DNA of 64,000 nt, taken from Agreia sp. VKM Ac-1783 (lineage in GTDB: Bacteria; Actinomycetota; Actinomycetes; Actinomycetales; Microbacteriaceae). The notes below the pieces were generated by a model, which saw only the letters and a program-made list of their open reading frames with translations, was not told the DNA's origin and searched no databases. Positions 1 to 64,000 of this stretch are shown here, one piece after another (the first letter of the stretch is position 1; each line of letters begins with the position of its first letter). A program made the translations under genes and the position numbers. Location of the stretch: contig NZ_FXWI01000005.1 of NCBI RefSeq assembly GCF_900177765.1, positions 186,001-250,000 on the forward strand, written 5' to 3'.

Positions 1-827
1 CCATCGCCAGCGAACGGCAGCACGTCGCGCGCGGGCAGGCCGAGAATCACGGTGCCTCGGCACGGCCACGAATTGGCGCTCGCGGAACCTTTGAATCGCG
101 CCGAGACGAACGTGCGCGCATCGCCGCCCGGCACCTCGCGCCGAACGAAGCGCGGCCCGGTCGGCGTGCGTGGTCGGATGCGATCGGCTCGGAAGACCCG
201 CCAGTCCGCCCTGTCGAGATCCCAGGCCAACAGGTACCAGCGCCCGCTCGCGGTGATGAGGTGGTGCGGTTCGACGCGACGGGGTGGTTGAGGGGCCGCG
301 GCCGCGGCGTCGCCGCCGTCTACTCGGCTCGAGTCCGATCCACTGCTCTCGTAGTCGAAGCGCAGCACCTCGCGCCCCCGCACCGCCGCCGAGAGGGCGA
401 TCAGCGCATCCGGTGTCACCGAGACCTTCGCCGATTGGCCCGCCGCCGCTATCGCCTCGAACTCGAGCGCGTCGAGCCTGTGCCGCAACCGCGACGGCAT
501 GACCTGCCGAACCGTCGTCAGCGCGCGCAGGGCTGCCTCCTCGACCGCGACACCGCTCACGGCCGCCGCCTTCAGCGCCACGGCCAGCGCGACGACCTGC
601 TCGTCGTCGAACAGTAGCGGCGGCAACTCGCTGCCCGCGTCGAGGCGGTATCCGCCATCCGGCCCCATCGTGGCCTGGATGCTGTAGCCCATCTCGCGCA
701 AGCGATCGACGTCACGGCGCACCGTGCGGTGACTGATGTCGAGTCGCTCTGCGAGCAGGGCTCCCGGCCAGTCGCGCCGGGTCTGCAGCAGAGACAGCAA
801 CGTGAGGAGTCGCGAGGTCGAGGCCAT
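1..827 (-). CDS. WYL-domain transcriptional regulator (YafY type), 3' end cut by window
   Basis: A DNA-binding regulator with an N-terminal winged helix (residues 1-60, including LDISHRTVRRDVDRLREMG) and a WYL-type ligand-sensing domain (RRVEPHHLI, GRWYLLAWD, VFRADRI). About 275 residues are visible and the C-terminus lies beyond the left edge. An Asp/Ala-rich insert (GGDAAAAAPQPP) interrupts the start of the WYL domain. The ATG at 827 has no Shine-Dalgarno sequence, but TAGGAT (834-839 on the complement) ends six bases upstream, which suggests a leaderless transcript. It is divergent from the VOC gene at 931, a common arrangement for this family, so it may control that gene (inference). Confidence 0.88.
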   Translation of the reverse strand, partial: MASTSRLLTLLSLLQTRRDWPGALLAERLDISHRTVRRDVDRLREMGYSIQATMGPDGGYRLDAGSELPPLLFDDEQVVALAVALKAAAVSGVAVEEAALRALTTVRQVMPSRLRHRLDALEFEAIAAAGQSAKVSVTPDALIALSAAVRGREVLRFDYESSGSDSSRVDGGDAAAAAPQPPRRVEPHHLITASGRWYLLAWDLDRADWRVFRADRIRPRTPTGPRFVRREVPGGDARTFVSARFKGSASANSWPCRGTVILGLPARDVLPFAGD

Positions 828-930
828 GTTCCGATCCTAGATCCGGTCTAGGACAAGAACTGGCCTATACCGCTGCGACAGTGGATGTCGTCGGGCAACC
901 GCGCCGGCACCCTCACCGTCAGGAGCAGTC

Positions 931-1443
931 ATGAGCATCACCACCACAACCCACCTCAACTTCGCCGGCCAGGCGCGCGAGGCGCTCGAGTTCTACCACT
1001 CGGTCTTCGGTGGCAGCATCACGATCGCCAGCTACAGCGACTTCGGCATGCCCGCCGAGGCTCCGGGAGCTCAGAACGTGGTCTTCGGCCAGGTCGAGAG
1101 CGAGGCCGGCTTCCGGGTCATGGCCTACGACATCCCGGGGCAGGCGGGCGATGCTCCGGATGCCGCTGGCGCGGCCACCGCTGACATCGCGGCCGGTGCG
1201 GGCACTCGTCGCGCCGGCACTCACCGCGAGAACGGCATGACCATCACTGATCAGTCGTTCTTCGTGTCGGTGCGCGGCGAGACTCTCGCCGAAGTCGAGG
1301 GCTATTGGAGCGCGCTGTCGGTCGGCGCATCCATCGTCGAGCCGCTGGCAGCATCCGCCTGGAGCCCGGGCTTCGGCATGCTCACCGACAGCTTCGGTGT
1401 GACCTGGATCCTCGACGTGGCGGCGGCCTATCCGGCTGAGTAG
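931..1443 (+). CDS. PhnB-like VOC family protein
   Basis: A 170-residue member of the vicinal oxygen chelate (glyoxalase/PhnB) superfamily. The start (THLNFAGQAREALEFYHSVF) and end (GFGMLTDSFGVTWILDV) match the beta-alpha-beta-beta-beta modules of this family. The true substrate cannot be read from sequence. The middle (about residues 70-100) is rich in Ala, Gly and Thr and longer than the usual family loop. The start codon follows a purine-rich AGGAGCAGTC ribosome-binding site. It is divergent from a WYL regulator. Confidence 0.85.
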   Translation: MSITTTTHLNFAGQAREALEFYHSVFGGSITIASYSDFGMPAEAPGAQNVVFGQVESEAGFRVMAYDIPGQAGDAPDAAGAATADIAAGAGTRRAGTHRENGMTITDQSFFVSVRGETLAEVEGYWSALSVGASIVEPLAASAWSPGFGMLTDSFGVTWILDVAAAYPAE

Positions 1444-1458
1444 TCGTAGCTGAAGCGC

Positions 1459-1520
1459 GGTGAGATGTCGCAGATGGCCGGCTGCGCTCGAGTCGCGCGC
1501 GCCATCTGCGACATGTCACC
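1459..1520. terminator. Long inverted repeat between convergent genes
   Basis: Two 20-base arms (1459-1478 and 1501-1520) match 19 of 20 bases around a 22-base loop. The inner 14 bases of each arm (1465-1478, 1501-1514) are perfect. It lies between the convergent VOC and ltrA genes and covers the ltrA stop codon, so it can act as a bidirectional terminator. There is no following T-run, so it may also belong to a palindromic repeat family. Confidence 0.65.
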
Positions 1521-2664
1521 TGTTCGTGCGGATGCGTCGCGCATTGATGGCGATGCACGCGAGCACGAGGGCGATGATCCCGGCCGCTGCTGCGACGAGT
1601 GCTTCGGAGTCGAGGTGTGTCGAGAGGGGCAGCAGAATCCAGGGCAAGACGATGCCTGCCGGACCCCAGGCCACGATCTCTCCCCACGGAGCGCGGTAGC
1701 GCAGCGATTCAGCAGCGCTCGCCACGAAGAACAGGCTGATTCCGGCGCTGAGGGAGACCGCGGCGCCCGGAGCCAGGTGGTGTCCGGCTTCGGCGACCGC
1801 TGTGCCCAGCGCCGACGCGAACAGCGTGATGCCTGCCACCAACAGGAACGGCAGGTACATCACCGTGTCGCGCAGTCCGCCGACGTTCCCGCGCAATTGC
1901 AGTCTCTTCAACCCGCTCTCGACAGATGAGGTGGCGTAGGTGAAGTAGAACCAGGCGAGCATCGAGACGGCCGCGAACCCCAGGAGGGCGGCGAGGCCCG
2001 ATATCGGCGTCCAGTGCGAGTCGAGCTCGGCGATGGTGGTCAAGACCGACTCGCCGAAGACGATCACCACGAGCAGGCCCACGCGTTCGGCGAGGTGATC
2101 GACGTCGAGTGCTGTGCGCAGCCAGGCTTGTTCGCCGTTGAGGAAGACGAGCAGCACGACCTCGACCGCCACCGCTGCGGCCCACAGCGCGTACTGCCAG
2201 GGTGGCGCGACCGCGATCGAGGCCAACCACAGCGCTGCTGGGATGCCGCAGTAGAGCGCCGAGCGCCACCACGGAGCGCCTATCGTGCGGCGATTGATGA
2301 GCCACGGCACCGCCCAGATGATCCGGATGACGGCGTTGCCGATCGCGAATGCGCCGGCTCGATCACCGAGGACATCCGGAACCGACGCAGCCATCACGCC
2401 GATCGAGAGCATGGCGATGGTGACGGAGATCCACATGGTGGCGCTTACGCGCGCGCCGAAGAGGTTCATCGTGAGGGTCGCGTTCACCCACGCCCACCAG
2501 GCGGCGGCGAGAAAACCGACGAAGACCAGCGCGTCCATCCACGATGGATCGCCGTGCATCGTGTGGGCGATCTGGCCGATGTAGGCCACGATCACGAGGT
2601 CGAAGAACAGCTCGAGCCAGTGCACTCGCCGGCTGGTGCCCGTGATCGTCTGTGTCGTCGACAT
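1516..2664 (-). CDS. Low temperature requirement protein A (LtrA) family membrane protein
   Basis: A polytopic membrane protein of 382 residues. The N-terminus carries the LtrA hallmark HWLELFFDLVIVAYIGQIAH, and hydrophobic helices follow at regular spacing to the C-terminus. LtrA was named from a Listeria cold-growth mutant, and its biochemical role is unknown. The start at 2664 is preferred over an upstream in-frame codon because GGAGG lies eight bases before it. The stop codon is inside the hairpin shared with the VOC gene. Confidence 0.88.
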   Translation of the reverse strand: MSTTQTITGTSRRVHWLELFFDLVIVAYIGQIAHTMHGDPSWMDALVFVGFLAAAWWAWVNATLTMNLFGARVSATMWISVTIAMLSIGVMAASVPDVLGDRAGAFAIGNAVIRIIWAVPWLINRRTIGAPWWRSALYCGIPAALWLASIAVAPPWQYALWAAAVAVEVVLLVFLNGEQAWLRTALDVDHLAERVGLLVVIVFGESVLTTIAELDSHWTPISGLAALLGFAAVSMLAWFYFTYATSSVESGLKRLQLRGNVGGLRDTVMYLPFLLVAGITLFASALGTAVAEAGHHLAPGAAVSLSAGISLFFVASAAESLRYRAPWGEIVAWGPAGIVLPWILLPLSTHLDSEALVAAAAGIIALVLACIAINARRIRTNR

Positions 2665-2771
2665 GGCGTACACCTCCGGAGGAAGCAGTGGAGCCGGTGA
2701 GGGAATGTATGGCCGAGCATAGACCGTCGATAGCATTCCGCCGAGGCAGGGACTGGCCTAGGTTATGAGTC

Positions 2772-3269
2772 ATGGCAGACACATTCGAACAGGCACAGGC
2801 GCGCGTCCTCGCGCTCAACAGCGACGAGCTCCCGTTCGTCTACCAGGCCGCGCCGTATGGCATCCAGGCGGTGTGGAAGTACGCGGATGTGAAGTGGGCG
2901 GCGATCACCGCGGCCGGCACCATCGACTCCTCCTACGAGCTGCGGGTCACGCTCGACGGCGCCGAGGCGCAGTGGGAGTTCGACGAGACCGACACGCAGA
3001 GCGAGTCGAGAATCCGAAGCACGGGCGGGGGCGGATTCAGCATCGGCGGCTCGACCTCGACTTTCAAGGGTCGGGAGAGCAAGAAGAGCTTCTCGTTCGG
3101 AGTCGGGTCAGCCGCTCGCACGACCGACCGCCAGGGCACCCACGACGGATTCACGTATGGATACTCGTTCACGACCGACGAGATCAAGCAGCCGCTGATC
3201 GCAGCGCTCGAACAGGGTGGCTGGGAGGCCAAGAAGAAGGGCCTCTTCGGCAAGCTCTTCGGGGGCTGA
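2772..3269 (+). CDS. Conserved hypothetical protein
   Basis: I do not recognise this 165-residue soluble protein. The central part is rich in Gly and Ser (GGGGFSIGGSTSTFKG) and the C-terminus is basic with a GLFGKLFGG end. No signal peptide or membrane segment is visible. The ATG has no ribosome-binding site. TAGGTT at 2759-2764 ends seven bases upstream, matching the leaderless pattern seen across the window. It converges on the VIT-family gene with a ten-base gap. Confidence 0.7.
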   Translation: MADTFEQAQARVLALNSDELPFVYQAAPYGIQAVWKYADVKWAAITAAGTIDSSYELRVTLDGAEAQWEFDETDTQSESRIRSTGGGGFSIGGSTSTFKGRESKKSFSFGVGSAARTTDRQGTHDGFTYGYSFTTDEIKQPLIAALEQGGWEAKKKGLFGKLFGG

Positions 3270-3279
3270 GTGCCGGGCG

Positions 3280-4029
3280 CTACACCACACCAGATGCGCC
3301 GAGCAGCGCTCCGACCGAATAGGTCGCGATGAGCGCCAAGGCTCCACCGAGCACCACTCGTGTCACCGCGCGGATCCGCGAGCTGCCGCCGATCTGCGCC
3401 GAGACGGCGCCCGTGATGGCGAGGGCCACGAGCACGGCGACGAACGTCACCGGCACGCGCCACTCGGGAGGGGGAAGCAGGATCGCCAGCAGGGGCAGGA
3501 TCGCTCCGATCGTGAAGGCCGCTGCTGAGGCCGCCGCCGCGTGCCAGGGGCTCACCACGTCGCTCTCGTCGATGTTGAGTTCCGCCGACAGGTGCGCCGC
3601 GAGGGCGTCGTGCTGGGTGAGTTCGACCGCGACCTGGTGGGCCGTCTCCTCGCTGAGACCCTTCGCTCGGTAGAGTCCAGCGAGTTCCTCGAGCTCTTCC
3701 TCCGGCATCTGCTCGAGCTCCTGTCGTTCCTTCGCGATGAGGGCCCGCTCGCTGTCGCTCTGGCTGCTCACCGAGACGTACTCCCCGAGCGCCATAGAGA
3801 TTGCTCCGCCGACGAGGCCGGCGATGCCCGCGGTGAGGATGGGCCCAGAGTCGCTCGTGGCGCCGGCGACGCCGACCACGATGGATGCCACGGAGACGAT
3901 GCCGTCGTTGGCGCCGAGCACCCCGGCGCGAAGCCAGTTGAGTCGCTGGGCGAGGCCGCTGCGGTGCGGCTCATTGTCGTGAGCCGCGACTTCTGTCGCC
4001 GCGGGATCGCCGGGGATATCGGTGGACAT
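3280..4029 (-). CDS. VIT1/CCC1-family metal ion transporter
   Basis: A 249-residue membrane protein of the vacuolar iron/manganese transporter family. The first helix carries LRAGVLGANDGIVSVASIV, typical of VIT proteins. A Glu-rich cytosolic helical stretch (KERQELEQMPEEELEELAG) resembles the metal-collecting domain between TM2 and TM3. Three more helices follow. Members move Fe(II) or Mn(II) across membranes, and the metal here is not determined. The start at 4029 follows AGGTGG; the longer upstream in-frame extension has no such signal. Confidence 0.88.
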   Translation of the reverse strand: MSTDIPGDPAATEVAAHDNEPHRSGLAQRLNWLRAGVLGANDGIVSVASIVVGVAGATSDSGPILTAGIAGLVGGAISMALGEYVSVSSQSDSERALIAKERQELEQMPEEELEELAGLYRAKGLSEETAHQVAVELTQHDALAAHLSAELNIDESDVVSPWHAAAASAAAFTIGAILPLLAILLPPPEWRVPVTFVAVLVALAITGAVSAQIGGSSRIRAVTRVVLGGALALIATYSVGALLGASGVV

Positions 4030-4159
4030 ATCGCCACCTAAGCACTCTCGGTCCGCCCGAACAACGTCGGTAAGCCTCACCACACCGGCATCCGCGCCAG
4101 TTCGGTGCATTCGCTCCTAGACGACCAGGGGCGGATCGACCGAACAGGCGCGGATGTGG

Positions 4160-4606
4160 CTACTCCCGGTTGAGCGTCGGGAGTGCGTCGACGAGGGGCG
4201 CGAGTTCGGGCATGTCACGGGCCTCGCTCAGCGCGCGCTCCAACGTCTGCTCATGCACCGGACGAGCGTCGGCGAGCAGCGCCTGGCCCGGCTCGGTCAG
4301 CTCGGTGTAGATCCCGCGTCGATCGTCGGCGCACAGTACGCGGGTGAGCAGTCCGCGCTCTTCGAGCCGGTTCACGAGACGCGTCGTGGCGCTGGGGCTG
4401 AGAGCCGTGGCGCGGCCCAGCTGCTGCATGCGCATGTGCCAGCCGTGCTGGCGGCTGAGCGCATCCAGAACCGTGTATTCAACAACCGAGAGATTGACGC
4501 CCGAGGTGAGCGCGCGCTCGAGTTCGCTCTCGATGAGTCCGTGCAGAGCGGCCAGCGTGCGCCAGCCCTGAGAGCGGATCTCGACGGCGTCGTCTGCGAT
4601 TCCCAT
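4160..4606 (-). CDS. MarR-family transcriptional regulator
   Basis: A 148-residue winged-helix repressor. The recognition region is LGRATALSPSATTRLVNRL, followed by the wing with DDRRGIYTELTEPG, typical of MarR proteins. The start at 4606 is preceded by GGAGG. It is divergent from an MFS efflux gene across a 140-base region holding a large inverted repeat, so it probably represses itself and the pump (inference from context). Confidence 0.9.
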   Translation of the reverse strand: MGIADDAVEIRSQGWRTLAALHGLIESELERALTSGVNLSVVEYTVLDALSRQHGWHMRMQQLGRATALSPSATTRLVNRLEERGLLTRVLCADDRRGIYTELTEPGQALLADARPVHEQTLERALSEARDMPELAPLVDALPTLNRE

Positions 4607-4628
4607 GGTTCCTCCGGTGCTCCGACAA

Positions 4629-4688
4629 AGTAGTTGCTTGCGCGGCATAAATGCGTGTGCAATGATTTAGCCCGCGCTTGCAAATACT
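4629..4688. promoter_or_regulatory. Putative MarR operator region between marR-type and MFS genes
   Basis: Two 17-base arms, 4629-4645 and 4672-4688, are inverted copies of each other at 14 of 17 positions. Each contains a TTGC core; the right arm holds the palindrome TTGCAA (4678-4683). The position between divergent regulator and pump genes suits a MarR-type repressor site. No binding data exist here. Confidence 0.5.
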
Positions 4689-4746
4689 AGCGTACGCGCT
4701 CTACCCGAGTGCGTGAAGCCTCATCGAATCGCACACGGAGTCACGC

Positions 4747-5973
4747 ATGCCCCTCGGTCTCATCGCCCTTGCCATCGGAGGGTTCGGAATCGGACTCACC
4801 GAGTTCGTCATCATGGGTCTGCTGCCCGAGGTGGCGAGCGAATTCGCTGTCACCGAGGCGGCGGCGGGGTGGCTCATCACCGGCTATGCCCTCAGCGTCG
4901 TCGTCGGTGCTCTTGCGATTCCCGCGCTCGTCACTCGCCTGCCGCGCAAGAACGTGCTTAAGGGTCTGCTCGCGCTCTTTGTGGCCGGCAACCTCATCTC
5001 GGCCGTGGCGCCCAGCTATGAACTGATGCTGTCAGGCAGAGTCGTGGCCGCGCTCTGCCATGGAGCATTCTTCGGCATCGGTTCGGTCGTTGCGGCCGGC
5101 ATGGTCGCCCCGAACAAGAAGGCCAGTGCGATCGCCATCATGTTCACGGGCTTGACCGCGGCCAATGTGCTCGGTGTTCCGTTCGGCACGTTCCTCGGTC
5201 AGGCTTTCGGATGGCGCTCCACGTTCTGGGCCATCACGGTCATCGGCGTGATCGCGCTCGCCGGCATCCTCGCCCTGGTACCCCGTTCGGCGGGCGCCGC
5301 GGCCGACGCCCCGAGCTTGCGCGCAGAGCTCGGTGCCTTCCGCGCCCCTCAAGTCTGGTTCTCGATCGCCATCACCGTGCTCGGCTACGGGGGAATGTTC
5401 GGCGCCTTCACCTATATCGCCTACGTGCTCACCGACGTATCGGGCTTCGCCTCGAGCGCCGTTCCGTGGCTGCTGGTGTTGTTCGGAGTGGGGCTGTTCA
5501 TCGGCAACTTCGTGGGCGGCAAGGCAGCAGACAGGGCTCTGGATGCGACGCTCATCGTCGTTCTGGCGGCCCTCGCGGTCGTGCTGCTCGCCTTCGCCCT
5601 GACGGCCCAGAGCCAGCTCGCCACGATCATCGCCCTCTTCTTCATGGGAGGTTTCGGGTTCGCCTCCGTTCCGGCTCTGCAGATGCGCGTGATGCGCTCG
5701 GCCGGCTCCGGCGCCGCCACCCTCGTCTCGGGAGCGAACATCGGAGCTTTCAACCTGGGCAACGCTCTCGGCGCGTGGCTCGGCGGACTCGCCATCGCGG
5801 CGGGGCTCGGTTACACAGCACCGATCTGGGCGGGAGCGGGGCTCACTCTCCTGGCGCTCGCGGTGGTCATTCCCGCTGCGGCTGCCGTGAAGCGCTCCGC
5901 CTCGCCCACGGATGCGGACGTTGCTGCTCCGGTCTGCGCCGGTTCGGGGCATCCGCTGCCTGTCGACCGGTAG
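4747..5973 (+). CDS. MFS transporter, DHA1 (drug:H+ antiporter) family
   Basis: A 408-residue major facilitator with about twelve transmembrane helices. The first helix (GFGIGLTEFVIMGLLPEVA) and the loop 2-3 region (TRLPRKNVL) are typical of the AraJ/YdhP-like DHA1 branch. It likely exports a drug or metabolite in exchange for protons. The ATG follows CGGAGTCACGC. The divergent MarR gene and the inverted repeat at 4629-4688 suggest ligand-induced expression. Confidence 0.9.
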   Translation: MPLGLIALAIGGFGIGLTEFVIMGLLPEVASEFAVTEAAAGWLITGYALSVVVGALAIPALVTRLPRKNVLKGLLALFVAGNLISAVAPSYELMLSGRVVAALCHGAFFGIGSVVAAGMVAPNKKASAIAIMFTGLTAANVLGVPFGTFLGQAFGWRSTFWAITVIGVIALAGILALVPRSAGAAADAPSLRAELGAFRAPQVWFSIAITVLGYGGMFGAFTYIAYVLTDVSGFASSAVPWLLVLFGVGLFIGNFVGGKAADRALDATLIVVLAALAVVLLAFALTAQSQLATIIALFFMGGFGFASVPALQMRVMRSAGSGAATLVSGANIGAFNLGNALGAWLGGLAIAAGLGYTAPIWAGAGLTLLALAVVIPAAAAVKRSASPTDADVAAPVCAGSGHPLPVDR

Positions 5974-6021
5974 CGAGTGGCCGGAGTTGGCGCCGATACC
6001 CACCCTCGACGATGGCGCCTC

Positions 6022-6348
6022 TCAGTGGGCCTGGCTGCCCAGCTCGATCACGAGCACGCCCACCGCGATCAACGCGATTCCGGCGAGCATGCGGGGCGTG
6101 AGCCGTTCTTTGAAGAAGACGCGCGCTCCGATCGCGGTCAGGGCGACACCGGATGCGGCCCAGATTCCATAGGCGATCCCGACGGGCATGCCGGCCGACA
6201 GCGAGAAGGTCAGCAGGGTGAAGGCCGTGATGTAGAAGACGGCGACGGGAGCGATCCACCTCTTCTTGCGCAGGCCTTCGGAGGCGCGGAGCGACATGGT
6301 CGCGGCGACTTCGGTGATGATGGCGCCGATGAGCAGAAGCCAGATCAT
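6022..6348 (-). CDS. Small multidrug resistance (SMR) protein, second subunit
   Basis: A 108-residue protein with four transmembrane helices. EVAATMSLRASEG in helix 1 carries the conserved membrane Glu (residue 13) that couples substrate and proton in SMR transporters, and YGIWAASGVALTA is the family signature in helix 3. Its start overlaps the stop of the upstream SMR gene by four bases (ATGA). Adjacent unequal SMR genes often form a heterodimeric pump of the EbrAB type, and that is the likely arrangement here. Confidence 0.92.
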   Translation of the reverse strand: MIWLLLIGAIITEVAATMSLRASEGLRKKRWIAPVAVFYITAFTLLTFSLSAGMPVGIAYGIWAASGVALTAIGARVFFKERLTPRMLAGIALIAVGVLVIELGSQAH

Positions 6349-6695
6349 GACCCGACCTCCGTCTTCGTCTTCTCGGATCGCGGATGGCCGGTCTCGACCA
6401 GCACGACGCCGGCGACCACGATGACGATGCCGAGGCCGATCAGAAAGGTGAATGCCTCGCCGAAGACGAGTGACGCGAAGACCGCGGTCAGGGCGACGCC
6501 CGCAGCGGCCCAGATGCCGTAGACGACTCCGATGGGGGCGCCGATGCGCAGAAGGTGCGACAGGGCGATGAACGCTCCGATGTAACCGAGCACCGCGAGA
6601 ATCGCCCACCATGGGTCGTCGAGCGCCGCGCGAAGAGACAGGGTCGCCGTCACCTCCAGCAAAATCGCGCCCGTGAGAACCAGCCACTTTCTCAT
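6345..6695 (-). CDS. Small multidrug resistance (SMR) protein, first subunit
   Basis: A 116-residue four-helix protein with LLEVTATLSLRAA (membrane Glu at residue 14) and VYGIWAAAGVALTA. Compared with its neighbour it has a longer polar C-terminal tail (GHPRSEKTKTEVGS), as seen in heterodimeric SMR pairs. It overlaps the TetR gene upstream and the second SMR gene downstream by four bases each, so the three genes form one translationally coupled operon. Confidence 0.92.
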   Translation of the reverse strand: MRKWLVLTGAILLEVTATLSLRAALDDPWWAILAVLGYIGAFIALSHLLRIGAPIGVVYGIWAAAGVALTAVFASLVFGEAFTFLIGLGIVIVVAGVVLVETGHPRSEKTKTEVGS

Positions 6696-7225
6696 TCGGG
6701 GTTCCTCTCGATGAGCGCGAGCAGTCGCCCGACGAGTTCGGTGCGGCGATCCGCGTCGAGGGTCAGGATGCCTGTGGACTCTGCGATCCAGAGGCCGTTC
6801 GCCGCGAGCCACACGAGAAGGAGGCCTGTGCTGTCTCGAGCGTCGAAGTCGAACCAGGTGTGCAGGTAGTCGAGCCACGGCTGCGAGAGATCGGGCCTGC
6901 GCACCGCTTCGGAGAAGACCACGAACTCGCCCGAAGTGACGCCGCCTTCGCTCGCGAACCGCACAAAGGCGTCGACGCGCTGCTCGAGGCTCGATTCGGC
7001 GAGGGGCACGGAGAGTACTTCTTGGAGTTCGGCCTGCCAGCGCTCGATCACGTGCTCGATGACGGCCACCATCATGGCGTCTTTGCTGGGGAAGTGGTAC
7101 ATCAGGCCCGCTTTGGTCAGCCCGGCCTCCGTTGCCACCGACTGATAGGTGATGTCCGCGCCTCCGCTGGCGTCGACGACTCTCAATGCGGCGTTCAGTA
7201 TGTCTTCTCGTGAACTCGATCTCAT
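6692..7225 (-). CDS. TetR-family repressor of the SMR operon
   Basis: A 177-residue regulator. Residues 1-60 form the TetR DNA-binding domain (ITYQSVATEAGLTKAGLMYH), and the rest is a helical ligand-binding domain. The start at 7225 is chosen because TACAGT ends seven bases upstream with no ribosome-binding site, and because a large palindrome sits across that promoter. The stop overlaps the first SMR start. It is predicted to repress the three-gene operon until a cationic drug or metabolite binds. Confidence 0.9.
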   Translation of the reverse strand: MRSSSREDILNAALRVVDASGGADITYQSVATEAGLTKAGLMYHFPSKDAMMVAVIEHVIERWQAELQEVLSVPLAESSLEQRVDAFVRFASEGGVTSGEFVVFSEAVRRPDLSQPWLDYLHTWFDFDARDSTGLLLVWLAANGLWIAESTGILTLDADRRTELVGRLLALIERNPE

Positions 7226-7232
7226 GACGACA

Positions 7233-7256
7233 ACTGTACCGTACGTACGGTATAGT
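7233..7256. promoter_or_regulatory. TetR operator over the TetR-SMR promoter
   Basis: A 16-base perfect palindrome, TACCGTACGTACGGTA (7237-7252), extends to 24 bases with one mismatched pair. It overlaps the TACAGT -10-like hexamer of the operon (7233-7238 on the complement), so a bound repressor would block transcription directly. The site lies just before the TetR start, which fits autoregulation. Confidence 0.75.
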
Positions 7257-7371
7257 TTGCTTGAGGGATCCTGAGAGCGCCGAACGGAAGGCGTCAAGAT
7301 TCCGGCCTCGCCCGCTCGGATTCCGTTAGGACGCCTTCACGGCCGACGATGACCGGCGTAGACCTGCATCT

Positions 7372-7848
7372 GTGACCCTCACTTCTCTTCTCCCCTCGCT
7401 CAGAAAAAGCATCCCCGACCCGTTCGTCATCGATCGCTGGCCCGAGTGGACGCATCTCACCACCACCGATGTCGTCGTCTCGGGAGTGTCGCTGCTGCGC
7501 CTCGTCGAGCTCTGCGACACCCCGTGCGTGCACATCGCGGCCGCCGTGGTGCCGGGCACGCACGGGCGACCGTCAGACATCGAGCAGTCGTCGGTCGTCG
7601 TGGCGAGAGTCGTCGAGATCGCCGCCGACGGCGTGCTGGTTCTGGATGCCGACATCACGCGCGTGCAGGCTCACGCGTCGGAGGCGCGCCTCATCGGCCG
7701 CGTGTCGACGCAGCACTCGGTGCCCTTCTCGCTCTCTTCCGAGCAGTCCGCGGTGCTGCCTGCCGACCTCCGCGTCGACGACCTCATCGCTATCCCGTGC
7801 CGCGGTGCGGTCTGCCGTCGTCAGCTGCGGTCGGGCGGGGTCTCGTGA
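7372..7848 (+). CDS. Hypothetical protein, first of a tandem paralogous pair
   Basis: I do not recognise this 158-residue soluble protein. It starts at GTG with TAGACC ending seven bases upstream. Landmarks are GVSLLRLVELCDTPCVHI, SSVVVARVVEI, EARLIGRVST and AVLPADLRVDDLIAI. These align in order with GESMVGMARAVGTPCTRV, FCAVVVAAVEL, AVRLIGRRSS and ATLPADIRAGDLLAF in the next gene, so the two are diverged duplicates. The stop overlaps the next start by four bases (GTGA), implying co-translation. Confidence 0.7.
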   Translation: MTLTSLLPSLRKSIPDPFVIDRWPEWTHLTTTDVVVSGVSLLRLVELCDTPCVHIAAAVVPGTHGRPSDIEQSSVVVARVVEIAADGVLVLDADITRVQAHASEARLIGRVSTQHSVPFSLSSEQSAVLPADLRVDDLIAIPCRGAVCRRQLRSGGVS

Positions 7849-8375
7849 GCCTCATGTCCACCGTCGCGCGCTATGGGCGCACCCAGAAGCGCGGCCTCGA
7901 TCGACGATTCTGGCCGCGCGATGCACAGGCGCTCGGAGACGACATCCGGGTCGTCGGGGAATCGATGGTCGGCATGGCGCGAGCCGTCGGAACGCCGTGC
8001 ACTCGCGTCGTCGAGGCGATCGATCGGGGTGAGTCGGCGATCGATCGAGAGGGCGAATCCCAGCGGTTCTGCGCGGTCGTCGTGGCCGCGGTTGAGCTCG
8101 TCACGCCCTCGAGTGACGGCGCGGGCGCCGATATCTGGCTTGACGCGGAGCTCGACGGATGCGAGCCCGTCGCCGAGGCGGTGCGGCTGATCGGTCGCCG
8201 TTCGTCGGATGCGCAGTGCGCGTTCACCCTTCGACCCACGCCGCGGCGGGGCGAGCTGCGCGCGACGCTGCCTGCGGACATCCGGGCCGGCGACCTGCTG
8301 GCATTCGTCGTGGAGCAGCCCGTTGCCCTGCACGACATTCGGCGACGTTCGTGGCACCGGGAGCGTCTGATCTGA
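7845..8375 (+). CDS. Hypothetical protein, second of a tandem paralogous pair
   Basis: A 176-residue soluble protein paralogous to its upstream neighbour. The start is the GTG at 7845, which overlaps the preceding stop codon, rather than the longer open frame further upstream. The shared pattern is a TPC motif in the first half, a Val-rich strand, an RLIGR motif and a LPADxRxxDLxA motif near the end. The short strands suggest a beta-rich fold (inference). A strong hairpin follows at 8388-8437. Confidence 0.68.
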   Translation: MSLMSTVARYGRTQKRGLDRRFWPRDAQALGDDIRVVGESMVGMARAVGTPCTRVVEAIDRGESAIDREGESQRFCAVVVAAVELVTPSSDGAGADIWLDAELDGCEPVAEAVRLIGRRSSDAQCAFTLRPTPRRGELRATLPADIRAGDLLAFVVEQPVALHDIRRRSWHRERLI

Positions 8376-8387
8376 CGCGAGTAGGGC

Positions 8388-8437
8388 CCGAGGCGGACAA
8401 GGGGTACAGGTGTGCCGGTACCCCTTGTCCGCCTCGG
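8388..8437. terminator. Perfect 20-bp stem hairpin, repeat family member
   Basis: Arms 8388-8407 and 8418-8437 are perfect inverted copies (20 of 20) around a ten-base loop. It lies between convergent genes and could terminate both. The core 8393-8431 aligns without gaps to 23512-23550 at 29 of 39 positions, so it is also a member of a dispersed palindrome family. Confidence 0.75.
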
Positions 8438-8473
8438 TACATCCTGAGGCGAGGCGCCGCCGCAGTCAGCGGC

Positions 8474-8989
8474 TCAGCGCAGCGCGAGCACCATCTCGAC
8501 CTCGTTCTGCGTGTGGTCGAGGGGATAGGGGATCGTTTCGCCCGTTTCGACGTAGCCCCGTCGCGTATAGAAGGAGCGCGCTCGCGGGTTGTCCTCGTGC
8601 ACGTGCAGTCGTAGATTCCCCTCGGGAACGGCGGCGCGCGCCCATGCCTCCACCTGGTCCAGCAACGCATCCGTGAGGCCTCGGGCCCTGCCCCGCCAGG
8701 CGGGCGTGACGTAGACGCTCACGAGCATGGCGTCGCCGTGACCGTCGAGGTAGCAGCTCATCGTGCCGAGCCAGGCGCCGGTCGAGGTGTCTACCGCCGC
8801 GAGGCCGAGGCTGCCCTCGCGCTGTGTGCGCGACGCGCGGGAGCGCCACTCCGCCTCCGGCTCGCGGCGGGCGTTCTCGAGGGTCTCGAGAAAGGCGAGC
8901 GGGGTGTCGGCGAGCATCTCGAGGCGCAGATCGCGTAGACGCTGCCAGTCGCCCTCGGCGATGCGGTCGATCCTGAATTCTGACTTCAC
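8474..8989 (-). CDS. GNAT-family N-acetyltransferase
   Basis: A 171-residue GCN5-related acetyltransferase that should transfer acetyl from acetyl-CoA to an amine. VSVYVTPAWRGRARGLTDALLD is the acetyl-CoA pyrophosphate-binding region, and ENNP-like HEDNPRARSFYTRRGYVETG is motif B. The substrate is unknown. GTG start: TAGCCT (8996-9001, complement) ends six bases upstream and no ribosome-binding site is visible. Confidence 0.9.
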   Translation of the reverse strand: MKSEFRIDRIAEGDWQRLRDLRLEMLADTPLAFLETLENARREPEAEWRSRASRTQREGSLGLAAVDTSTGAWLGTMSCYLDGHGDAMLVSVYVTPAWRGRARGLTDALLDQVEAWARAAVPEGNLRLHVHEDNPRARSFYTRRGYVETGETIPYPLDHTQNEVEMVLALR

Positions 8990-9041
8990 CGGGCGAGGCT
9001 AGCGGGATGCCCACACTCGCGCAACGGGGTACGCGACCGCT

Positions 9042-9108
9042 CGAGCGCGGGTGTTCTCGCCGGGCGCGGTGGTTGTGCCACCGCGTAACGCGGCAACACC
9101 CGCACTCG
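9042..9108. terminator. Two-level stem-loop downstream of DUF3253 gene
   Basis: The outer arms 9042-9055 and 9095-9108 pair at 13 of 14 positions, and an inner stem CGCGGTGG/CCACCGCG (9065-9072, 9078-9085) with a five-base loop nests inside. It starts three bases after the DUF3253 stop on the complement and probably ends that transcript. It lacks a T-run. Confidence 0.55.
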
Positions 9109-9111
9109 GCG

Positions 9112-9381
9112 TCAGGGGCGCAGGCGCCGGATGCGGATCGGTCCGCGGGCCGTCGCCAGATCGACCGGCTCGCCACCTTGGGTGATCTCGACCTCGCCCT
9201 GTGCGACGAGGCGAGCCGCGGCGCTGCGCGACGCATCCATCAGATCGCGCCAGTCGTCGTCGCCGACGGCCCGCGCTGCATCCGAGGGGCAGATTGTCGA
9301 CGTGAGCGCACGCTTCTCGAGCAGATCGATGATCGTCTGCTCCAAGCGGCGGTCGATCTCAGGATTCGAGCCGGAGGACAT
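9112..9381 (-). CDS. DUF3253 family protein
   Basis: A small protein of 89 residues with a winged-helix-like pattern (ICPSDAARAVGDDDWRDLMD, AARLVAQGEVEITQGG, GPIRIRR), matching the DUF3253 family, whose function is not known. The start is 17 bases after the TetR stop, so the two are probably one transcript. GGAGGACAT-type sequence overlaps the start region on the opposite strand and is not informative. Confidence 0.8.
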   Translation of the reverse strand: MSSGSNPEIDRRLEQTIIDLLEKRALTSTICPSDAARAVGDDDWRDLMDASRSAAARLVAQGEVEITQGGEPVDLATARGPIRIRRLRP

Positions 9382-9398
9382 GATTCCAGTGTGCGCCC

Positions 9399-9998
9399 TC
9401 AGCTGCTGCGCGGCCACCAGCTCGGCAGAAAGAGTTGATAGGCGGCCATGAACGCATCTGTGCTGCGGGGCGCGGGGGTAGAGAGCCAGGCCTCGAGAGC
9501 CCCGACCGTGCCGTTGGCGATGAAGCGGGCGGCAGCGTTCGCGACGAACCCCTCGGGAGAGACGATCGCGGACTCGGGCACCGTGATCGCGTGCCGGTCG
9601 AGCAGTAGGGTGACCGTCTCGGCGAAGTGCTGGCTGAGCATCGGCTGCAGGCTCGCCGATCCGCTCGACTTGCCGAGCCCCCGGATATAGATGGAGGCGT
9701 GCGAGTCCACGTGCTGCAGAACCGCGACGGTCGCGTGGGTGATCGCTTCGGATGCCTGACGCACGGTTGTGAGATCGGCCTCGGCGAGGTGCGTGGTGCG
9801 AAGTTCGTCGAGTTCGGCGCGCAGTACGCCCTCGAGCAGTGCCGCGGGCGACGCGGCGTGCTGGTAGAAGGTGGAGCGGTTGATCTCGGCCGCGATGGCG
9901 ATCTCGGATGCCGTGATCTCGCTCGCCTGCCTGTCGGCCGCCAGCGACAGCACGGCTGAGGCGAGCCGAGCACGGGTCTTTCTTTGGCGGGTGTCCAC
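9399..9998 (-). CDS. TetR-family transcriptional regulator
   Basis: A 199-residue regulator with an N-terminal TetR helix-turn-helix (ASEITASEIAIAAEINRSTFYQHA) and a C-terminal helical domain. GTG start: TACACT (10005-10010, complement) ends six bases upstream. It shares a transcript with the DUF3253 gene. It is divergent from the zinc transporter genes but is separated from their Zur box, so there is no evidence that it controls zinc uptake. Confidence 0.87.
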   Translation of the reverse strand: MDTRQRKTRARLASAVLSLAADRQASEITASEIAIAAEINRSTFYQHAASPAALLEGVLRAELDELRTTHLAEADLTTVRQASEAITHATVAVLQHVDSHASIYIRGLGKSSGSASLQPMLSQHFAETVTLLLDRHAITVPESAIVSPEGFVANAAARFIANGTVGALEAWLSTPAPRSTDAFMAAYQLFLPSWWPRSS

Positions 9999-10051
9999 AC
10001 AGCGAGTGTAGGAGCCTTAGCCGCTGGTTCCCCCCGAAGGTCGTCCTGACT

Positions 10052-10080
10052 TTGACAATCATTATCAATAAAGCTATTTT
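10052..10080 (+). promoter_or_regulatory. Promoter of the zinc uptake operon
   Basis: TTGACA (10052-10057) and TATTTT (10075-10080) are separated by 17 bases, a good vegetative promoter. The transcription start would fall at or next to the ATG at 10086, so the message is probably leaderless. The Zur box overlaps the -35 element and spacer. Confidence 0.6.
10053..10067 (+). promoter_or_regulatory. Zur box
   Basis: TGACAATCATTATCA fits the actinobacterial Zur consensus TGANAATNATTNTCA at every defined position. It covers the promoter of the zinc ABC genes, so zinc-bound Zur should block them when zinc is plentiful. A fur-family regulator gene lies downstream at 12952. Confidence 0.82.
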
Positions 10081-10085
10081 CAAAA

Positions 10086-11057
10086 ATGACCCGCATGACA
10101 TTCGACCTAGAACGGCTCACCCCACCCGTGAAAAAACTCCTCTCTATCACCGCGCTCGCCGCGGCCACCGCACTCGCCCTCTCCGGCTGCGCATCGGCAT
10201 CCACCGATGCTGGAGCAACCGACGCGCCGACGAACGACTCGGGCGTGCGCATCGTCGCATCGACCGACGTCTACGGCGATATCGCCAAGCAGATCGGTGG
10301 CGACCGGGTGAGCGTGACGTCGATCATCGACGATCCAGACAAAGACCCGCACGAGTACGAGGCAGACGCCCGCACGCAGCTCTCGCTCTCGAAGGCTCAG
10401 CTGGTGATCGAGAACGGCGGCGGCTACGACGACTTCGTCGAGAAGATGCTCTCTGCTGCCGACAACAAGGTCGCGCCGGTGCTCAACGCCGCCGACATCT
10501 CGGGCTTCGACCAGAAGCCCGCCGAGGGAGAGTTCAACGAGCACGTCTGGTACGACTTCCCCACCGTGCAGAAGCTCACCGACGAACTCGTCAACCAGCT
10601 CAGCGCGATCGATCCCGAGGGCGCCACGAGCTACGAGAAGAACGCCGAGACGTTCGAGGTGCAGCTCACCGCGCTCGAACAGCAGGAGAAGGACATCAAG
10701 GCATCCTTCGCCGGTGCAGGCGCCGCGATCACCGAGCCCGTTCCGCTCTACATGCTCACCGCCGCGGGTCTCGTCAACAAGACGCCGACCGCCTTCAGCG
10801 AGGCGATCGAGGAGGGCACCGATGTTCCCGCCGACGTGCTCAAGCAGACCACCGACCAGTTCTCCTCTGGAGAGGTCAAGGTACTCGTCTACAACGAGCA
10901 GACCTCCGGCGCCCAGACCGAACTCGTGCTGACCGCCGCGAAAGACTCGAAGGTGCCGGTCGTTCCCGTCACCGAGACGCTCCCCGCCGGCTCCGACTAC
11001 ATCAGCTGGATGACGACGAACCTCAACGCGCTTCAGGGCGCGCTCAGCGGCAAGTAG
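10086..11057 (+). CDS. znuA: Zinc ABC transporter substrate-binding lipoprotein (ZnuA-like)
   Basis: The extracytoplasmic metal receptor of the uptake system. A lipoprotein signal (KKLLSITALAAATALALSGC, with the lipid-modified Cys at the end) precedes a ZnuA-type domain. Likely metal ligands include the His in DPHEYEADAR, the His in NEHVWYDFPT and the Asp in GSDYISWM. There is no long His-rich loop. The ATG at 10086 is chosen because it fits a leaderless start; a GTG at 10128 would give a shorter, more standard signal peptide and cannot be excluded. Confidence 0.88.
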   Translation: MTRMTFDLERLTPPVKKLLSITALAAATALALSGCASASTDAGATDAPTNDSGVRIVASTDVYGDIAKQIGGDRVSVTSIIDDPDKDPHEYEADARTQLSLSKAQLVIENGGGYDDFVEKMLSAADNKVAPVLNAADISGFDQKPAEGEFNEHVWYDFPTVQKLTDELVNQLSAIDPEGATSYEKNAETFEVQLTALEQQEKDIKASFAGAGAAITEPVPLYMLTAAGLVNKTPTAFSEAIEEGTDVPADVLKQTTDQFSSGEVKVLVYNEQTSGAQTELVLTAAKDSKVPVVPVTETLPAGSDYISWMTTNLNALQGALSGK

Positions 11058-11067
11058 TCTTCACCGA

Positions 11068-11997
11068 GTGAAGATCTTCGGCGCGAAGTCGGCGCGGGCC
11101 GACGCAGAAGCCGCCCCGCCGCCCCGCAATGCACCACGACACGTCGTGCTGCGTGTGCGGGGCGGCGCGCTTCAATTCGGTGATCGTCGGCTCTGGCACG
11201 ACCTCGACTTCGACGTTCGCTCGGGCGAATTCATCGCCGTGCTCGGAGCCAACGGATCGGGCAAGTCGAGTCTGCTGAAGGTCATCCTGGGCCAGCAGCA
11301 CCTGAGTGCCGGAACGATGACCTTCGAGGGCTCTCCCGTCACACGAGGAAATCGCCGCATCGGCTACATCCCGCAGCAGAAGCTCGCCGATGAGGGTGCC
11401 CCGCTGCGCGGCCGCGATCTCGTCGCCCTCGGCGTCGACGGCCACCGCTTCGGGTTTCCGCTGCCCCGGGCGGCGCGACGCCGCGAGGTCGACGAGCTGC
11501 TCGCATCCGTCGGGGCATCCGAGTACGCGAATGTGGCCGTCTCGACTCTGTCGGGTGGCGAGCAGCAGCGCCTGCGCGTCGGGCAGTCGCTCGCGGGCAA
11601 TCCGCGTCTGCTGCTCTGCGACGAGCCGCTGCTCTCTCTCGATCTCGCGCATCAACGCGCCGTCTCCGAACTCATCGACACGCATCGTCGGCAGCGCGAC
11701 CTCGGTGTGCTCTTCGTGACGCACGACATCAATCCCATTCTCGACATGGTCGACCGCGTCCTGTATCTCGCCGGCGGATCCTTCCGCATCGGAACGCCCG
11801 ACGAGGTGCTGCGCAGCGAGGTGCTCTCCGAACTCTATGGCTCGCCCGTCGACGTCATCCGCACGCGCGGCCGCGTGATCGTGGTCGGGGTTCCGGATGC
11901 CGGCCACGGGCACGACGGGCATCATCACCACGACGACGACCCCGGCGGCAACGGCCCGATCGGATCGACCGCGCAGGGCGGCGGGCCGCGATCGTGA
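11068..11997 (+). CDS. znuC: Zinc ABC transporter ATP-binding protein (ZnuC-like)
   Basis: The ATPase that powers metal import. It has Walker A GANGSGKSS, the signature LSGGEQQR, Walker B LLLCDEPL and the H-loop VTHD. An unusual C-terminal extension of about 45 residues contains HGHDGHHHHDDD, a likely metal-binding tail not typical of this subunit. GTG start ten bases after the znuA stop. The last four bases overlap the permease start. Confidence 0.9.
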   Translation: MKIFGAKSARADAEAAPPPRNAPRHVVLRVRGGALQFGDRRLWHDLDFDVRSGEFIAVLGANGSGKSSLLKVILGQQHLSAGTMTFEGSPVTRGNRRIGYIPQQKLADEGAPLRGRDLVALGVDGHRFGFPLPRAARRREVDELLASVGASEYANVAVSTLSGGEQQRLRVGQSLAGNPRLLLCDEPLLSLDLAHQRAVSELIDTHRRQRDLGVLFVTHDINPILDMVDRVLYLAGGSFRIGTPDEVLRSEVLSELYGSPVDVIRTRGRVIVVGVPDAGHGHDGHHHHDDDPGGNGPIGSTAQGGGPRS

Positions 11998-12875
11998 ACG
12001 GTATCGACTGGTCTGACCTCTGGTCGCAGATCTTCAACTTCTCCGACTACGGAGACTTGATCGTACTTCTGCAGAACTCGATCATCGCCGGCGCCGTGCT
12101 CGGTATCGTGGGCGGCCTCATCGGCGTGTTCGTTATGTCGCGCGACATGGCCTTCGCCGTGCACGGCATCAGCGAGCTGTCGTTCGCCGGCGCGTCCGCC
12201 GGTCTGCTCTTCGGAGTCGGAGTGGTCGAGGGCTCTCTCATCGGCTCGATCGTCGCCGCCCTGATCATCGGCTTTCTCGGGGCGAAGTCTCGCGATCGCA
12301 ACTCGATCATCGCCGTGCTGATGCCCTTCGGGCTGGGGCTCGGAATCCTGTGTCTGGCCCTCTATCCGGGCCGCAGCGCCAACAAGTTCGGCCTGCTCAC
12401 CGGCCAGATTGTGGCCGTAGACGACCCCAGGCTCAACTCGCTTATCGCGATCTCGATCGTCGTGGTGGTCGGCCTGCTCGTGGTGTGGCGCCCGCTCACC
12501 TTCGCGAGCGTCGATGCAGACGTGGCCGCAGCACGCGGCGTTTCGGTGCAGACGCTCTCGATCGTCTTCATGCTGCTGCTCGGCCTGGCGGTGGCCGTCT
12601 CGGTGCAGGTCGTGGGCTCGCTGCTCGTGTTGTCGATTCTCGTCACTCCTGCCGCCGCCGCGTTGAGGGTATCGTCGTCGCCGATCGTGGTTCCCCTCCT
12701 CAGCATGCTCTTCGCCGTGCTCTCTCTCGTCGGCGGAATCATGCTGGCACTCGGCGGATCGGTGCCCATCAGCCCCTACGTCACGACGATCTCGTTCGCC
12801 ATCTACGTGATCTGCCGCATCATCGCGGCATCGCGGGCGCGAAGGGGCATCTCGGGTCGAAAGGCGGTGGCGTGA
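11994..12875 (+). CDS. znuB: Zinc ABC transporter permease (ZnuB-like)
   Basis: The membrane subunit of the importer, 293 residues and about eight or nine helices. GGLIGVFVMSRDMAFAVHGISELSFAGASAG near the N-terminus is the conserved ABC-3 permease region, and SVQVVGSLLVLSILVTPAAAA is the conserved late helix. Translation starts at GTG overlapping the ATPase stop, so it is coupled to znuC. Confidence 0.9.
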   Translation: MNGIDWSDLWSQIFNFSDYGDLIVLLQNSIIAGAVLGIVGGLIGVFVMSRDMAFAVHGISELSFAGASAGLLFGVGVVEGSLIGSIVAALIIGFLGAKSRDRNSIIAVLMPFGLGLGILCLALYPGRSANKFGLLTGQIVAVDDPRLNSLIAISIVVVVGLLVVWRPLTFASVDADVAAARGVSVQTLSIVFMLLLGLAVAVSVQVVGSLLVLSILVTPAAAALRVSSSPIVVPLLSMLFAVLSLVGGIMLALGGSVPISPYVTTISFAIYVICRIIAASRARRGISGRKAVA

Positions 12876-12951
12876 GGATGCCGGGCCGAACGTCGGCGAC
12901 GCGGGTTAAGATTGAGGGGATTTCGGTCATACGTGACCCCGGAGGTAGATC

Positions 12952-13350
12952 ATGGTCGTGAAGCGCAATACGTGGCAGCGCGAGGCGGTGCGTGCCGCAC
13001 TCGGCACACAGATCGGCTTTGTGAGCGCCCAGGGTCTCCATTCCAATCTGCACTCCACCGGCTCGCCCATCGGCCTGGCCACGGTCTACCGTGCACTGGC
13101 CGACCTGGCGAACGAGGGCGAGGCCGACTCGCTGCAGTCGCCCGACGGCGAGAGCCTCTACCGAGCGTGCAGCACGGGGCATCACCATCACCTCATCTGC
13201 CGCAGCTGCGGCCTCACGGTCGAGATCGAAGCTGACGAGGTCGAGTCGTGGGCGCGCAAGACGGCCGCTCTGCACGGCTTCTCCCGCCCCGAGCACGTGG
13301 TCGACATCTTCGGCTTCTGCAATTCCTGCGTTCCGACGCCCGCCGGCTGA
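12952..13350 (+). CDS. zur: Fur-family zinc uptake regulator Zur
   Basis: A 132-residue Fur-family repressor. The winged helix includes IGLATVYRALADLANEGEAD. The sensor part has GHHHHLICRSCG and DIFGFCNSC, two CxxC pairs for structural zinc plus the His cluster of the regulatory site. The start follows GGAGGTAGATC. Its position 76 bases after znuB, and the Zur box at 10053, identify zinc as the likely metal. No Zur box is visible in front of zur itself. Confidence 0.88.
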   Translation: MVVKRNTWQREAVRAALGTQIGFVSAQGLHSNLHSTGSPIGLATVYRALADLANEGEADSLQSPDGESLYRACSTGHHHHLICRSCGLTVEIEADEVESWARKTAALHGFSRPEHVVDIFGFCNSCVPTPAG

Positions 13351-13408
13351 ACCCGCACAGGCGCGTACTTGCGCGCATCCGGCCGGTCGCCTAAACTCGG
13401 TAGCTGGT

Positions 13409-13538
13409 CGAGTGGCATCTCCACTCGCATGTACACCAACCCCCACCTGTTTCATTAGGGGCAGACGTGTGCCGACAAGCAATCTTGGGTAGAACGCGTG
13501 GGCAACTGCGTTTTTCTACGGTAACTATGGAGGAAATC
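13409..13538 (+). other. Leader of the rpmB-rpmG-rpsN operon with two hairpins
   Basis: CGAGTGG (13409-13415) pairs with CCACTCG (13421-13427). Further on, GTAGAACGC (13489-13497) pairs with GCG (13508-13510) plus TTCTAC (13514-13519) across a T bulge, just before the ribosome-binding site. This could be a ribosomal-protein autoregulatory leader, which is inference. I looked for a Zur box here and saw none. Confidence 0.35.
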
Positions 13539-13775
13539 ATGGCAGCAACCTGCCAGGTGACCGGCGCCATTCCCGGCTTCGGACACAACATCTCGCACTC
13601 GCACCGTCGCACGAAGCGCCGGTTCGACCCGAACATCCAGAAGAAGACGTACTACGTTCCGTCGCTTCGTCGTAACGTGACCCTGCAGCTCAGCACCAAG
13701 GGCATCAAGGTCATCGACGCACGCGGCATCGAGAGCGTTGTCAAAGATCTTCTCGCCCGTGGGGAGAAAATCTAA
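13539..13775 (+). CDS. rpmB: 50S ribosomal protein L28, zinc-free form
   Basis: A 78-residue L28 with [22 protein letters not shown] at the N-terminus, the hallmark of the family. Only one Cys (residue 5) is present, so the zinc-ribbon CxxC pairs of the C+ form are missing. The start follows GGAGGAAATC. The stop overlaps the rpmG start by one base (TAATG). Zinc-free paralogues are classically used during zinc starvation, and the gene sits directly after zur. Confidence 0.95.
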
Positions 13776-13942
13776 TGGCTAAGTCACAGGACGTTCGTCC
13801 GATCATCAAGCTGCGTTCGACGGCCGGCACGGGTTACACCTATGTCACCAAGAAGAACCGCCGCAACAACCCCGACCGCCTCGTGCTCAAGAAGTACGAC
13901 CCGGTCATCCGCCAGCACGTCGACTTCCGGGAGGAGAGGTAA
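13775..13942 (+). CDS. rpmG: 50S ribosomal protein L33, zinc-free form
   Basis: A 55-residue L33 (starts [18 protein letters not shown], ends [14 protein letters not shown]). No Cys is present, so the four-Cys zinc ribbon of C+ L33 is absent. It overlaps the L28 stop by one base and ends three bases before the rpsN start; its own 3' end supplies the GGAGAGG ribosome-binding site for rpsN. Confidence 0.95.
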
Positions 13943-13945
13943 CAC

Positions 13946-14251
13946 ATGGCCAAGAAAAGCATGATTGCAAAGAACGAGCAGCGTAAAGTCATCGTCGCTC
14001 GTTACAACACCAAGCGCCTTGAGCTGAAGAAGGCCCTCGTCAGCCCGACGTCGACCGACGCCGAGCGCGAGGCCGCCCGCCTCGGCCTGCAGAAGCTGCC
14101 CAAGAACGCCTCACCGGTGCGCGTGCGCAGCCGTGACGCGGTCGACGGCCGCCCCCGTGGTGTGCTCACGAAGTTCGGCATCAGCCGTGTTCGCTTCCGT
14201 GACATGGCCCACCGCGGCGAGCTGCCCGGCATCACGAAGAGCTCCTGGTAA
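13946..14251 (+). CDS. rpsN: 30S ribosomal protein S14, long zinc-free form
   Basis: A 101-residue S14 of the long type, with [20 protein letters not shown] at the start and the conserved [18 protein letters not shown] near the end. There are no Cys residues, unlike the short type-Z S14 with its zinc site. It is the last gene of the three-gene ribosomal operon and is followed by a strong terminator. Confidence 0.95.
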
Positions 14252-14278
14252 TCCAGAGCTTCTCGCACTGAGCATCTG

Positions 14279-14315
14279 AAAAAGGATGTCGGCCCATCGG
14301 GTCGGCATCCTTTTT
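14279..14315 (+). terminator. Rho-independent terminator after rpsN
   Basis: AAAAAGGATG (14279-14288) pairs with CATCCTTTTT (14306-14315), with a GGCCC/GGGTC helix inside the loop and a T-run at the end. It ends the rpmB-rpmG-rpsN transcript. Confidence 0.88.
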
Positions 14316-14484
14316 CGCGTTTCAGGGGTGTCGTGTGGTCGCTGAGGCGCGGTAATCCGCGAAATCCCGGCGATCTCTGATACATTCGTCACGGTCAACA
14401 GACCAGACGTGTGGCCTACTCAAGGTTTCCACCGTTTCGTTTCTAGAGCTGCTTTTCGCAGCACAAGGTCCGAGGAGGACACCC

Positions 14485-14772
14485 ATGGCTGATAAGTCAC
14501 TCAACAAGACCGAGCTCGTCGCCCAGGTCGCCGCTGCATCCGGCCAGACGCAGTCCGCTGTCAACGAGGTTCTCGACGCCCTCTTCGCGACGCTCGCGGA
14601 GTCGGTCGGCAACGACGTCAAGGTCACCATCCCGGGATGGCTCGCTGTCGAGCGCACCTCGCGTGCAGCCCGCGCCGGTCGCAACCCGCAGACGGGTGAG
14701 GCCATCCAGATCGCCGCCGGTCACTCGGTCAAGATCTCCGCTGGCTCGAAGCTCAAGGCTGCCGCCAAGTAG
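14485..14772 (+). CDS. hup: HU-family DNA-binding protein
   Basis: A 95-residue nucleoid protein (start SLNKTELVAQVAAASGQTQ, arm region RTSRAARAGRNPQTGE). It lacks the long Lys/Ala-rich tail found in mycobacterial and streptomycete HupB/HupS. It is the short, classic bacterial form. GAGGAGGACACCC precedes the start. A small GCTGC/GCAGC hairpin (14448-14462) lies in the leader, and the gene is followed by its own terminator. Confidence 0.95.
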   Translation: MADKSLNKTELVAQVAAASGQTQSAVNEVLDALFATLAESVGNDVKVTIPGWLAVERTSRAARAGRNPQTGEAIQIAAGHSVKISAGSKLKAAAK

Positions 14773-14789
14773 TCTTTTCGATTCTTCAT

Positions 14790-14826
14790 CCTCAGGGGTG
14801 CCCGCTTCACGCGGGCGCCCCTGAGG
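14790..14826 (+). terminator. Terminator after hup
   Basis: CCTCAGGGG-G-CCCGC (14790-14805) pairs with GCGGG-CGCCCCTGAGG (14811-14826), a 16-base stem with one mismatch and a five-base loop, 18 bases after the stop codon. Confidence 0.85.
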
Positions 14827-14840
14827 TGTTTAACGGCGTC

Positions 14841-14863
14841 CGTTCCCTGATCCTGTCGAAGGG
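14841..14863. repeat. Single arm of a CTTCGACAGG-type palindromic repeat
   Basis: CGTTCCCTGATCCTGTCGAA plus GGG resembles one arm of the palindrome at 27618-27669. It is a degenerate half copy between hup and a TetR gene. Confidence 0.4.
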
Positions 14864-14907
14864 GCGGCGTCTCGACGGGCGGGGTCAGCGGGCCCGACGG
14901 GCGGGGG

Positions 14908-15693
14908 TCATCGCGCCAGCGGGCGGCGGGGGCGCATCGGCGTGCGAGGTGCGGCAGCGGGCGGGGCACCGGATGCCCGTGCTGGCGACGCGGGCGTGCG
15001 TCTGACCGCGGGGGCCAGCGGCTGTCGCGACGGATCACCCGCCTGCCGTTCAGGCGCGAAGCTCTCGATGCGGGCGATAGCGGCATCGAGTGCCGTCTCG
15101 AGGGGCGCGGTCTGCTCGTGGAGCCGAGCGATCAGCAGCCCGCCCTGAAGTGCAGCGAGCAGGCCGACGGCGAGGCTTCGTGGGTCGGCATCGTCGCGCA
15201 GCGCTCCCGCGGCACGCACGGCCTGGAGGCCGTTCTCGACCAGCGCGAGCCAGAGGTCGAAACCCTCGACCAGCCCAGCCCGGGCATCCGGATCGGTATC
15301 GACGAGCTCGCTGGCGAGCGAGCCGAGCGGCGACCAGCCGTGTCCGACGCGATCGCGAGCCTGAGCGACGACCGCATCGCGCCACGATCGCAGCGACTCG
15401 ATGCTGTCGATCGATTCGAGGTGCGGCTGCTGCTCCGCGATGGCTACAGCGGCTTCGTGCGCCACGACCGCGCGCACGAGCTCTTTCTTGTCAGAGAAAT
15501 AGTGGTAGAGCTGCGATGCGCTGACCTTGGCGTCGGCCCGAACATCGTCGATGCTGGTGCCGGCTGCGCCCCGAGTCCGGATGCGTGCGGCTGCGGCCTC
15601 GATGATGCGGAGCCGGGTGGCCGCCCCTTTTGCCGTGAGCGCCGGGCGGTTCGGAGCGGGCGCATCGGTGGGCGGCATCGTGTCGGTGCTCAT
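14908..15693 (-). CDS. TetR-family regulator with Pro/Ala-rich tail
   Basis: A 261-residue regulator. The DNA-binding domain (AAAARIRTRGAAGTSIDDVR, KVSASQLYHYFSDKKELV) is typical TetR, and the middle is a LmrA/YxaF-like helical domain. The final 45 residues are rich in Pro, Ala and Arg and look unstructured. The start at 15693 has TACACT (15702-15707, complement) eight bases upstream and no ribosome-binding site. It is divergent from the copper/cytochrome oxidase gene, but control of that gene is not shown. Confidence 0.85.
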   Translation of the reverse strand: MSTDTMPPTDAPAPNRPALTAKGAATRLRIIEAAAARIRTRGAAGTSIDDVRADAKVSASQLYHYFSDKKELVRAVVAHEAAVAIAEQQPHLESIDSIESLRSWRDAVVAQARDRVGHGWSPLGSLASELVDTDPDARAGLVEGFDLWLALVENGLQAVRAAGALRDDADPRSLAVGLLAALQGGLLIARLHEQTAPLETALDAAIARIESFAPERQAGDPSRQPLAPAVRRTPASPARASGAPPAAAPRTPMRPRRPLAR

Positions 15694-15797
15694 GGGTGTC
15701 GAGTGTAGATCGAGTGGAATGAGGCATCCATTTGCCACGCCGCATGTGGGCAGTCTGAACGGGCGAGGCGCACAGGAATGCCGCGTAAAGTTGACGG

Positions 15798-17756
15798 GTG
15801 CCGAGAGTCGTTCGAACCGTTGGTCCCGCCGTGCTCCTCGCGGTGGGATTCGTGATGCTGTTCGTCGGCCTGCGCATCGCCGGCGGCGCGGACGCCCAGC
15901 TGCTGCAAGATCCCGGCCCGGTCGTGCGCTATGGCATTCCGGTCACCAAGATGATCGTCAACCTCGGGGCCGCGGGCGTGCTCGGCGCCCTGATGCTCGC
16001 CGTCTTCGCCCTGCGCTCTGACAAGCCCGAATTCAACCGGGCACTCGATGTGGCAGCGGGATCGGCTGCTGTGCTCACGGTGGCCTCGGCGGCCACGGGC
16101 TTTCTCACCTTCATGCAGCTCACGGTCAAGTCCGTGCGCTTCGACAATTCCTACGGTGAGCTGCTCGGCCAGTTTCTGACCCAGGTCGAGATCGGCCAGG
16201 CCTGGCTCATCACGACGCTCATAGCTGCGGCCGTCACCGTGCTGTGCTTCGCGGTGCGCAACGTGACGGCTCTCGTGTTCGTGGGTGTGCTCGCGGTGGT
16301 CATGCTCGTGCCCATGGCGCAGCAGGGCCACGCGGCCGGAACGACCGGCCACGACGCCGCGATCACCGCGCTCGGCCTTCACCTCGTCTTCGCGGCGGTC
16401 TGGCTCGGCGGTCTTCTCGTGCTGGTGATCATCTCGCCTCAGCTCGACAACGACCGCATGCTGTCGGTCGTCTCGCGGTATTCGACCGTGGCGCTGGTCG
16501 CGTTCATCGTGGTCGCGGCATCCGGTTATGTCAGCGCCGAATTGCGCATCGGCAGCCTCGATCGTCTGCTGACTCCCTACGGTCTGCTCGTTCTCATCAA
16601 GGTGGGGGCGCTTATCGCGCTCGGCATCTTCGGCGCCGCCTACCGTCGCTCGCTCATCGGCCGCCTCGCCGAGTCGGGCCGACGCTACTTCTTCTGGAAG
16701 ATCGCCGTCGTCGAGTTGGCGTTCATGGGTATCGCCTCCGGCGCCGCCGCGGCTCTCGGCCGCTCGGCCCCGCCCGTAGACCAGACGATCCCCGCCGTGC
16801 AGACTCCGGCGCAGATCCTCACCGGCGAGCAGCTGCCGCCCGAGCTCGTGTTCTCGCGCTACTTCACCGAGTGGAACTTCGACCTGCTCTGGATTCTGCT
16901 CTGCGGATTCGGCATCGTGTTCTACCTGGCCGGCGTACGCCGTCTGCGCAAGCGCGGAGATACCTGGCCCATTCACCGCAGCATTCTCTGGGTCGCCGGC
17001 ATGCTGTTGCTGTTCTACGTGACCAACGGTGGAGTGAACGTCTACGAGAAGTACCTCTTCAGCGTGCACATGCTCGGGCACATGACGTTGAGCATGATGG
17101 TGCCGCTGCTGCTTGTTCCGGCGGCTCCGATCACCCTCATCATGCGCGCGGTCGCCAAGCGACAAGACGGCACGCGCGGCGGTCGCGAGTGGGTCCTCCT
17201 CGCGGTGCACTCCAAGGTCGGCTCGTTCCTCGCCAATCCGATCGTGGCAGCCCTGCTCTTCGCCGGCAGCCTCTGGCTCTTCTACTACTCACCGCTGTTC
17301 CGGTGGGCGACCGTCGATCACATCGGCCACGAGTGGATGATCGCCCACTTCCTCGTCACCGGTTACCTACTCGTTCAGGCGCTCATCGGCGTAGACCCCG
17401 TGCCCTACCGCTTCCCCTACCCGTTCAGGCTGCTGCTCCTGCTCGCAGTCATGGCCTTCCACGCCTTCTTCGGACTCGCGATGATGACCGGAAACGGGCT
17501 CCTGCTCGCGGACTGGTACGGCGCGATGGGCAGGCCGTGGGGCGTGAGCGCCATCGAAGACCAGCAGGCCGGCGGAGGAATCGCCTGGAGTGTGGGCGAG
17601 ATCCCGACCGTCATCCTTGCGATCGCCGTCGCCATCCAGTGGAGCAAGCAGGACAAGAAAGAGACGACCCGCCGCGATCGCACGGCCGACCGCACGAACG
17701 AGGCGGAGCTCGGCGAGTACAACGCGATGCTCGAGCGCCTGAACTCCCGACGCTAG
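15798..17756 (+). CDS. CopD-CtaG fusion membrane protein
   Basis: A 652-residue polytopic membrane protein. The first half (about 1-330) is a CopD-type copper resistance/uptake domain (MVPMAQQGHAAGTTGHDAAI, LHLVFAAVWLGGLLVL). The second half (about 355-615) is a CtaG/caa3 domain (GVNVYEKYLFSVHMLGHMTLSMM). This fusion is common in Actinobacteria and is linked to copper delivery to cytochrome oxidase. GTG start: TAAAGT (15786-15791) ends six bases upstream. The tail is polar and charged. It ends four bases into the convergent neighbour. Confidence 0.9.
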   Translation: MPRVVRTVGPAVLLAVGFVMLFVGLRIAGGADAQLLQDPGPVVRYGIPVTKMIVNLGAAGVLGALMLAVFALRSDKPEFNRALDVAAGSAAVLTVASAATGFLTFMQLTVKSVRFDNSYGELLGQFLTQVEIGQAWLITTLIAAAVTVLCFAVRNVTALVFVGVLAVVMLVPMAQQGHAAGTTGHDAAITALGLHLVFAAVWLGGLLVLVIISPQLDNDRMLSVVSRYSTVALVAFIVVAASGYVSAELRIGSLDRLLTPYGLLVLIKVGALIALGIFGAAYRRSLIGRLAESGRRYFFWKIAVVELAFMGIASGAAAALGRSAPPVDQTIPAVQTPAQILTGEQLPPELVFSRYFTEWNFDLLWILLCGFGIVFYLAGVRRLRKRGDTWPIHRSILWVAGMLLLFYVTNGGVNVYEKYLFSVHMLGHMTLSMMVPLLLVPAAPITLIMRAVAKRQDGTRGGREWVLLAVHSKVGSFLANPIVAALLFAGSLWLFYYSPLFRWATVDHIGHEWMIAHFLVTGYLLVQALIGVDPVPYRFPYPFRLLLLLAVMAFHAFFGLAMMTGNGLLLADWYGAMGRPWGVSAIEDQQAGGGIAWSVGEIPTVILAIAVAIQWSKQDKKETTRRDRTADRTNEAELGEYNAMLERLNSRR

Positions 17757-18817
17757 TTGGGCTGCGCCATATTCTGCGAGCGGGCAGTGAACGTGATCTG
17801 CCCCGCGTCGTCGAGCGAGATCGCGTAGTTCAGCGAGAAGGGGACATCCTCGCTCAACGCCGACACGGTGCCATCGAACAGCGACTTCACCTCAACATCG
17901 ATGTGGGCCGCTCCGGAGTTCTCTGACAAAAGCCAGGACGACGGGCCGGCCACCACCTTGATCTGTGGATAGGTGACGATCGACCAGCTCGGATCGCCCT
18001 CGATGCGATCGCTGATGCTCTTCGAGAAGGGGCAGCCCACCGGGAACAGCACCTTCTGGGCCGCGCAGTCGTCGAGAAAACCGGTGAGCTGGTCGGAGAC
18101 GGCCTTCGTGAAGAGATCATTGGGAACGGCCTTGACCATGCCGCTCTCCGTCTCGCCAGGTGAGGCGAGGGCCACGGCCACGGTGTCGCTGGTGAGATAG
18201 TGCGACTCGTGCGACAGAACCACGAGCGAGGGCACGAGCACCGTGAACCGCCCCCCGGCCCCGAATGCGCCGGCGCCGGCGCCGAGATCGGATGCCTCGA
18301 GCTCGCCGGTGCCCACCGTCACGCTGGTCGTGTTGGTCACCGCGAGCGAGAGCGTCGCCACGGGAGACTCTTTGAAGCGCCACTGGCTGAAGACGCCGAA
18401 GTTCATACTGTCGTGCTCGACGACGAACTCGCTCTGGGTTCGTGCGGACTGGCGATCTGCGCCCTCGAGCGTGTAGCTCGCGGTCACGCGATGAACACCG
18501 GAGCCGAGATCGGTGTCGTCGGTGATGCGGATCTTGCTGATGGTGCCGAGTGTGTTGCGCTTGAGCAGAGCCGCACCCGCAGAATCGGGGGTCAGGTCGC
18601 TCGGGAGGTCGACGCCGGGCATGGAGAGTGCGCCGTCGACGTCGCGCGCCCCGAGCGTCTGCAGGTAGGTGGTGACGAATCCACTCGAGCTGAACACGGT
18701 GAGGTTGAGTGCGAGAACCCCGCCCGCGAATACTCCGATGAGCAGCAGCAGCGAGCCGCACCAGGCCAACACGACCTGCGTCGATGAGATGCGCCGCTTC
18801 TGCACATGCACATCCAT
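17753..18817 (-). CDS. Hypothetical membrane-anchored extracytoplasmic protein
   Basis: I do not recognise the family of this 354-residue protein. One N-terminal transmembrane helix (VVLAWCGSLLLLIGVFAGGVLALN, about 15-38) anchors a large, Thr/Ser-rich extracellular domain. Two Cys (DDCAAQ and VGCPFS) could form a disulfide. TAGACT (18824-18829, complement) ends six bases before the ATG. The stop codon overlaps the stop of the CopD-CtaG gene on the other strand. Confidence 0.75.
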   Translation of the reverse strand: MDVHVQKRRISSTQVVLAWCGSLLLLIGVFAGGVLALNLTVFSSSGFVTTYLQTLGARDVDGALSMPGVDLPSDLTPDSAGAALLKRNTLGTISKIRITDDTDLGSGVHRVTASYTLEGADRQSARTQSEFVVEHDSMNFGVFSQWRFKESPVATLSLAVTNTTSVTVGTGELEASDLGAGAGAFGAGGRFTVLVPSLVVLSHESHYLTSDTVAVALASPGETESGMVKAVPNDLFTKAVSDQLTGFLDDCAAQKVLFPVGCPFSKSISDRIEGDPSWSIVTYPQIKVVAGPSSWLLSENSGAAHIDVEVKSLFDGTVSALSEDVPFSLNYAISLDDAGQITFTARSQNMAQPN

Positions 18818-18899
18818 GGGGTCAGTCTAGGCAATGCCGCCGTGGGCCCGCCTCGCCGGAGGACACGCCCGGTAGATTGGATGTCCTCCCCTCGTCGCC

Positions 18900-20192
18900 G
18901 TGCACAGAAAGTCGTTCCGCGTGTCCCTTCCCGATCTGTCAGCCGAGCAGAAGCGCGTCTTCGATCTGATCGAGTCGACGAAGAACCACGTGTTCGTCAC
19001 GGGCCGCGCGGGCACAGGAAAATCGACGCTTCTCAATCACCTCAGCTGGAACACCGAGAAGCAGCTCGTGATCTCGGCTCCCACGGGCGTCGCCGCGCTC
19101 AACGTGGGCGGGCAGACCATCCACTCGCTGTTCCGGCTGCCGATCGGGGTCATCGCCGACTCCGACATCGAGCAGAACGGCGATGTGCGCAAGATGCTCA
19201 ACACCATCGACACGCTCGTCATCGACGAGGTCTCGATGGTGAACGCCGACCTGATGGATGCGATCGATCGCTCTCTGCGCAAGGCTCGCCACAAGCCGAC
19301 CGTTCCGTTCGGCGGGGTTCAGGTGGTGCTGTTCGGAGACCCTTACCAGCTGGCTCCTGTCCCGGGCGATTCCGATGAGCGCGCGTATTTCACCGACCAC
19401 TACCGCTCGATGTGGTTCTTCGACGCGAAGGTGTGGAGCGAGGTCCCGCTCACGGTCGTCGAGCTCACCGAGATCCATCGTCAGCACGACGACGACTTCA
19501 AGTTCATGCTCAACGCAGTGCGTCACGGCCAGGTGACGAAAGAGATAGCGGATGCGCTCAACGGCGCGGGTGCCCGAACTCCTCCCAGCGACGGCACGAT
19601 CACCCTGGCCACGCGCAACGATGCCGTGAACCGCATCAACGCCGAGGCGCTGAAGCGGCTGCCCGGCAAAGTGCGCACCGCGAACGCCGAGGTATCGGGC
19701 GACTTCGGGGGCCGCAACTATCCGGCCGAGGAGGCGCTCGAGCTCAAAGTCGGTGCGCAGGTCATGTTCCTGCGCAACGATTCAGAGCAGCGCTGGGTCA
19801 ACGGGTCGGTCGGCGTCGTCTCGAAGATCAGCAAGGCGGGCTCGATCTGGGTCGAGATCGACGGCGAGGTGCACGAGGTCGACCCCGTGAGCTGGGAGAA
19901 GCACCGCTACTCGTACTCGGCCGACGACAAGAAGCTCACGAAGAACGTCATCGGCGAGTTCACGCAGTTTCCGCTGCGCCTCGCGTGGGCCGTCACCATT
20001 CACAAGAGCCAGGGCAAGACCTACGACCAGGCCATCGTCGATCTGGGGCAGCGCGTGTTCAGCGCGGGCCAGACCTACGTCGCGCTGTCACGACTCACCT
20101 CGCTCGACGGGCTCTACCTCACCCGACCACTGCGCCCCGCCGACATCTCGGTCGACCCCGCCGTCAAGCGCTTTATGTCGCGCGGACAGTAG
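18900..20192 (+). CDS. PIF1-type superfamily 1B DNA helicase
   Basis: An ATP-dependent helicase of 430 residues. Motifs in order are Walker A GRAGTGKS (35-42), Walker B LVIDEVSMV, motif III GDPYQLAPV, motif V-like GAQVMFLRND, and the late motifs AVTIHKSQGKTYD and QTYVALSR. PIF1-like helicases unwind forked or G-quadruplex DNA. The GTG at 18900 is used; a GTG at 18921 preceded by AGAAAG is equally possible and would remove seven residues. Confidence 0.9.
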   Translation: MHRKSFRVSLPDLSAEQKRVFDLIESTKNHVFVTGRAGTGKSTLLNHLSWNTEKQLVISAPTGVAALNVGGQTIHSLFRLPIGVIADSDIEQNGDVRKMLNTIDTLVIDEVSMVNADLMDAIDRSLRKARHKPTVPFGGVQVVLFGDPYQLAPVPGDSDERAYFTDHYRSMWFFDAKVWSEVPLTVVELTEIHRQHDDDFKFMLNAVRHGQVTKEIADALNGAGARTPPSDGTITLATRNDAVNRINAEALKRLPGKVRTANAEVSGDFGGRNYPAEEALELKVGAQVMFLRNDSEQRWVNGSVGVVSKISKAGSIWVEIDGEVHEVDPVSWEKHRYSYSADDKKLTKNVIGEFTQFPLRLAWAVTIHKSQGKTYDQAIVDLGQRVFSAGQTYVALSRLTSLDGLYLTRPLRPADISVDPAVKRFMSRGQ

Positions 20193-20243
20193 CGCCCGCG
20201 TCGATAGGTGCTGCCATTGCAACTCACAGAGTTTTCGCAGTCT

Positions 20244-20258
20244 GATACCGTCGGTATC
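20244..20258. promoter_or_regulatory. Small inverted repeat upstream of the LANTG protein gene
   Basis: GATACC (20244-20249) and GGTATC (20253-20258) flank three bases, about 70 bases before the start at 20330. It could be an operator or leader hairpin. Nothing else is visible in this 137-base gap. Confidence 0.3.
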
Positions 20259-20329
20259 GATTGGTGCACCACCGCTGAGTCGATTCGCCTCCGGATGTAG
20301 AAGCACACGAATCTCCCGGGAGAAATCGA

Positions 20330-21355
20330 ATGACAGTTCGTTCACGCCTGTTCGCGCGGATCGGCGCCTCCGTCGCCGCTGTCTCGCTGAGTGTGCTCGC
20401 TGCGGGTGCCCTCGCTTCGCCGGCTGCCGCTGCATCGTCGCGCACCCTGCCGGACGGCTCCTCGATGTACGCCATCTCGTGCGACACAGACCTCACCGAC
20501 CTCTCGCTCTTCTCGGTCGACGCGACCACAGCTGCCGCGACGCTCGTCAACAACGGAACCCCCGACTCCGCTGATTGCGCCAGCCAGTCAGCGTGGAACG
20601 CCGCCACGTCTGTCGCCTATTTCGTTGCCTGGCAGGAGACGGGTCCGGCCATTCTCGCCACCGTCGACACAACGACGGGAGTCAGCGAGCCCGTCGGCAC
20701 GTTCACCATCGACGGCACCCCGGTGAGGGTGAGCGCGATCGCCATCGGCCGTGATGGTGCGGCGTATGCCATCAGCGTCGGTGCGCTCTATTCGCTCGAC
20801 CTCGGCACAGCGGCGCTCACGGAGATCCGCGATCTGAACATCTTCGGACTCTACGGATTCGCGGCTGATCCGACGACGGGCGCCTTCTACGGCGTGGCAT
20901 CGGGCGGCGGCTACTATGCGATCGATGTGGTGAACGGCACTGCGACCCTGCTCGGCAACACCGGACTCGCCGAGATCAACGACGTGCCGTCGTCGCTGCA
21001 GATCGACTCACGAGGAACGCTCTGGGTTGTCACGGAGCTCGTCGACGAGGTCGGTGACCACTCGCGCCTCTGGAGCATCGACCCCTCCGACATCTCTGGC
21101 AGCGCTCAACTGTCCGGCGAATTCACCGCTGCGACGGGGCAGTTCAGAACGTACTCGCTCTTGTTCGTGCCCGGGGTTGCCGTGCCCGCCGAGGTTCCGC
21201 TTGCTCCAGCCGACCCCGTTGTCGCGCCGGCCGCTGTTCCGACGCTTGCGAACACCGGGGTCGACGCCGCGCCGATCGCAGCGGGTGGAGCCCTCGTGGC
21301 CATGCTCGGTCTCGCGCTGCTGGTGCCCGGCATCCGACGTCGCGCCAACGTCTAA
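20330..21355 (+). CDS. Secreted beta-propeller-like protein with LANTG cell-wall sorting signal
   Basis: A 341-residue surface protein. It has a signal peptide (about 1-35, ending SPAAAA), a repeated Gly-rich domain with propeller-like strands (AAYAISVGALYSLDL, GAFYGVASGGGYYAID, GTLWVVTELVD), a Pro/Ala/Val spacer, then LANTG (306-310), a hydrophobic helix and RRRANV. LAxTG signals are processed by class E sortases in Actinobacteria. No sortase gene is in the window. GGGAGAAATCGA precedes the start, and a strong terminator follows. Confidence 0.82.
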   Translation: MTVRSRLFARIGASVAAVSLSVLAAGALASPAAAASSRTLPDGSSMYAISCDTDLTDLSLFSVDATTAAATLVNNGTPDSADCASQSAWNAATSVAYFVAWQETGPAILATVDTTTGVSEPVGTFTIDGTPVRVSAIAIGRDGAAYAISVGALYSLDLGTAALTEIRDLNIFGLYGFAADPTTGAFYGVASGGGYYAIDVVNGTATLLGNTGLAEINDVPSSLQIDSRGTLWVVTELVDEVGDHSRLWSIDPSDISGSAQLSGEFTAATGQFRTYSLLFVPGVAVPAEVPLAPADPVVAPAAVPTLANTGVDAAPIAAGGALVAMLGLALLVPGIRRRANV

Positions 21356-21366
21356 GCGCACCGATA

Positions 21367-21403
21367 GGAACGGCCCCCGGCGCGGTGCGCCGGGGGCCAT
21401 TCC
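21367..21403. terminator. Strong terminator hairpin after the LANTG gene
   Basis: Arms 21367-21383 and 21387-21403 pair at 16 of 17 positions (GGAA-GGCCCCCGGCGC stem) with a three-base loop, twelve bases after the stop codon. Confidence 0.82.
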
Positions 21404-21520
21404 TTCGTCTGTGTGCACCAGTGGCACAGCGATATGGCGCAGATCGACCTTCCCGTCGTGGTTTTGGTCGATTGCTGACAGATAGATCGTGGCCGGGCAG
21501 GTCTCGCGGGGTTCGCGGCG

Positions 21521-22216
21521 TCAGCGGATGGCGGCGACGACCGCATTGGCCAGGTCGCGAGGCCGCGAGAACTGGGGCCAGTGGCCGGTCGGCAGCTCCA
21601 CGATTCCGACCTCATGGAGGCGCGGCAACTCCGCGAAGTACGGCACTCCCGCCCCCATGCCGCGACGCATCTCCTCGGCGCTGTACGTGCACGTGATCAC
21701 GGTGACAGGAACCTCGAAGCGCGCCTCGTTCGTCAGCACCTGCGGGTCGCGGGCGACGCGAGTAGGAGTGGGCACGGCGCGAGCTCTGAAGTTCTCGAGG
21801 TCAGCGTCATCGAGACCGCCCAGTTCGAGGTCGTCGAAGAAGTCCCACTCGGGCAGCGGCAGCTCGCCGTTGACCTCGGGGATGTTCGCGTTCACCTCCA
21901 TGCCATCGGGGGTCGGGCCGCTGTCGACGTAGACCGCGTGCCGGATGCGGTCGGGATGGCGATCGACCACGGCGTGAATCACCGACCCACCACCGCTGTG
22001 GCCCACGAGCACGACGTCTCCGTCGAGCGCATCGACGTACTGCTCGACGTAACGGATGTGGTCGTCGAGGCTGATGCCGCTGCGGTCCGAGTCGAGCGAG
22101 TCCATGCCGGGAAGGGTCAGTGGGTGCGGGGTGTGGCCGGCCGCTTCGATGGCAGCGGTCACCGGAGCCCACGACCACGCACCGAGCCAGAATCCGGGAA
22201 CGAGAACGATGTGCAT
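21521..22216 (-). CDS. Alpha/beta hydrolase
   Basis: A 231-residue hydrolase. It starts with the oxyanion strand MHIVLVPGFWLGAWSW, has the nucleophile elbow VGHSGGGS (Ser 74) and the catalytic His in LPTGHWPQF. The substrate is unknown; related proteins include salicylate-ester and lactone hydrolases. TATCCT (22224-22229, complement) ends seven bases before the ATG, with no ribosome-binding site. An interspersed repeat lies directly upstream. Confidence 0.87.
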   Translation of the reverse strand: MHIVLVPGFWLGAWSWAPVTAAIEAAGHTPHPLTLPGMDSLDSDRSGISLDDHIRYVEQYVDALDGDVVLVGHSGGGSVIHAVVDRHPDRIRHAVYVDSGPTPDGMEVNANIPEVNGELPLPEWDFFDDLELGGLDDADLENFRARAVPTPTRVARDPQVLTNEARFEVPVTVITCTYSAEEMRRGMGAGVPYFAELPRLHEVGIVELPTGHWPQFSRPRDLANAVVAAIR

Positions 22217-22245
22217 GCGGGCCAGGATACGCCGGGGCGGCATGA

Positions 22246-22335
22246 TCTCGATACGCCGGCTCCTTCGTCGCGCGGCTACTCGATCGGCGCAGGCAGACGC
22301 TGGTCGAGTAGGCCGCCCGCGGCCGTGTCGAGACC
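22246..22335. repeat. Interspersed palindromic repeat, both arms
   Basis: Arm B (22246-22292, TCTCGATACGCCGGCTCCTT and onward) and arm A (22301-22335, TGGTCGAGTAGGCCGCCCGC and onward) are inverted relatives. Arm B matches 24864-24910 except for one base; arm A matches 24816-24850 and 24996-25030 at 34 of 35 bases. It fills the gap between the hydrolase start and the cysteine desulfurase stop. Confidence 0.85.
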
Positions 22336-22347
22336 CGGGTCTCGGCG

Positions 22348-23487
22348 TCAGCGCAGCTGCGTCAGTGCGCGCACGGCCTCGACCGCGGCGGCGGCCGCCG
22401 CCTCCACGTCGGCGGCGGTCGACGCCGGCGAGAGGCTGAACCGAACGGCGGTCTGCGCATCCACCGGGTCGATGCCGAGCGCCAGCAGCACGGGCGACGG
22501 TTCGTCCCTGCCGGCGGCGCATGCCGAGCCGCTCGACGAGACGATCCCGCGCTCCTCGAGTCCGAGCAGCACGCCCTCGCCGCTCGTTCCCACGAAGAGG
22601 AACGACGCGATCGACGGCAGTCTGTGCTCACGTGACCCGGTCAGTCTCGCCGAGGGAAGCGCGGCCTCGACGCGCTCGATGAGGTCGTCGCGCAGTGTGG
22701 CGACGCGTTCGGATGCCTCGGCTCGGCCGGCCGCGGACAGTTCCGCAGCGATGGCGAGCCCCACCGCGGCGGCCACGTTCTCGGTGCCGGATCTGCGGCC
22801 GCGCTCCTGCCCACCGCCGTGCAGAAGCGGCTCGAGAACCACGCGGGAGCGCGCGGCCAGGGCGCCCACGCCCTTGGGCGCGCCCAGCTTGTGACCCGAG
22901 ATCGACACGGCGTCGGCACCGAGCGCATCCAGGCTCACGTCGAGCCAGCCCGCCGCCTGCACGGCGTCGACGTGCATCACGGTGCCGGCCTCGTGGGCCA
23001 GCGCGCCGATGGCGACCGTGTCTTGCACGGTGCCGATCTCGTTGTTCGCCGCCATCACGCTCACGAGAGTCGTGTCACGGCGCAGCAGGCCGGCGAGGGC
23101 GGCGAGATCGACCCGGCCCGTCGCATCCACCGGCACGAACGAGACCTCGAAGCCGTGCACCCGGCGCAGAAAGTCGACCGACTCGAGCGTGGCCTCGTGC
23201 TCGATCGGCGTGGTCACGATGTGGCGACCCCGTGGCTGGCCGAGCGCGATGCCCTTGATGGCGAGGTTGATGGCCTCGGTTCCGCCCGAGGTGAAAGTGA
23301 CCTCGCTCGGACGCGCGCCGAACCAGCCGGCGAGGCGAGCGCGGGCGTCGGCCAGAGCGCGAGAAGCCGCGTCGCCCAGAGCGTGATGGCTCGACGGATT
23401 GCCGAACTCTCCGGTGAGGTACGGCCACATGGCCTGCAACACTTCGGGCCTAACGGGCGAGGTCGCGGCGTGGTCGAGGTAGATCAC
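22348..23487 (-). CDS. nadS: Cysteine desulfurase (NifS/IscS class) of the NAD operon
   Basis: A PLP enzyme of 379 residues that mobilises sulfur from cysteine. It has the N-terminal YLDHAATSPVRPEV, the PLP lysine in SISGHKLGAPKG and the reactive Cys loop SSSGSACAAGRDEP. It is last in the nrtR-nadA-nadB-nadC series. In this context such a desulfurase usually builds the 4Fe-4S cluster of quinolinate synthase NadA; the symbol nadS rests on that context. GTG start with a weak ribosome-binding site. Confidence 0.9.
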   Translation of the reverse strand: MIYLDHAATSPVRPEVLQAMWPYLTGEFGNPSSHHALGDAASRALADARARLAGWFGARPSEVTFTSGGTEAINLAIKGIALGQPRGRHIVTTPIEHEATLESVDFLRRVHGFEVSFVPVDATGRVDLAALAGLLRRDTTLVSVMAANNEIGTVQDTVAIGALAHEAGTVMHVDAVQAAGWLDVSLDALGADAVSISGHKLGAPKGVGALAARSRVVLEPLLHGGGQERGRRSGTENVAAAVGLAIAAELSAAGRAEASERVATLRDDLIERVEAALPSARLTGSREHRLPSIASFLFVGTSGEGVLLGLEERGIVSSSGSACAAGRDEPSPVLLALGIDPVDAQTAVRFSLSPASTAADVEAAAAAAVEAVRALTQLR

Positions 23488-23511
23488 GGGGTCACCGCAG
23501 TTGTCGCCCGT

Positions 23512-23550
23512 GCGGACAGTAGTGCCCGGTGCGCCGGTACATCTTGTCCG
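23512..23550. repeat. Second copy of the 39-bp hairpin family
   Basis: This segment aligns without gaps to 8393-8431 at 29 of 39 positions, including GCGGACA at one end and CTTGTCCG at the other. Its stem is less perfect than the first copy. It lies in the 97-base gap between nadC and the cysteine desulfurase gene. Confidence 0.6.
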
Positions 23551-23583
23551 TAGCGGTATCTGCTGGCGATCATCGGGCCTCGC

Positions 23584-24441
23584 TCATGCATCGACGATGA
23601 GGTCGAGCCCCAAGTCGAGAGCGCGGGCGCTGTGGGTGAGCGCTCCGACCGAGATGATGTCGACTCCCGTCTCTGCGATCGCCCTCACCGTGTCGAGGTT
23701 CACGCCGCCGCTGGCCTCGACGAGTGCCCGCCCCGCCACGATGGCGATTCCCTCGCGCAGCTCAGCGAGCGTGAAGTTGTCGAGCATGATCGTGTCGACT
23801 CCACCCGCGAGCACGGGCTCGATCTGGTCGAGGCGGTCGACCTCGACCTCGAGGTGGGTGGTGTGCGAGATGCGGGCGCGGGCGCGAATGATCGCGTCGG
23901 TCAGCGAGACACCGGATGCCGTGAGCACCGCCAGGTGATTGTCTTTCGCGAGCACGGCGTCGCTCAACGAGAAGCGGTGGTTGCCGCCTCCGCCGCTTCG
24001 CACGGCGTGCCGCTCGAGGGCACGCAGCCCGGGAGTCGTCTTGCGCGTATCGACGATGCGCGCTCGGGTGCCCGCGACGGCCTCGACGTAGCGCGCGGTC
24101 ACGGTGGCGATTCCGCTCATGCGCTGCACGAGGTTCAGGGCGACGCGCTCTCCGAGCAGAACTCCGCGCGCCGGGCCCGAGACGGTGGCGAGCACCGCGC
24201 CGGGTTCGAAGTGTTCGCCGTCGCCGAGCAGCACCGAGGTCGTGATCGACGCGTCGGCCGCGAGCATCGTTCTCGAGAAGGCCTCGCCGCCCGAGAGCAC
24301 TCCGGCCTCGCGCGCCACAAGCTGGGCGCTGGCCGTCGCACCCTCGGGAAGGAATGCGTCGGAGGTCGCGTCGCCCCAGGGGGCGTCCTCGGCGAGAGCG
24401 GCTAGGACGACGAGGTCGATCGCCTGGGGTGTGAGCAGCAT
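23584..24441 (-). CDS. nadC: Nicotinate-nucleotide pyrophosphorylase (quinolinate phosphoribosyltransferase)
   Basis: Converts quinolinate and PRPP to nicotinate mononucleotide, the third step of de novo NAD synthesis. The 285-residue protein has the quinolinate/PRPP site residues in DTRKTTPGLRALE, AVRSGGGGNHR and AKDNH, and the C-terminal barrel strand VDIISVGALTHS. The start at 24441 is one base after the nadB stop, so translation is coupled. Confidence 0.96.
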   Translation of the reverse strand: MLLTPQAIDLVVLAALAEDAPWGDATSDAFLPEGATASAQLVAREAGVLSGGEAFSRTMLAADASITTSVLLGDGEHFEPGAVLATVSGPARGVLLGERVALNLVQRMSGIATVTARYVEAVAGTRARIVDTRKTTPGLRALERHAVRSGGGGNHRFSLSDAVLAKDNHLAVLTASGVSLTDAIIRARARISHTTHLEVEVDRLDQIEPVLAGGVDTIMLDNFTLAELREGIAIVAGRALVEASGGVNLDTVRAIAETGVDIISVGALTHSARALDLGLDLIVDA

Positions 24442-24442
24442 G

Positions 24443-26278
24443 TCAGTGTCCTTGAGTCTGAAGCGTGAGGGCGGTGTCGGGTGAGGCGTCGCCGGATGGA
24501 TCTGCGGCTGTCCCGCTCGAGTCCCGGAGAGACGCGCGTCGCCGAGCCGCGGAGTCGGTCTGGGGGAAGTCGCTGCGTGCGTGGGCGCCGCGCGACTCGC
24601 GCCGAGCCTGCGCAGCATCGACGAGTGCCCGGGCGACGACGAGCAGGTTCGCTGTCTCGATCTGCTCGCGGTCGTCAGCGCGAACGGTGGATGCCTCGGC
24701 CCAGACCCGCAGGCGGGCTGCGGCCGTGGCGAGCCCCACTCCGGAACGGGTCAGCCCGGCGTAGCTCCACATGAGCGCCTGCAGTTCGCTGCGGTCGACA
24801 CCGCTCCCGCTGCGCTGGTCGAGTAGGCCGCCCGCGGCCGTATCGAGACCGGCTCGCGGGTGGTCTCGATACGCCGGCTCCTTCGTCGCGCGGCTACTCG
24901 ACCGGCGCAGCTCTGTCGTTGCGCTGCTACTCGACCGGCGCAGCTCTGTCGTCTCGCGGCTGCTCGACTGGCCCAGCCGGCTGTCGACCTCTCGTTGGTC
25001 GAGTAGGCCGCCCGCGGCCGTATCGAGACCACCCAGCGCAGCCGCCACCCGCCGGGCGAACACGGCGCCCTCGAGAAGACTGTTTGAGGCCAGCCGGTTG
25101 GCACCGTGAACCCCCGTGCGCGCCGCCTCACCCACCGCGAAGAGCCCCGCATGAGAGGTGCGACCGTCGAGATCGGTCTCGATTCCGCCCATGTAGTAGT
25201 GCGCTGCCGGAACGACGGGAACGAGCCCGCCGGCCAGGTCGAAGCCGGCAGCCGCGCACGCCGCCATGATCGTGGGAAAGCGTTCGGCGAGCGTCTCTCG
25301 ACCGATGCCCCGGGCATCCAGATTCACGGGCACGCCACTCTGCTTCGCCATCTCTGCGGCGATCGCTCGGGCGACGACGTCGCGTGGCGCGAGTTCGGCG
25401 TCGGGGTGAACGCCGAGCATAAAACGTTCGCCCCGCTCGTTGCGAAGAACCGCTCCCTCGCCGCGCACGGCCTCGGAGACCAGGAAGTTCGACGGGGCAG
25501 CGAGCGTCGTCGGGTGAAACTGGTAGAACTCCAGATCGGCGGTGGCCACGCCCGCCCGCAGCGCTGCGGCCAGCCCGTCGCCCGTCGCGATCGCAGGATT
25601 CGTGGTGTGCGAGTAGAGCTGGCCGGCGCCACCGGTGGCGAGCACCACGGCGTCGGCAGGCAGCACCTCGCGCTCGCCGTCGGCCCGCAGCACCTTGATG
25701 CCCACGACCCGCTCGCCGGCATCCGCGCCTGCTGGGCGCATCGGCGCCTGGTCGACCGGCAGCGGATGCGCCGAACGGGCGCGCACCCCCGTCGCGTCGG
25801 CGAGCACCAGGTCGGTCAGCATGGTGTGCTCGTGCACGGCGACCCCGCTCGCCCGCACCGCAGCCACCAGGGCAGTCTCGATCGCAGCGCCCGTCGCGTC
25901 GCCGCCGGCGTGCAGAACACGCGGCCGCGAGTGTGCCGCTTCGAGCGCGCGGTCGGGCTCAGAACTGCCCGGCCGGCGGTCGAACAGCACGCCCCACTCG
26001 ATCAGGCTCTGGATGGCCGCCGCCCCCTCGTCGGCCAACACGCGCGCGGCCGTCTCGTCGGTCAGCCCCGCACCCGCCCGGATCGTATCGTCGGCGTGCA
26101 GGGTGGCGCTGTCGTCGAGCGCGGTCGCGGCCGCAATGCCGCCCTGCGCGTAGCGGGTGTTGCTCTCGGCCAGCTCGCCCTTGGTCACGAGTGTCACCTC
26201 GTGCCCGTGCTGCAGTGTGGCGTGCAGCGCGGTGGCCAGCCCGGCGATGCCGCTGCCCACGATGATCACGCGCGCCAT
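24443..26278 (-). CDS. nadB: L-aspartate oxidase with an in-frame repeat insertion
   Basis: Oxidises aspartate to iminoaspartate with FAD. At about 611 residues it is longer than usual for the family. FAD-binding GSGIAGLATALHA, ESNTRYAQGGIAAA, the substrate region HPTTL and the conserved GVHGANRLASNSLLEGA are intact. Residues about 418-489 are foreign: LDTAAGGLLDQR occurs twice, 60 residues apart, around a Ser/Thr/Arg-rich stretch. This is the translated interspersed repeat, placed between the FAD domain and the C-terminal helical domain. One base separates it from nadA. Confidence 0.95.
   Translation of the reverse strand: MARVIIVGSGIAGLATALHATLQHGHEVTLVTKGELAESNTRYAQGGIAAATALDDSATLHADDTIRAGAGLTDETAARVLADEGAAAIQSLIEWGVLFDRRPGSSEPDRALEAAHSRPRVLHAGGDATGAAIETALVAAVRASGVAVHEHTMLTDLVLADATGVRARSAHPLPVDQAPMRPAGADAGERVVGIKVLRADGEREVLPADAVVLATGGAGQLYSHTTNPAIATGDGLAAALRAGVATADLEFYQFHPTTLAAPSNFLVSEAVRGEGAVLRNERGERFMLGVHPDAELAPRDVVARAIAAEMAKQSGVPVNLDARGIGRETLAERFPTIMAACAAAGFDLAGGLVPVVPAAHYYMGGIETDLDGRTSHAGLFAVGEAARTGVHGANRLASNSLLEGAVFARRVAAALGGLDTAAGGLLDQREVDSRLGQSSSRETTELRRSSSSATTELRRSSSRATKEPAYRDHPRAGLDTAAGGLLDQRSGSGVDRSELQALMWSYAGLTRSGVGLATAAARLRVWAEASTVRADDREQIETANLLVVARALVDAAQARRESRGAHARSDFPQTDSAARRRASLRDSSGTAADPSGDASPDTALTLQTQGH
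24816..25030. repeat. Interspersed palindromic repeat inserted inside nadB
   Basis: Two identical 35-base direct copies of arm A (24816-24850 and 24996-25030) lie 180 bases (60 codons) apart. Between them is a 47-base arm B (24864-24910) and two further partial copies of its end (around 24924-24945 and 24955-24972). The frame of nadB is kept open through all of it. Confidence 0.9.
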
Positions 26279-26279
26279 G

Positions 26280-27599
26280 TCAGCGCACCGTGTCGGCGAC
26301 AGGCGCAGACGCGGGCGGCCGGGCCGCGAGCATCCGTTCGAGAGCGACCGTCGAGTCGGCGATCACATCTGCCGCGACCTGGATGCGATTGCGCACGACA
26401 CCGTCGACCAGGCCCTCGAGTACCCAGGCCAGGTAGCCGGGGTGGATGCGGTACATCGTGGAGCAGGGGCAGATCACGTCGTCGAGGCAGAAGATGGTGT
26501 GCTGCGGGTACTCGGCGGCGAGGCGGTTCACGAGGTTGATCTCGGTTCCGATGGCGAAGGTCGAGCCGGCGGGAGCCGCCTGGATCGCCTTGACGATGAA
26601 GTCGGTCGAGCCGGCAGAATCGGCGGCGTCGACGACGGCCATGGGGCACTCCGGGTGCACGATGACCTGAACGCCGGGGTACTCGGCGCGCGCCTTCGCG
26701 ATCTGCGCAGGAGTGAAGCGCTTGTGCACCGAGCAGAATCCGTGCCAGAGAACGACCTTGGCCTCGACGAGATCGTCGGCCGAGTTCCCGCCGAGTGGCC
26801 TGCGCGGGTTCCACATGGGCATGAGCTCCACGGGGATGCCCATGGCCTTCGCCGTGTTGCGGCCGAGGTGCTGGTCGGGAAAGAAGAGCACCCGCTGCCC
26901 GCGCTCGAACGCCCACTCGAGCACCGTCGCCGCATTCGACGACGTGCACACGATGCCGCCGTTGCGACCGCAGAACGCCTTGAGCGCGGCCGAGCTGTTC
27001 ATGTAGGTGACCGGAATCACGGGGACCCGACCATTGGCATCCGGCGCCGTGCCGTAGATCTCGGTGAGCTCGGCCCACGCCTCTTCGACGGAATCGATGT
27101 CGGCCATGTCGGCCATCGAGCATCCGGCGGCGAGGTTGGGCAGGATGACCGCCTGCGACGGCTGCGACAGGATGTCGGCCGTCTCGGCCATGAAGTGCAC
27201 GCCGCAGAAGACGATCGCCTCGGCATCGGGCTTGGCCTTGGCGGCGTTGGCGAGTTGGAAGGAGTCGCCCACGAAGTCGGCGTACTGCACGACCTCGTCA
27301 CGCTGATAGAAGTGACCGAGCACGACGACCCGCTCACCGAGCGTCGCCTTCGCGGCCCGGATGCGCGCATCCAGTTCGTCGGCGCTCGCCGTCGTGTATT
27401 CGGCGGGCAGGCGGCCCTGCACGGGAGACCCGGTGGGGATGACGTCGGTCATGGACGCACCGGGTCCGTAGTTCGGAACGCCCGCGTCGAAAGCCCACGG
27501 CTGAAGGGCGAGCTCGGGCGTGCAGGTGCTCTCGGCGGCGGAGCCGGTCGTCGCTTGCTCGCGAGTGAGGAGCTGGATGGTGGTGTCGACGGATGTCAT
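26280..27599 (-). CDS. nadA: Quinolinate synthase
   Basis: Condenses iminoaspartate with dihydroxyacetone phosphate to quinolinate, using a 4Fe-4S cluster. The 439-residue protein is of the long actinobacterial type with an N-terminal extension of about 70 residues. Conserved regions are VVLGHFYQRDEVVQYAD, FCGVHFMAETA, NLAAGCSMADM, CTSSNA, HPECP and DDVICPCSTMY, which supply the cluster Cys. One base before nadB, and downstream of nrtR across a palindromic repeat. Confidence 0.96.
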   Translation of the reverse strand: MTSVDTTIQLLTREQATTGSAAESTCTPELALQPWAFDAGVPNYGPGASMTDVIPTGSPVQGRLPAEYTTASADELDARIRAAKATLGERVVVLGHFYQRDEVVQYADFVGDSFQLANAAKAKPDAEAIVFCGVHFMAETADILSQPSQAVILPNLAAGCSMADMADIDSVEEAWAELTEIYGTAPDANGRVPVIPVTYMNSSAALKAFCGRNGGIVCTSSNAATVLEWAFERGQRVLFFPDQHLGRNTAKAMGIPVELMPMWNPRRPLGGNSADDLVEAKVVLWHGFCSVHKRFTPAQIAKARAEYPGVQVIVHPECPMAVVDAADSAGSTDFIVKAIQAAPAGSTFAIGTEINLVNRLAAEYPQHTIFCLDDVICPCSTMYRIHPGYLAWVLEGLVDGVVRNRIQVAADVIADSTVALERMLAARPPASAPVADTVR

Positions 27600-27617
27600 G
27601 GTGGTCTTCTTCGTACG

Positions 27618-27669
27618 CTGAGCCTGTCGAAGCGGGTATACCGTTCCCTTCGACAGGCTCAGGGAACGG
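27618..27669. repeat. CTTCGACAGGCTCAG-type palindrome between nrtR and nadA
   Basis: CTGAGCCTGTCGAAG (27618-27632) and its exact complement (27648-27662) form a 15-base stem. A second, overlapping stem CCGTTCCC (27641-27648)/GGGAACGG (27662-27669) is possible. Half copies occur near 14841 and 50773. Such a hairpin inside the operon might reduce read-through or stabilise the downstream message. Confidence 0.7.
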
Positions 27670-27677
27670 ACGGATTT

Positions 27678-28355
27678 CTATTGGAGGGGGCCGCTGTCGG
27701 CGAGGTCGATCGACCCGTCGTAGCGGTAGAGACGCGCGGGGCGATGCCGTGTGCCGGTGACGAATTCGCCCGTGGGCACGACGGTCTTACTGGACTCGAT
27801 CGTGCGGCGGAAGTTCGCCGGATCGAGCGGCTTCTGCCTGACGGCCTCGTGCACCTCGCGCAGTTGGGCGAGGGTGAATGTGTCGCCCAGAAAGGCGTGC
27901 GCGATGCGGGAGTACTCCATCTTGGTGCGCAGCCGCCACAGGGCGTAGTCGACGATCAGATTGTGATCGAAGGCCAGCTCGGGCAGCTCGTCGGTCGACA
28001 GCCAGGTCACGTTCTCGCCCACGGTCGCTCGCGCGGCCTCGTCGCTTTCGACGAGGGCCCAGTAGACGATCGAGACGACGCGGGGCCCCGGTGATCGACC
28101 GACCTTGCCGAATGCGTAGAGCTGTTCGAGGTACTTCGGGGTGAGGCCGGTGGTCTCGAGCAGGTGGCTGCGGGCCGCCTCCTCGAGATCGTCATCGACT
28201 CGAAGCGGGCCTCCCGGCAGCGCCCATCGACCCTCGTGGGGTTCCCGGATGCGACGAACGACCGGAATCCACACGGTGCTGATTCCCGTGGTCGGGTCGG
28301 AGCGCAGCGAGAAGATCACGGTGGATACCGCGAGGACCGCCTGCTGCTGGCTCAT
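27678..28355 (-). CDS. nrtR: NrtR, Nudix-related regulator of NAD synthesis
   Basis: A 225-residue repressor with a Nudix-like N-terminal domain (GRWALPGGPLRVDDDLEEAARSHL) and a C-terminal winged helix (LAQLREVHEAVRQKPLDPANFRRTI). The Nudix box is degenerate, as in NrtR proteins that bind ADP-ribose instead of cleaving it. Bound ADP-ribose releases the DNA in characterised members. It heads the nadA-nadB-nadC-nadS series, and an inverted repeat lies 21 bases before its start. Confidence 0.9.
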   Translation of the reverse strand: MSQQQAVLAVSTVIFSLRSDPTTGISTVWIPVVRRIREPHEGRWALPGGPLRVDDDLEEAARSHLLETTGLTPKYLEQLYAFGKVGRSPGPRVVSIVYWALVESDEAARATVGENVTWLSTDELPELAFDHNLIVDYALWRLRTKMEYSRIAHAFLGDTFTLAQLREVHEAVRQKPLDPANFRRTIESSKTVVPTGEFVTGTRHRPARLYRYDGSIDLADSGPLQ

Positions 28356-28375
28356 GCCGTGCCGTTCGTGTCGTT

Positions 28376-28400
28376 ACTTAAGGTATTGATGACCCTAAGT
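28376..28400. promoter_or_regulatory. Putative NrtR operator
   Basis: ACTTAAGGT (28376-28384) and ACCCTAAGT (28392-28400) are inverted at eight of nine positions around a seven-base spacer. The site is 21 bases upstream of nrtR and overlaps a likely -10 region. A second palindrome, TAAGCTTA (28408-28415), follows. Autorepression of the whole NAD operon is the likely role. Confidence 0.65.
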
Positions 28401-28473
28401 GCTGCAATAAGCTTAGTGTCACTCTGACCCGAACGCAAACACGCAGCGGCTCACTGTTTGGCAGCTCTCTTCT

Positions 28474-28570
28474 GCGCTGGTCGAGTGGTCGCGCAGCGAC
28501 TGTATCGAGACCACGCAGGGTGATCTCGATACGCACTGCTCCTTCGTCGCGAGTGCTACTCGATCAGCGC
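28474..28570. repeat. Interspersed palindromic repeat, diverged copy
   Basis: GCGCTGGTCGAGTGG (from 28474) and TACTCGATCAGCGC (ending 28570) are the outer ends of an imperfect inverted repeat whose inner parts read TATCGAGACC and TGATCTCGATACG. It is the same family as at 22246 and 24816 but more diverged. It separates the NrtR operator from the end of the heme oxygenase gene. Confidence 0.75.
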
Positions 28571-28580
28571 ACGCTTGGAG

Positions 28581-29234
28581 CTAAGCGGCCGCAGTCGCCT
28601 TCGCATTGGCCAGGTCGACGAACAGCTCGGTGTTGAAGCGGTAGGCGACCAGAACCTCGTCGATCACGCGGTCTCGCTCGGCGTCGTCCCAGCCCGTCGC
28701 ATCCAGCTGTGCGCGGTAGGTCTCTTTGAACTCTTTCGGCTTGGCGATGTCGCCGAAGAGATAGAAGCCCACGCCATTGGTCTCGAAGCCGAACTGGCGC
28801 TGCATGAGCGTGCGGATGACCTGGCCGCCCGAGAGGTCGCCGAGGTAGCGCGTGTAGTGGTGGGCGACGAAGCCGCCGTTCCAGGTCGCGGCCACCTCGT
28901 TGATGCGTGCCACGTAGCGTGCCGTCGTCGGCAGGGGAGTGATGTGCTCGCGCCAGTCGTCGCCGATCAAGAAGCGAAGGTCTTCTTCGATGGCGGGCAG
29001 GCGGGTGAGCTTCGAGGTGATGAAGGGCGCGGCGACCGGATCGTTCTTCATGAGGTCGGCCGCAGCCTCGATCGCCTCGTAGATGAAGAAGTGCTGTGCG
29101 ACGAGCGCGATGTAGTCGTCTCGCGTGCCCTTTCCGCTCATGAGGTCGCCCATGAAGTTGGCGCCCTCGCTCTCGCTGTGGCTGGTCCAGGTGCGCTCGC
29201 GCAGGGCTTGCGAGAAGGGGATGACGTTGCTCAC
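28581..29234 (-). CDS. hmuO: Biliverdin-producing heme oxygenase
   Basis: Opens the heme ring to release iron, biliverdin and CO. The 217-residue protein has the proximal heme ligand His 19 in ERTWTSHSESE and the distal-helix signature RYLGDLSGGQVIRTLMQ. GGAG lies eight bases before the GTG start. A DtxR/IdeR-like box 41 bases upstream suggests induction by iron starvation. A DUF2470 gene lies upstream on the same strand. Confidence 0.95.
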   Translation of the reverse strand: MSNVIPFSQALRERTWTSHSESEGANFMGDLMSGKGTRDDYIALVAQHFFIYEAIEAAADLMKNDPVAAPFITSKLTRLPAIEEDLRFLIGDDWREHITPLPTTARYVARINEVAATWNGGFVAHHYTRYLGDLSGGQVIRTLMQRQFGFETNGVGFYLFGDIAKPKEFKETYRAQLDATGWDDAERDRVIDEVLVAYRFNTELFVDLANAKATAAA

Positions 29235-29274
29235 GATGACGACTCCAAGACGGTGGGGTTCTCTAACCGTGAAG

Positions 29275-29293
29275 TTAGGTTGCCCTTACTTTA
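29275..29293. promoter_or_regulatory. DtxR/IdeR-like iron box upstream of hmuO
   Basis: TTAGGTTGCCCTTACTTTA matches the 19-base DtxR consensus TTAGGTTAGCCTAACCTAA at 14 positions, with the left half perfect. It lies 41 bases before the heme oxygenase start, a normal place for an iron-dependent repressor site. Confidence 0.65.
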
Positions 29294-29344
29294 TAGGACG
29301 CGCGGGCTCGATCGCCAGACGCAGTTGCGCTGTTCAGGGCTTTG

Positions 29345-29644
29345 TCAGTGCGGGCGCGGCTCGACGCCGAGGCGAGCGCAGGCCGCGTCATAGAGGGCGA
29401 CGACTTCGCGGCGCACCTCGCCGCGCTCGGTGATCGGGCCGGCAGGCCACGCGATGCGCACCTCGCTCGTGACGCCGGCTGCGGTCGAATCCCAGGTCGC
29501 GACCGACCCGTCGAAGCCCGTCATGACTGCAGACGTGGCAGCCGGGTTCGCGAACGCCCGCACGATGAGCAGATTGTCATCGGTGTGGTCGCCGTTCATG
29601 TGGTTCAGGATCGCGGACACGACGTCGGGGCTGAAGGTGCTCAT
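29345..29644 (-). CDS. DUF2470 protein (HugZ C-terminal-like)
   Basis: A 99-residue protein made only of a DUF2470 domain (ILNHMNGDHTDDNLLIVRAF, TGFDGSVATWDSTAAGVTSEVRIAWPAG). In HugZ-type heme oxygenases this domain is fused to a flavin-reductase-like split barrel and contributes to heme binding. Here it stands alone beside a canonical heme oxygenase, so a heme or iron role is likely but not proven. TACGCT (29651-29656, complement) ends six bases before the ATG. Confidence 0.85.
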   Translation of the reverse strand: MSTFSPDVVSAILNHMNGDHTDDNLLIVRAFANPAATSAVMTGFDGSVATWDSTAAGVTSEVRIAWPAGPITERGEVRREVVALYDAACARLGVEPRPH

Positions 29645-29741
29645 CCGTCGAGCGTATCTGCCCTCCAGGTCGGCACGAAGTCGACGACGCGTGGCGCAAA
29701 TGGCCTGGTGGGGCCGCTCGACGCATCCATAAACTCGGCCC

Positions 29742-30263
29742 ATGCCTATCGTTCCCGAGACCAAGAGCTGGACCTGGGTGCTCGAGAAGCCGTGCCCCGA
29801 GTGCGGTTTCGACGCATCCACCGCCGACGCCCGCGAGGTCGCCGAGCTGACCCGCGAGAATGCCGCCGCCTGGCCCGCCGTCCTGCAGCGGGCCGATGTG
29901 CGCGAGCGACCGGATGGCGACACCTGGTCGCCGCTCGAGTACGCGGCGCACGTGCGCGACGTCTTCACGATCATGCGGGGCCGGCTCGAACTGATGCTGG
30001 CCGAGAACGATCCGCAGTTCGCCAACTGGGACCAGGACGCGACCGCTGTCGAGGAACGCTACAACGAGCAGGACCCGACCGTCGTGGCGACGCAGCTGGT
30101 CGAGGCGGGTCGAGCGATCGCCGACGCGTTCGATGGCGTGCCCGTGGATGCGTGGGGCCGGTCGGGCAGGCGCGGAGACGGAGCGGGTTTCACCGTCGAG
30201 ACGCTGGCGCAGTATTTCATCCACGACCCGGTGCATCACCTGCACGACGTGTCGAAGGCCTAG
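29742..30263 (+). CDS. DinB-family protein (mycothiol-dependent type)
   Basis: A 173-residue four-helix protein of the DinB/YfiT-like group. Probable metal-binding His residues are in LEYAAHVRDVF and FIHDPVHHLHDV. Actinobacterial members often use mycothiol in detoxification or maleylpyruvate isomerisation, but the reaction here is unknown. TAAACT (29730-29735) ends six bases before the ATG. Its stop overlaps the convergent response-regulator gene by four bases. Confidence 0.85.
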   Translation: MPIVPETKSWTWVLEKPCPECGFDASTADAREVAELTRENAAAWPAVLQRADVRERPDGDTWSPLEYAAHVRDVFTIMRGRLELMLAENDPQFANWDQDATAVEERYNEQDPTVVATQLVEAGRAIADAFDGVPVDAWGRSGRRGDGAGFTVETLAQYFIHDPVHHLHDVSKA

Positions 30264-30865
30264 AGCCAGCCGTTCGTCTCGGCGATGCGCGCCGCATCCG
30301 CTCGATTGCGTGCCCCGGTCTTGCCGATCACGGCTGACAGATGGTTGCGCACCGTGCCCTCGGAGAGATGCAGGATGCGCGCGACATCGGCGATAGATCC
30401 GCCGGTGCGTGCGGCCGCGAGCACGTCAGTCTCTCGTTCGGTGAGGGGGGAGTCGCCCTGCGCGAGCGACTCGGCGGCGAGTGAGGGGTCGACGACGCGC
30501 AAGCCGCTGGCGACACGGCGAACGGCGTCGGCCAGCTGGGCCGACGGTGTGTCTTTGACGACGAAGCCCGATGCGCCCGCCTGCATCGCCCGCGCGAGGT
30601 AGCCCGGGCGGCCGAACGTCGTCACGATCAGCACGCGACAGTGCGGAACCGCCGCGCGCAGTTCGGCTGCCGCGGCGATGCCGTCGATACCGGGCATCTC
30701 GATGTCGAGCAGAGCGACATCGGCGGCGGACGACCTGGCGGCATCCACGACCTCGTCGCCGCGCCCCACCTCGGCGACCACCTCGATGTCTGCCTCGAGC
30801 GAGAGCAGCGCGGTGAGCGCGCCGCGCACCAATGCCTGGTCGTCGGCGATCAGTAGCCGGATCAT
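30260..30865 (-). CDS. NarL/DesR-type response regulator
   Basis: A 201-residue two-component regulator. The receiver domain carries the acidic pair in IADDQ and the phosphorylated Asp 54 in ALLDIEMPG; the C-terminus is a LuxR helix-turn-helix (LTERETDVLAAARTGGSIAD, GTVRNHLSAVIGKTG). Its start overlaps the histidine kinase stop by four bases. It is the last gene of the ATPase-permease-kinase-regulator set and probably controls that exporter. Confidence 0.93.
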   Translation of the reverse strand: MIRLLIADDQALVRGALTALLSLEADIEVVAEVGRGDEVVDAARSSAADVALLDIEMPGIDGIAAAAELRAAVPHCRVLIVTTFGRPGYLARAMQAGASGFVVKDTPSAQLADAVRRVASGLRVVDPSLAAESLAQGDSPLTERETDVLAAARTGGSIADVARILHLSEGTVRNHLSAVIGKTGARNRADAARIAETNGWL

Positions 30866-32085
30866 GAATGTGCGCCTGTCTTCTCAGTCGTCAGGGTCGC
30901 GGTGGCTGGCAGGCTCGCGGTGAGGGTGAAGCCGCCGAGCTCGCCCGTTCCGACTCGCAGAGATCCGCCGGCCGACTCGACACGTTCGCGCAGACCCTGA
31001 AGACCTGTCGATGACATCGATCCTGCGAGAGCGTGTGTTCCGGGTCCTCGCCCATCGTCATCGATCGTCACGCCCTGCGCCGAGATGCGGATGCGGCAGC
31101 GCGAGGCTCCCGCGTGCCGGATGACATTTGTGACTCCTTCGCGGATCACCCAACCGACGAGCTCGCGGTGCTCCACTGGAACGGTCTCGGTCGACGACGG
31201 GAGCTCGGCCTCGACGCCCGCCGCGGCAAGCGCTCGCCGCACAGCCGCGAGTTCTCCACTCGCGGTGACGCCGCGCGCGCCCGACACAGTGGCTCGCACA
31301 TCTGCCAGCGCACCGCGGGCGATCGTCTCGACGTCCTCGATCTCGGAGCGCGCCCGCTGAGGATCGGCATCCATCAGACGAGCAGCCAGCTCCGACTTCA
31401 CCGTGATGACCGTGAGGGAGTGGCCGAGAATGTCGTGGATGTCGCGTGCGACCCTGCTCCGCTCGCGTTCGGCGGTCACTTCTTCGAGCTCCGCCTGGGT
31501 GGCGCGCAGCTCGTTGATGACGGCGATGGTGCGAGCGAATGCTGCCATCATGAGCGGGATCGACAAGATGATGACCGGCTGAACCAGAACTGCCTCGGAC
31601 CACGGCTGTGTCAACGCTCGAACAACGAGCGCGAGTACCGAGAGCGCGCCGATTGCCGTCGAGGTGAGCGTCCACGAGAAGACACACATTCCGACGATGA
31701 CGCCCGGATAGGTCCACAGCCCGACGGTGCCGGTGCCCAGCCAGGGCACGAAGACGAGGGTCAAGGCGAACATCGCCCCGCAGACCATAAGCCGACCACG
31801 GGTCGAGAGCGTCCAGGCCACGGGTGCCGCTGCGAGGAAGCAAAGGCTGAATGCCACGACCAAGACGATGCCCGCGGTGCTTTCAAGGGCCGAGCCGGAG
31901 CGTCGCACGATGTCGGGGATGGTCGAGTAGACCCAGAACAACGAGAATGTCGCCCCGATGTACCAGCTGTACGCACGTGGCGACATCAGCGCCGAAGGCA
32001 GAACCGTCGTCGGATCCGGTCCCGCGCTTGCCGGACGGATCGGCCACCCGGGGCCGAACCGGCGCGGTTCCTCGATCTTCCTCAC
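30862..32085 (-). CDS. DesK-like sensor histidine kinase
   Basis: A 407-residue membrane kinase. About six hydrophobic helices (40-190) precede a dimerisation/phosphoacceptor region with His 217 in RVARDIHDILGHSLTV and a HATPase domain (VIREGVTNVIRHAGASRCRI, DDDGRGPGTHA, GLQGLRERVESAGG). This is the HisKA_3 type, with membrane-state or lipid-stress sensors among its relatives. GTG start: TAGGGT (32092-32097, complement) ends six bases upstream. Confidence 0.92.
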   Translation of the reverse strand: MRKIEEPRRFGPGWPIRPASAGPDPTTVLPSALMSPRAYSWYIGATFSLFWVYSTIPDIVRRSGSALESTAGIVLVVAFSLCFLAAAPVAWTLSTRGRLMVCGAMFALTLVFVPWLGTGTVGLWTYPGVIVGMCVFSWTLTSTAIGALSVLALVVRALTQPWSEAVLVQPVIILSIPLMMAAFARTIAVINELRATQAELEEVTAERERSRVARDIHDILGHSLTVITVKSELAARLMDADPQRARSEIEDVETIARGALADVRATVSGARGVTASGELAAVRRALAAAGVEAELPSSTETVPVEHRELVGWVIREGVTNVIRHAGASRCRIRISAQGVTIDDDGRGPGTHALAGSMSSTGLQGLRERVESAGGSLRVGTGELGGFTLTASLPATATLTTEKTGAHS

Positions 32086-32146
32086 CCGCCCACCCTAGAG
32101 GCCTCGAGCGACGACTGGCCCGTGCGCTCGACCAGCCGCGCCATCC

Positions 32147-33001
32147 TCATACCCGCTTGGTGTCGCGCCGGAAGAAGACGACCGTGCCGATCAGGAACAC
32201 CGCGAACCAGACGAGCGCGTTCGCCAGGGCCGCGAGGTCGAAGCCGGCGCCCGTCAGCGGGGCGCGGGCCAGTTCGCTGATGCCGTAGACCGGCGTGAAG
32301 GCCGCGATCGTCTGCATGAAGTCGGGCATGCTCGAGACCGGGTAGAAGAGTCCGCCGATGAACGCGAGCAGCACGATGGCGAGGCTCGTGACCTGCGCCG
32401 CATTCTCGCCCGGAACGAGGTAGCCGACCATCAGCCCGAGCGTCGTGAACACCGCGCTCGCGAGCAACCACCCCACGAGGCCCGTCGAGATCCACTGCGC
32501 AGGCGAGAGTTGGATGCCGCTGATCGCGCCGACCAGGTAGGTCGCGATCACGGCGACGAGGCCTAGCAACATACCCGCGATCATCTTGATGAGCACGTTC
32601 ACCAGTGGGTTCAGCGGAGTGAGCCGCAACTGCCGGCTCCATCCCTGGGCTCGCTCGACGGCGACGGATGCTCCGGTCTGGGTCGCCGACATCATGGCAC
32701 CGTACATCGCCATCGACACCATGATGAAGGCCGCGACCGACGGCCCTCCGTCGGCGACGGCGGTGTCGGTGAGGGGCACGTCGCGCATGGGGTAGCCGAC
32801 GATGAGGAACATCATGACCGGGAAGATCAAGGTGAAGAGCAGTGTGCGGCGGTTGCGGAGCTTACGAGCGAGCTCGATGCGCAGGTAGGTCAGGGTGAAG
32901 CCGCCGAGGGGAGGAACGCGTCGGTCGAGCTGAACGCGGCCGGCTGATGCCCGGTCGGTCAGGCCGGCGGTCGCCGCGGAGGGCACGATAGGGGTGGTCA
33001 T
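32147..33001 (-). CDS. ABC-2 type exporter permease
   Basis: A 284-residue permease with six hydrophobic helices of the DrrB/ABC-2 class (IELARKLRNRRTLLFTLIFPVMMFL at the start, IGGLFYPVSSMPDFMQTIAAFTPVYGISE near the end). Its start overlaps the ATPase stop by four bases (ATGA). It forms an exporter with that ATPase; substrate unknown, with a drug or lipid the usual guess for this arrangement. Confidence 0.9.
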   Translation of the reverse strand: MTTPIVPSAATAGLTDRASAGRVQLDRRVPPLGGFTLTYLRIELARKLRNRRTLLFTLIFPVMMFLIVGYPMRDVPLTDTAVADGGPSVAAFIMVSMAMYGAMMSATQTGASVAVERAQGWSRQLRLTPLNPLVNVLIKMIAGMLLGLVAVIATYLVGAISGIQLSPAQWISTGLVGWLLASAVFTTLGLMVGYLVPGENAAQVTSLAIVLLAFIGGLFYPVSSMPDFMQTIAAFTPVYGISELARAPLTGAGFDLAALANALVWFAVFLIGTVVFFRRDTKRV

Positions 33002-33900
33002 GCGGAGACTCCTTCTGAGGTGAGGGCGAGGAAGACGCTCTCGAGGTTCTGGCTCGTGATCTCGATGTCGCGAGCCGCCGTGTAGGTGAGCAGGTGTCGA
33101 GCGAGAGCATCCGAGTCGCTCGTGTGCAGCGTGACGCGATCGCCCTGCACGGACACGTCGTCGACCGCCGGCAGCATCGAGAGCGCGGAGGTGTCGGCAT
33201 CCGGCAGCGTCACCCGCACGATGCGCCCCGAGACGAGGTTCTTGATCTCGGCTGTGGCGCCGTCTGCCACGATCGTGCCCCGGCTCATCAGCACGATGCG
33301 GTCGGCGTACTCGTCGGCCTCGTCGAGATAGTGGGTGGCGAAGAGAACGGTACGCCCACGGTCCGCGTCGGCTCGGATGGCGTTCCAGAAGGCTCGCCGC
33401 CCCTCGACGTCCATGCCGGTGGTCGGCTCGTCGAGAATCAGCAGCCCGGGGTCGGAGAGTAATGCCATGGCGAACCGCAGGCGCTGTTGCTGGCCTCCCG
33501 AACACAGACCGACCCGGCGAGTGGCGATATCGGCGATGCCCGCGCGATCGAGCACCTCGGCCACGGGCCGGGTGTCGGCGAAGAGACTGGCGGTCAGATC
33601 GAGTGTCTCTCGCACGGTGAGGTCTTTGAGCAGACCACCGGTCTGCAGCACGGCCGAGACGAGGCCGCGCGAAATGGCAGCACGGGGCGAGAGCCCGAAG
33701 ACCTTCACATCGCCACCGTCGGGAGGTGTGAGGCCGAGCATCATGTCGATGGTCGTGGTCTTGCCGGCACCGTTCGGCCCGAGGAACGCGACGATCTCGC
33801 CGGGTTGCACCGTGAGGTCGACGCCGGAGACGGCGTTGACGTCGCCGAAGCTCTTCACGAGGGCCGTCGCGTGGATGGCAGGGATGGAGGAGATGGTCAT
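32998..33900 (-). CDS. ABC exporter ATP-binding protein (DrrA type)
   Basis: A 300-residue ATPase with Walker A FLGPNGAGKTTT, signature CSGGQQQRL (Cys in place of the usual Leu), Walker B LLILDEPTTG and H-loop ATHYLDEAD, plus a C-terminal DrrA-like domain. GGAG lies a few bases before the ATG. It is first in the exporter and two-component operon. Confidence 0.92.
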   Translation of the reverse strand: MTISSIPAIHATALVKSFGDVNAVSGVDLTVQPGEIVAFLGPNGAGKTTTIDMMLGLTPPDGGDVKVFGLSPRAAISRGLVSAVLQTGGLLKDLTVRETLDLTASLFADTRPVAEVLDRAGIADIATRRVGLCSGGQQQRLRFAMALLSDPGLLILDEPTTGMDVEGRRAFWNAIRADADRGRTVLFATHYLDEADEYADRIVLMSRGTIVADGATAEIKNLVSGRIVRVTLPDADTSALSMLPAVDDVSVQGDRVTLHTSDSDALARHLLTYTAARDIEITSQNLESVFLALTSEGVSA

Positions 33901-33974
33901 GACTCCAGCCTGGCGGCGCGAGTCATCGGATGCGTCTGAGGACTGTCACCTTTGCCCTATGACATCCGTCACCC

Positions 33975-35546
33975 CTAGGCGAGTCCCAACTGGTGCGCGA
34001 TGTCGGCCGCCGCCTGTCGAGAGTGCACGCCCAGCTTGCGGTAGAGCCTGCCGGCGGTCGTCTTGACTGTGTTGTGACTCACGAACAGAGCCTCGGCTAT
34101 CTCCGGGAGAGACCGATCAGATGCAAGCTCGATCAGAAGCTGACGTTCACGCCGACTGAGCTGTGCCATGACCACGGAACTGTGCGGCAGCGGATCGTCG
34201 CCGATCCCATCCAGTTGCGCGGGCAGAACTGCTTTCGAGAGTTCTGCGAGCTGGTCCAGCTGGTCTCGGGCGATCGAGGTGTACACGCTGTAAAGGCGCT
34301 CGCCGGCGATGGCTTCGTGCGCGGAGCCGAACGCGCTCACCGCTGCGTCGCGCCGATCAAGGCTCAGCCGTGCTGAGGCGGTCAACACGAGGACAGTCGC
34401 CTGCACTCGAGGTGTCGGCTCTTTCTCCAGCGCGTTGCCGCCGGCCTGCAGCACGTCGTGCATGCGCCCTCTTCTGTACGCGGCCGTCGCGAGCTGCAGA
34501 TGATCGGAGGCGGTGAGAGCCGCCGCCGGGTCACGAACGATCGCGCGATCGCGCAGAGGAGCCGCCCGATCCAGCGCCGATCCGATGTAGCGGGCGTTCG
34601 ATCCTTCTGTCACCAGACCGTCTGGCCTGGCCTGCACCTGCTCTTCGACCGCGCGCACGACTTTCGCCGCTGCATCCGGAGATCGGGCGATCCAGGACCG
34701 CACCCAGATCTCGGCTGCCCAGTACTCGCCCACGGGGGCGTCGGTCAGACGAAGCAGATGCTCGGCAGCGGCGGAGTATTCGAGTCGGTCGGCGGATACC
34801 AGCGCCTGCGCCAGATGCAGCGGAGCGTCGTATCTCTGCCCCTCGGCGGCCACACCGAGGGCCCGAGCGATCCAGCGTTCGGCTGTATTCAGGCGCCCCT
34901 GGTCCGCGTGCATCCAGGCCAGGGATGCCGCTGCGCGCCGAGCGATGAGCGGTTGCGAGGTCAGGTTGGCCAGCTCCCACGACTCTTCGTATTCGCGCAC
35001 TCCGCCCGCATCGGCAAGGTCGAACGACCGGCCCCACTGAAGAAGGAGATGAGGCAGCGTCATCTCGATCACGGGTTTGTCTCGAGCCGGCAACTCGTCG
35101 AGCATCCTCCGGCCTTCGGATGCGGAGCGGACGGCCGCCGTCAGTCGCCCCTGCGTTCGGTGCCCCGCCGTCCTTCCGGCGGAGCCGATCAGACGATCCA
35201 GGGTCTCCCTCTCTCGAGGCGTTCTGCCGGCCGCGTCGTAAGCGAAGTCGTAGAAGCTGCTGGGGTCACCACTCGCGATGAGGTGCTTCAGATAGTTGAC
35301 TCCGACGAGGAGGCTCGGTATCGCGACGAAGGCCTCGCCCGGAAGAGTCGAGATCGACGCGAGGAGGGCATCGGGGTGGCTGTCTACGAACCGATCCCAA
35401 TGGGCCGTTTCAAGCTCGAGTCCTGCTTGCCAGCCGCGTTCAGCTGTCACCGCGGCAACGGCCTGCGGCAGTTCCTCCGGGCTGAAGAAGCCGTCGGAAT
35501 CGGGGATGTCAGTGGGGAGGGCGTTCTCGACGCCCTCGAGACTCAT
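33975..35546 (-). CDS. LuxR-family regulator with long helical-repeat sensor region
   Basis: A 523-residue protein with a C-terminal LuxR helix-turn-helix (LSRRERQLLIELASDRSLPE, SHNTVKTTAGRLYRKLGVHS). The first 430 residues are alpha-helical and Ala-rich with TPR-like spacing, similar to the C-terminal half of MalT/LAL regulators but without their P-loop ATPase. The ATG at 35546 is used; a GTG two codons upstream is possible. It follows the hydrolase-like gene by about 30 bases on the same strand, so the two are probably co-transcribed. Confidence 0.8.
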   Translation of the reverse strand: MSLEGVENALPTDIPDSDGFFSPEELPQAVAAVTAERGWQAGLELETAHWDRFVDSHPDALLASISTLPGEAFVAIPSLLVGVNYLKHLIASGDPSSFYDFAYDAAGRTPRERETLDRLIGSAGRTAGHRTQGRLTAAVRSASEGRRMLDELPARDKPVIEMTLPHLLLQWGRSFDLADAGGVREYEESWELANLTSQPLIARRAAASLAWMHADQGRLNTAERWIARALGVAAEGQRYDAPLHLAQALVSADRLEYSAAAEHLLRLTDAPVGEYWAAEIWVRSWIARSPDAAAKVVRAVEEQVQARPDGLVTEGSNARYIGSALDRAAPLRDRAIVRDPAAALTASDHLQLATAAYRRGRMHDVLQAGGNALEKEPTPRVQATVLVLTASARLSLDRRDAAVSAFGSAHEAIAGERLYSVYTSIARDQLDQLAELSKAVLPAQLDGIGDDPLPHSSVVMAQLSRRERQLLIELASDRSLPEIAEALFVSHNTVKTTAGRLYRKLGVHSRQAAADIAHQLGLA

Positions 35547-35577
35547 GGTCACTTTCTGTGCTTCTTTCTTGGAGCGA

Positions 35578-36225
35578 TCAGTCGAGCAACTGACCCTGCA
35601 TGAAGTAGGTCGACCGGGCGAAGGCGAGAGCGGCGGCGTTCTTGTCGAGCACGGCCGAGATCGTGGCGTTCGCGAAGTAGGTCGATGTTCCGATGTAGTT
35701 GTGACGGGTCACTGGTGTGCCGACCTCCTTGAGGCGGCTCACGAAGAGGTCGGCGGCCAGGCCGGAACCCCACTCGTCGTATTCCGAGTAGTGCAGTGCC
35801 ACAGGGCACGGAACGATGCCGCTTTCGGCGTCGCTCAAACCGGCGTAGTAGGCGATGACCGTGTCGACCGCACCCTCCTGCGCGCTGCGCAGCGCCAGGC
35901 GGCCGCCCATTCCCATGCCGATGAGACCGATGCGTGCGGCACCGGAGCTCCGCGCGAGCGCGATGGCGTCAGAGAGCGTGGCGCTGGCGAACCCCTCGTC
36001 GAGACGTGATCGGAGCAGCTCCACGCCCTCAACGTCGACGGCTGCGACACCGTTGAAGAGGTCGGGGACCACGACGAAGAATCCTTGCTTCGACAGGGCC
36101 GTGGCGTAGGCCTCGAGGTAGGGAAGGCGTCCGTAGTCATCGTGCACGAGCACCACCGCGGGCAGGCCTTCCGTGCCGAAGACGAGTGGCCATCCGGGCG
36201 AGGGGATGTCGACGAGGTCTGTCAC
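35578..36225 (-). CDS. Dienelactone hydrolase-like protein lacking catalytic residues
   Basis: A 215-residue alpha/beta hydrolase of the dienelactone hydrolase family by overall pattern (VVLVHDDYGRLPYLEAYATAL, VVVPDLF, IAYYAGL, YSEYDEWG). Where active enzymes have GxCxGG, this protein reads IGMGMGG, so the nucleophile Cys is Gly. Where they have GxGHGF, it reads GTSTYF, so the catalytic His is Thr. It is probably not a hydrolase and may bind a ligand for the adjacent LuxR regulator (inference). GTG start after GAGAGGA. Confidence 0.8.
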   Translation of the reverse strand: MTDLVDIPSPGWPLVFGTEGLPAVVLVHDDYGRLPYLEAYATALSKQGFFVVVPDLFNGVAAVDVEGVELLRSRLDEGFASATLSDAIALARSSGAARIGLIGMGMGGRLALRSAQEGAVDTVIAYYAGLSDAESGIVPCPVALHYSEYDEWGSGLAADLFVSRLKEVGTPVTRHNYIGTSTYFANATISAVLDKNAAALAFARSTYFMQGQLLD

Positions 36226-36323
36226 GAGGAATCCTCTCTTTGACTACACGTCGCAGTGTATCGAGCGCGCCTGTGCGTCCGTCCGACGCATCTGAGGGGC
36301 GGGGAGTGCGTACGGTAGTCAGC

Positions 36324-36998
36324 GTGACCAGACCCGCGCCGATCGTCGTCTCCTCTGTGGAGACCCAGCTGACCGCACTCGTCCGCGAGCTTCCTCGGGG
36401 CACGAGCGGACGCGTGATCGTGGGCATCTCTGGATCGCCCGGATCGGGCAAGTCCACGCTGGCACGAGCGCTCGTGCGGGCGATCGGTCCGGGAGCGGTG
36501 TATCTGCCGATGGACGGCTTTCACCTCGCCGACGAGCAGCTGTCGCGCGAGGGCCTGCTCGAGCGCAAGGGCGCGCCTGACACCTTCGACGCGTTCGGGT
36601 ACGCGCGGCTTCTCGAAACCGTGCGCGCCCGACCTCGGCACACGATCTACGCGCCCGATTTCGATCGCCGCCTCGAGCAGCCGCTTGCGGGGGCTCGCGC
36701 CATCGAACCGCGCGACGACATCATCGTGACCGAGGGCAACTACCTGATGCTGCCGGGCGAGGCCTGGAGCGCGGTGCGCCGACAACTCGACACGGCATGG
36801 CACGTCGTCACCGATCCGGCGGTCCGGCAGCGCCGGCTGCTCGCCCGACACGAGACCTTCGGTAAGACCCCGGATGCGGCGCGCCAGTGGGTGCGTTCCG
36901 TCGACGAGCCGAATGCGCGGCTCATCGAGGCGCGCGAGGGCGCGGCCGACCGCATCCTCGATCTGACGGAGTGGGTGCCCGACCCCGAATCGGACTGA
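36324..36998 (+). CDS. Nucleoside/nucleotide kinase-family P-loop protein
   Basis: A 224-residue kinase of the uridine kinase/phosphoribulokinase/pantothenate kinase fold. It has Walker A GISGSPGSGKSTLA, the substrate loop LPMDGFHLADEQLS and EGNYLMLPGEAW, and a LID-like RRLLARHETFGK. Related genes are called FrcK or YggC and may phosphorylate a sugar or vitamin; the substrate is open. GTG at 36324 with TACGGT (36311-36316) seven bases upstream; a GTG at 36306 is an alternative. Confidence 0.85.
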   Translation: MTRPAPIVVSSVETQLTALVRELPRGTSGRVIVGISGSPGSGKSTLARALVRAIGPGAVYLPMDGFHLADEQLSREGLLERKGAPDTFDAFGYARLLETVRARPRHTIYAPDFDRRLEQPLAGARAIEPRDDIIVTEGNYLMLPGEAWSAVRRQLDTAWHVVTDPAVRQRRLLARHETFGKTPDAARQWVRSVDEPNARLIEAREGAADRILDLTEWVPDPESD

Positions 36999-37044
36999 AC
37001 CGATAGTGCCGTGTGAGGGCGAGGTAAGCGGGTACGGTCGAGCC

Positions 37045-37461
37045 ATGTACTCGACGCCGACGAGGCACCGCGTTGCGCTTGTTCTCTCGGTCTGCGCTGT
37101 CATCGCGATCGGGCTGGGTGTGCACGCCATCGATGGTTCCGCGGCGGCATTCGTCGCCGACTCCTTGTATACGGTGCTCGTGTATCTGCTCCTTCGCACG
37201 GTGTTCGTGCGGGCGCGGCTCTCGGTGCTCGCGCTCGCGGCGTTCGCATTCAGCGCGCTGATCGAAGTACTCCAGCTCTCCGGGCTGCCGGAGCAGTGGG
37301 GAAATGCCTTTCCGCCGGTGAGGCTCGTGCTGGGGGCATCGTTCTCGGCGATAGACCTCGTCGCGTACGCAATCGGTGCGCTCGTCATCTGGCTGCTCGA
37401 TTGCGCGGTGCTGCGCGTGCTGAGCGCGCGGTCGAGTAGGTCTGCGCCTCCTCCCGCGTGA
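37045..37461 (+). CDS. DUF2809 membrane protein
   Basis: A 138-residue protein with four hydrophobic helices and the family pattern ADSLYTVLVYLLLRTVF, FAFSALIEVLQLSGLP and SFSAIDLVAYAIGAL. Function unknown. TACGGT (37033-37038) ends six bases before the ATG and there is no ribosome-binding site, so it has its own leaderless promoter although it lies close behind the kinase gene. Confidence 0.85.
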   Translation: MYSTPTRHRVALVLSVCAVIAIGLGVHAIDGSAAAFVADSLYTVLVYLLLRTVFVRARLSVLALAAFAFSALIEVLQLSGLPEQWGNAFPPVRLVLGASFSAIDLVAYAIGALVIWLLDCAVLRVLSARSSRSAPPPA

Positions 37462-37472
37462 CAGGATGAGGC

Positions 37473-37961
37473 ATGCCCGTCGTCGAGTCCCGCTGTGTTG
37501 TTCCGGTCGATGTCGAGACGGCTTTCGCCATCTCGCAGACGACGGGCGAGATCCGCAAGCGTTGGGACCCATTCATCAGAAAGCAGTACTTTCTGCACGG
37601 GGCTACGGTTCCGGCGAAGGGGGTGCACACCTACACGGTGCAGCGCTTCGGGTTTCGTATGGAGAGCGAGTACGTCTCGTACAAGCCTCCGTCGAATGTG
37701 GGCATGAAGATGACCAAGGGCTCGTGGTTCTTCGAGAAGCTCGGTGGCGGCTGGCGGTTCACTCCCGTCGATGGCACTTCGGGCAGCACGCTCGCCGTCT
37801 GGCGCTATAACTTCACGTGTCAACCGAAGTGGCTCGCGCCCCTCGCGGAACGTATCGGGGCCATCGTGCTTCAGCGTGACATCGACCGCCGCATCCGGGG
37901 TTTCGCCCGGGGGTGTGAAGACCCGGTGATCTTGGCGGCAGTGAACGCAAACGGGCGCTGA
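37473..37961 (+). CDS. SRPBCC-family protein
   Basis: A 162-residue START/Bet v1-like protein expected to form a hydrophobic cavity. Typical elements are VPVDVETAFAISQTTGEIRKRW at the start, GGGWRFTPVDGTSGSTLAVWRYNFT in the strands, and a long C-terminal helix ending RDIDRRIRGFARG. Ligand unknown. It starts eleven bases after the DUF2809 stop. Confidence 0.82.
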   Translation: MPVVESRCVVPVDVETAFAISQTTGEIRKRWDPFIRKQYFLHGATVPAKGVHTYTVQRFGFRMESEYVSYKPPSNVGMKMTKGSWFFEKLGGGWRFTPVDGTSGSTLAVWRYNFTCQPKWLAPLAERIGAIVLQRDIDRRIRGFARGCEDPVILAAVNANGR

Positions 37962-38010
37962 CTCGAGGACCCGCACGGGCATCCGAATCAGCACGCCGAT
38001 GTGTGGGGCG

Positions 38011-38064
38011 CGTGCCCGTGCCGGACGACACGCAATGATCTGCGCGTCGCCCGGCACGGGCGTG
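38011..38064. terminator. Bidirectional terminator-like hairpin
   Basis: Arms 38011-38029 and 38046-38064 pair at 16 of 19 positions, with the core CGCCCGTGCCGG/CCGGCACGGGCG nearly perfect. It sits in the gap between the convergent SRPBCC and chaplin-like genes. Confidence 0.65.
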
Positions 38065-38077
38065 TTCGAGCTGAGGC

Positions 38078-39658
38078 TCAAATGCGAGCGTTCTTTCTGC
38101 GCGCAGTGATCGTCAGGGCGAGTCCGGCCAGCAGCAGGAGCGCGATCGCTCCGAGCAGCGGTGCCGCGGAAACGCCGGTGAGGGCGAGGCCCGATGCGTC
38201 GCTTCCGGCGGTGTAGGCCGAGGCCGAGTAACCCGCGGTGGTGACGCTACCGGCGGTGACCACCGTGGAGGTGGTCGTGGTCGGCGTGGCCGGGCCCGTC
38301 GGAACTACTGGGTCCGTGGGATCGGTCGGATCCGTCGGGTCGGTGGGGTCCGTCGGGTCCGTCGGGTCGGTTGGATCCGTCGGGTCGGTCGGCGTCGTCG
38401 GTCCGCCCGGGGTGACTGTGGGGTCACCGATCACCGTGATCGCGTTGCCGCCCAGGTCGATCGGAATGTTGATCACCGGAATGATCTGCGTTCCTCCGCC
38501 GATGCTTCCATCGCCGCCGGTGGTGTTCTCCGACGAGCCGCCGGTGCTGCCACCGGTGACATCCGATCCCGTGGTGGTCGGGTCGCCGATCACCGTGATG
38601 GCGTTGCCGCCGACGGTCACGGGCAGGCCCACGACGGGAACGATCTGTGTTCCGCCGAGGATGCTGTCGTCGCCCGTGGTGGTTGCGCCGGCGCCGGTCG
38701 TTCCGGTGCCGGTGCCGCCGGTGGTTCCGCCGGTGACGGCGGAGTCGGTGGACTCGGCGTCGCCGATCAGCGTGATGGCGTTGCCGCCCGCGGTGACCGG
38801 AGCTCCGACGACGGGAACGATCTGTGTTCCGCCGAGGATGCTGTCGTCGCCCGTGGTGGTTGCGCCGGCGCCGGTCGTTCCGGTGCCGCCGGTGGTTCCG
38901 CCGGTGACGGCGGAGTCGGTCGACTCTGCGTCGCCGATCAGTGTGATGGCGTTGCCACCCACGGTGACCGGTGCACCGATGTCACCGAGCACCTGGGTGC
39001 CGCCGAGAACACTGTCGGTTCCGTCGGTGGATGCGCCGGTGCCGGCGGGAACGTCAGACCCCCCGCCCGCCGTGCCTGCACCACTCGTGCTGCCGGTGCT
39101 GCTCGAGTCTCCGATGACGGTGATGGCGTTGCCGCCCACCGTGATCGGGACATCGATGTTCACCAGAACCTGCGTACCGCCGAGCAGCGAATCCGTTCCC
39201 GTCGTTGTGACGGGTGCGGTCTCCGCCGGGGCCTCGGCGACCGGCGCGGTGTCGGCTGCGCCGGACTGCTCCGAGTCGCCGATCACGGTGATCGCGTTAC
39301 CCGACACATCGATCGGGATGCTGACATCCACGATCGCCTGGGTGCCGGATGCGATCCCGTCGTCGCCAGAGGTCGTCGCCTCGGCGGCGGGCTCCGGGGC
39401 CGGTGCCGGCTCAACTGCCGGCTCAGCCGCAGGGGCGGGAGCTGCCTCGGGAGCCGTCGACGTGGCATCCCCGAGGATGCTGATCGAGTTGCCCGAGAGG
39501 TCGACCGGAACGTCGAGGCCGATTGCGGCCTGGGTTCCCGAGAGCAGGCCGTCGTCGCCTGATGTGGTGTCTGCAGCGTTTGCTGCGGCTACGCCGAGGC
39601 ACGAGAGGCCACCGACGAAGAGGGTGAAGTACAGCCCTCTCTGAATGAATTTCTTCAT
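38078..39658 (-). CDS. Secreted chaplin-like repeat protein with LALTG wall anchor
   Basis: A 526-residue surface protein. After a signal peptide (1-28, ending AANA) come seven repeats of about 32 residues (33-64, 97-128, 153-184, 212-243, 270-300, 329-359, 381-412). Each has the form GxxGGTQxxxxxxxPxxxGGNAITxIGD, resembling the chaplin core (V-x-VP-x-V-GN-x-VIG) but without Cys. Linkers are Ala/Pro/Glu-rich, then Gly/Thr-rich. A (TDP)9 stalk, LALTG (491-495), a hydrophobic helix and RRKNARI follow. The anchor implies class E sortase attachment. Chaplin kinship is my inference from pattern. Confidence 0.85.
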   Translation of the reverse strand: MKKFIQRGLYFTLFVGGLSCLGVAAANAADTTSGDDGLLSGTQAAIGLDVPVDLSGNSISILGDATSTAPEAAPAPAAEPAVEPAPAPEPAAEATTSGDDGIASGTQAIVDVSIPIDVSGNAITVIGDSEQSGAADTAPVAEAPAETAPVTTTGTDSLLGGTQVLVNIDVPITVGGNAITVIGDSSSTGSTSGAGTAGGGSDVPAGTGASTDGTDSVLGGTQVLGDIGAPVTVGGNAITLIGDAESTDSAVTGGTTGGTGTTGAGATTTGDDSILGGTQIVPVVGAPVTAGGNAITLIGDAESTDSAVTGGTTGGTGTGTTGAGATTTGDDSILGGTQIVPVVGLPVTVGGNAITVIGDPTTTGSDVTGGSTGGSSENTTGGDGSIGGGTQIIPVINIPIDLGGNAITVIGDPTVTPGGPTTPTDPTDPTDPTDPTDPTDPTDPTDPTDPVVPTGPATPTTTTSTVVTAGSVTTAGYSASAYTAGSDASGLALTGVSAAPLLGAIALLLLAGLALTITARRKNARI

Positions 39659-39768
39659 GATGATTCAACTCCAAAAGATGGTGAGACTGATGAGCTCCAG
39701 CCGCGCGGATGGCGGGGGAGATGGTTCGCTTGATCTGCCCACGGATGATCGGGCAGGTGCGAACTCAG

Positions 39769-40767
39769 TCAGTCAGGAGTCGAACCGAGGTCGAACGTCG
39801 GTGAAGTCGGAAGCGCGTCGTCGGATGCGAGAGCGCGCAGGCTGAGAGCCGCGTGGACGAAGATCGCGCCGGAGATGGATTCGAGTGCCGCAGGCGCGCC
39901 GGAACCGGCTCCGCCGCCCATTCCCTGGCCGCCACTTCCCGACGGAGCGGGCAAGACCACGGGAGAACCCTCCGCAGGCCCGGCAGGTGCAGGGGAACCC
40001 GGGTTCGGAGGCGTTGAAGAGCTGACGGAACCGGCCTGCCCCGGGGCGGGGAGACCAGGGATGGAGCCGGACGAGGTTGGACCGCGGAACGGCGTCGTCG
40101 GCAGTCCAGCTGCGGGCGCTGCGGCGGGTGCCGTCGTGACGGCCCCGGCAGTCGATGGGTCGGCGAGATCGAGGCTCGGAAGGTCGAGACCGGGTACAGC
40201 TGGAACGACGATGCCGGGACCGACCGGACCAGATACCCCCGGGAGCGACGGGACGACCGCGGCAGCGGTATTCGTGACCTGGCCCAGGGTGGTGTCGGCA
40301 AGTGTGACGACCGGCGCCGTGACGGTGGCTGTCGGGGTGGAGCCGAGGATGTCGTTTACAACCGGAACTGCCGCGACGACAGGGTCGACGAGGTCGGTCA
40401 CGGGCTCGACGATCTCAGAGACCGGAGCATCGGGGACCGCATCGATGATCGGAACGACGACCTGCTCGACGACGGGGTCGACGACAGGCTGAACGACCTC
40501 GGCTACGGGCTCGGGAACGATGGCGGTGACGCTGTCGACCACGGGGGCGACGGGCTGCACCACCGAATCGACCACCTGGCTTACGGGCTGGGTGACCCCG
40601 GAAACGATGTCTCCGACGCCGTCGAGAAGACCTCCGTCAGCGTGGGCGGGCGTCGCCGATAGGAATATCCCACCCACGACGAAGCCGGCGCCGACGAGTC
40701 CGCCGAGCAAAAGAAGCCGCAGTCGACTGACGGGTCGGTGCTCTTGGATGGCATCCACGTCAATCAC
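39769..40767 (-). CDS. Secreted Val/Pro-rich repetitive protein
   Basis: About 332 residues from the GTG chosen here. The signal region RLRLLLLGGLVGAGFVVGGIFLSATPAHA is followed by a long stretch where Val and Pro recur every few residues (VQPVAPVVDSV, VVQPVVDPVVEQVVVP, IVEPVTDLVDPVVAAVP), then a Pro/Gly/Ser-rich C-terminal half without a sorting signal. The frame is open to 40887 upstream, so the start is uncertain. It precedes the chaplin-like gene on the same strand by 110 bases. Function unknown; a structural surface protein is likely. Confidence 0.7.
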   Translation of the reverse strand: MIDVDAIQEHRPVSRLRLLLLGGLVGAGFVVGGIFLSATPAHADGGLLDGVGDIVSGVTQPVSQVVDSVVQPVAPVVDSVTAIVPEPVAEVVQPVVDPVVEQVVVPIIDAVPDAPVSEIVEPVTDLVDPVVAAVPVVNDILGSTPTATVTAPVVTLADTTLGQVTNTAAAVVPSLPGVSGPVGPGIVVPAVPGLDLPSLDLADPSTAGAVTTAPAAAPAAGLPTTPFRGPTSSGSIPGLPAPGQAGSVSSSTPPNPGSPAPAGPAEGSPVVLPAPSGSGGQGMGGGAGSGAPAALESISGAIFVHAALSLRALASDDALPTSPTFDLGSTPD

Positions 40768-41029
40768 CCCCAGCGGCTGAGTACCCCCAATGTAGGCACG
40801 ACGTACACGCTCGGTAAAGAAGCTGGGATATTTCGGGTCGAGGAGCTTTCGTGACGAATCGGCGCGTTCAAGTGGTGTGAATCGCACCTGATCATGCTCG
40901 TCAACGAGACTCGATCGGCGCGATCTCGCAGCCGCAACCTCATGCCGTGACTTAATTCAGATGCCGATTTAAACAAGCAAGAATTTCTCGGTTCACGAGT
41001 CCAGATCCTCCGACGGTTACCCTGAGCGC

Positions 41030-41395
41030 ATGCCGAAGAAGCAGCTCTCCGTCGACGAAGCTCTCGACCGGCGTGCACATCCATGGCGTGCCCAGATCGA
41101 CCTTCTTCGTGCCCGGACTCGTGCCGTCGACAGTCGAATCGTCGAGGAGTGGAAGTGGAATGCCCCGAGCTTTCGCATCGGAGGCGATTACCTGTACACG
41201 TTCATGCTGCGCCCCGACGACTATCTGCACCTCGTCGTGCATCACCCCTCGGCGCCCGAGATCACCAGTGAGCTCCTCGAGGGTGAGTACGCCGACGGTC
41301 GCCGCATGATCTACCTCCGTGATTCGCGCGAGGTAGAGGCGAAGCTCCCGGAGTTCACGCGCGTGCTCAGTGCGCTTGTCGCGCGGTCGACGTAG
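41030..41395 (+). CDS. DUF1801 family protein
   Basis: A 121-residue soluble protein with the YdhG/DUF1801 pattern (IVEEWKWNAPSFRIGGDYLYTFMLRPDDYLHLVVHH is the conserved central part). Function unknown; the fold is related to proteins of iron and phage-defence contexts without a clear role. TACCCT (41018-41023) ends six bases before the ATG, with no ribosome-binding site. Confidence 0.85.
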   Translation: MPKKQLSVDEALDRRAHPWRAQIDLLRARTRAVDSRIVEEWKWNAPSFRIGGDYLYTFMLRPDDYLHLVVHHPSAPEITSELLEGEYADGRRMIYLRDSREVEAKLPEFTRVLSALVARST

Positions 41396-41481
41396 CGCCA
41401 CTCCGGATCGTCGCCCCCTGGTCGACCACGCGAGCCGATTTCCTCTCGATTCCCGCCAGCGGGTGCCGGTAGCCTCGAGGC

Positions 41482-42558
41482 ATGTCGACCGCCACACCGT
41501 TCTCCCGCCCCATCCGCACCGGAATCATCGGATTCGGCCTCTCCGGTCGCGTGTTCCACGCACCGTTCCTCGCCACGAACCCCGACTTCGAGGTGTCGGT
41601 GATCGTCACGTCGAATGCCGAGCGTGCAGCCGAGGCCGCGCAGCTGCATCCGGCCGCCGTCATCGTCGACACGGTCGACGAGCTGTTCGAGCGCGCGACT
41701 CAGGGGCAGCTCGACCTCGTCGTGATCGGTTCGCCGTCGGGCACTCACGCCGAACTCGCCGACAGGGCCCTGGATGCCGGGGTCGCCGTCGTGGTCGACA
41801 AGCCCTTCGCCGTCACCAGTGCTGAGGGTCTCGCCCTCATCGAGAAGGCCGAGCGGCTCGGCCTTCCGTTCACCGTCTTTCAGAACCGGCGGTGGGATGG
41901 CGATTTCCTGACGCTGGCCTCGCTACTCGAGGCCGGGCAACTGGGTGAGGTGCGCCGCTTCGAATCCCGCTTCGAATGGTGGAAGCCGGTGCAGGCGAAA
42001 TCGTGGAAGGCCGAGGCCACCCCCGCCGAGGGCGGCGGCGTCCTCTATGACCTCGGAGTCCACCTGATCGATCAGGCCCTGCAGCTCTTCGGCGATGTCG
42101 AAGGGGTGCACGCGGAGGTGCTCACCCGTCGGGAGGACGGAGCGGCCGATGACGACACCACCGTGCTGCTCGAGCACCGCTCGGGGGTGCGCACCCAGCT
42201 GTGGATGAACGGCATGGCGGCCCAGGTCGGCGCGCGTTTTCACGTGCTGGGTTCGACCTCGGCGTACACGAGCTGGGGACTCGACCCGCAGGAGGCGCAG
42301 TTGCGCGACGGCGCTCTGCCCACCGACGACGGATTCGGCGTCTATGGAGAGGACCGCTGGGGACTTCTCGGCGTCGATGGCGAGGTCGTCGCTCTGCCTA
42401 CGCAGGCAGGCAAGTACGCCACGTTCTACGAGCTGCTCGCCGAAGCGCTGCTGCGCGGCGGCCCGCTGCCGGTCGACCCGCGCGACGCCCTGCGATCGCT
42501 CGAGATCATCGAACTGATCCACACGGCCGTCGGTTCGTACGGCAGTAGCGCCGAATAG
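41482..42558 (+). CDS. Gfo/Idh/MocA-family oxidoreductase
   Basis: A 358-residue NAD(P)-dependent sugar or inositol dehydrogenase-type protein. The Rossmann start is RTGIIGFGLSGRVFHAPFL, the catalytic Lys is in VVDKPFAVTSAEG, and the C-terminal domain has GGGVLYDLGVHLIDQAL with the usual Asp/His. Substrate unknown. TAGCCT (41470-41475) ends six bases before the ATG. Confidence 0.92.
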   Translation: MSTATPFSRPIRTGIIGFGLSGRVFHAPFLATNPDFEVSVIVTSNAERAAEAAQLHPAAVIVDTVDELFERATQGQLDLVVIGSPSGTHAELADRALDAGVAVVVDKPFAVTSAEGLALIEKAERLGLPFTVFQNRRWDGDFLTLASLLEAGQLGEVRRFESRFEWWKPVQAKSWKAEATPAEGGGVLYDLGVHLIDQALQLFGDVEGVHAEVLTRREDGAADDDTTVLLEHRSGVRTQLWMNGMAAQVGARFHVLGSTSAYTSWGLDPQEAQLRDGALPTDDGFGVYGEDRWGLLGVDGEVVALPTQAGKYATFYELLAEALLRGGPLPVDPRDALRSLEIIELIHTAVGSYGSSAE

Positions 42559-42581
42559 CTCGCGGGCCGACGGCGCGCGGT

Positions 42582-42902
42582 CTACTGGCCTCGGCCGGTG
42601 ACCTTCTGCAGGCGATCGATGTGCTCGGATGCCTCGGCCTTCGTGAGGGTGGCGGGAAGCTCTTCGCCGGCCTCACGCGCGAGCGTGTCGAGGTAGCTCT
42701 TCTGCGGGCCGGTCATCGGCTCGTCGCCGGTGACCCAGTCTTCGGGATCTTTCGCCGCGGATGAGTCGTCGCCGTCGGGTCGAGGTGCGCCCAGCGTCTC
42801 GGCCTCGCCGCCTTCGGAAGCCGTTGCTGCTGAGGAGTCGTTCTGAGTGATCGAGGGTGTTGCGGGCTCGACGGCCGCGTCGCTGTTCTGGATGTCTGAC
42901 AT
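42582..42902 (-). CDS. DUF3072 family protein
   Basis: A 106-residue acidic protein. The C-terminal 55 residues match DUF3072 (DWVTGDEPMTGPQKSYLDTLAREAGEELP, LTKAEASEHIDRLQ), a small helical domain of unknown function; the N-terminal half is Ser/Glu/Ala-rich and disordered. TAGCGT (42910-42915, complement) ends seven bases before the ATG. It is convergent with the oxidoreductase gene across 23 bases. Confidence 0.83.
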   Translation of the reverse strand: MSDIQNSDAAVEPATPSITQNDSSAATASEGGEAETLGAPRPDGDDSSAAKDPEDWVTGDEPMTGPQKSYLDTLAREAGEELPATLTKAEASEHIDRLQKVTGRGQ

Positions 42903-43067
42903 GCTCACCACGCTACGGGTGACGACCGACACGGGGCCGGGGGTGGCGCATCCGGCCTCGGCAGAGTAGCGACCGCCGACAGCGCCCTCGCGAAGCTGCG
43001 GACAGGCTGAACGCTGGGCGTGTCACCCCAATTTGAGGGTCAGTGAAACTGGGTAGTGTTATGCCTT

Positions 43068-43724
43068 ATGCCCAATGAACCCGTCGATGTCGCGCGCGCC
43101 ACTCTCCGCCGCAGCCCGCGCCAGGATCGCAGTGCCCAGCGAATCGAATCCATCCTCGACGCCACGGCGGCCCTGATCGATGAGGTGGGCTACGGCAATG
43201 TCTCGCCGACACTCATCGCCAAGCGCGTGGGCATGTCCGGCCCGGGCATCTACCGCTACTTCGACGGCATGACCGCGATCGCCGCCGCGCTCGCCACTCG
43301 CAATCTCACGCGCCTCATGCAGGCGTCGAAAGATGCCCTCGAGAGCAGAGATGCCGAGTGGCAGGAACTGCTCGGCCGGGTCATCGCGGCGTATTGCACG
43401 CTCTACAAGACAGAGCCGGGATTCCGATGGCTGAGGCTGGGCGACGCTATCGATCGCAACCTCATCGACAACACCGACAGCAACCGCACGGTTCTCGCCC
43501 ATCAGGTCGGGGAGTTGTTCTTCGAGCGCTTCGAGGTGTCGCGTAAACGGCCCGATCTGCTCAAGCACGTCGAGGTGGTGATCGAGATCGTCGACACCCT
43601 CACCGCCAAGGCATTCGAGACCGATTCGACGGGCGATCAGTTCTTCATCGACGAGTGCACCCGTCTGGCCACCGGCTATCTCGAGGACTACCTCGTTCGC
43701 ACGCAGAGCTACCTCGACGCCTGA
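43068..43724 (+). CDS. TetR-family transcriptional regulator
   Basis: A 218-residue regulator with an N-terminal helix-turn-helix (GYGNVSPTLIAKRVGMSGPGIYRYFDGM) and a C-terminal helical domain. The ATG at 43068 is used: TAGTGT (43054-43059) ends eight bases upstream, pointing to a leaderless message. No neighbouring target is obvious. Confidence 0.87.
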   Translation: MPNEPVDVARATLRRSPRQDRSAQRIESILDATAALIDEVGYGNVSPTLIAKRVGMSGPGIYRYFDGMTAIAAALATRNLTRLMQASKDALESRDAEWQELLGRVIAAYCTLYKTEPGFRWLRLGDAIDRNLIDNTDSNRTVLAHQVGELFFERFEVSRKRPDLLKHVEVVIEIVDTLTAKAFETDSTGDQFFIDECTRLATGYLEDYLVRTQSYLDA

Positions 43725-43735
43725 GCGTCGTCTCG

Positions 43736-43942
43736 CTAGTCGGCCTCGGTCGACCCGGCTCCCGGTGAGCGCAGATCGAGGTCGTCGTCGCCCACGCCGT
43801 CGGTCGGCAGCTGTTCCTCGACTGCGCCGAAGGAGTGCGACACCGCTTCGGTTGCCGCCACGCCCTCTGTCTCGACGCCCGGAACGATCTGTTCGCCCTC
43901 GTCGACCTCTTTTTTGTCGAACTCGCTCTGCTGGTCACTCAT
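43736..43942 (-). CDS. Small acidic hypothetical protein
   Basis: A 68-residue highly acidic protein (SDQQSEFDKKEVDEGEQ at the start, DGVGDDDLDLRSPGAG near the end), probably disordered. No family recognised. The ATG at 43942 is preferred to a TTG four codons upstream. It is divergent from another small acidic protein gene at 44100; a GGCAGG/CCTGCC hairpin (43958-43976) lies between them. Confidence 0.55.
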   Translation of the reverse strand: MSDQQSEFDKKEVDEGEQIVPGVETEGVAATEAVSHSFGAVEEQLPTDGVGDDDLDLRSPGAGSTEAD

Positions 43943-44099
43943 GCTGTCGTCCAATCCGGCAGGTCTCTGTCCTGCCTCGATTCATCACCGTCTTCGACGG
44001 CTCATCCAGGCAAGCACGTCAGGCCTCGGCGCGCCAGCCCCTGGCAGGACCAGGCGAATCGCATTTGACTGGTGTCCGTTACCGAATCGAAGGAGCAGC

Positions 44100-44276
44100 A
44101 TGTCAGACAAGATCCCCACCGAGGGCGAGAAGCTCGGCGAAGACGGCACCATCCCGAACTCCGACGACGGAATCGCGTTGGGACACGGCGAGGCCTCTCA
44201 CTTCAACGTAGAAGAAGACGAGCAGGCCGACTCCGGCAGTGCGAAGAAAGACCTCGAAGACCCCGCGCAGAACTGA
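44100..44276 (+). CDS. Small acidic hypothetical protein
   Basis: A 58-residue acidic protein (PTEGEKLGEDGTIPNSDDG, NVEEDEQADSGSAKKDLED). It looks disordered and has no recognised domain. GAAGGAGCAGC before the ATG is a good ribosome-binding site, which supports it being real. It converges on recQ with a 31-base gap. Confidence 0.6.
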   Translation: MSDKIPTEGEKLGEDGTIPNSDDGIALGHGEASHFNVEEDEQADSGSAKKDLEDPAQN

Positions 44277-44307
44277 GAAGAACCGATCGGGGTGACTCGG
44301 CTCCGGG

Positions 44308-45963
44308 TCAGGCGGGCAGCACGGTCAGCAGCCGATTCTGCTGCACCGCCTCGACCGAGAGCACTTTGTAGCCCTCGTCGTCGAAGAACACGGTGATCCG
44401 GTCGTCTTCGACGCGCATCACGACCCCGGCGCCCCACTTGCGATGCTTGACTCGGTCGTCTACCTCGAACGCAGCCGATCTCGTGTCGTCGTGTTCGCGC
44501 GCGAACTCCTCGTAGGCGACACCCGCGGAGCACGTGTCGCAGTTGCCGCAAGGGCTCGGCAGTTCTTCGCCGAAGTAACCGAGCAGAAAGATGCGGCGGC
44601 ACTCGAGGGTCTCCGCATAGCCCCGAACCATCTGCACTCGAGACTTCTCGACGCGGTGCTGGGCCTCGGCGCGCTGCACCGCGATGCGAGCGGCGGTCGC
44701 GGGCGAGCGGCGGCCGATGGCATTGAGCCCAGCAGCTGTCGCGGTGAGGAGTTCGGCCTCCTCGAGCAGGTTGACCAGACCGCGGCAGGTGCGGGCCGAA
44801 AGCTCGAGTTCGCGAGCCAGATCGGCCAGAGAGATCGACGGCGACTTCTTGACCGCGGCGTAGACGCGGGCGATCGACTCCTCCGACGGCACTCCTGAGG
44901 CGAAGAAGGTGCGCAGGCCCAGGTCTTCGGCCCGGTAGTGCAGGGTCGCCAGCGAGTCCTCTCCATCTCGACCCGCGCGCCCGACCTCCTGGTAGTAACT
45001 GTCGATCGAGTCGGTCACCGCCTCGTGCACCACGAAACGCACATCGGGTTTGTCGATGCCCATGCCGAACGCGCTCGTCGCCACCACGATGTCGAGGGTT
45101 CCATCGGTGAAGCGGTTGTGCACGTCCTCCCGATGGGCGTCGGGCAACCCCGCGTGATAGGCGTCGGCAGGGATGCCTTCGGCTCGGAGAGCGTCAGTGT
45201 ATCGTTCGGCGTCGGCGCGGGTCGCGACGTACACGAGGCCGGGACCCGTCGCATCCATCACCTGACGCACGACGGCGCGACGCTTGTCGTCGTCGCTCTC
45301 GTGGCGAACGACCTCGAGCCTGATGTTGGGTCGGTCGAAGCCTCGGGCGAGAATGAGGGCGTCGCGCAGCCCGAGGCGTTCGACGATGTCGGTGCGCACG
45401 GGGCCGGAACCGGTCGCGGTCAGGGCGATCACGGGGGGATGCCCGAGCTGTTCGATGACCTCGCCGAGCCCCAGGTAGTCGGGGCGGAAGTCGTGCCCCC
45501 ACGACGACACGCAGTGCGCCTCGTCGACGGTGAAGAGGCTGACGCCGCGCGCCGCCAGGCGAGAGACGACGGACGGCTTGGCGAGTTGTTCGGGCGAGAG
45601 GAAGACGAAGCACTGCTCGCCGGCTTCGACCGTGGCCCAGGCATGCTCGACCTCTTTTTCGGAGAGCGACGAGTTGATGGCGACGGCGGTGCGCCCGTGC
45701 ATCTCTCGCAGCGAGCGAACCTGGTCGTCTTGCAGGGCGATGAGCGGAGAGACCACCACGGTCACTCCTCCGAGCAGCGTGCCGGCGAGCTGGTACACGG
45801 CTGACTTGCCGTAGCCCGTGGGCATCACCGCGAGTACGTCCCGACCGGATGTCGGCGCCCGAACCGCCTCGATCTGCCCCTCGCGCAGACGGTCCAACCC
45901 GAAGATTCGAAGGGCGGTGTCGGCAATGAGTGGGGCGGGTACCGTGGATTGTGCTGTAGTCAC
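44308..45963 (-). CDS. recQ: RecQ-family ATP-dependent DNA helicase
   Basis: A 551-residue 3'-5' helicase used in recombination and fork repair. Motifs are Walker A VMPTGYGKSAVYQL, DEAH box TVDEAHCVSSWGHDFRPDY, motif V VATSAFGMGIDKPDVR and motif VI YYQEVGRAGRDG, followed by the zinc-binding Cys (LECRRI, SPCGNCDTC). The usual HRDC domain is missing. Instead the end holds VKHRKWGAGVVMRVEDDRI, a Tudor-like module best known from UvrD/PcrA C-termini. GTG start. Confidence 0.94.
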   Translation of the reverse strand: MTTAQSTVPAPLIADTALRIFGLDRLREGQIEAVRAPTSGRDVLAVMPTGYGKSAVYQLAGTLLGGVTVVVSPLIALQDDQVRSLREMHGRTAVAINSSLSEKEVEHAWATVEAGEQCFVFLSPEQLAKPSVVSRLAARGVSLFTVDEAHCVSSWGHDFRPDYLGLGEVIEQLGHPPVIALTATGSGPVRTDIVERLGLRDALILARGFDRPNIRLEVVRHESDDDKRRAVVRQVMDATGPGLVYVATRADAERYTDALRAEGIPADAYHAGLPDAHREDVHNRFTDGTLDIVVATSAFGMGIDKPDVRFVVHEAVTDSIDSYYQEVGRAGRDGEDSLATLHYRAEDLGLRTFFASGVPSEESIARVYAAVKKSPSISLADLARELELSARTCRGLVNLLEEAELLTATAAGLNAIGRRSPATAARIAVQRAEAQHRVEKSRVQMVRGYAETLECRRIFLLGYFGEELPSPCGNCDTCSAGVAYEEFAREHDDTRSAAFEVDDRVKHRKWGAGVVMRVEDDRITVFFDDEGYKVLSVEAVQQNRLLTVLPA

Positions 45964-46010
45964 GCGACTACGAAACCATACGAGTCAGATCTTCAGGGTG
46001 ACCCTTGCGA

Positions 46011-46118
46011 ACATTCGACGCTGGTGGCACGTTCGGCATCGACGACGGCCCCGTGGCATACGAGCGCCTGCACGAGGGCTCCATCCGGGGACGCGCCGTG
46101 ATCTTGCCCAACGGCTGA
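46011..46118 (+). pseudogene. 3' remnant of a dehydrogenase gene
   Basis: Reading in frame to the TGA at 46116, the sequence gives GTFGIDDGPVAYERLHEGS, then IRGRAVILPNG and stop. This looks like the C-terminus of a zinc-type alcohol dehydrogenase/quinone reductase. There is no upstream coding part: recQ begins at 45963 on the other strand. The rest of the 263-base gap (46119-46225) shows nothing. The family assignment is from pattern memory only. Confidence 0.4.
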
Positions 46119-46225
46119 GTCTCAGACCTGCTGAACCGCATTACAGGACAGATCGGGGGCCACGCTGCCGACAAGACCGAGAATCGCCGTTGTGATTCGA
46201 AATGTCCTGTGGTGCGGTTCGGCTA

Positions 46226-46588
46226 CTACCTACGCGTCGGTGTTGCCTCGCCCCGCTGACGGGTCAACTCGCGCTCGCGTGCGCAGAGGAACAGGGGGAA
46301 GGCGAACGCGAGCGCGACCAGGGGGACGAGCACGATGTAGATCGCGATGCCTCGCATGCGTAGTCTCCTGGCCTCGGCGACCATCAGAACGATCGCAGCG
46401 ACAGCCACGACGGCGAGGTCGACACCGAGGGAGTTCACCGACGGCCCGCTGCCGAACCACTCGCCCAGGAAGTCGCGGTTCTCGACGATGGCGGTGATGT
46501 TGAAGGTCCAGGTTCCGACCAGTCCGATGACTGCCAGCACGAGGTAGAGCACGGCGGTCGCACTCCAATTGCCACGAAGCCGGTTCAT
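46226..46588 (-). CDS. DUF2834 membrane protein
   Basis: A 120-residue protein with three hydrophobic helices and the DUF2834 pattern (YLVLAVIGLVGTWTFNITAI, GSGPSVNSLGVDLAVVAVAAIVLMVAEARRLRMRG). Function unknown. Its start overlaps the stop of the upstream membrane gene by four bases, so it is translated as part of the MerR-led operon. Confidence 0.85.
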   Translation of the reverse strand: MNRLRGNWSATAVLYLVLAVIGLVGTWTFNITAIVENRDFLGEWFGSGPSVNSLGVDLAVVAVAAIVLMVAEARRLRMRGIAIYIVLVPLVALAFAFPLFLCARERELTRQRGEATPTRR

Positions 46589-47580
46589 GAGTGCACCTTC
46601 TCTGTCTTCTCGGCGATCGGCGATTTTTCGTCGAACAGGCCCCGTTCTGTCTGCAGTGGATGCCGCGCGGCGGCAACGAGCACGATGACGGCGGCAGCCA
46701 CCGAGACCGCGCCGACGCTCCAGCCCGCTACGAGGATCCCACCCTGCGGCCGCACGATCGACTGGCCGATCAGTGCCTGCGTCGTCAGTACGGCCAGCAT
46801 TGCCGCGAAGGCGGCCGCCGCCACGACCACCAGTCGAGTGCGCACGCGGTCGTCGGAGAGAATTCGGATGCGCCCGGCCAGCGCGCCGAGGATGATCGCG
46901 AACAGCGGCAACAGCTGGAGTGCGTGCATTCCGACGAAGTGCGGGATGCGCAGATCGCCGCTCACGGTACTCCACCCGAGGAGGGGCAGGCCGGGCCCTC
47001 CGTCTGCGCTGCCCACGGTGTGGGCCCCCACGATGCCCTGATAGTCGTCGAGCTGCTGGGCGGTCGGTCCCGTCATCAGAAACGCCAGTCCGAGGCCGAT
47101 GAGAGCGAGAGCCGCGCCGGTGCGAACGGCCACGGTGAGCGAGACGGTGGGTAGCGGCATCCAGAACAGCAGCACGGTGGTGACGAATGTCGCCACGTAG
47201 AGAACCGTGATCGACACGGCCATGGTGCCCCAGAGTGCCGTGGCGAACGGAGTGGACACGTTGAAGTGGCTCGTCGTGGCCGACGCAGCTGCGCCCACGA
47301 TGGCGATCTGCTCGACGGCGACCGCCACCGCGATCACGGTGCCGGCGGTGTGCGCGACCTTTCTGAATCGCGGAAGGTGAGCGATCAGCCAGGCCCACGT
47401 GACGCAGTAGAGCAGAATCGACAGCGAGAATTTCAGCGGCTTGAGCCAGACCTCCGCGCCGGCCACCTGTCTGGGGTCGACGGCGGCACCGACGAGACAC
47501 ACTGCGGCGCACAGCACCATCAGCGCGGCCACCGCCATCAGCGGTCGATGCCAGGCGTAGGCGCGTTTCAGAGACAACAT
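46585..47580 (-). CDS. Hypothetical membrane protein of a MerR-led operon
   Basis: A 331-residue protein with about eight hydrophobic helices. The loop AEVWLKPLKFSLSILLYC and the segment LRIPHFVGMHALQLLPLFA contain conserved-looking polar and His residues within helices, so binding of a cofactor or metal is possible. I do not recognise a named function. Its start overlaps the MerR stop by one base (TGATG) and its stop overlaps the DUF2834 start. Confidence 0.75.
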   Translation of the reverse strand: MLSLKRAYAWHRPLMAVAALMVLCAAVCLVGAAVDPRQVAGAEVWLKPLKFSLSILLYCVTWAWLIAHLPRFRKVAHTAGTVIAVAVAVEQIAIVGAAASATTSHFNVSTPFATALWGTMAVSITVLYVATFVTTVLLFWMPLPTVSLTVAVRTGAALALIGLGLAFLMTGPTAQQLDDYQGIVGAHTVGSADGGPGLPLLGWSTVSGDLRIPHFVGMHALQLLPLFAIILGALAGRIRILSDDRVRTRLVVVAAAAFAAMLAVLTTQALIGQSIVRPQGGILVAGWSVGAVSVAAAVIVLVAAARHPLQTERGLFDEKSPIAEKTEKVHS

Positions 47581-48203
47581 CACAGGTTCCGTTCTGACGT
47601 TCGGTGGGCCTGGGCGATGCGCCGCAGCCCGATTGAGAGGGGATCGCCGAGCACGGTGCCCACGACCATGAGTTCGGTTCGTTCGGAGGGGTCGGAGATC
47701 GCGCCGACGGCGTCGAGGTCGGCGGCGGCCACGATGTCGGCGGCCGCCGCGTAGCGATCGAGGTACTCGTCGCTCATGGTGTGCCCGGCTTTGGCGAAAC
47801 CGTCGATGGCCTGCGCCAGGATGCGCCGACCCACGTTGTCGCGGCAGTCCTTCCATCCGGCACGGTCGATGACACCGTCGGCGCGCTCGAAGCTCTCGTC
47901 GGACGGCTCGCTCACATCGGCGACGGCATCGCGGGCGAGCGCGTTCTGCGCCACCTCAAAGGTCTCCGCGATCGGCTTCGACGTGTCGTCGAGGGCCGCG
48001 AGCACGGCGGTCGCCGAGCTGACCGACAGCTTGCCCACCTCGAGCAACGCCCGGATGAGCCGGAGCCGCTCGACGTGCGATTCGTCGTAGCTGGTGCGGT
48101 TTTCGCCGCTTCGTGCGCCGGCGTGAAGGAGGCCGGCGCGCACGTAGTACTTGATGGTGGCCGCCGGTGTTCCCGAGAGCTGTGAGACCTGAGAGATGAG
48201 CAC
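47580..48203 (-). CDS. MerR-family transcriptional regulator
   Basis: A 207-residue regulator. Residues 1-70 form the MerR winged helix (LISQVSQLSGTPAATIKYYVRAGLL), followed by a coiled-coil and an uncharacterised C-terminal helical domain of about 120 residues. GTG start: TACTAT (48210-48215, complement) ends six bases upstream. It is coupled to two membrane protein genes and probably regulates them and itself through the inverted repeat at 48209-48228. Confidence 0.88.
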   Translation of the reverse strand: MLISQVSQLSGTPAATIKYYVRAGLLHAGARSGENRTSYDESHVERLRLIRALLEVGKLSVSSATAVLAALDDTSKPIAETFEVAQNALARDAVADVSEPSDESFERADGVIDRAGWKDCRDNVGRRILAQAIDGFAKAGHTMSDEYLDRYAAAADIVAAADLDAVGAISDPSERTELMVVGTVLGDPLSIGLRRIAQAHRTSERNL

Positions 48204-48208
48204 CTGCT

Positions 48209-48228
48209 GATAGTAGCACTACCGATAG
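48209..48228. promoter_or_regulatory. Putative MerR operator/promoter
   Basis: GATAGTAG (48209-48216) and CTACCGATAG (48219-48228) form an imperfect inverted repeat overlapping the TACTAT hexamer of the MerR gene. This arrangement, a dyad inside the promoter, is usual for MerR-family sites. Confidence 0.4.
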
Positions 48229-48275
48229 CGGCAGTACCAGCAGAATCTCAATAGATGCCGACGTAGGCTGTTGCG

Positions 48276-49775
48276 GTGCCAGCGCTCCCCGGATCTACCG
48301 CCCCTCAGCTCGAAGTCACGACCCTTCAGGCTCTTCGATCTCCCCGGCTCTTGAGTCGCGAAGTGCTCGCCGGCATCGTCACGACGCTGGCCCTGATCCC
48401 GGAGGTCATCTCGTTCTCGGTGATCGCCGGCGTCGATCCCAAGGTGAGCCTGGTGGCATCCATCGTTCTCGCCCTCACGATGTCTATCCTCGGCGGGCGG
48501 CCCGCGATGGTGACCGCCGCCGCGGGTTCTGTGGCGCTGGTCGTCGCGCCCCTCGTCAAGGATCACGGCGTCGAGTACCTGCTTCCTGCGATCATCCTGG
48601 CCGGCATCGTGCAGATCGCGTTCGGGGCGCTCGGGCTGGCCCGGCTCATGCGGTTCATTCCCCGCTCCGTCATGATCGGATTCGTCAACGCGCTCGGCAT
48701 TCTGATCTTCGTCGCCCAGGTGCCGCACCTTCTGGGCGTGCCGTGGCTCGTCTATCCGCTGTTCGCTCTCACGGTCGCGATCATCCTGATCCTGCCGCGC
48801 TTCACCACGGCGGTGCCCGCGCCGCTGGTCGCCATCGTCGTCGTCACGGCGATCGTGATGATCGCGCATCTGAGCGTTCCCAACGTGGGCGACGAGGGCG
48901 AGATCGGCGGCGCGCTGCCCGGCATCACGCCGTTTCTCGCTCCGCTGAACCTCGAGACGCTGCAGCTCATCTGGCCCACGGCCCTGAGCGTCGCCTTCGT
49001 GGGACTCATGGAGACTCTTCTCACCGCGAAGCTCGTCGACGACATCACCGAGACCCGCTCGCACAAGAGCCGCGAGTCGTGGGCGCTGGGCGTCGCCAAT
49101 ATCCTCGCGGGCTTCTACGGCGGAATCGCCGGCTGCGCCATGATCGGCCAGACCGTCGTGAACGTCAAGATGGGTCGCGCGCGCACCCGCATCTCGACCT
49201 TCGTCGCCGGTCTGGTGCTTCTCGCTCTCGTGACCCTGCTCAGCGACCTCATGGCGCAGATCCCCATGGTGGCGCTCGCCGCGGTCATGATGATCGTCGC
49301 GATCACCACCGTCGACTGGCACAGCCTGCGTCCCGCAACGCTGCGCCGGATGCCCGTGCCCGAGACTCTCGTCATGGTCATCACGGTCGTGGTGGTCGTC
49401 GCGACCGGCAACCTCGCGCTCGGTGTGCTCGTGGGCGTGGTTCTCGCGATGGTGCTCTTCGCGCGCCGAGTGGCCCACGTCATCCGGGTCGACCGCGTCG
49501 CCGCCGACGATGGATTGTCTGCTCGCTACACGGTGCACGGGCCGCTCTTCTTCGGCAGTAGCAACGACCTGGTCGAGCACTTCTCGTATGCAACGGATCC
49601 TGACCGGGTGGTGGTCGACTTCGGAGCCGCTCAGATCTGGGACGCCTCGACCGTCGCCGCGCTCGATTCGGTCGAGAACAAGTACCGCCAACACGGCGTG
49701 ACCGTGGCCTTCGAGGGGCTGGATGGGCGCAGCCGCGCGCTGCACACGCGCCTGTCCGGCCGGCTCGGCTCGTAG
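48276..49775 (+). CDS. SulP-family anion transporter with STAS domain
   Basis: A 499-residue transporter for sulfate, bicarbonate or another anion. Ten or more helices start with REVLAGIVTTLALIPEVISF, a SulP signature near TM1, and the C-terminal STAS domain contains RVVVDFGAAQIWDASTVAALD. Substrate not determinable. GTG start: TAGGCT (48264-48269) ends six bases upstream. Confidence 0.92.
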   Translation: MPALPGSTAPQLEVTTLQALRSPRLLSREVLAGIVTTLALIPEVISFSVIAGVDPKVSLVASIVLALTMSILGGRPAMVTAAAGSVALVVAPLVKDHGVEYLLPAIILAGIVQIAFGALGLARLMRFIPRSVMIGFVNALGILIFVAQVPHLLGVPWLVYPLFALTVAIILILPRFTTAVPAPLVAIVVVTAIVMIAHLSVPNVGDEGEIGGALPGITPFLAPLNLETLQLIWPTALSVAFVGLMETLLTAKLVDDITETRSHKSRESWALGVANILAGFYGGIAGCAMIGQTVVNVKMGRARTRISTFVAGLVLLALVTLLSDLMAQIPMVALAAVMMIVAITTVDWHSLRPATLRRMPVPETLVMVITVVVVVATGNLALGVLVGVVLAMVLFARRVAHVIRVDRVAADDGLSARYTVHGPLFFGSSNDLVEHFSYATDPDRVVVDFGAAQIWDASTVAALDSVENKYRQHGVTVAFEGLDGRSRALHTRLSGRLGS

Positions 49776-49784
49776 ACTCGCGAC

Positions 49785-50762
49785 ATGCGAGCCATCACAC
49801 TTCCCCGATTCGGCGATCCCTCAGTGCTGACGATCGCCGACGTCATCGAGCCTCCCGTCGGACCATCAGACGTGCGCATCGATGTCGTGGGTGCCGGCGT
49901 CAACGGCGCCGACATCTCGCAGCGCCGGGGTAACTACCCGCCGCCATCCGGCGCCCCGCTGTGGCCCGGCCTCGAGGTGTCGGGCATCGTCAGTGCCACC
50001 GGCGACGACGTCTCCGAGTGGCGGGTCGGCGACGAGGTGTGTGCTCTGCTGCCCGGCGGCGGATACGCCGAGCGCGTGGTCGTCGATCAGAGTCTGGTTC
50101 TGCCCGTTCCCGCGGGGGTATCTCTGCTCGATGCCGCCGCGCTGCCCGAGGTGGCTGCTACCGTCTGGTCGAACGTGTTCATGAGCGCCGAGCTGGTGTC
50201 GACCGAGGCCTTTCTGGCCCACGGAGGGTCGAGCGGAATCGGAGCAATGGCCATCCAGATCGCGGCGGCGCGTGGATCGCGCGTCTTCGCGACGGCGGGG
50301 TCTGCCGAGAAGGTCGCATTCGCCGAGCGACTCGGAGCCATCGGCATCAACTATCGCGAGCAGGACTTCGTGGAGGTCGTCAACTACGAGATGGGCGGAA
50401 CCGGCGTCGACGTGATCCTCGACATGGTCGGCGGCGACTACATCGGCCGCGACATCCGAGCGCTCGCCGTGGGTGGACGCATCATGGTGATCGCGAACCA
50501 GAGCGGCGACACGAGTTCGTTCAACGTGGGCTCGCTGATGGCCAAGCGCGGACGCATCTGGGCGACGACGCTGCGGGCCAGGCCGCTGGCCGAGCGCGCC
50601 GCCATCATTGCGTCTGTGCGCGAGTCCGTGTGGCCCCTCATCGAGCAGGGGCTCGTGAAGCCCACCGTCGACAGCGTCTTCACGCCCGACGAGGCGGCCG
50701 ACGCTCATCGACGCATGGAATCGAGCGCTCACATGGGAAAGATCCTGCTGCAGTTCGGCTGA
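49785..50762 (+). CDS. NAD(P)H-quinone oxidoreductase, medium-chain type
   Basis: A 325-residue MDR-family reductase of the QOR/PIG3 group, without catalytic zinc ligands. Features are the N-terminal GroES-like domain (VGAGVNGADISQRRGNYPPP), the nucleotide-binding AHGGSSGIGAMAIQIA and the C-terminal HRRMESSAHMGKILLQ. It probably reduces quinones or enones with NADPH. TAGACT (49773-49778) ends six bases before the ATG. Confidence 0.92.
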   Translation: MRAITLPRFGDPSVLTIADVIEPPVGPSDVRIDVVGAGVNGADISQRRGNYPPPSGAPLWPGLEVSGIVSATGDDVSEWRVGDEVCALLPGGGYAERVVVDQSLVLPVPAGVSLLDAAALPEVAATVWSNVFMSAELVSTEAFLAHGGSSGIGAMAIQIAAARGSRVFATAGSAEKVAFAERLGAIGINYREQDFVEVVNYEMGGTGVDVILDMVGGDYIGRDIRALAVGGRIMVIANQSGDTSSFNVGSLMAKRGRIWATTLRARPLAERAAIIASVRESVWPLIEQGLVKPTVDSVFTPDEAADAHRRMESSAHMGKILLQFG

Positions 50763-50802
50763 CGCGCTGCGTGCCCTTCGATGGGCTCCGGGAACGCGGG
50801 TG

Positions 50803-51474
50803 CTACACGTGGTCGGTCGGAGCCGCGCGGTCGTCGACCGCGGCCGTGATTGCGTCGATGCGGTCGCGTGCCCGGTCGAAGAGTGCGACCGAGCGCCAGA
50901 CCTCGGGGTTCTCGTCGCGCACCTGCTCGCGGGGCTCCCCGGCCCGAGAGACGGCGGCGAGGTCGAAGCTCACATTCGTGCGCGCGCCCGTGATCGCGGC
51001 CCGCAGCGCGCCGAGGGCGACGACCACGTCGGCGATCAGGGCCGGGTTGCCGTGCAAGGCCAGCCACTCGAGGTCGTCGACGGCCTCGGATGCGCGACGC
51101 CCGAGAACACTCGATGCGCGGGCGGCGTCGACCGAGGCCGCGCGCACGGCGGCATCTCGTTCCGGCCCCTTCTCGAGGTGATAGGCGGCGCCGAAGGCCG
51201 AGGAGGCCGCCGAATCCTCGTCGGCGAGGCGCAGGGCGGTCTCGCGCAGCGACCGAGCGCGTGCCCGTAATTCGGTGAGATCGTCGGGTTGGCTGTCGCT
51301 CCGGCCGTCGGTGCGTTCCGAATAGCCCGCGACCATCGACATCAGCGATGCGGCGATGGCCAGCATCACGCCCGCTCCGGCGCCGCCACCTGGGGACCCG
51401 TTCGTTCCTGCCAGGGCGCGGGTCCACTCGTCGACGGTCGACGCCTCGGTGCTGACGGGGGGCTCTTCGTTCAT
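50803..51474 (-). CDS. Cyclodeaminase/cyclohydrolase-family protein
   Basis: A 223-residue helical protein of the formiminotransferase-cyclodeaminase/FchA family. The start VDEWTRALAGTNGSPGGGAGAGVMLAIAASLMSMVA is the family hallmark. It may act on a folate one-carbon unit, but the partner transferase is not nearby. CAGACT (51481-51486, complement) ends six bases before the ATG. Half of a palindromic repeat (50773-50795) lies after its stop. Confidence 0.85.
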   Translation of the reverse strand: MNEEPPVSTEASTVDEWTRALAGTNGSPGGGAGAGVMLAIAASLMSMVAGYSERTDGRSDSQPDDLTELRARARSLRETALRLADEDSAASSAFGAAYHLEKGPERDAAVRAASVDAARASSVLGRRASEAVDDLEWLALHGNPALIADVVVALGALRAAITGARTNVSFDLAAVSRAGEPREQVRDENPEVWRSVALFDRARDRIDAITAAVDDRAAPTDHV

Positions 51475-51499
51475 GGAGCCAGTCTGCCAAGGGCAACCG

Positions 51500-51766
51500 C
51501 TACGAGATGACCCGCCACTCGCGGAAGAACTCCATCACGGTCTTCGAGTGCAGGTCGTTGTGCGCCTTCGCGAGCAGACGCCCCGCCTGATCAGGTTTCC
51601 CGGCATCGGTGCGCAGCTCGACGGCGCCGGTGTCGTGGCGCGTGACGACCAGCTCGCGGCGGCGGCGCAACGCCCAGGTGCGCACGGTGTCGATGCGCGC
51701 ATCCAGATGATTGGATGCCGGGTCGAACGCGTCAGACTGCATGCTCGAGGCGGGATCGATGGCCAT
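51500..51766 (-). CDS. Small hypothetical protein
   Basis: An 88-residue protein rich in Arg, Asp and Ala, with TVRTWALRRRRELVVTRHDTG centrally and TVMEFFREWRVIS at the end. No family recognised. TAGCCT (51773-51778, complement) ends six bases before the ATG, a pattern shared with many convincing genes here, which supports it being expressed. Confidence 0.6.
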   Translation of the reverse strand: MAIDPASSMQSDAFDPASNHLDARIDTVRTWALRRRRELVVTRHDTGAVELRTDAGKPDQAGRLLAKAHNDLHSKTVMEFFREWRVIS

Positions 51767-51835
51767 GCTTCGAGGCTAGGCGCGCGGCGAAGGGCGAGAC
51801 AACCCCTTCGTGTGCGTCGGCGGAACGCCGGCCGG

Positions 51836-52426
51836 TCAGAGTTCTTCGGAGCCCGACTCGTCGCCCCACGACGAGATAGGGGCTGGGATGCGCAGCTCGC
51901 CGTCGGCGCCGCGGGCCACCACGTCGACGTGGTTGAGTCGGCTGGCGGCGACTCCGTTGCGCGAGACGAACCAGGTGCCGAGCATCAGAGAAGGTCCGGG
52001 GGCGGCCACACAGGCGCCCATCACGGTGAACGCACCGTAGGCGAGTTCGAAGTAGCGGGCCGCGATCACGTCGCCGTGCTGCAGGGTGGGAACGACGTCG
52101 GCCGGATCGCCCGAGGGGAGGGCCGCGAGCTCCTCGTCGCTGAGCGCTGCGACGCCCTCGTCGGCCAGGGCAGCTTGCGGATCGATGATCTCGAGAAGCT
52201 GCAGCGATTTGTCGGGCTTGAGGTTCGCATCCAGAGCCCGGCCCGCGACCATGAACGAGTTCGTCGTCTTTGAGAAGTGGGCCCGGCCTTCGATCGACAC
52301 GACGCCGTAACGCGGGGTCGAGAACACGGCTTTGACGAGCGCACCCGATGTCAGCTCGGCGATGCTTGCGGTGAGCCCCTTGACGTTGCGCTTGCTGGGG
52401 ATGATCAGCTCGGAGATCGACGGCAC
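51836..52426 (-). CDS. Conserved hypothetical protein
   Basis: A 196-residue soluble protein I do not recognise. The first half has a basic start (LIIPSKRNVKGLTASIAELTSG) and beta-strand character (YGVVSIEGRAHFSK), and the second half contains GDVIAARYFELAYGAFTVMG. No signal peptide or helix. GTG start after GAGAGAAG. It precedes the esterase stop region by 53 bases and is not obviously linked to it. Confidence 0.65.
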   Translation of the reverse strand: MPSISELIIPSKRNVKGLTASIAELTSGALVKAVFSTPRYGVVSIEGRAHFSKTTNSFMVAGRALDANLKPDKSLQLLEIIDPQAALADEGVAALSDEELAALPSGDPADVVPTLQHGDVIAARYFELAYGAFTVMGACVAAPGPSLMLGTWFVSRNGVAASRLNHVDVVARGADGELRIPAPISSWGDESGSEEL

Positions 52427-52478
52427 GAGGCTTCTCTCATTCGGTGGGTGTCGACATCAATTGAATCATCTGCGCTGC

Positions 52479-53555
52479 TCAGGCCGCGTCGGTGTGGGCC
52501 TCGAGGAAAGCGAGGGTGCGATCGAGCGCGGTGTGCGCATCATCGAGGTCGAGGTGGAACTGGTACTCGTGAGGAAGCGCGGGCTCGTGGTCGGCGGCCC
52601 AGAACAACTCGTCGACCTCGACGTCGGCCGCCTTCAGCGCGTTCGACATGGGAACCGACTCGACCCACGTGAGGGCATCTCCGTTTCCACCCGAGATGTA
52701 GGTCGCCGGAAACTCGGAGGTGACGAAGCCCAGGCTCGACATGGTCGCGCCGGCAGAGGTGTCGGACCAGTCTTTTGTGCCGGTGTAGGCCCAGAGCGAG
52801 ATCTTGAACCCCCATGCCTCGATGCCGTTCAGTTCCGACATGCGCTGCAGGTCGTAGACGCCGCAGTTCAGAATCGTGCCCACGAGTTGCGTCGGCGACA
52901 GCGCCGGGTCGATGCCCACGACCGTCGCATAGGAGGGATTCGTGGTGATTCCGGCGAGCTCACTGGCGAGCTGCGCTCCCGCCGAATCGCCGGCCAGCAC
53001 GATCTGCTCCGGGTCGACCCCGAGTTCTGACGCGTGCTCGTCGATGTAGGCGAGTGCGTCGTTCAGTTGGAATATCGCCGTCGGATAGATGGACTCGGGA
53101 GCGATCGAGTAGTTGAGTCCGATCGTCGTGTACCCCTCGGCAGCCAGGATCTTCAGATACGGGGCGACGTTGCTCTTGTCGCCGGAGATCCACGCGCCGC
53201 CATGAATCCAGACCACCGTCGGAAGTGGGCCCGTCGCGGATTCCGGGCGGAACGCATCCAGCGTCGTCGCGGCGCCGGCCGTGCCGTCGCCGTACTGCAC
53301 GTCGAGCGTCTCGCTGACCCCGGATGCCGGAACGTACGGAAGCATCTCGGCCACCGTGTCGCGGCCACCTTTCTCGAAGACGGCGCGGATGAGCATGCTC
53401 GACGCCCACGGAGAACTCGACGTGAAAATCGAGATCACGAGCGCCACGGCGAGCACGCCGCCGAGGACCGAGATGATGCGACGTGCGCGTCGAGAGAGTC
53501 GGCGCGGTGTGCCCCAGGTGGGAACGTCTCTGTCTGTACCTGTGCGCTTGATCAT
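52479..53555 (-). CDS. Membrane-anchored alpha/beta hydrolase (HSL/esterase type)
   Basis: A 358-residue esterase-like protein. One N-terminal helix (IISVLGGVLAVALVISIFTS, about 27-46) anchors it, with the hydrolase domain outside. The oxyanion motif VVWIHGGAW, nucleophile VLAGDSAGAQLA and a His-rich end (AADHEPALPHEYQFH) define a hormone-sensitive-lipase-like enzyme. Substrate unknown. It is divergent from the DUF2510 gene across a 157-base region with a 22-base palindrome. Confidence 0.9.
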   Translation of the reverse strand: MIKRTGTDRDVPTWGTPRRLSRRARRIISVLGGVLAVALVISIFTSSSPWASSMLIRAVFEKGGRDTVAEMLPYVPASGVSETLDVQYGDGTAGAATTLDAFRPESATGPLPTVVWIHGGAWISGDKSNVAPYLKILAAEGYTTIGLNYSIAPESIYPTAIFQLNDALAYIDEHASELGVDPEQIVLAGDSAGAQLASELAGITTNPSYATVVGIDPALSPTQLVGTILNCGVYDLQRMSELNGIEAWGFKISLWAYTGTKDWSDTSAGATMSSLGFVTSEFPATYISGGNGDALTWVESVPMSNALKAADVEVDELFWAADHEPALPHEYQFHLDLDDAHTALDRTLAFLEAHTDAA

Positions 53556-53596
53556 GATCCCCCGATCCGCGACCAGTCTCGCAGCACCGAGGCTGC

Positions 53597-53618
53597 ACGA
53601 CAATACACTGTGTGTCGT
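53597..53618. promoter_or_regulatory. Imperfect palindrome between divergent genes
   Basis: ACGACA (53597-53602) and TGTCGT (53613-53618) flank ATACACTGTG, itself partly symmetric. It lies between the esterase and DUF2510 genes and contains -10-like hexamers for both strands, so it could be a shared operator. No adjacent regulator gene is present. Confidence 0.35.
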
Positions 53619-53711
53619 ACCTCGCTGGAGACAGACGTGACCGGCATTCCTCGAGAGCAGCGGATGCGCGGACGCCGCGAGCGGTTTACGCTCGTGTGGG
53701 GGTGAAGAGCT

Positions 53712-54332
53712 ATGACTGATGTCGCTGCAGGCTGGTACGACGATGGATCCGGCGGAAAACGCTGGTGGGACGGTCGAGCCTGGACCACACGGCAGGCCGA
53801 CATGCCGAAACCGACCGCGTCGTACGTACCCAAGCCCAAGTTGCCCGAGGGCACGCGCTGGGCTGCCGTGGGCAACCCCATCTCGAAGGTGGGCGCTGGG
53901 CGCTACCTGCTGATCCACGATCACCTCTTCGTGCACCTCGGCGACGCGGCCCGCACTCTGCACGACGTCGCCGTGATCGACATCGCCGAGATCGACGTCA
54001 TTCAGAGCACACTCCAGAAGACCCGCGGGCTGGCTACGATCCGCGTGACCGTCGGTCACGGCGACGACATCAACCACCTGACCCTCGATGACGTGCGTGA
54101 GTTCCGCGAGGGGGTCGCCGCCATAACCGGCGCGATAGCCGACGCGCGACTCGCCGCCAATGGCGGGCTGGCCTCCGCTCGGCCCGAGGCCGCCGCCGAG
54201 CATGCTCCGGATGCCCCGGCGCCGGCTCGCGACTTCATCGCCGAGTTGGGCGCGCTGGCCGCGTTCCACCGCGACGGGGTGCTGACCGATGAGGAGTTCG
54301 CCGCCGCGAAGCGGAAGCTCCTGTCGCTCTAG
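53712..54332 (+). CDS. DUF2510 and SHOCT domain protein
   Basis: A 206-residue protein. The N-terminus is a DUF2510 motif (AAGWYDDGSGGKRWWDGRAWT); the middle resembles a small beta-rich PH-like domain (GAGRYLLIHDHLFVHLG); the C-terminus is a SHOCT-type oligomerisation helix pair (AFHRDGVLTDEEFAAAKRKLL). No membrane helix. Function unknown. GGGGGTGAAGAGCT precedes the ATG. Confidence 0.82.
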   Translation: MTDVAAGWYDDGSGGKRWWDGRAWTTRQADMPKPTASYVPKPKLPEGTRWAAVGNPISKVGAGRYLLIHDHLFVHLGDAARTLHDVAVIDIAEIDVIQSTLQKTRGLATIRVTVGHGDDINHLTLDDVREFREGVAAITGAIADARLAANGGLASARPEAAAEHAPDAPAPARDFIAELGALAAFHRDGVLTDEEFAAAKRKLLSL

Positions 54333-54366
54333 CGAAGAAGAGGCGTCGACGGGCCATACTCGAACG

Positions 54367-55293
54367 ATGGAGCATTTCGAGGCGGCGCCCTACGACAGCT
54401 GGCAGGACACGAAAGAGACGCTGCACCGCTTCGTGCAGATCGTCGGCAAGGTGCGACTCGCGTCGAGTGCGCGGCGTAACCACTGGTGGAACGTTCCTTT
54501 TCACCTCACCGCTTCTGGCATCACCACGCGCCCCATGGGGTTCGATCCCACCTTCGCGATCGACTTCGACTTCGTCGACCATCGCGTGCTCGTGCGAAAC
54601 ACCGACGGCCGCCGGGCGGGCATCGCGCTCGCGGGCCAGTCCGTCTCCTCGTTCCACGGCGAGGTGGTCGAGGCGCTGCGCTTTATCGGCGCGCCGGATG
54701 CCGCCGCGACGATCGTCGACGCGCATCCATTCGACCTGCCCGACGCAGCCCGCGCGTTCGCCGAGGACACGGAGCACGCGACGTACGATCCGGCGGCGGT
54801 GTCACGCTACTGGCGCGTTCTGAGCGATGTGAACCTGGTGCTCGAGGAGTTCAGTGGCCGGTTCTCGGGCAAGACGAGCCCGGTGCATCACTTCTGGCAC
54901 ACCTTCGACATCGCCGCGACGCGGTTCTCAGACGTGGTCGTGGCCCACACTGCAGAGGCGGATCCGGTGACTCGCGAGGCCTACTCGCGCGAGGTCGTGA
55001 GCGTGGGCTTCTGGTTCGGTGACCCGAGCTATCCGGCTCCGGCCTGGTATGCGTACACCTCGCCCGAGCCTGCGGGGCTCGCCGACGAGCCCTTGCCCGG
55101 AGACGCAGTGTGGCTCGATCGCGGAGCCAGTCACCTCGCCGTGCTCTCGTACGACCAGTCGCGAGCGAGCGGAGACCCGCGCGCCGCTGCGCTCGAGTTT
55201 CTGCAGGCCGCATATGAGGCGGGCGCACGCCTCGCCGGTTGGGACATCGAGCGGTACGCGTGCGTCGACGGGGTCACCGCCGCCATACTCTAA
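54367..55293 (+). CDS. DUF5996 family protein
   Basis: A 308-residue soluble protein matching DUF5996 by its typical motifs (PYDSWQDTKETLHRFVQIVGKVRL, RRNHWWNVPFHLTASGITT, SPVHHFWHTFDIAATRFS, GFWFGDPSYPAPAWYAYTSPEP). The role is unknown; conserved His, Trp and aromatic residues suggest an enzyme. CATACT (54355-54360) ends six bases before the ATG. Confidence 0.85.
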   Translation: MEHFEAAPYDSWQDTKETLHRFVQIVGKVRLASSARRNHWWNVPFHLTASGITTRPMGFDPTFAIDFDFVDHRVLVRNTDGRRAGIALAGQSVSSFHGEVVEALRFIGAPDAAATIVDAHPFDLPDAARAFAEDTEHATYDPAAVSRYWRVLSDVNLVLEEFSGRFSGKTSPVHHFWHTFDIAATRFSDVVVAHTAEADPVTREAYSREVVSVGFWFGDPSYPAPAWYAYTSPEPAGLADEPLPGDAVWLDRGASHLAVLSYDQSRASGDPRAAALEFLQAAYEAGARLAGWDIERYACVDGVTAAIL

Positions 55294-55323
55294 GCACGCA
55301 CTCAGCGAGCAGAGAGGACGATC

Positions 55324-55821
55324 ATGACCTTCGAACCCCCGGCCGTTCCGCCGTCATACAACCCGCCGCAGCCCACGCAGCAGCCCACGTACCAGCAAGC
55401 GCAGCAGCCGAGTTATGCGCAGCAGCCTCAGCAGCAGCCTCAGCCTCAGCAACCGCAGCCGCAGCATCCGGGTTACCCGCAGCAGACCAAGCAGGGCCGG
55501 CCGGCGCAACCGAAGAACACGCTCGGTCTGGTCTCTGCGATTCTCGGAGCCTCGAGCTATGCGCTGGGGTTCATCTTCACGTTCATTCAGCTCGGCATCT
55601 ACGCGACGGGCGACCCGTCGTCATATGGCCTCCTCAACGGCACTCACACGGTTCTGAACGCCTTGCTCGGCGTCGGTGCCGTTGTACTAGGCGTTCTGGG
55701 GTATCTCAAGGGCGGCCCGTCGAGGCTTCTCGCCATCGTCGGCACGACACTGGGCGTCACGATGCTGCTCGACGTTCTCAACGGTGTCATCTTCACCATC
55801 GCGCTGCCGTTCACCTACTGA
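55324..55821 (+). CDS. Membrane protein with Gln/Pro-rich N-terminus (DUF4190-like)
   Basis: A 165-residue protein. Residues 1-60 are almost entirely Gln, Pro, Tyr and Ala and should be disordered in the cytoplasm. Three hydrophobic helices follow (NTLGLVSAILGASSYALGF, TVLNALLGVGAVVLGVLGYL, LAIVGTTLGVTMLLDVLN), a pattern like DUF4190 proteins. GAGAGGACGATC precedes the ATG. Confidence 0.75.
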   Translation: MTFEPPAVPPSYNPPQPTQQPTYQQAQQPSYAQQPQQQPQPQQPQPQHPGYPQQTKQGRPAQPKNTLGLVSAILGASSYALGFIFTFIQLGIYATGDPSSYGLLNGTHTVLNALLGVGAVVLGVLGYLKGGPSRLLAIVGTTLGVTMLLDVLNGVIFTIALPFTY

Positions 55822-55855
55822 TCCGCCTCGCAACGGTTTCTCGAAAGGACGCCCA

Positions 55856-56380
55856 GTGCAGCTGCCCCAGATCTACCTCTCGATAGAACCGACGGGCCCA
55901 GCCCAATGGAACTCGCTCACCTTCGGTCCGATGTTCCACCAGAACCTCTCGGCCTCATCGAGCAGCCAGGGTGGCTCTGTCGTGCGGGTGACGGAGCACG
56001 GAACCAGGGCGGTGCTGAACGACGACGTCGACATCTCGATCGAGTTCGGAATGGATGCCGCGACCATCCAGATCGACGCCCTCCTCGACTGGGTCAAACC
56101 GGCGAACTTCGAGTACGACAACGCGCGCCCCTTCTTCGTCGACCTCTTCTATCGGGGCAACCTCGTCGACCGGGTGATCGCGGTCTGGATCGACCAGTAC
56201 CGCGCCGCCCTGCCGTTGCCCTACTCGGTCACGGCAGACGGGGGAGTGCCCGGCGCGGTGCCCACCTGGCACGTGTCGCGGCGCAGCTTTCTGCTCGTGC
56301 GACTGATCGATCAGTTGCGCGGAGGCCTTGAATTCGACCGCTACTTCGCGCTCTCCGGCCTGTCGCTCGACCGAGCATGA
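55856..56380 (+). CDS. Hypothetical protein coupled to an SDR gene
   Basis: A 174-residue soluble protein of unknown family. It is rich in acidic and aromatic residues (DDVDISIEFGMDAATIQIDAL, PANFEYDNARPFFVDLFYRG). GTG start after GAAAGGACGCCCA. Its stop overlaps the SDR start by four bases (ATGA), so the two are co-translated and may act in one pathway. Confidence 0.68.
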   Translation: MQLPQIYLSIEPTGPAQWNSLTFGPMFHQNLSASSSSQGGSVVRVTEHGTRAVLNDDVDISIEFGMDAATIQIDALLDWVKPANFEYDNARPFFVDLFYRGNLVDRVIAVWIDQYRAALPLPYSVTADGGVPGAVPTWHVSRRSFLLVRLIDQLRGGLEFDRYFALSGLSLDRA

Positions 56381-57123
56381 GCCGGTTCTCGGGCACCCGT
56401 GTCGTCGTGGTGGGCGGCGCTGGGGGCATCGGCAGCCGCATCGCCGAGCGATTCGCCGACGAGGGTGCCGACGTAATCGTGCTCGACCTCGCACGAGGCG
56501 ACTCCTCACGTGCGTTCGACGATGCGAGCGAGCCGGCCCGGCGCATCCTGCACTGCGACCTCGTCGACGCCGCGAGCGTCGAAGCCGCCTTCGCCGTGGC
56601 CCGTGCCCACCTCGGCGGCATCGACGTGCTGGTGAACAGCGCGGGAATCCTGGCGCGTGGCAGCCTGCTCGATCTCACAGCGGAGCGCTGGGATCTCGTG
56701 ATGGATATCAATGCCCGCGGCACGCTGTTCGCGATGCAGCATGTCGCCCGCGCCATGATCGATCAGGGCTCGGGAGGAACGATCGTGAACATCGCGAGCA
56801 TGGCGGCCAAGGCCGGAGGGGCTGATGAGGGCGCGTACGCTGCGTCGAAGGCCGCGGTCGTGGGCCTCACCAGGGCGGCCGCGCTCGAGTGGGGCGAGCA
56901 CCAGATCAGGGTGAATGCGCTGCTTCCCGGCTACGTGCTCACCGATATGGGCAAAGACACGCGCACCGACGACGATGTCGCCACCTGGTCGAAGAAGTCA
57001 CCCTTGGGGCGCCTCGGCACACCGGATGACGTGGCCGGTTTCGCCCTGTTCCTCGCGTCGAGCGATGGCGAGTATCTGACCGGACAGTCGTTCAATGTCA
57101 CCGGCGGAATGATCATGCACTGA
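56377..57123 (+). CDS. Short-chain dehydrogenase/reductase
   Basis: A 248-residue classical SDR. It has the cofactor motif VVGGAGGIGSRIAERF, NSAG at the fourth strand, and the catalytic Ser, Tyr and Lys in NIASMAAKAGG and GAYAASKAAVVG. An acidic residue after strand 2 (VLDLARG) suggests NAD(H). Substrate unknown, though many relatives act on sugars or hydroxy acids. Confidence 0.93.
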   Translation: MSRFSGTRVVVVGGAGGIGSRIAERFADEGADVIVLDLARGDSSRAFDDASEPARRILHCDLVDAASVEAAFAVARAHLGGIDVLVNSAGILARGSLLDLTAERWDLVMDINARGTLFAMQHVARAMIDQGSGGTIVNIASMAAKAGGADEGAYAASKAAVVGLTRAAALEWGEHQIRVNALLPGYVLTDMGKDTRTDDDVATWSKKSPLGRLGTPDDVAGFALFLASSDGEYLTGQSFNVTGGMIMH

Positions 57124-57205
57124 GGTGGCGCTGCCTCTTCTGCCGCTGCATCGAGTGAGCACTTTCTGCCCGTGCGGAGCGCTCTCACCGACCGAAACTG
57201 CACAC

Positions 57206-57676
57206 TCAAGCGTCAGTGGCTCGCTCCAGGAGCGGGCGGAGGCGCAGCGGCATCGTCTCGACCAGCGAGATCGCGGTGTTCGTGCGAACCACGCCCTCGA
57301 TCGCGAGCATCGCCACGGTGATTCGGCGCAGTTCTTCTGTGCTTCGCGCGAGCACCTTGACCAGCAGATCTGCCTCGCCTGTCGTCGAGTGGATCTCGAC
57401 GACTTCGGGCAGCTCGGCGATGCCCGCCTCGGCGAGGTGGCCCGTCGCCTGGCTGATGGCGATCGACACGAACGCGACGAGCGTGTACCCGAGCGCGGCG
57501 GGGTCGACACGGCGGCTCGGTTCCTTCAGCGCGCCGATGCGGGTGAGCCGAGCGAAGCGGGCGTGAACCGTGTTGCGTGCGACGCCGAGCGTTCGCGCGA
57601 GGGCGAGGACCGTCGCATCCGGATCGTCGTCGAGCGCGAGGAGGAGTCGGGCGTCGAGGGCATCGAGCGTGTTCAC
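57206..57676 (-). CDS. Lrp/AsnC-family transcriptional regulator
   Basis: A 156-residue regulator with an N-terminal winged helix (LLALDDDPDATVLALARTLG, NTVHARFARLTRIGALK) and a C-terminal RAM/ligand domain (VVEIHSTTGEADLLVKVLA). It probably senses an amino acid. GTG start with CAGAAT (57683-57688, complement) ending six bases upstream. It is divergent from the YitT-family gene, which may be a target. Confidence 0.92.
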   Translation of the reverse strand: MNTLDALDARLLLALDDDPDATVLALARTLGVARNTVHARFARLTRIGALKEPSRRVDPAALGYTLVAFVSIAISQATGHLAEAGIAELPEVVEIHSTTGEADLLVKVLARSTEELRRITVAMLAIEGVVRTNTAISLVETMPLRLRPLLERATDA

Positions 57677-57775
57677 ACGTGCATTCTGTCACTCGAACGC
57701 CCGGTCTGGTTGCAGGATGCTTAGTTGAACGGCGCTCGTTTGCGCGTGTGCTCGATCGGCTGAGAGCATCAGGCA

Positions 57776-58432
57776 ATGACGTCTTCGAGCACCCTGCCCA
57801 CCGCCGCGCCCCCCGTTGCGAGATCGGTGACGCAGGCATCGCCGGGACACACCATGCTCGAGGATGTCCTGGCCATCCTCATGGCCACGATCACCCTTTC
57901 GCTCGGAGTGCTGCTGCTGAAGACCACCGGAGCGGTGACCGGAGGGACCGCAGGGCTCTCGCTACTCCTCAGCTATGCGACGGCGCTGCCGTTCTCAATG
58001 CTGTTCCTGCTCGTGAACGTGCCGTTCTTCGCGCTGGCGTTCTGGAAGAAGGGGCTCGCCTTCACGGTGCGCTCCATCGTCTCCGTCAGCCTGGTGTCAC
58101 TGCTCTCGTCGATCGTTCCGTCGCTCGTGAGCTTCGAGCACCTCAACCCGGTCTACGGAACCCTGGTCGGAAACTTGCTCGCCGGTGTCGGCATGCTGAT
58201 CCTGTTCCGCCATGGTTCGAGCATGGGCGGCTTCAACGTACTCGCTCTCTTGACACAGGAGAAGCTCGGCTGGCGCGCGGGCTACGTGCAGATGGGGCTC
58301 GACGTCGCCGTCGTCCTTGCCGCCTTCGCCGTGGCCCCGCCGTGGATGGTGCTGCTCTCGGCGCTGGGTGCCGTCGTTCCGAACATCGTGCTGGCCTTCA
58401 ACCACCGCCCTGGTCGCTACGCCCCGAGCTGA
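57776..58432 (+). CDS. YitT-family membrane protein
   Basis: A 218-residue protein with five or six helices of the YitT/DUF161 family (LGVLLLKTTGAVTGGTAGLSLLLSY, NVPFFALAFWKKGLAF, GNLLAGVGMLILFRHGSSMGG). Function unknown; transporter roles have been suggested for the family. It lacks the C-terminal DUF2179 domain of full-length YitT. No ribosome-binding site is evident. Confidence 0.87.
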   Translation: MTSSSTLPTAAPPVARSVTQASPGHTMLEDVLAILMATITLSLGVLLLKTTGAVTGGTAGLSLLLSYATALPFSMLFLLVNVPFFALAFWKKGLAFTVRSIVSVSLVSLLSSIVPSLVSFEHLNPVYGTLVGNLLAGVGMLILFRHGSSMGGFNVLALLTQEKLGWRAGYVQMGLDVAVVLAAFAVAPPWMVLLSALGAVVPNIVLAFNHRPGRYAPS

Positions 58433-58490
58433 GCCGTCCGTCCGGCCCGTTGAGTCCGGCAAGCCTGTCGAGACGCGTGCCCGGGCACGC

Positions 58491-58559
58491 TCGTATTCAG
58501 GAAAACCGGGGCGGTGGCGACCGAAAACCGCGCCTTTCGCCGCTTTTTCCTGAATACGA
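58491..58559. terminator. Long hairpin between convergent genes
   Basis: TCGTATTCAGGAAAA (58491-58505) and its exact complement (58545-58559) form a 15-base stem around a 39-base GC-rich loop with its own short pairing. It lies between the convergent YitT and NYN genes and may terminate both. The shape, a long perfect stem, resembles other palindromes in the window. Confidence 0.65.
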
Positions 58560-58604
58560 TCGCGCCACTGCGCCGAGGCGAACTCCGGGGAGCGCCAACT
58601 ACGA

Positions 58605-59690
58605 TCAGCGCTTGGCGTCGGCCGAGGAGAGCAGGCGGATGAGGCGCTGCTGTCCCTCTTCGGCCAGCTCGGCCACGTCGTCGCGCGAGGCGAGGAAGTC
58701 GGTGAACGAGCGGTAGCCCAACGGCTTCTCGTTGAACGAGGGGTCCATGCGCCGCATCTGGTTCTTCACCGAACCGGTGTTGAGCCACTCGTCGGCGTCG
58801 CCCTTGGCGTGGCCGATCTGCAGTGCGCGCACCAGGAGTTCCGTGGCCACAGTCTGCGCGTCCTCCGGCTCTGGCTCGGGCTCTTCGAAGGGCACGTCTT
58901 CGGTGTGCGAGAACATGGGGATCGTGACACGGCGTGACCGCGCGGGGGCCTTCTTCGGCTCGGCCTCGGTCTCTGCGTCGGCCTCGGCGGAACCCGAACC
59001 CGAACCCGAACCGGCGTCGACGACGCCGGCAGCGGCATCCACCGTCTTCTTCGAACCGCGGCGCGACGAGGTCGAACCGGCCGGCGCGACGACCTCGGGG
59101 CGCTTCTCGATGCCGGGCAGCGAGTCGTAGTCTTCGAACTCGTCGCAGGCTGCGGCCAGCGAGGTGCTCGTCGAGCCGGCAACGCCGATGCCGACGACGA
59201 AGCGTCCGAGGCGCTTGGCCTTCTGCGCGAGTGCGATGTAGTCGGAGTCGCCAGCCACGATGATCACGTGCGTGAGGTCGGGCAGGCGGAAGAGATCTTC
59301 GACCACATCGACGGCGAGGCGGATGTCTGCCCCGTTCTTGGTGCCGCGGGTTGTGGTCGTGAAGAGCTGGGTGAGGTCGACGGCCCGCGACATGAGCTGT
59401 CGCTGGTAGCTCGCGTTGACCGGAACCGACCAGTCGGCGTAGGCGCGGTTGACCACGGTCGTTCCGAAGCTGGCGGCGAAGTCGATGATCGCGCTGAAGT
59501 CGACGGTGGCCGCGGCCAGTCGGGCGGCGATCTCGGGGTCGTTGTTCGGGTCGGTCTTGTCGAAGTCGCGGATACCGTCGCGCTGAAAGGCGTTGCGCCC
59601 GTGCAGCTGCTGGTAACGCGAGATGACGATGTTGTCGAAGTCGATGTAGAGACCGACGCGCGCGTCGATCGGCTCGGTTGTTTCAGCCAT
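58605..59690 (-). CDS. NYN-domain (PIN-like) putative RNase with LOTUS domain
   Basis: A 361-residue protein. The N-terminal NYN nuclease fold has its acidic metal ligands in VGLYIDFDNIVIS, NGADIRLAVDVVEDLF and VAGDSDYIALAQ. A Ser/Gly/Glu-rich linker (about 215-270) leads to a C-terminal OST-HTH/LOTUS domain (LGYRSFTDFLASRDDVAELAEEG) that binds RNA in relatives. It is likely to cleave or process RNA. GAGGAG precedes the ATG. Confidence 0.88.
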   Translation of the reverse strand: MAETTEPIDARVGLYIDFDNIVISRYQQLHGRNAFQRDGIRDFDKTDPNNDPEIAARLAAATVDFSAIIDFAASFGTTVVNRAYADWSVPVNASYQRQLMSRAVDLTQLFTTTTRGTKNGADIRLAVDVVEDLFRLPDLTHVIIVAGDSDYIALAQKAKRLGRFVVGIGVAGSTSTSLAAACDEFEDYDSLPGIEKRPEVVAPAGSTSSRRGSKKTVDAAAGVVDAGSGSGSGSAEADAETEAEPKKAPARSRRVTIPMFSHTEDVPFEEPEPEPEDAQTVATELLVRALQIGHAKGDADEWLNTGSVKNQMRRMDPSFNEKPLGYRSFTDFLASRDDVAELAEEGQQRLIRLLSSADAKR

Positions 59691-59828
59691 GGTGAGCTCC
59701 TCGGTCGGCGGAAGACTCAGTAGCGATCCGGTGTGGACTTCCAGTCTCCCGCGGCGGGTGCGCCCAAGGCAAACACGTGCGGTCGCGGATCGGGGGGTCG
59801 GCGGGCCGGCCGATAGGTCGCTTGGCGG

Positions 59829-60251
59829 TCAGTCCGTCGTCACGAAGATGCAGAACGGATGCCCGGCCGGGTCTGCCAGCACGACGAGCGCCTCAGCCGG
59901 GTCGTCGATGCGGTCGTCGAGCAGGGTTGCGCCCAGGCTCAGAGCCCGGATGTTGTGGGTGCGGAGTTCGTCGAGGTTCGGAACGCTGAAATCGAGATGG
60001 AGTTGCTGCGGCCTGGGGCCTTCCGGCCACGTCGCCCGCTCGAGCTTCTCGACCTGCTGGAAGGCGAGCAGCCGTCGTTCGTCGGAGCCGAGCAGCACCA
60101 GCCAGTCTTCACCGGCGGGGTCGGGCTCGCCTGCTGCGGGCGCTTCGTCGCCGGGTTCGTAGCTCAGATCGAGCAACTGTCGGTAGAACTCGGCAAGCTC
60201 GCGGGCGTTCTCGGCGTCGAGCACGACCTGGCGAAAGGCGGGATGAGTCAT
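59829..60251 (-). CDS. VOC-family (glyoxalase/dioxygenase-like) protein
   Basis: A 140-residue two-module VOC protein (FRQVVLDAENARELAEFYRQLL, QQLHLDFSVPNLDELRTHNIRAL, VVLADPAGHPFCIFV). The His/Glu metal ligands are only partly obvious. Actinobacterial relatives are annotated as glyoxalase-like domain proteins without an assigned substrate. CAGAAT (60258-60263, complement) ends six bases before the ATG. Confidence 0.87.
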   Translation of the reverse strand: MTHPAFRQVVLDAENARELAEFYRQLLDLSYEPGDEAPAAGEPDPAGEDWLVLLGSDERRLLAFQQVEKLERATWPEGPRPQQLHLDFSVPNLDELRTHNIRALSLGATLLDDRIDDPAEALVVLADPAGHPFCIFVTTD

Positions 60252-60337
60252 CCCACGATTCTGCCCCGGTTGGAGAGCGCTTTCAACGTCGGCGCGATAG
60301 GCTCTGCACGGCTCAGACCGGGGGAGACGAGTAGTAC

Positions 60338-62485
60338 GTGACGCATCAGAACAACGCGACCATGCCTGAAACAGACGACGCGACCGAGGTGACGCACCCG
60401 CGCGTCATTCGTGCAGACATCCAGGGCCTGCGGGCCGTCGCCGTGATCGCCGTGATCGTGAACCACGTGATCGAGTGGCCGAGTGGCGGGTTCGCCGGCG
60501 TCGACGTGTTCTTCGTGATCTCGGGTTTTCTCATCACCGGGCTCCTGCTGCGCGACCACCAGCAGCACGGCAGGATCTCGCTCGCCGGGTTCTACGCACG
60601 CCGCATCCGCCGCATCGTGCCCGCTGCCCTGACGGTCATCGTCGTGACAGCGGCGGTCGGCTACTTTCTCTTCAACCGCACTCGCGGTCTGTCGACGATC
60701 TGGGACGGCGTCTACTCGCTGCTCTTCGTGGCCAACTGGCGTTTCACGGCCCTCGGCACCGACTACTTCCATGCCACGGACCCCGCCTCCCCACTGCAGC
60801 ACTACTGGTCGCTGTCGGTCGAAGAGCAGTTCTATCTCGTCTGGCCCTGGCTCGTCATCATCGTTCTCGCCATCGCGGTGAAGCTGCTGCGCTCGCCTGA
60901 ACGGGCTCGTGTTGCGCTCGGTGTCGTCATGGCCGCGCTCGTAGTCGTGTCATTCCTCTACGCGGTACAGCAGACGGCCTCGAGCCCTGCAGCCGCCTAC
61001 TTCTCCACGTTCTCTCGTGCCTGGGAGCTCGGCGCCGGAGCCCTGCTCGCGATCGCCGCGCCCCTTCTGGCCAAGCTGCCCACGGGCATCCGATTCGTCG
61101 TCGGATGGCTCGGCCTGCTCGCCCTGCTGTGGTCGTTCGTGCAGGTCACAGATAAGACCCCGTTCCCCGGGCCGGGTGCCGCGCTCGCGGTCGGCGCCAC
61201 GATGCTCATCATCGTCGGCGGAATCGGGGGACGCCAGCGCTACCTCTTCGTGCTCGACAACCCGGTGAGCGTCTACCTCGGTAACCTCTCGTACTCGCTC
61301 TATCTCTGGCACTTCCCCGTGCTCGTCTTCGGACTCCTCCTGATGCCCGAGCAGACTCCGACGGTCACGGCGATCATTCTGGCGCTCACCCTCGCCCTCT
61401 CGATGATCTCGTTCTATCTGATCGAGCAGCCGTTCCATCACTCGCCCCTGCTGCGCCGCTCCGGCTCCCGCGCTGCGAGCCGCGAGGCCTGGCAGGCGTG
61501 GCGCGATCGCTTCGGGGCACACGCGATCCTCTCGACCGTCGCTCTGATGGTGGTCGGCGTGATCGTCGGCCTGAGTTCATTCAGCGTGCTGCGCGATCAC
61601 ACGCCGATGGCGGCTCCCGTCGCCGCTCCCGTTCCCGCCGAGAACCCCGAGGTACAGCTGCAGGCAGACCTGGCCGCCGCCCTCACCGCGACCGCGTGGC
61701 CCGACAACCTCTCTCCCTCGATCGACGACGCGATGTCGCAGACCTCGAACAACAACCCGGCCAGGCGCTGCTTCGACATCGGTGGCACGCCGAGCTTCGA
61801 CGACTGCACGTGGGGCAACCGCAACGCTCCGCAGCACATGTACCTCGTGGGCGATTCGACCGCGATGGCCTATGCCCCGGCCTTCAAAGCGCTGGCCGAG
61901 GCTAGCGGCGATCAGTGGCAGATCACCACGATCGGGCTCTACGGATGCCGGTTCACCGACGTGCTCGTGCAGAACGACGGCGACGGCGTCATGGATGCGT
62001 GCCCGCAGCGCAAGCAGGACGTGGCCGATCGCATCCGGGCCGACGCGCCCCAGCTCGTCGTGATGTCGAACGCTTTCGCTCTGGGCCAGTCGAGTGACCG
62101 TCGGCCGCTGTCGACCGCCGACCTCGTCGCATCCACGCTTGCCGAAGCCGCCGGCTATAACGCGCCGGGCCGCATCGTGTACCTCGCGCCGCCGCCGCTG
62201 GGTGCGCCGCTCGGCCAGTGTTACTCGAAAGTGTCGAGCCCGATCGACTGCGCCGTGAACGTCGACCCGACCTGGAACGACTTCGAGGCGGCGTTCGAGG
62301 CCGCTGCGCCCGCCGCGGGCGATCACGCCGTGAGCTCGCTGCCGTTCAGCTGTGTCGATGGCCAGTGCCCCGCCTTCGCGGGCACGCTGCCCACGAAGTA
62401 CGACCAGGTGCACATGACGGTGCAGTACTCCGAGCACGTGGCACCGGCCATCCGCTGGGCGCTCATCGCGCAGGGGCTCATGTAG
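60338..62485 (+). CDS. OafA-type acyltransferase with C-terminal SGNH domain
   Basis: A 715-residue membrane enzyme that O-acylates cell-surface sugars or peptidoglycan in related systems. Residues 15-430 are an acyltransferase-3 domain with about eleven helices (DIQGLRAVAVIAVIVNHV, VDVFFVISGFLITGLLL, WSLSVEEQFYLVWPW). The C-terminal domain is SGNH hydrolase-like: LVGDSTAMAYAPAF (Ser nucleophile) and KYDQVHMT (Asp/His). GTG start; a purine-rich GGGGAG lies about 17 bases upstream. Confidence 0.92.
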   Translation: MTHQNNATMPETDDATEVTHPRVIRADIQGLRAVAVIAVIVNHVIEWPSGGFAGVDVFFVISGFLITGLLLRDHQQHGRISLAGFYARRIRRIVPAALTVIVVTAAVGYFLFNRTRGLSTIWDGVYSLLFVANWRFTALGTDYFHATDPASPLQHYWSLSVEEQFYLVWPWLVIIVLAIAVKLLRSPERARVALGVVMAALVVVSFLYAVQQTASSPAAAYFSTFSRAWELGAGALLAIAAPLLAKLPTGIRFVVGWLGLLALLWSFVQVTDKTPFPGPGAALAVGATMLIIVGGIGGRQRYLFVLDNPVSVYLGNLSYSLYLWHFPVLVFGLLLMPEQTPTVTAIILALTLALSMISFYLIEQPFHHSPLLRRSGSRAASREAWQAWRDRFGAHAILSTVALMVVGVIVGLSSFSVLRDHTPMAAPVAAPVPAENPEVQLQADLAAALTATAWPDNLSPSIDDAMSQTSNNNPARRCFDIGGTPSFDDCTWGNRNAPQHMYLVGDSTAMAYAPAFKALAEASGDQWQITTIGLYGCRFTDVLVQNDGDGVMDACPQRKQDVADRIRADAPQLVVMSNAFALGQSSDRRPLSTADLVASTLAEAAGYNAPGRIVYLAPPPLGAPLGQCYSKVSSPIDCAVNVDPTWNDFEAAFEAAAPAAGDHAVSSLPFSCVDGQCPAFAGTLPTKYDQVHMTVQYSEHVAPAIRWALIAQGLM

Positions 62486-62544
62486 TGGTGCATGATCGAC
62501 AGTGAGCGCCGCCGTCGCCTGAACGGGGCCGAAGGAGTTCTCGA

Positions 62545-63141
62545 ATGGTGATCGCAATCGCCGTGATCGCGTTGCTCGGTGTGGCCGTCTGCCTCGGCTG
62601 CCTGATCTATCTGCATGTGGCGCCGACCGGCCTGAACCCGGTGCACGACCCCGTGAGCCAGTACGGGATCACGGATTACTTCACTTTCTACAGGGCCGCC
62701 GCCCTGTCGCTGGGTGTCGCGGCTCTGATGCTCGCCGTCGCTCTGATCGAAGCACTGACCGAAGCGAATGCCGCCGGCATCGTGTTCCTCGTCATTCTGG
62801 GCTTCGCGCGCTTGACGATCGGGTGGGTGCCCATGGATGCGCCCGGCGCTCCCCGCACGGCTACCGGGCTGCGGCACAACCTGCTCGCCACCGCGTTCTT
62901 CGCGTCGGCCACGGTGGCGGCGTTCCTGTTCACCTCCACCTTCGCCGGCGACGCTGGGCTCTCGGGAATCGCGCCCGCGTCGGGCGTGCTCGCCTGGGCG
63001 ATGGCGGTCTTCAGCGCGCTCATCTTGTTGACCAGCCTCGTCGGCCCCCTCAAGCGCTACTTCGGACTCGTCGAGAGACTCCTCTACGTGGCCGTGCTCT
63101 CCTGGATCGCGACAGTGGCGACCGCGCTCATCGCCGCCTGA
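62545..63141 (+). CDS. DUF998 membrane protein
   Basis: A 198-residue protein with about six helices of the DUF998 family (DPVSQYGITDYFTFYRAAALSLG is the conserved first loop and helix). Function unknown. GAAGGAGTTCTCGA is the ribosome-binding site. It converges on the 2H-phosphoesterase gene with a three-base gap. Confidence 0.83.
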   Translation: MVIAIAVIALLGVAVCLGCLIYLHVAPTGLNPVHDPVSQYGITDYFTFYRAAALSLGVAALMLAVALIEALTEANAAGIVFLVILGFARLTIGWVPMDAPGAPRTATGLRHNLLATAFFASATVAAFLFTSTFAGDAGLSGIAPASGVLAWAMAVFSALILLTSLVGPLKRYFGLVERLLYVAVLSWIATVATALIAA

Positions 63142-63144
63142 GTT

Positions 63145-63648
63145 CTAGGCGAGGGGCGTGACCGTGCGCTCCGCCGCGTTCCACAGCCGCAGTGCCATCG
63201 CTTCGCCAACGATGTCGTCGCCGAGCAGCTCGAGGGCGCGGGCGAGATCGTCGAGCCGGATGCGGCGGGCCAGGGTGACATGCGGGATCCAGGCGCCGGG
63301 GTGCGAATGCGCGACCAGGCTCTCGGGCCGCACCGCCCCGTGGATGGTGGACTGCAGATCGAGCAGCGCCGACGTCGGAGCGACGAGCCGCGCGAGCACC
63401 CGACGATCGCCACTGCCGAACAGCACCGGCGCTCCGAGGGTGACGGCAAGAGGCAGCGGGGGCGTCGTGGGGCGACGTACGAGTTCGAGCGGCGCCGCTG
63501 CGACGAGAGTGAGGTGCGGCCTGTTGGTGCTTGCCGTGTGCGCGCCGAGACTCGAGAATCCGGCGCGTTCCAGCGCATCCCATTCGCCCCGCACCGCCGC
63601 CTCGGTCGACTCGTCGAAGGTCAGATCGATGCTCGAGAGTGCCGCCAT
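63145..63648 (-). CDS. 2H phosphoesterase (2'-5' RNA ligase family)
   Basis: A 167-residue protein with the two HxTx motifs of the 2H superfamily, RPHLTLV (44-50) and IPHVTLARR (121-129), facing each other across a shallow groove. Members act on cyclic or 2'-5' phosphodiester bonds in RNA or nucleotides. Its start lies two bases after the arsenate reductase stop, so the two are probably co-transcribed. Confidence 0.88.
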   Translation of the reverse strand: MAALSSIDLTFDESTEAAVRGEWDALERAGFSSLGAHTASTNRPHLTLVAAAPLELVRRPTTPPLPLAVTLGAPVLFGSGDRRVLARLVAPTSALLDLQSTIHGAVRPESLVAHSHPGAWIPHVTLARRIRLDDLARALELLGDDIVGEAMALRLWNAAERTVTPLA

Positions 63649-63650
63649 GC

Positions 63651-64000
63651 TCAGGCCTCGGGCAGCAGTTGCGACAGAAGTGCCGTGACGCGGCCCTTGA
63701 TCGAGTCGCGGATGGCGCGCACCTCGTCGAGGCTCTTGCCCTTCGGATCGACCAGCTCCCAATCTTCGTAGCGCTTGCCGGGAAAAATGGGGCAGACATC
63801 GCCGCAGCCCATCGTGATCACCACGTCCGACTCGCGCACGGCCTCGGTCGTCATGAGCTGAGGCACAGCGCGCGAGATATCGATGCCCTCTTCTGCCATG
63901 GCCTGGATGGCGACCGGGTTGATCTCGTGGCCGGGTTCGGAGCCGCCCGAGCGCACGGTGACGGCGCCGCGGGAGAGTGTGGTCATGTAGCCGGCGGCCA
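63651..64000 (-). CDS. arsC: Arsenate reductase (LMW phosphatase type), 5' part missing
   Basis: Reduces arsenate to arsenite using a thiol partner. The visible 116 residues continue upstream of the internal ATG at 63986 (AAGY precedes MTTLSRGAVTVRSGGSEPG), which matches the segment right after the CxGNSCRSQ phosphate loop, so the N-terminus lies beyond the right edge. Further landmarks are DVVITMGCGDVCPIFPGKRYEDW and DLV-like ELVDPKGKSLDEVRAIRD. Thioredoxin- or mycothiol-coupled use cannot be decided. Confidence 0.9.
   Translation of the reverse strand, partial: AAGYMTTLSRGAVTVRSGGSEPGHEINPVAIQAMAEEGIDISRAVPQLMTTEAVRESDVVITMGCGDVCPIFPGKRYEDWELVDPKGKSLDEVRAIRDSIKGRVTALLSQLLPEA

Follow-up and report, generated by a model that had tools for sequence, protein, structure and literature searches.

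The window, a stretch of 64,000 nucleotides from Agreia sp. VKM Ac-1783, carries a gene for a multi-module relative of the chaplins with a putative signal peptide and a predicted sorting motif, and the ribosome site of this gene is predicted to be held by the end of a partner gene directly upstream. On balance, we believe it probable, from the sequences and the folding models, that the protein forms an anchored hydrophobic coat or adhesin whose translation would be coupled to that of the partner. The array of truncated, cysteine-free chaplin repeats is new; chaplin modules and cysteine-free chaplin domains were already known. Searches of open-licence papers brought up nothing on the repeat array, on its upstream partner, or on the RNA that joins the two genes; the partner has no name by which it could be searched.

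Architecture of the repeat protein

The gene and the parts of its product lie in the window as follows.

38078..39658, minus strand: gene for the seven-module chaplin-like protein with a sorting signal (open reading frame, ATG start, 526 aa)
39575..39658, minus strand: signal peptide, approximately residues 1-28, MKKFIQRGLYFTLFVGGLSCLGVAAANA (by inspection; relatives similar)
39467..39562, minus strand: chaplin-like module 1, residues 33-64 (26.6 bits to PF03777 singly)
39275..39370, minus strand: module 2, residues 97-128 (28.9 bits to PF03777 singly)
39107..39202, minus strand: module 3, residues 153-184 (20.3 bits singly, slightly below the cut-off)
38930..39025, minus strand: module 4, residues 212-243 (no Pfam match singly)
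38759..38854, minus strand: module 5, residues 269-300 (no Pfam match singly)
38582..38677, minus strand: module 6, residues 328-359 (no Pfam match singly)
38423..38518, minus strand: module 7, residues 381-412 (12.7 bits singly)
38309..38389, minus strand: (TDP)9 stalk, residues 424-450 (read from the sequence)
38174..38188, minus strand: LALTG sorting motif, residues 491-495, with a hydrophobic stretch and then a basic tail behind it (read from the sequence)

An earlier note on this DNA had described a 32-residue unit that occurs seven times, from residues 33-64 to 381-412, and this was borne out by the sequence, with similar repeat proteins at 80 loci. The units end at residues 64, 128, 184, 243, 300, 359, and 412, and the linkers that separate successive units are 32, 24, 27, 25, 27, and 21 residues long, respectively. 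The ending GGNAITxIGD, which the note had given for every unit, holds for repeats 3-7, whereas repeats 1 and 2 end in SGNSISILGD and SGNAITVIGD, respectively. Its statement that every cysteine is missing applies to the mature part but not to the whole protein, whose sole cysteine is residue 20, within the signal peptide. By inspection, the putative secretion signal has a basic start, a hydrophobic core, and an AxA site, and the relatives are similar. The (TDP)9 stalk and the LALTG anchor named in the note were found at residues 424 and 491, respectively.

The closest named match to the repeat protein was from Agreia pratensis, with 80% identity in the best segment, and NCBIfam gave no meaningful family for it. 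A PDB sequence search with the protein returned three matches, with E values from 0.091 to 0.86. AlphaFold2 was run on repeats 5-7 (44 sequences) and reached a pLDDT of 39, with strands only hinted at; the model is uninformative on the stacking of the repeats, and structure prediction gives no support for amyloid formation.

Relationship to chaplins

The Pfam family ChpA-C (PF03777) matched the whole protein in four stretches with 43.5 bits (E=2.9e-11), above the curated cut-off of 21 bits, and the modules covered approximately positions 6-48 of the 57 in the model. In the search of each repeat against PF03777 that the earlier note had proposed, two of the seven (repeats 1 and 2) exceeded the cut-off, repeats 3 and 7 fell short of it at 20.3 and 12.7 bits, respectively, and repeats 4-6 had no match. 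Three hand-made scrambled repeats had no match in Pfam.

A chaplin reference profile (A3) was made from 18 domains of eight genomes of one genus (7-10 Mb, many PF03777 frames each), which we take to be Streptomyces-like. The profile–profile comparison of 36 repeats (A1) with these 18 domains gave a probability of 95.6 and a score of 38.0, and the alignment took in 31 of the 35 columns. In the controls, the best score and the best probability among 200 column shuffles of the profile were 15.1 and 5.6, respectively, and the reversed columns scored 13.2. The register of the alignment places SPGVLSGNVVQVPVHVPVNVCGNTVNVIG of the repeats opposite DDSILGGTQIVPVVGLPVTVGGNAITVIG of the chaplins, and the pattern P-V-x-x-P-V-x-V-(C/G)GN-x-I-x-V-IG is common to the repeats and the chaplin domains over 31 positions. 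Each repeat corresponds to the first two-thirds of the chaplin domain and stops after VIG, before LLNPAFGNxC. Among the 577 repeats of the best 80 loci, the site of the first chaplin cysteine holds G, S, T, V, or A in 558, the second GN is kept in 524, and the first is GT in 424 and GN in 81; the third GN block, beyond the end of the aligned repeat, is absent. Cysteine occurs in five of these 577 repeats and in none of the seven repeats of the window protein.

The definition of chaplins is described as including three GN motifs, 12-13 residues apart (PMC13251363). In the strict sense, a chaplin has two conserved cysteines and three GN motifs, and the repeats have neither. The resemblance to the chaplin domain reported in the earlier note was confirmed by the Pfam and profile–profile scores and looks like true homology. 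The note had named the lack of any chaplin-like repeat profile as grounds against the link; HMM similarity was found, and the link survives. Its multi-domain chaplin relative is supported by the Pfam match and the profile–profile comparison, and its sorting signal by the fit to the class E sortase, with the correction that the modules are truncated and also lack the third GN block. As far as sequence can define them, the repeats are a truncated chaplin relative and not a chaplin in the strict sense, because both cysteines and the third GN block are missing.

No short chaplins were found when the source genome (3.76 Mb, 7 contigs) was searched with PF03777, and the repeat gene was the sole frame above the cut-off. 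A second place with a match (C6, 12.6 bits) was judged spurious; its 97-aa frame has no signal peptide and shares its place with larger, overlapping frames.

Distribution and sorting signals

Among 150 sampled Microbacteriaceae genomes, PF03777 was found at E<=0.01 in 37, of which 30 had a match above the cut-off, and the repeat profile was found at E<=0.001 in 43. At the order level, 18 of 248 genomes had PF03777 at E<=0.001, namely nine Microbacteriaceae and nine of other families. At the phylum level, the counts at E 1e-5 were 9 of 296, namely the source genome and eight Streptomyces-like ones.

Named genomes yielded 346 related stretches when scanned, and the best 80 loci were retained; two of these (L154 and L174) lie on one contig and have identical junctions, and the 80 loci are thus not all independent genomes. 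The genera represented are Agreia, Agromyces, Microbacterium, Herbiconiux, Leifsonia, Frigoribacterium, Frondihabitans, Labedella, Mycetocola, Agrococcus, Compostimonas, Schumannella, and Janibacter, and there are also records that are unclassified or derived from metagenomes, one of them under the label Fulvimarina. When the best frame was taken from each of the 80 loci, it had 5-11 repeats, most commonly 7 (36/80). In other genomes, complete-looking frames have 4-13, and frames that are broken or run into the end of a contig have fewer.

The anchors in the best 80 loci were LAxTG in 68 and LPxTG in 4, with none in 8. By appearance, the eight loci without an anchor are cut, masked, or out of frame. 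The source genome encodes three sortases, including one of class E (248.2 bits, NCBIfam, cut-off 160) and one of class C (237.1 bits). The LALTG signal is of the kind expected for this class E sortase, and the repeat protein is its predicted substrate.

The partner gene

The partner gene and the RNA junction are features beyond the earlier note.

39769..40887, minus strand: partner gene directly upstream, with a signal peptide, Val/Pro-rich sequence, a predicted helix chain, and the C-terminal ..LPTSPTFDLGSTPD

The true start of the partner is probably the GTG at 40758, behind GGGGGTGA. When ten genes of the window were compared, nine had close relatives only in other Agreia loci; the tenth, the partner, which lies on the same strand as the repeat gene, had relatives in 26 of the best 80 loci by BLASTP. 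Outside Agreia, a few distant matches to the nine genes were seen, with 26-33% identity (L143, L107, L135).

In each locus, the partner was searched for as an open reading frame of at least 120 aa that ends at most 450 nt upstream of the first repeat and has a terminal PD or PG. It was present directly upstream in 77 of the best 80 loci, and the three loci without it (L107, L109, L181) are all cut by contig ends. The ending is PD in 76 and PG in one, and this is no independent evidence because the partner was selected by it. The remaining protein aligns in the 32 sequences viewed, with a signal peptide, a Val/Pro-rich stretch, and a tail like DDxLPSSPVxxTDxSPD.

In profile searches of the 150 Microbacteriaceae genomes, 36 had both proteins, 7 the repeat protein only, 5 the partner only, and 102 neither; the partner profile was thus found in 41 of 150, and composition may inflate it. 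Five of the seven repeat-only genomes were inspected (all but G085 and G137), and all five have an upstream partner match ending in ..PD, some of them weak. In four inspected genomes of the five with the partner only (five places; all but G113), the product of the next gene resembles the repeat protein in its signal peptide and has an LAxTG or LPQTG end but carries other repeats.

NCBIfam gave no meaningful family for the partner or six of its relatives. The Pfam matches of 25 partner sequences were spread across 27 families, none of which occurred in more than 3 of the 25, and were taken as composition; the best were bacterial collagen (1.8e-6, 2 sequences), CsmC (1.4e-4, 2), DUF7217 (0.0011, 3), and apolipoprotein (0.0021, 3). 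AlphaFold2 reached a low to moderate pLDDT of 58 on the partner and placed helices within residues 62-183 and at 304-326, with proline breaks. From this model, the partner, predicted from its signal peptide to be secreted, is probably helical.

The RNA junction

Between the two genes, the minimum-energy fold gave the following elements.

39665..39783, minus strand: structured RNA junction, a predicted three-way junction of the partner 3' end, the intergenic sequence, and the Shine-Dalgarno site of the repeat gene
39776..39783, minus strand: 5' arm of the outer helix, TCGACTCC, within the partner codons, pairing with GGAGTTGA at 39665-39672, which holds the Shine-Dalgarno site
39769..39774, minus strand: 5' arm of the inner helix, GACTGA, including the partner TGA stop, pairing with TCAGTC at 39685-39690

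At many loci, the 3' end of the partner, TCTCCTGACTGA (S-P-D-stop), is complementary to the ribosome site, which is often CAGTCAGGAG. Most of the folds viewed have two hairpins between the arms, which makes a three-way junction. The distance from stop to start is 110 nt in the window and 78-134 nt in 77 relatives.

We folded 77 distinct junctions and defined the partner arm as the last 25 nt of the gene, including the stop, plus 8 nt. For pairing of the four bases of the Shine-Dalgarno site to the partner arm, the mean probability was 0.82, with values above 0.5 in 65 of the 77 junctions; with all upstream sequence shuffled, it was 0.14. At 53 other predicted same-strand junctions of the same loci and the window, which are mechanical pairs of open reading frames and not curated genes, it was 0.11 and exceeded 0.5 in 5. 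This control count was 33/92 before places overlapping the repeat gene were excluded by position. The overall pairing of the Shine-Dalgarno bases was 0.83, 0.73, and 0.56 in the real, upstream-shuffled, and control junctions, respectively. In these folds, pairing of the Shine-Dalgarno site is in itself unremarkable, and only the sequence with which it pairs stands out.

The z score of the minimum free energy was below -2 in 74 of the 77 junctions. After the 5' arm was removed in silico, the Shine-Dalgarno site was still paired, with the mean reduced from 0.83 to 0.64 and values above 0.5 in 57 of 77. Ten additional junctions were folded, five of which precede genes for non-chaplin repeat proteins; seven of the ten exceeded 0.5, one was at 0.50, and two were at 0.28 and 0.30. 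Rfam 15 gave no match in positions 39400-41000 of the window at E up to 1, and none in eight whole loci of the best 80 at the gathering score.

The pairing energies of the loci's own arms summed to -2062 kcal/mol, compared with -1597 (sd 28) when the arms were dealt among loci, and none of 10,000 permutations reached this sum, relatedness being ignored. When each of 14 lineages (13 genus names) was represented by a single member, the sums were -349 and -264 (sd 12), respectively, and none of 100,000 permutations reached the former, relatedness again being ignored. In four of the 14 lineages, the own arm was outside the two best partners and ranked 4th to 13th. Judged by these sums, the two arms change together. 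At two loci with a TAG stop (L136 and L157), the stop stays paired through changes on the opposite arm, and at three others (L186-L188), the helix leaves the A of TAG without a pairing base. Of the 77 junctions, which as relatives are not independent, 51 have CCT as the penultimate Pro codon of the partner and the other 26 have CCC; among all Pro codons of the same genes, CCT and CCG account for 7.6% and 45.7%, respectively. RNAalifold on 56 MAFFT-aligned junctions found zero consensus pairs, probably because the hairpins vary in length, and the consensus folds of six hand-picked subgroups were very uneven, from -1.5 to -49.8 kcal/mol.

Discussion

For the anchored coat or adhesin coupled to its partner, we propose the following mechanism. 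The mature part would be seven truncated chaplin modules with beta-prone P-V-x-V-GGN-A-I-x-V-IG segments, spaced by linkers on the (TDP)9 stalk, and the class E sortase is predicted to attach the protein to the wall at LALTG. The modules on one chain may associate into a beta-rich, hydrophobic or adhesive wall coat, which would use neither disulfides nor the separate short chaplins used by Streptomyces. We infer, as the earlier note did, that the repeat protein coats the wall, in an organism that is presumably non-filamentous. The repeat protein would be made from a conserved two-gene unit together with the secreted partner, whose helices are predicted to be broken by prolines; perhaps amphipathic, the partner may accompany the modules. 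The folded mRNA junction would bury the ribosome site of the repeat gene in the last codons and the stop of the partner, and ribosomes finishing the partner would therefore open the junction and allow the repeat gene to be translated, which is translational coupling of the RNA-unfolding type. In silico, the mark of such coupling, a downstream ribosome site held by the upstream coding end, was found in 65 of 77 junctions and in 5 of 53 controls.

Some of the evidence speaks against this mechanism. The absence of the cysteine pair and the third GN, the lack of single matches for repeats 4-6, and the pLDDT of 39 go against the coat. Translational coupling has been described as most efficient at short distances (PMC12548453), and in a simple version of coupling we would not expect a gap of 78-134 nt or, in the folding model, a ribosome site that stays paired after arm removal. 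The unremarkable overall pairing of the Shine-Dalgarno site, the four lineages in which the own arm ranks low, and the lack of consensus pairs in RNAalifold also count against the RNA part.

Chaplin ancestry may no longer imply amyloid, and the protein may be a non-amyloid surface adhesin or spacer, with flexible, weakly folded hydrophobic patches that attach to surfaces or partners. The absence of a stable fold in AlphaFold2, the loss of the cysteines and the third GN block, and the long linkers with a sorting signal, which are generally known as typical of adhesins, agree with such a protein; attachment is also a known role of chaplins, proposed to be perhaps older than aerial growth (PMC4255298). 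However, most of the 577 repeats retain the GN turn (GN in 524) and the hydrophobic pattern, the cysteine-free ChpE is described as still forming fibrils, and cysteines are described as dispensable in vitro (PMC3079736). We consider the non-amyloid adhesin somewhat improbable. Convergence of short, hydrophobic, beta-prone repeats in place of descent, which was already disfavoured, seems to us very improbable. A profile score of 38.0 against a shuffle maximum of 15.1 from the same columns, an ordered pattern common over 31 positions, and the common architecture of a signal peptide, several modules, and LAxTG are hard to reconcile with it, although the repeats are short and of low complexity, three of seven have no single Pfam match, and the anchored protein behind the partner has quite different repeats in some genomes.

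The RNA junction may not be a coupling device but an element of processing or stability, such as a site for RNase III, or it may act as a silencer and fix a low ratio of anchored protein to partner. The pairing uses the very last codons and the stop of the partner, within reach of a terminating ribosome, and the TAG loci L136 and L157 keep the stop paired by changes on the opposite arm, with the A left unpaired in L186-L188. We therefore regard a processing element or silencer as somewhat improbable, even though the Shine-Dalgarno site stays largely paired after removal of the 5' arm in silico, the gap from stop to start is long, and structure right after the stop codon is reported to reduce coupling (PMC12548453).

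More tentatively, we suggest that Microbacteriaceae and some other Micrococcales possess a modular surface unit composed of a helical secreted partner, a conserved folded RNA that couples the two genes, and a wall-anchored repeat protein, whose repeats are mostly truncated, cysteine-free chaplin modules but may be replaced by hydrophobic repeats of an unrelated kind. Coating units of the amyloid type would thus be concatenated on one anchored chain and dosed against the partner, with no short chaplins or disulfides, in bacteria not known to raise aerial hyphae. Chaplins are usually regarded as an invention for aerial growth that waterproofs the hyphae of Streptomyces, and we know of no aerial hyphae in the bacteria that carry the anchored repeat protein. 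A widespread, anchored, disulfide-free, multi-module version of the chaplin would show the role of the module without air, be it attachment, aggregation, or a hydrophobic wall. As a naturally concatenated minimal chaplin, it would also make it possible to test what part of the domain assembles. Conserved across genera, the RNA junction offers a compact and testable example of what may be coupling of a gene pair, and part of the conserved tail (..SPD) could be explained by its base pairing through an unusual choice of synonymous codons.

Comparison with known systems

The long chaplins ChpA-C of Streptomyces coelicolor have a secretion signal, which is putative in the window protein, and likewise have more than one chaplin module and a match to PF03777. 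They carry a sorting signal of the LAxTG type for class E sortase. Long chaplins are recognised by more than one module and a C-terminal sorting signal, and the window protein has seven modules and LALTG. ChpA-C have two modules, whereas complete-looking relatives of the window protein have 4-13. Unlike those of ChpA-C, the modules of the window protein stop after VIG and lack both the LLNPAFGNxC block and the two cysteines; the protein also has long linkers, a TDP stalk, and an upstream partner gene with an RNA junction, and no accompanying short chaplin was found in the source genome.

Chaplins without cysteines have been described before. ChpE lacks both cysteines and still forms fibrils (PMC3079736), but it is a short soluble chaplin, and the modules of the window protein additionally lack the C-terminal third of the domain. 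The C-terminal (second) chaplin domain of ChpB is also described as cysteine-free (PMC13251363). Chaplin-like genes have already been noted in Arthrobacter chlorophenolicus, a non-sporulating rod-coccus actinobacterium, and the excerpted text of that account contains nothing on repeat arrays, cysteine loss, a partner gene, or an RNA junction (PMC4255298). CwpA and CwpB of Actinoplanes missouriensis are described as class E sortase substrates that are thought to make the surface hydrophobic and have been likened to long chaplins; unlike the window protein, they have no chaplin domains, as their authors conclude (PMC13251363).

For the proposed coupling, the coat and lysis genes of MS2 and rpmI-rplT of E. 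coli (+52 nt) are described as having a downstream ribosome site in a structure that an upstream ribosome can open (PMC12548453). In the junctions before the repeat genes, where coupling is a prediction, additional hairpins occupy the gap of 78-134 nt, and conservation of the element extends across genera.

Partner family and the sequence ahead of it

The gene directly upstream of the repeat gene, here called the partner, belongs to a family with counterparts at most of the 80 related repeat loci (L104-L183).

39769-40887, minus strand: partner gene; counterparts are the upstream genes in 77 of loci L104-L183
40764-40771: ribosome site GGGGGTGA, upstream of partner starts; also at L115, L136, L146 and L159

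The family is of secreted type with a Val/Pro-rich stretch predicted to be helical, and its C-terminus resembles ..LPSSPxxxTDxSPD. NCBIfam has no family for the partner proteins, and Pfam gave only scattered matches. The last codons of the partner's tail also form the anti-Shine-Dalgarno arm of the predicted RNA junction with the repeat gene.

Several partner genes share the G-rich ribosome site GGGGGTGA ahead of their starts. The sequence around TTGAAGGTT was over-represented upstream of partner genes, for example at L111, L115, L118 and L134 (Microbacterium), and TGAAGGT was found in 38 of 78 such regions, against 1.5 expected from mononucleotide shuffles. It was not found in the 400 nt ahead of the window's gene. 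We consider the element around TTGAAGGTT a possible operator or promoter element.

At five loci (L184, L185, L186, L187 and L188), the partner precedes proteins whose repeats are of quite another kind, such as DLGVGGD.. or GDGALVEGGxVGD.. These proteins have a similar signal peptide and end in LAxTG/LPQTG, one of them being encoded in a 1520-residue frame, and the predicted RNA fold is mostly as at the chaplin-like repeat loci.

Sortases and Cys-bearing repeats

In the genome of origin (G000), a class C (pilin-type) sortase adjoins the gene for an LPLTG-ended protein (C6, locus L036), and the genome therefore carries an additional sortase system. Its third sortase is at L037 (C3).

Among the repeats of the 80 loci, five bear Cys, each being the last repeat of its protein (L146, L157, L158 and L154/L174); at L045, Cys likewise occurs in the last two repeats. 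Three of the five read NA(V/A)CV.GD, with Cys at column 31 of the repeat profile. The other two are identical to each other and carry their Cys at column 27, which adjoins the first chaplin Cys site.
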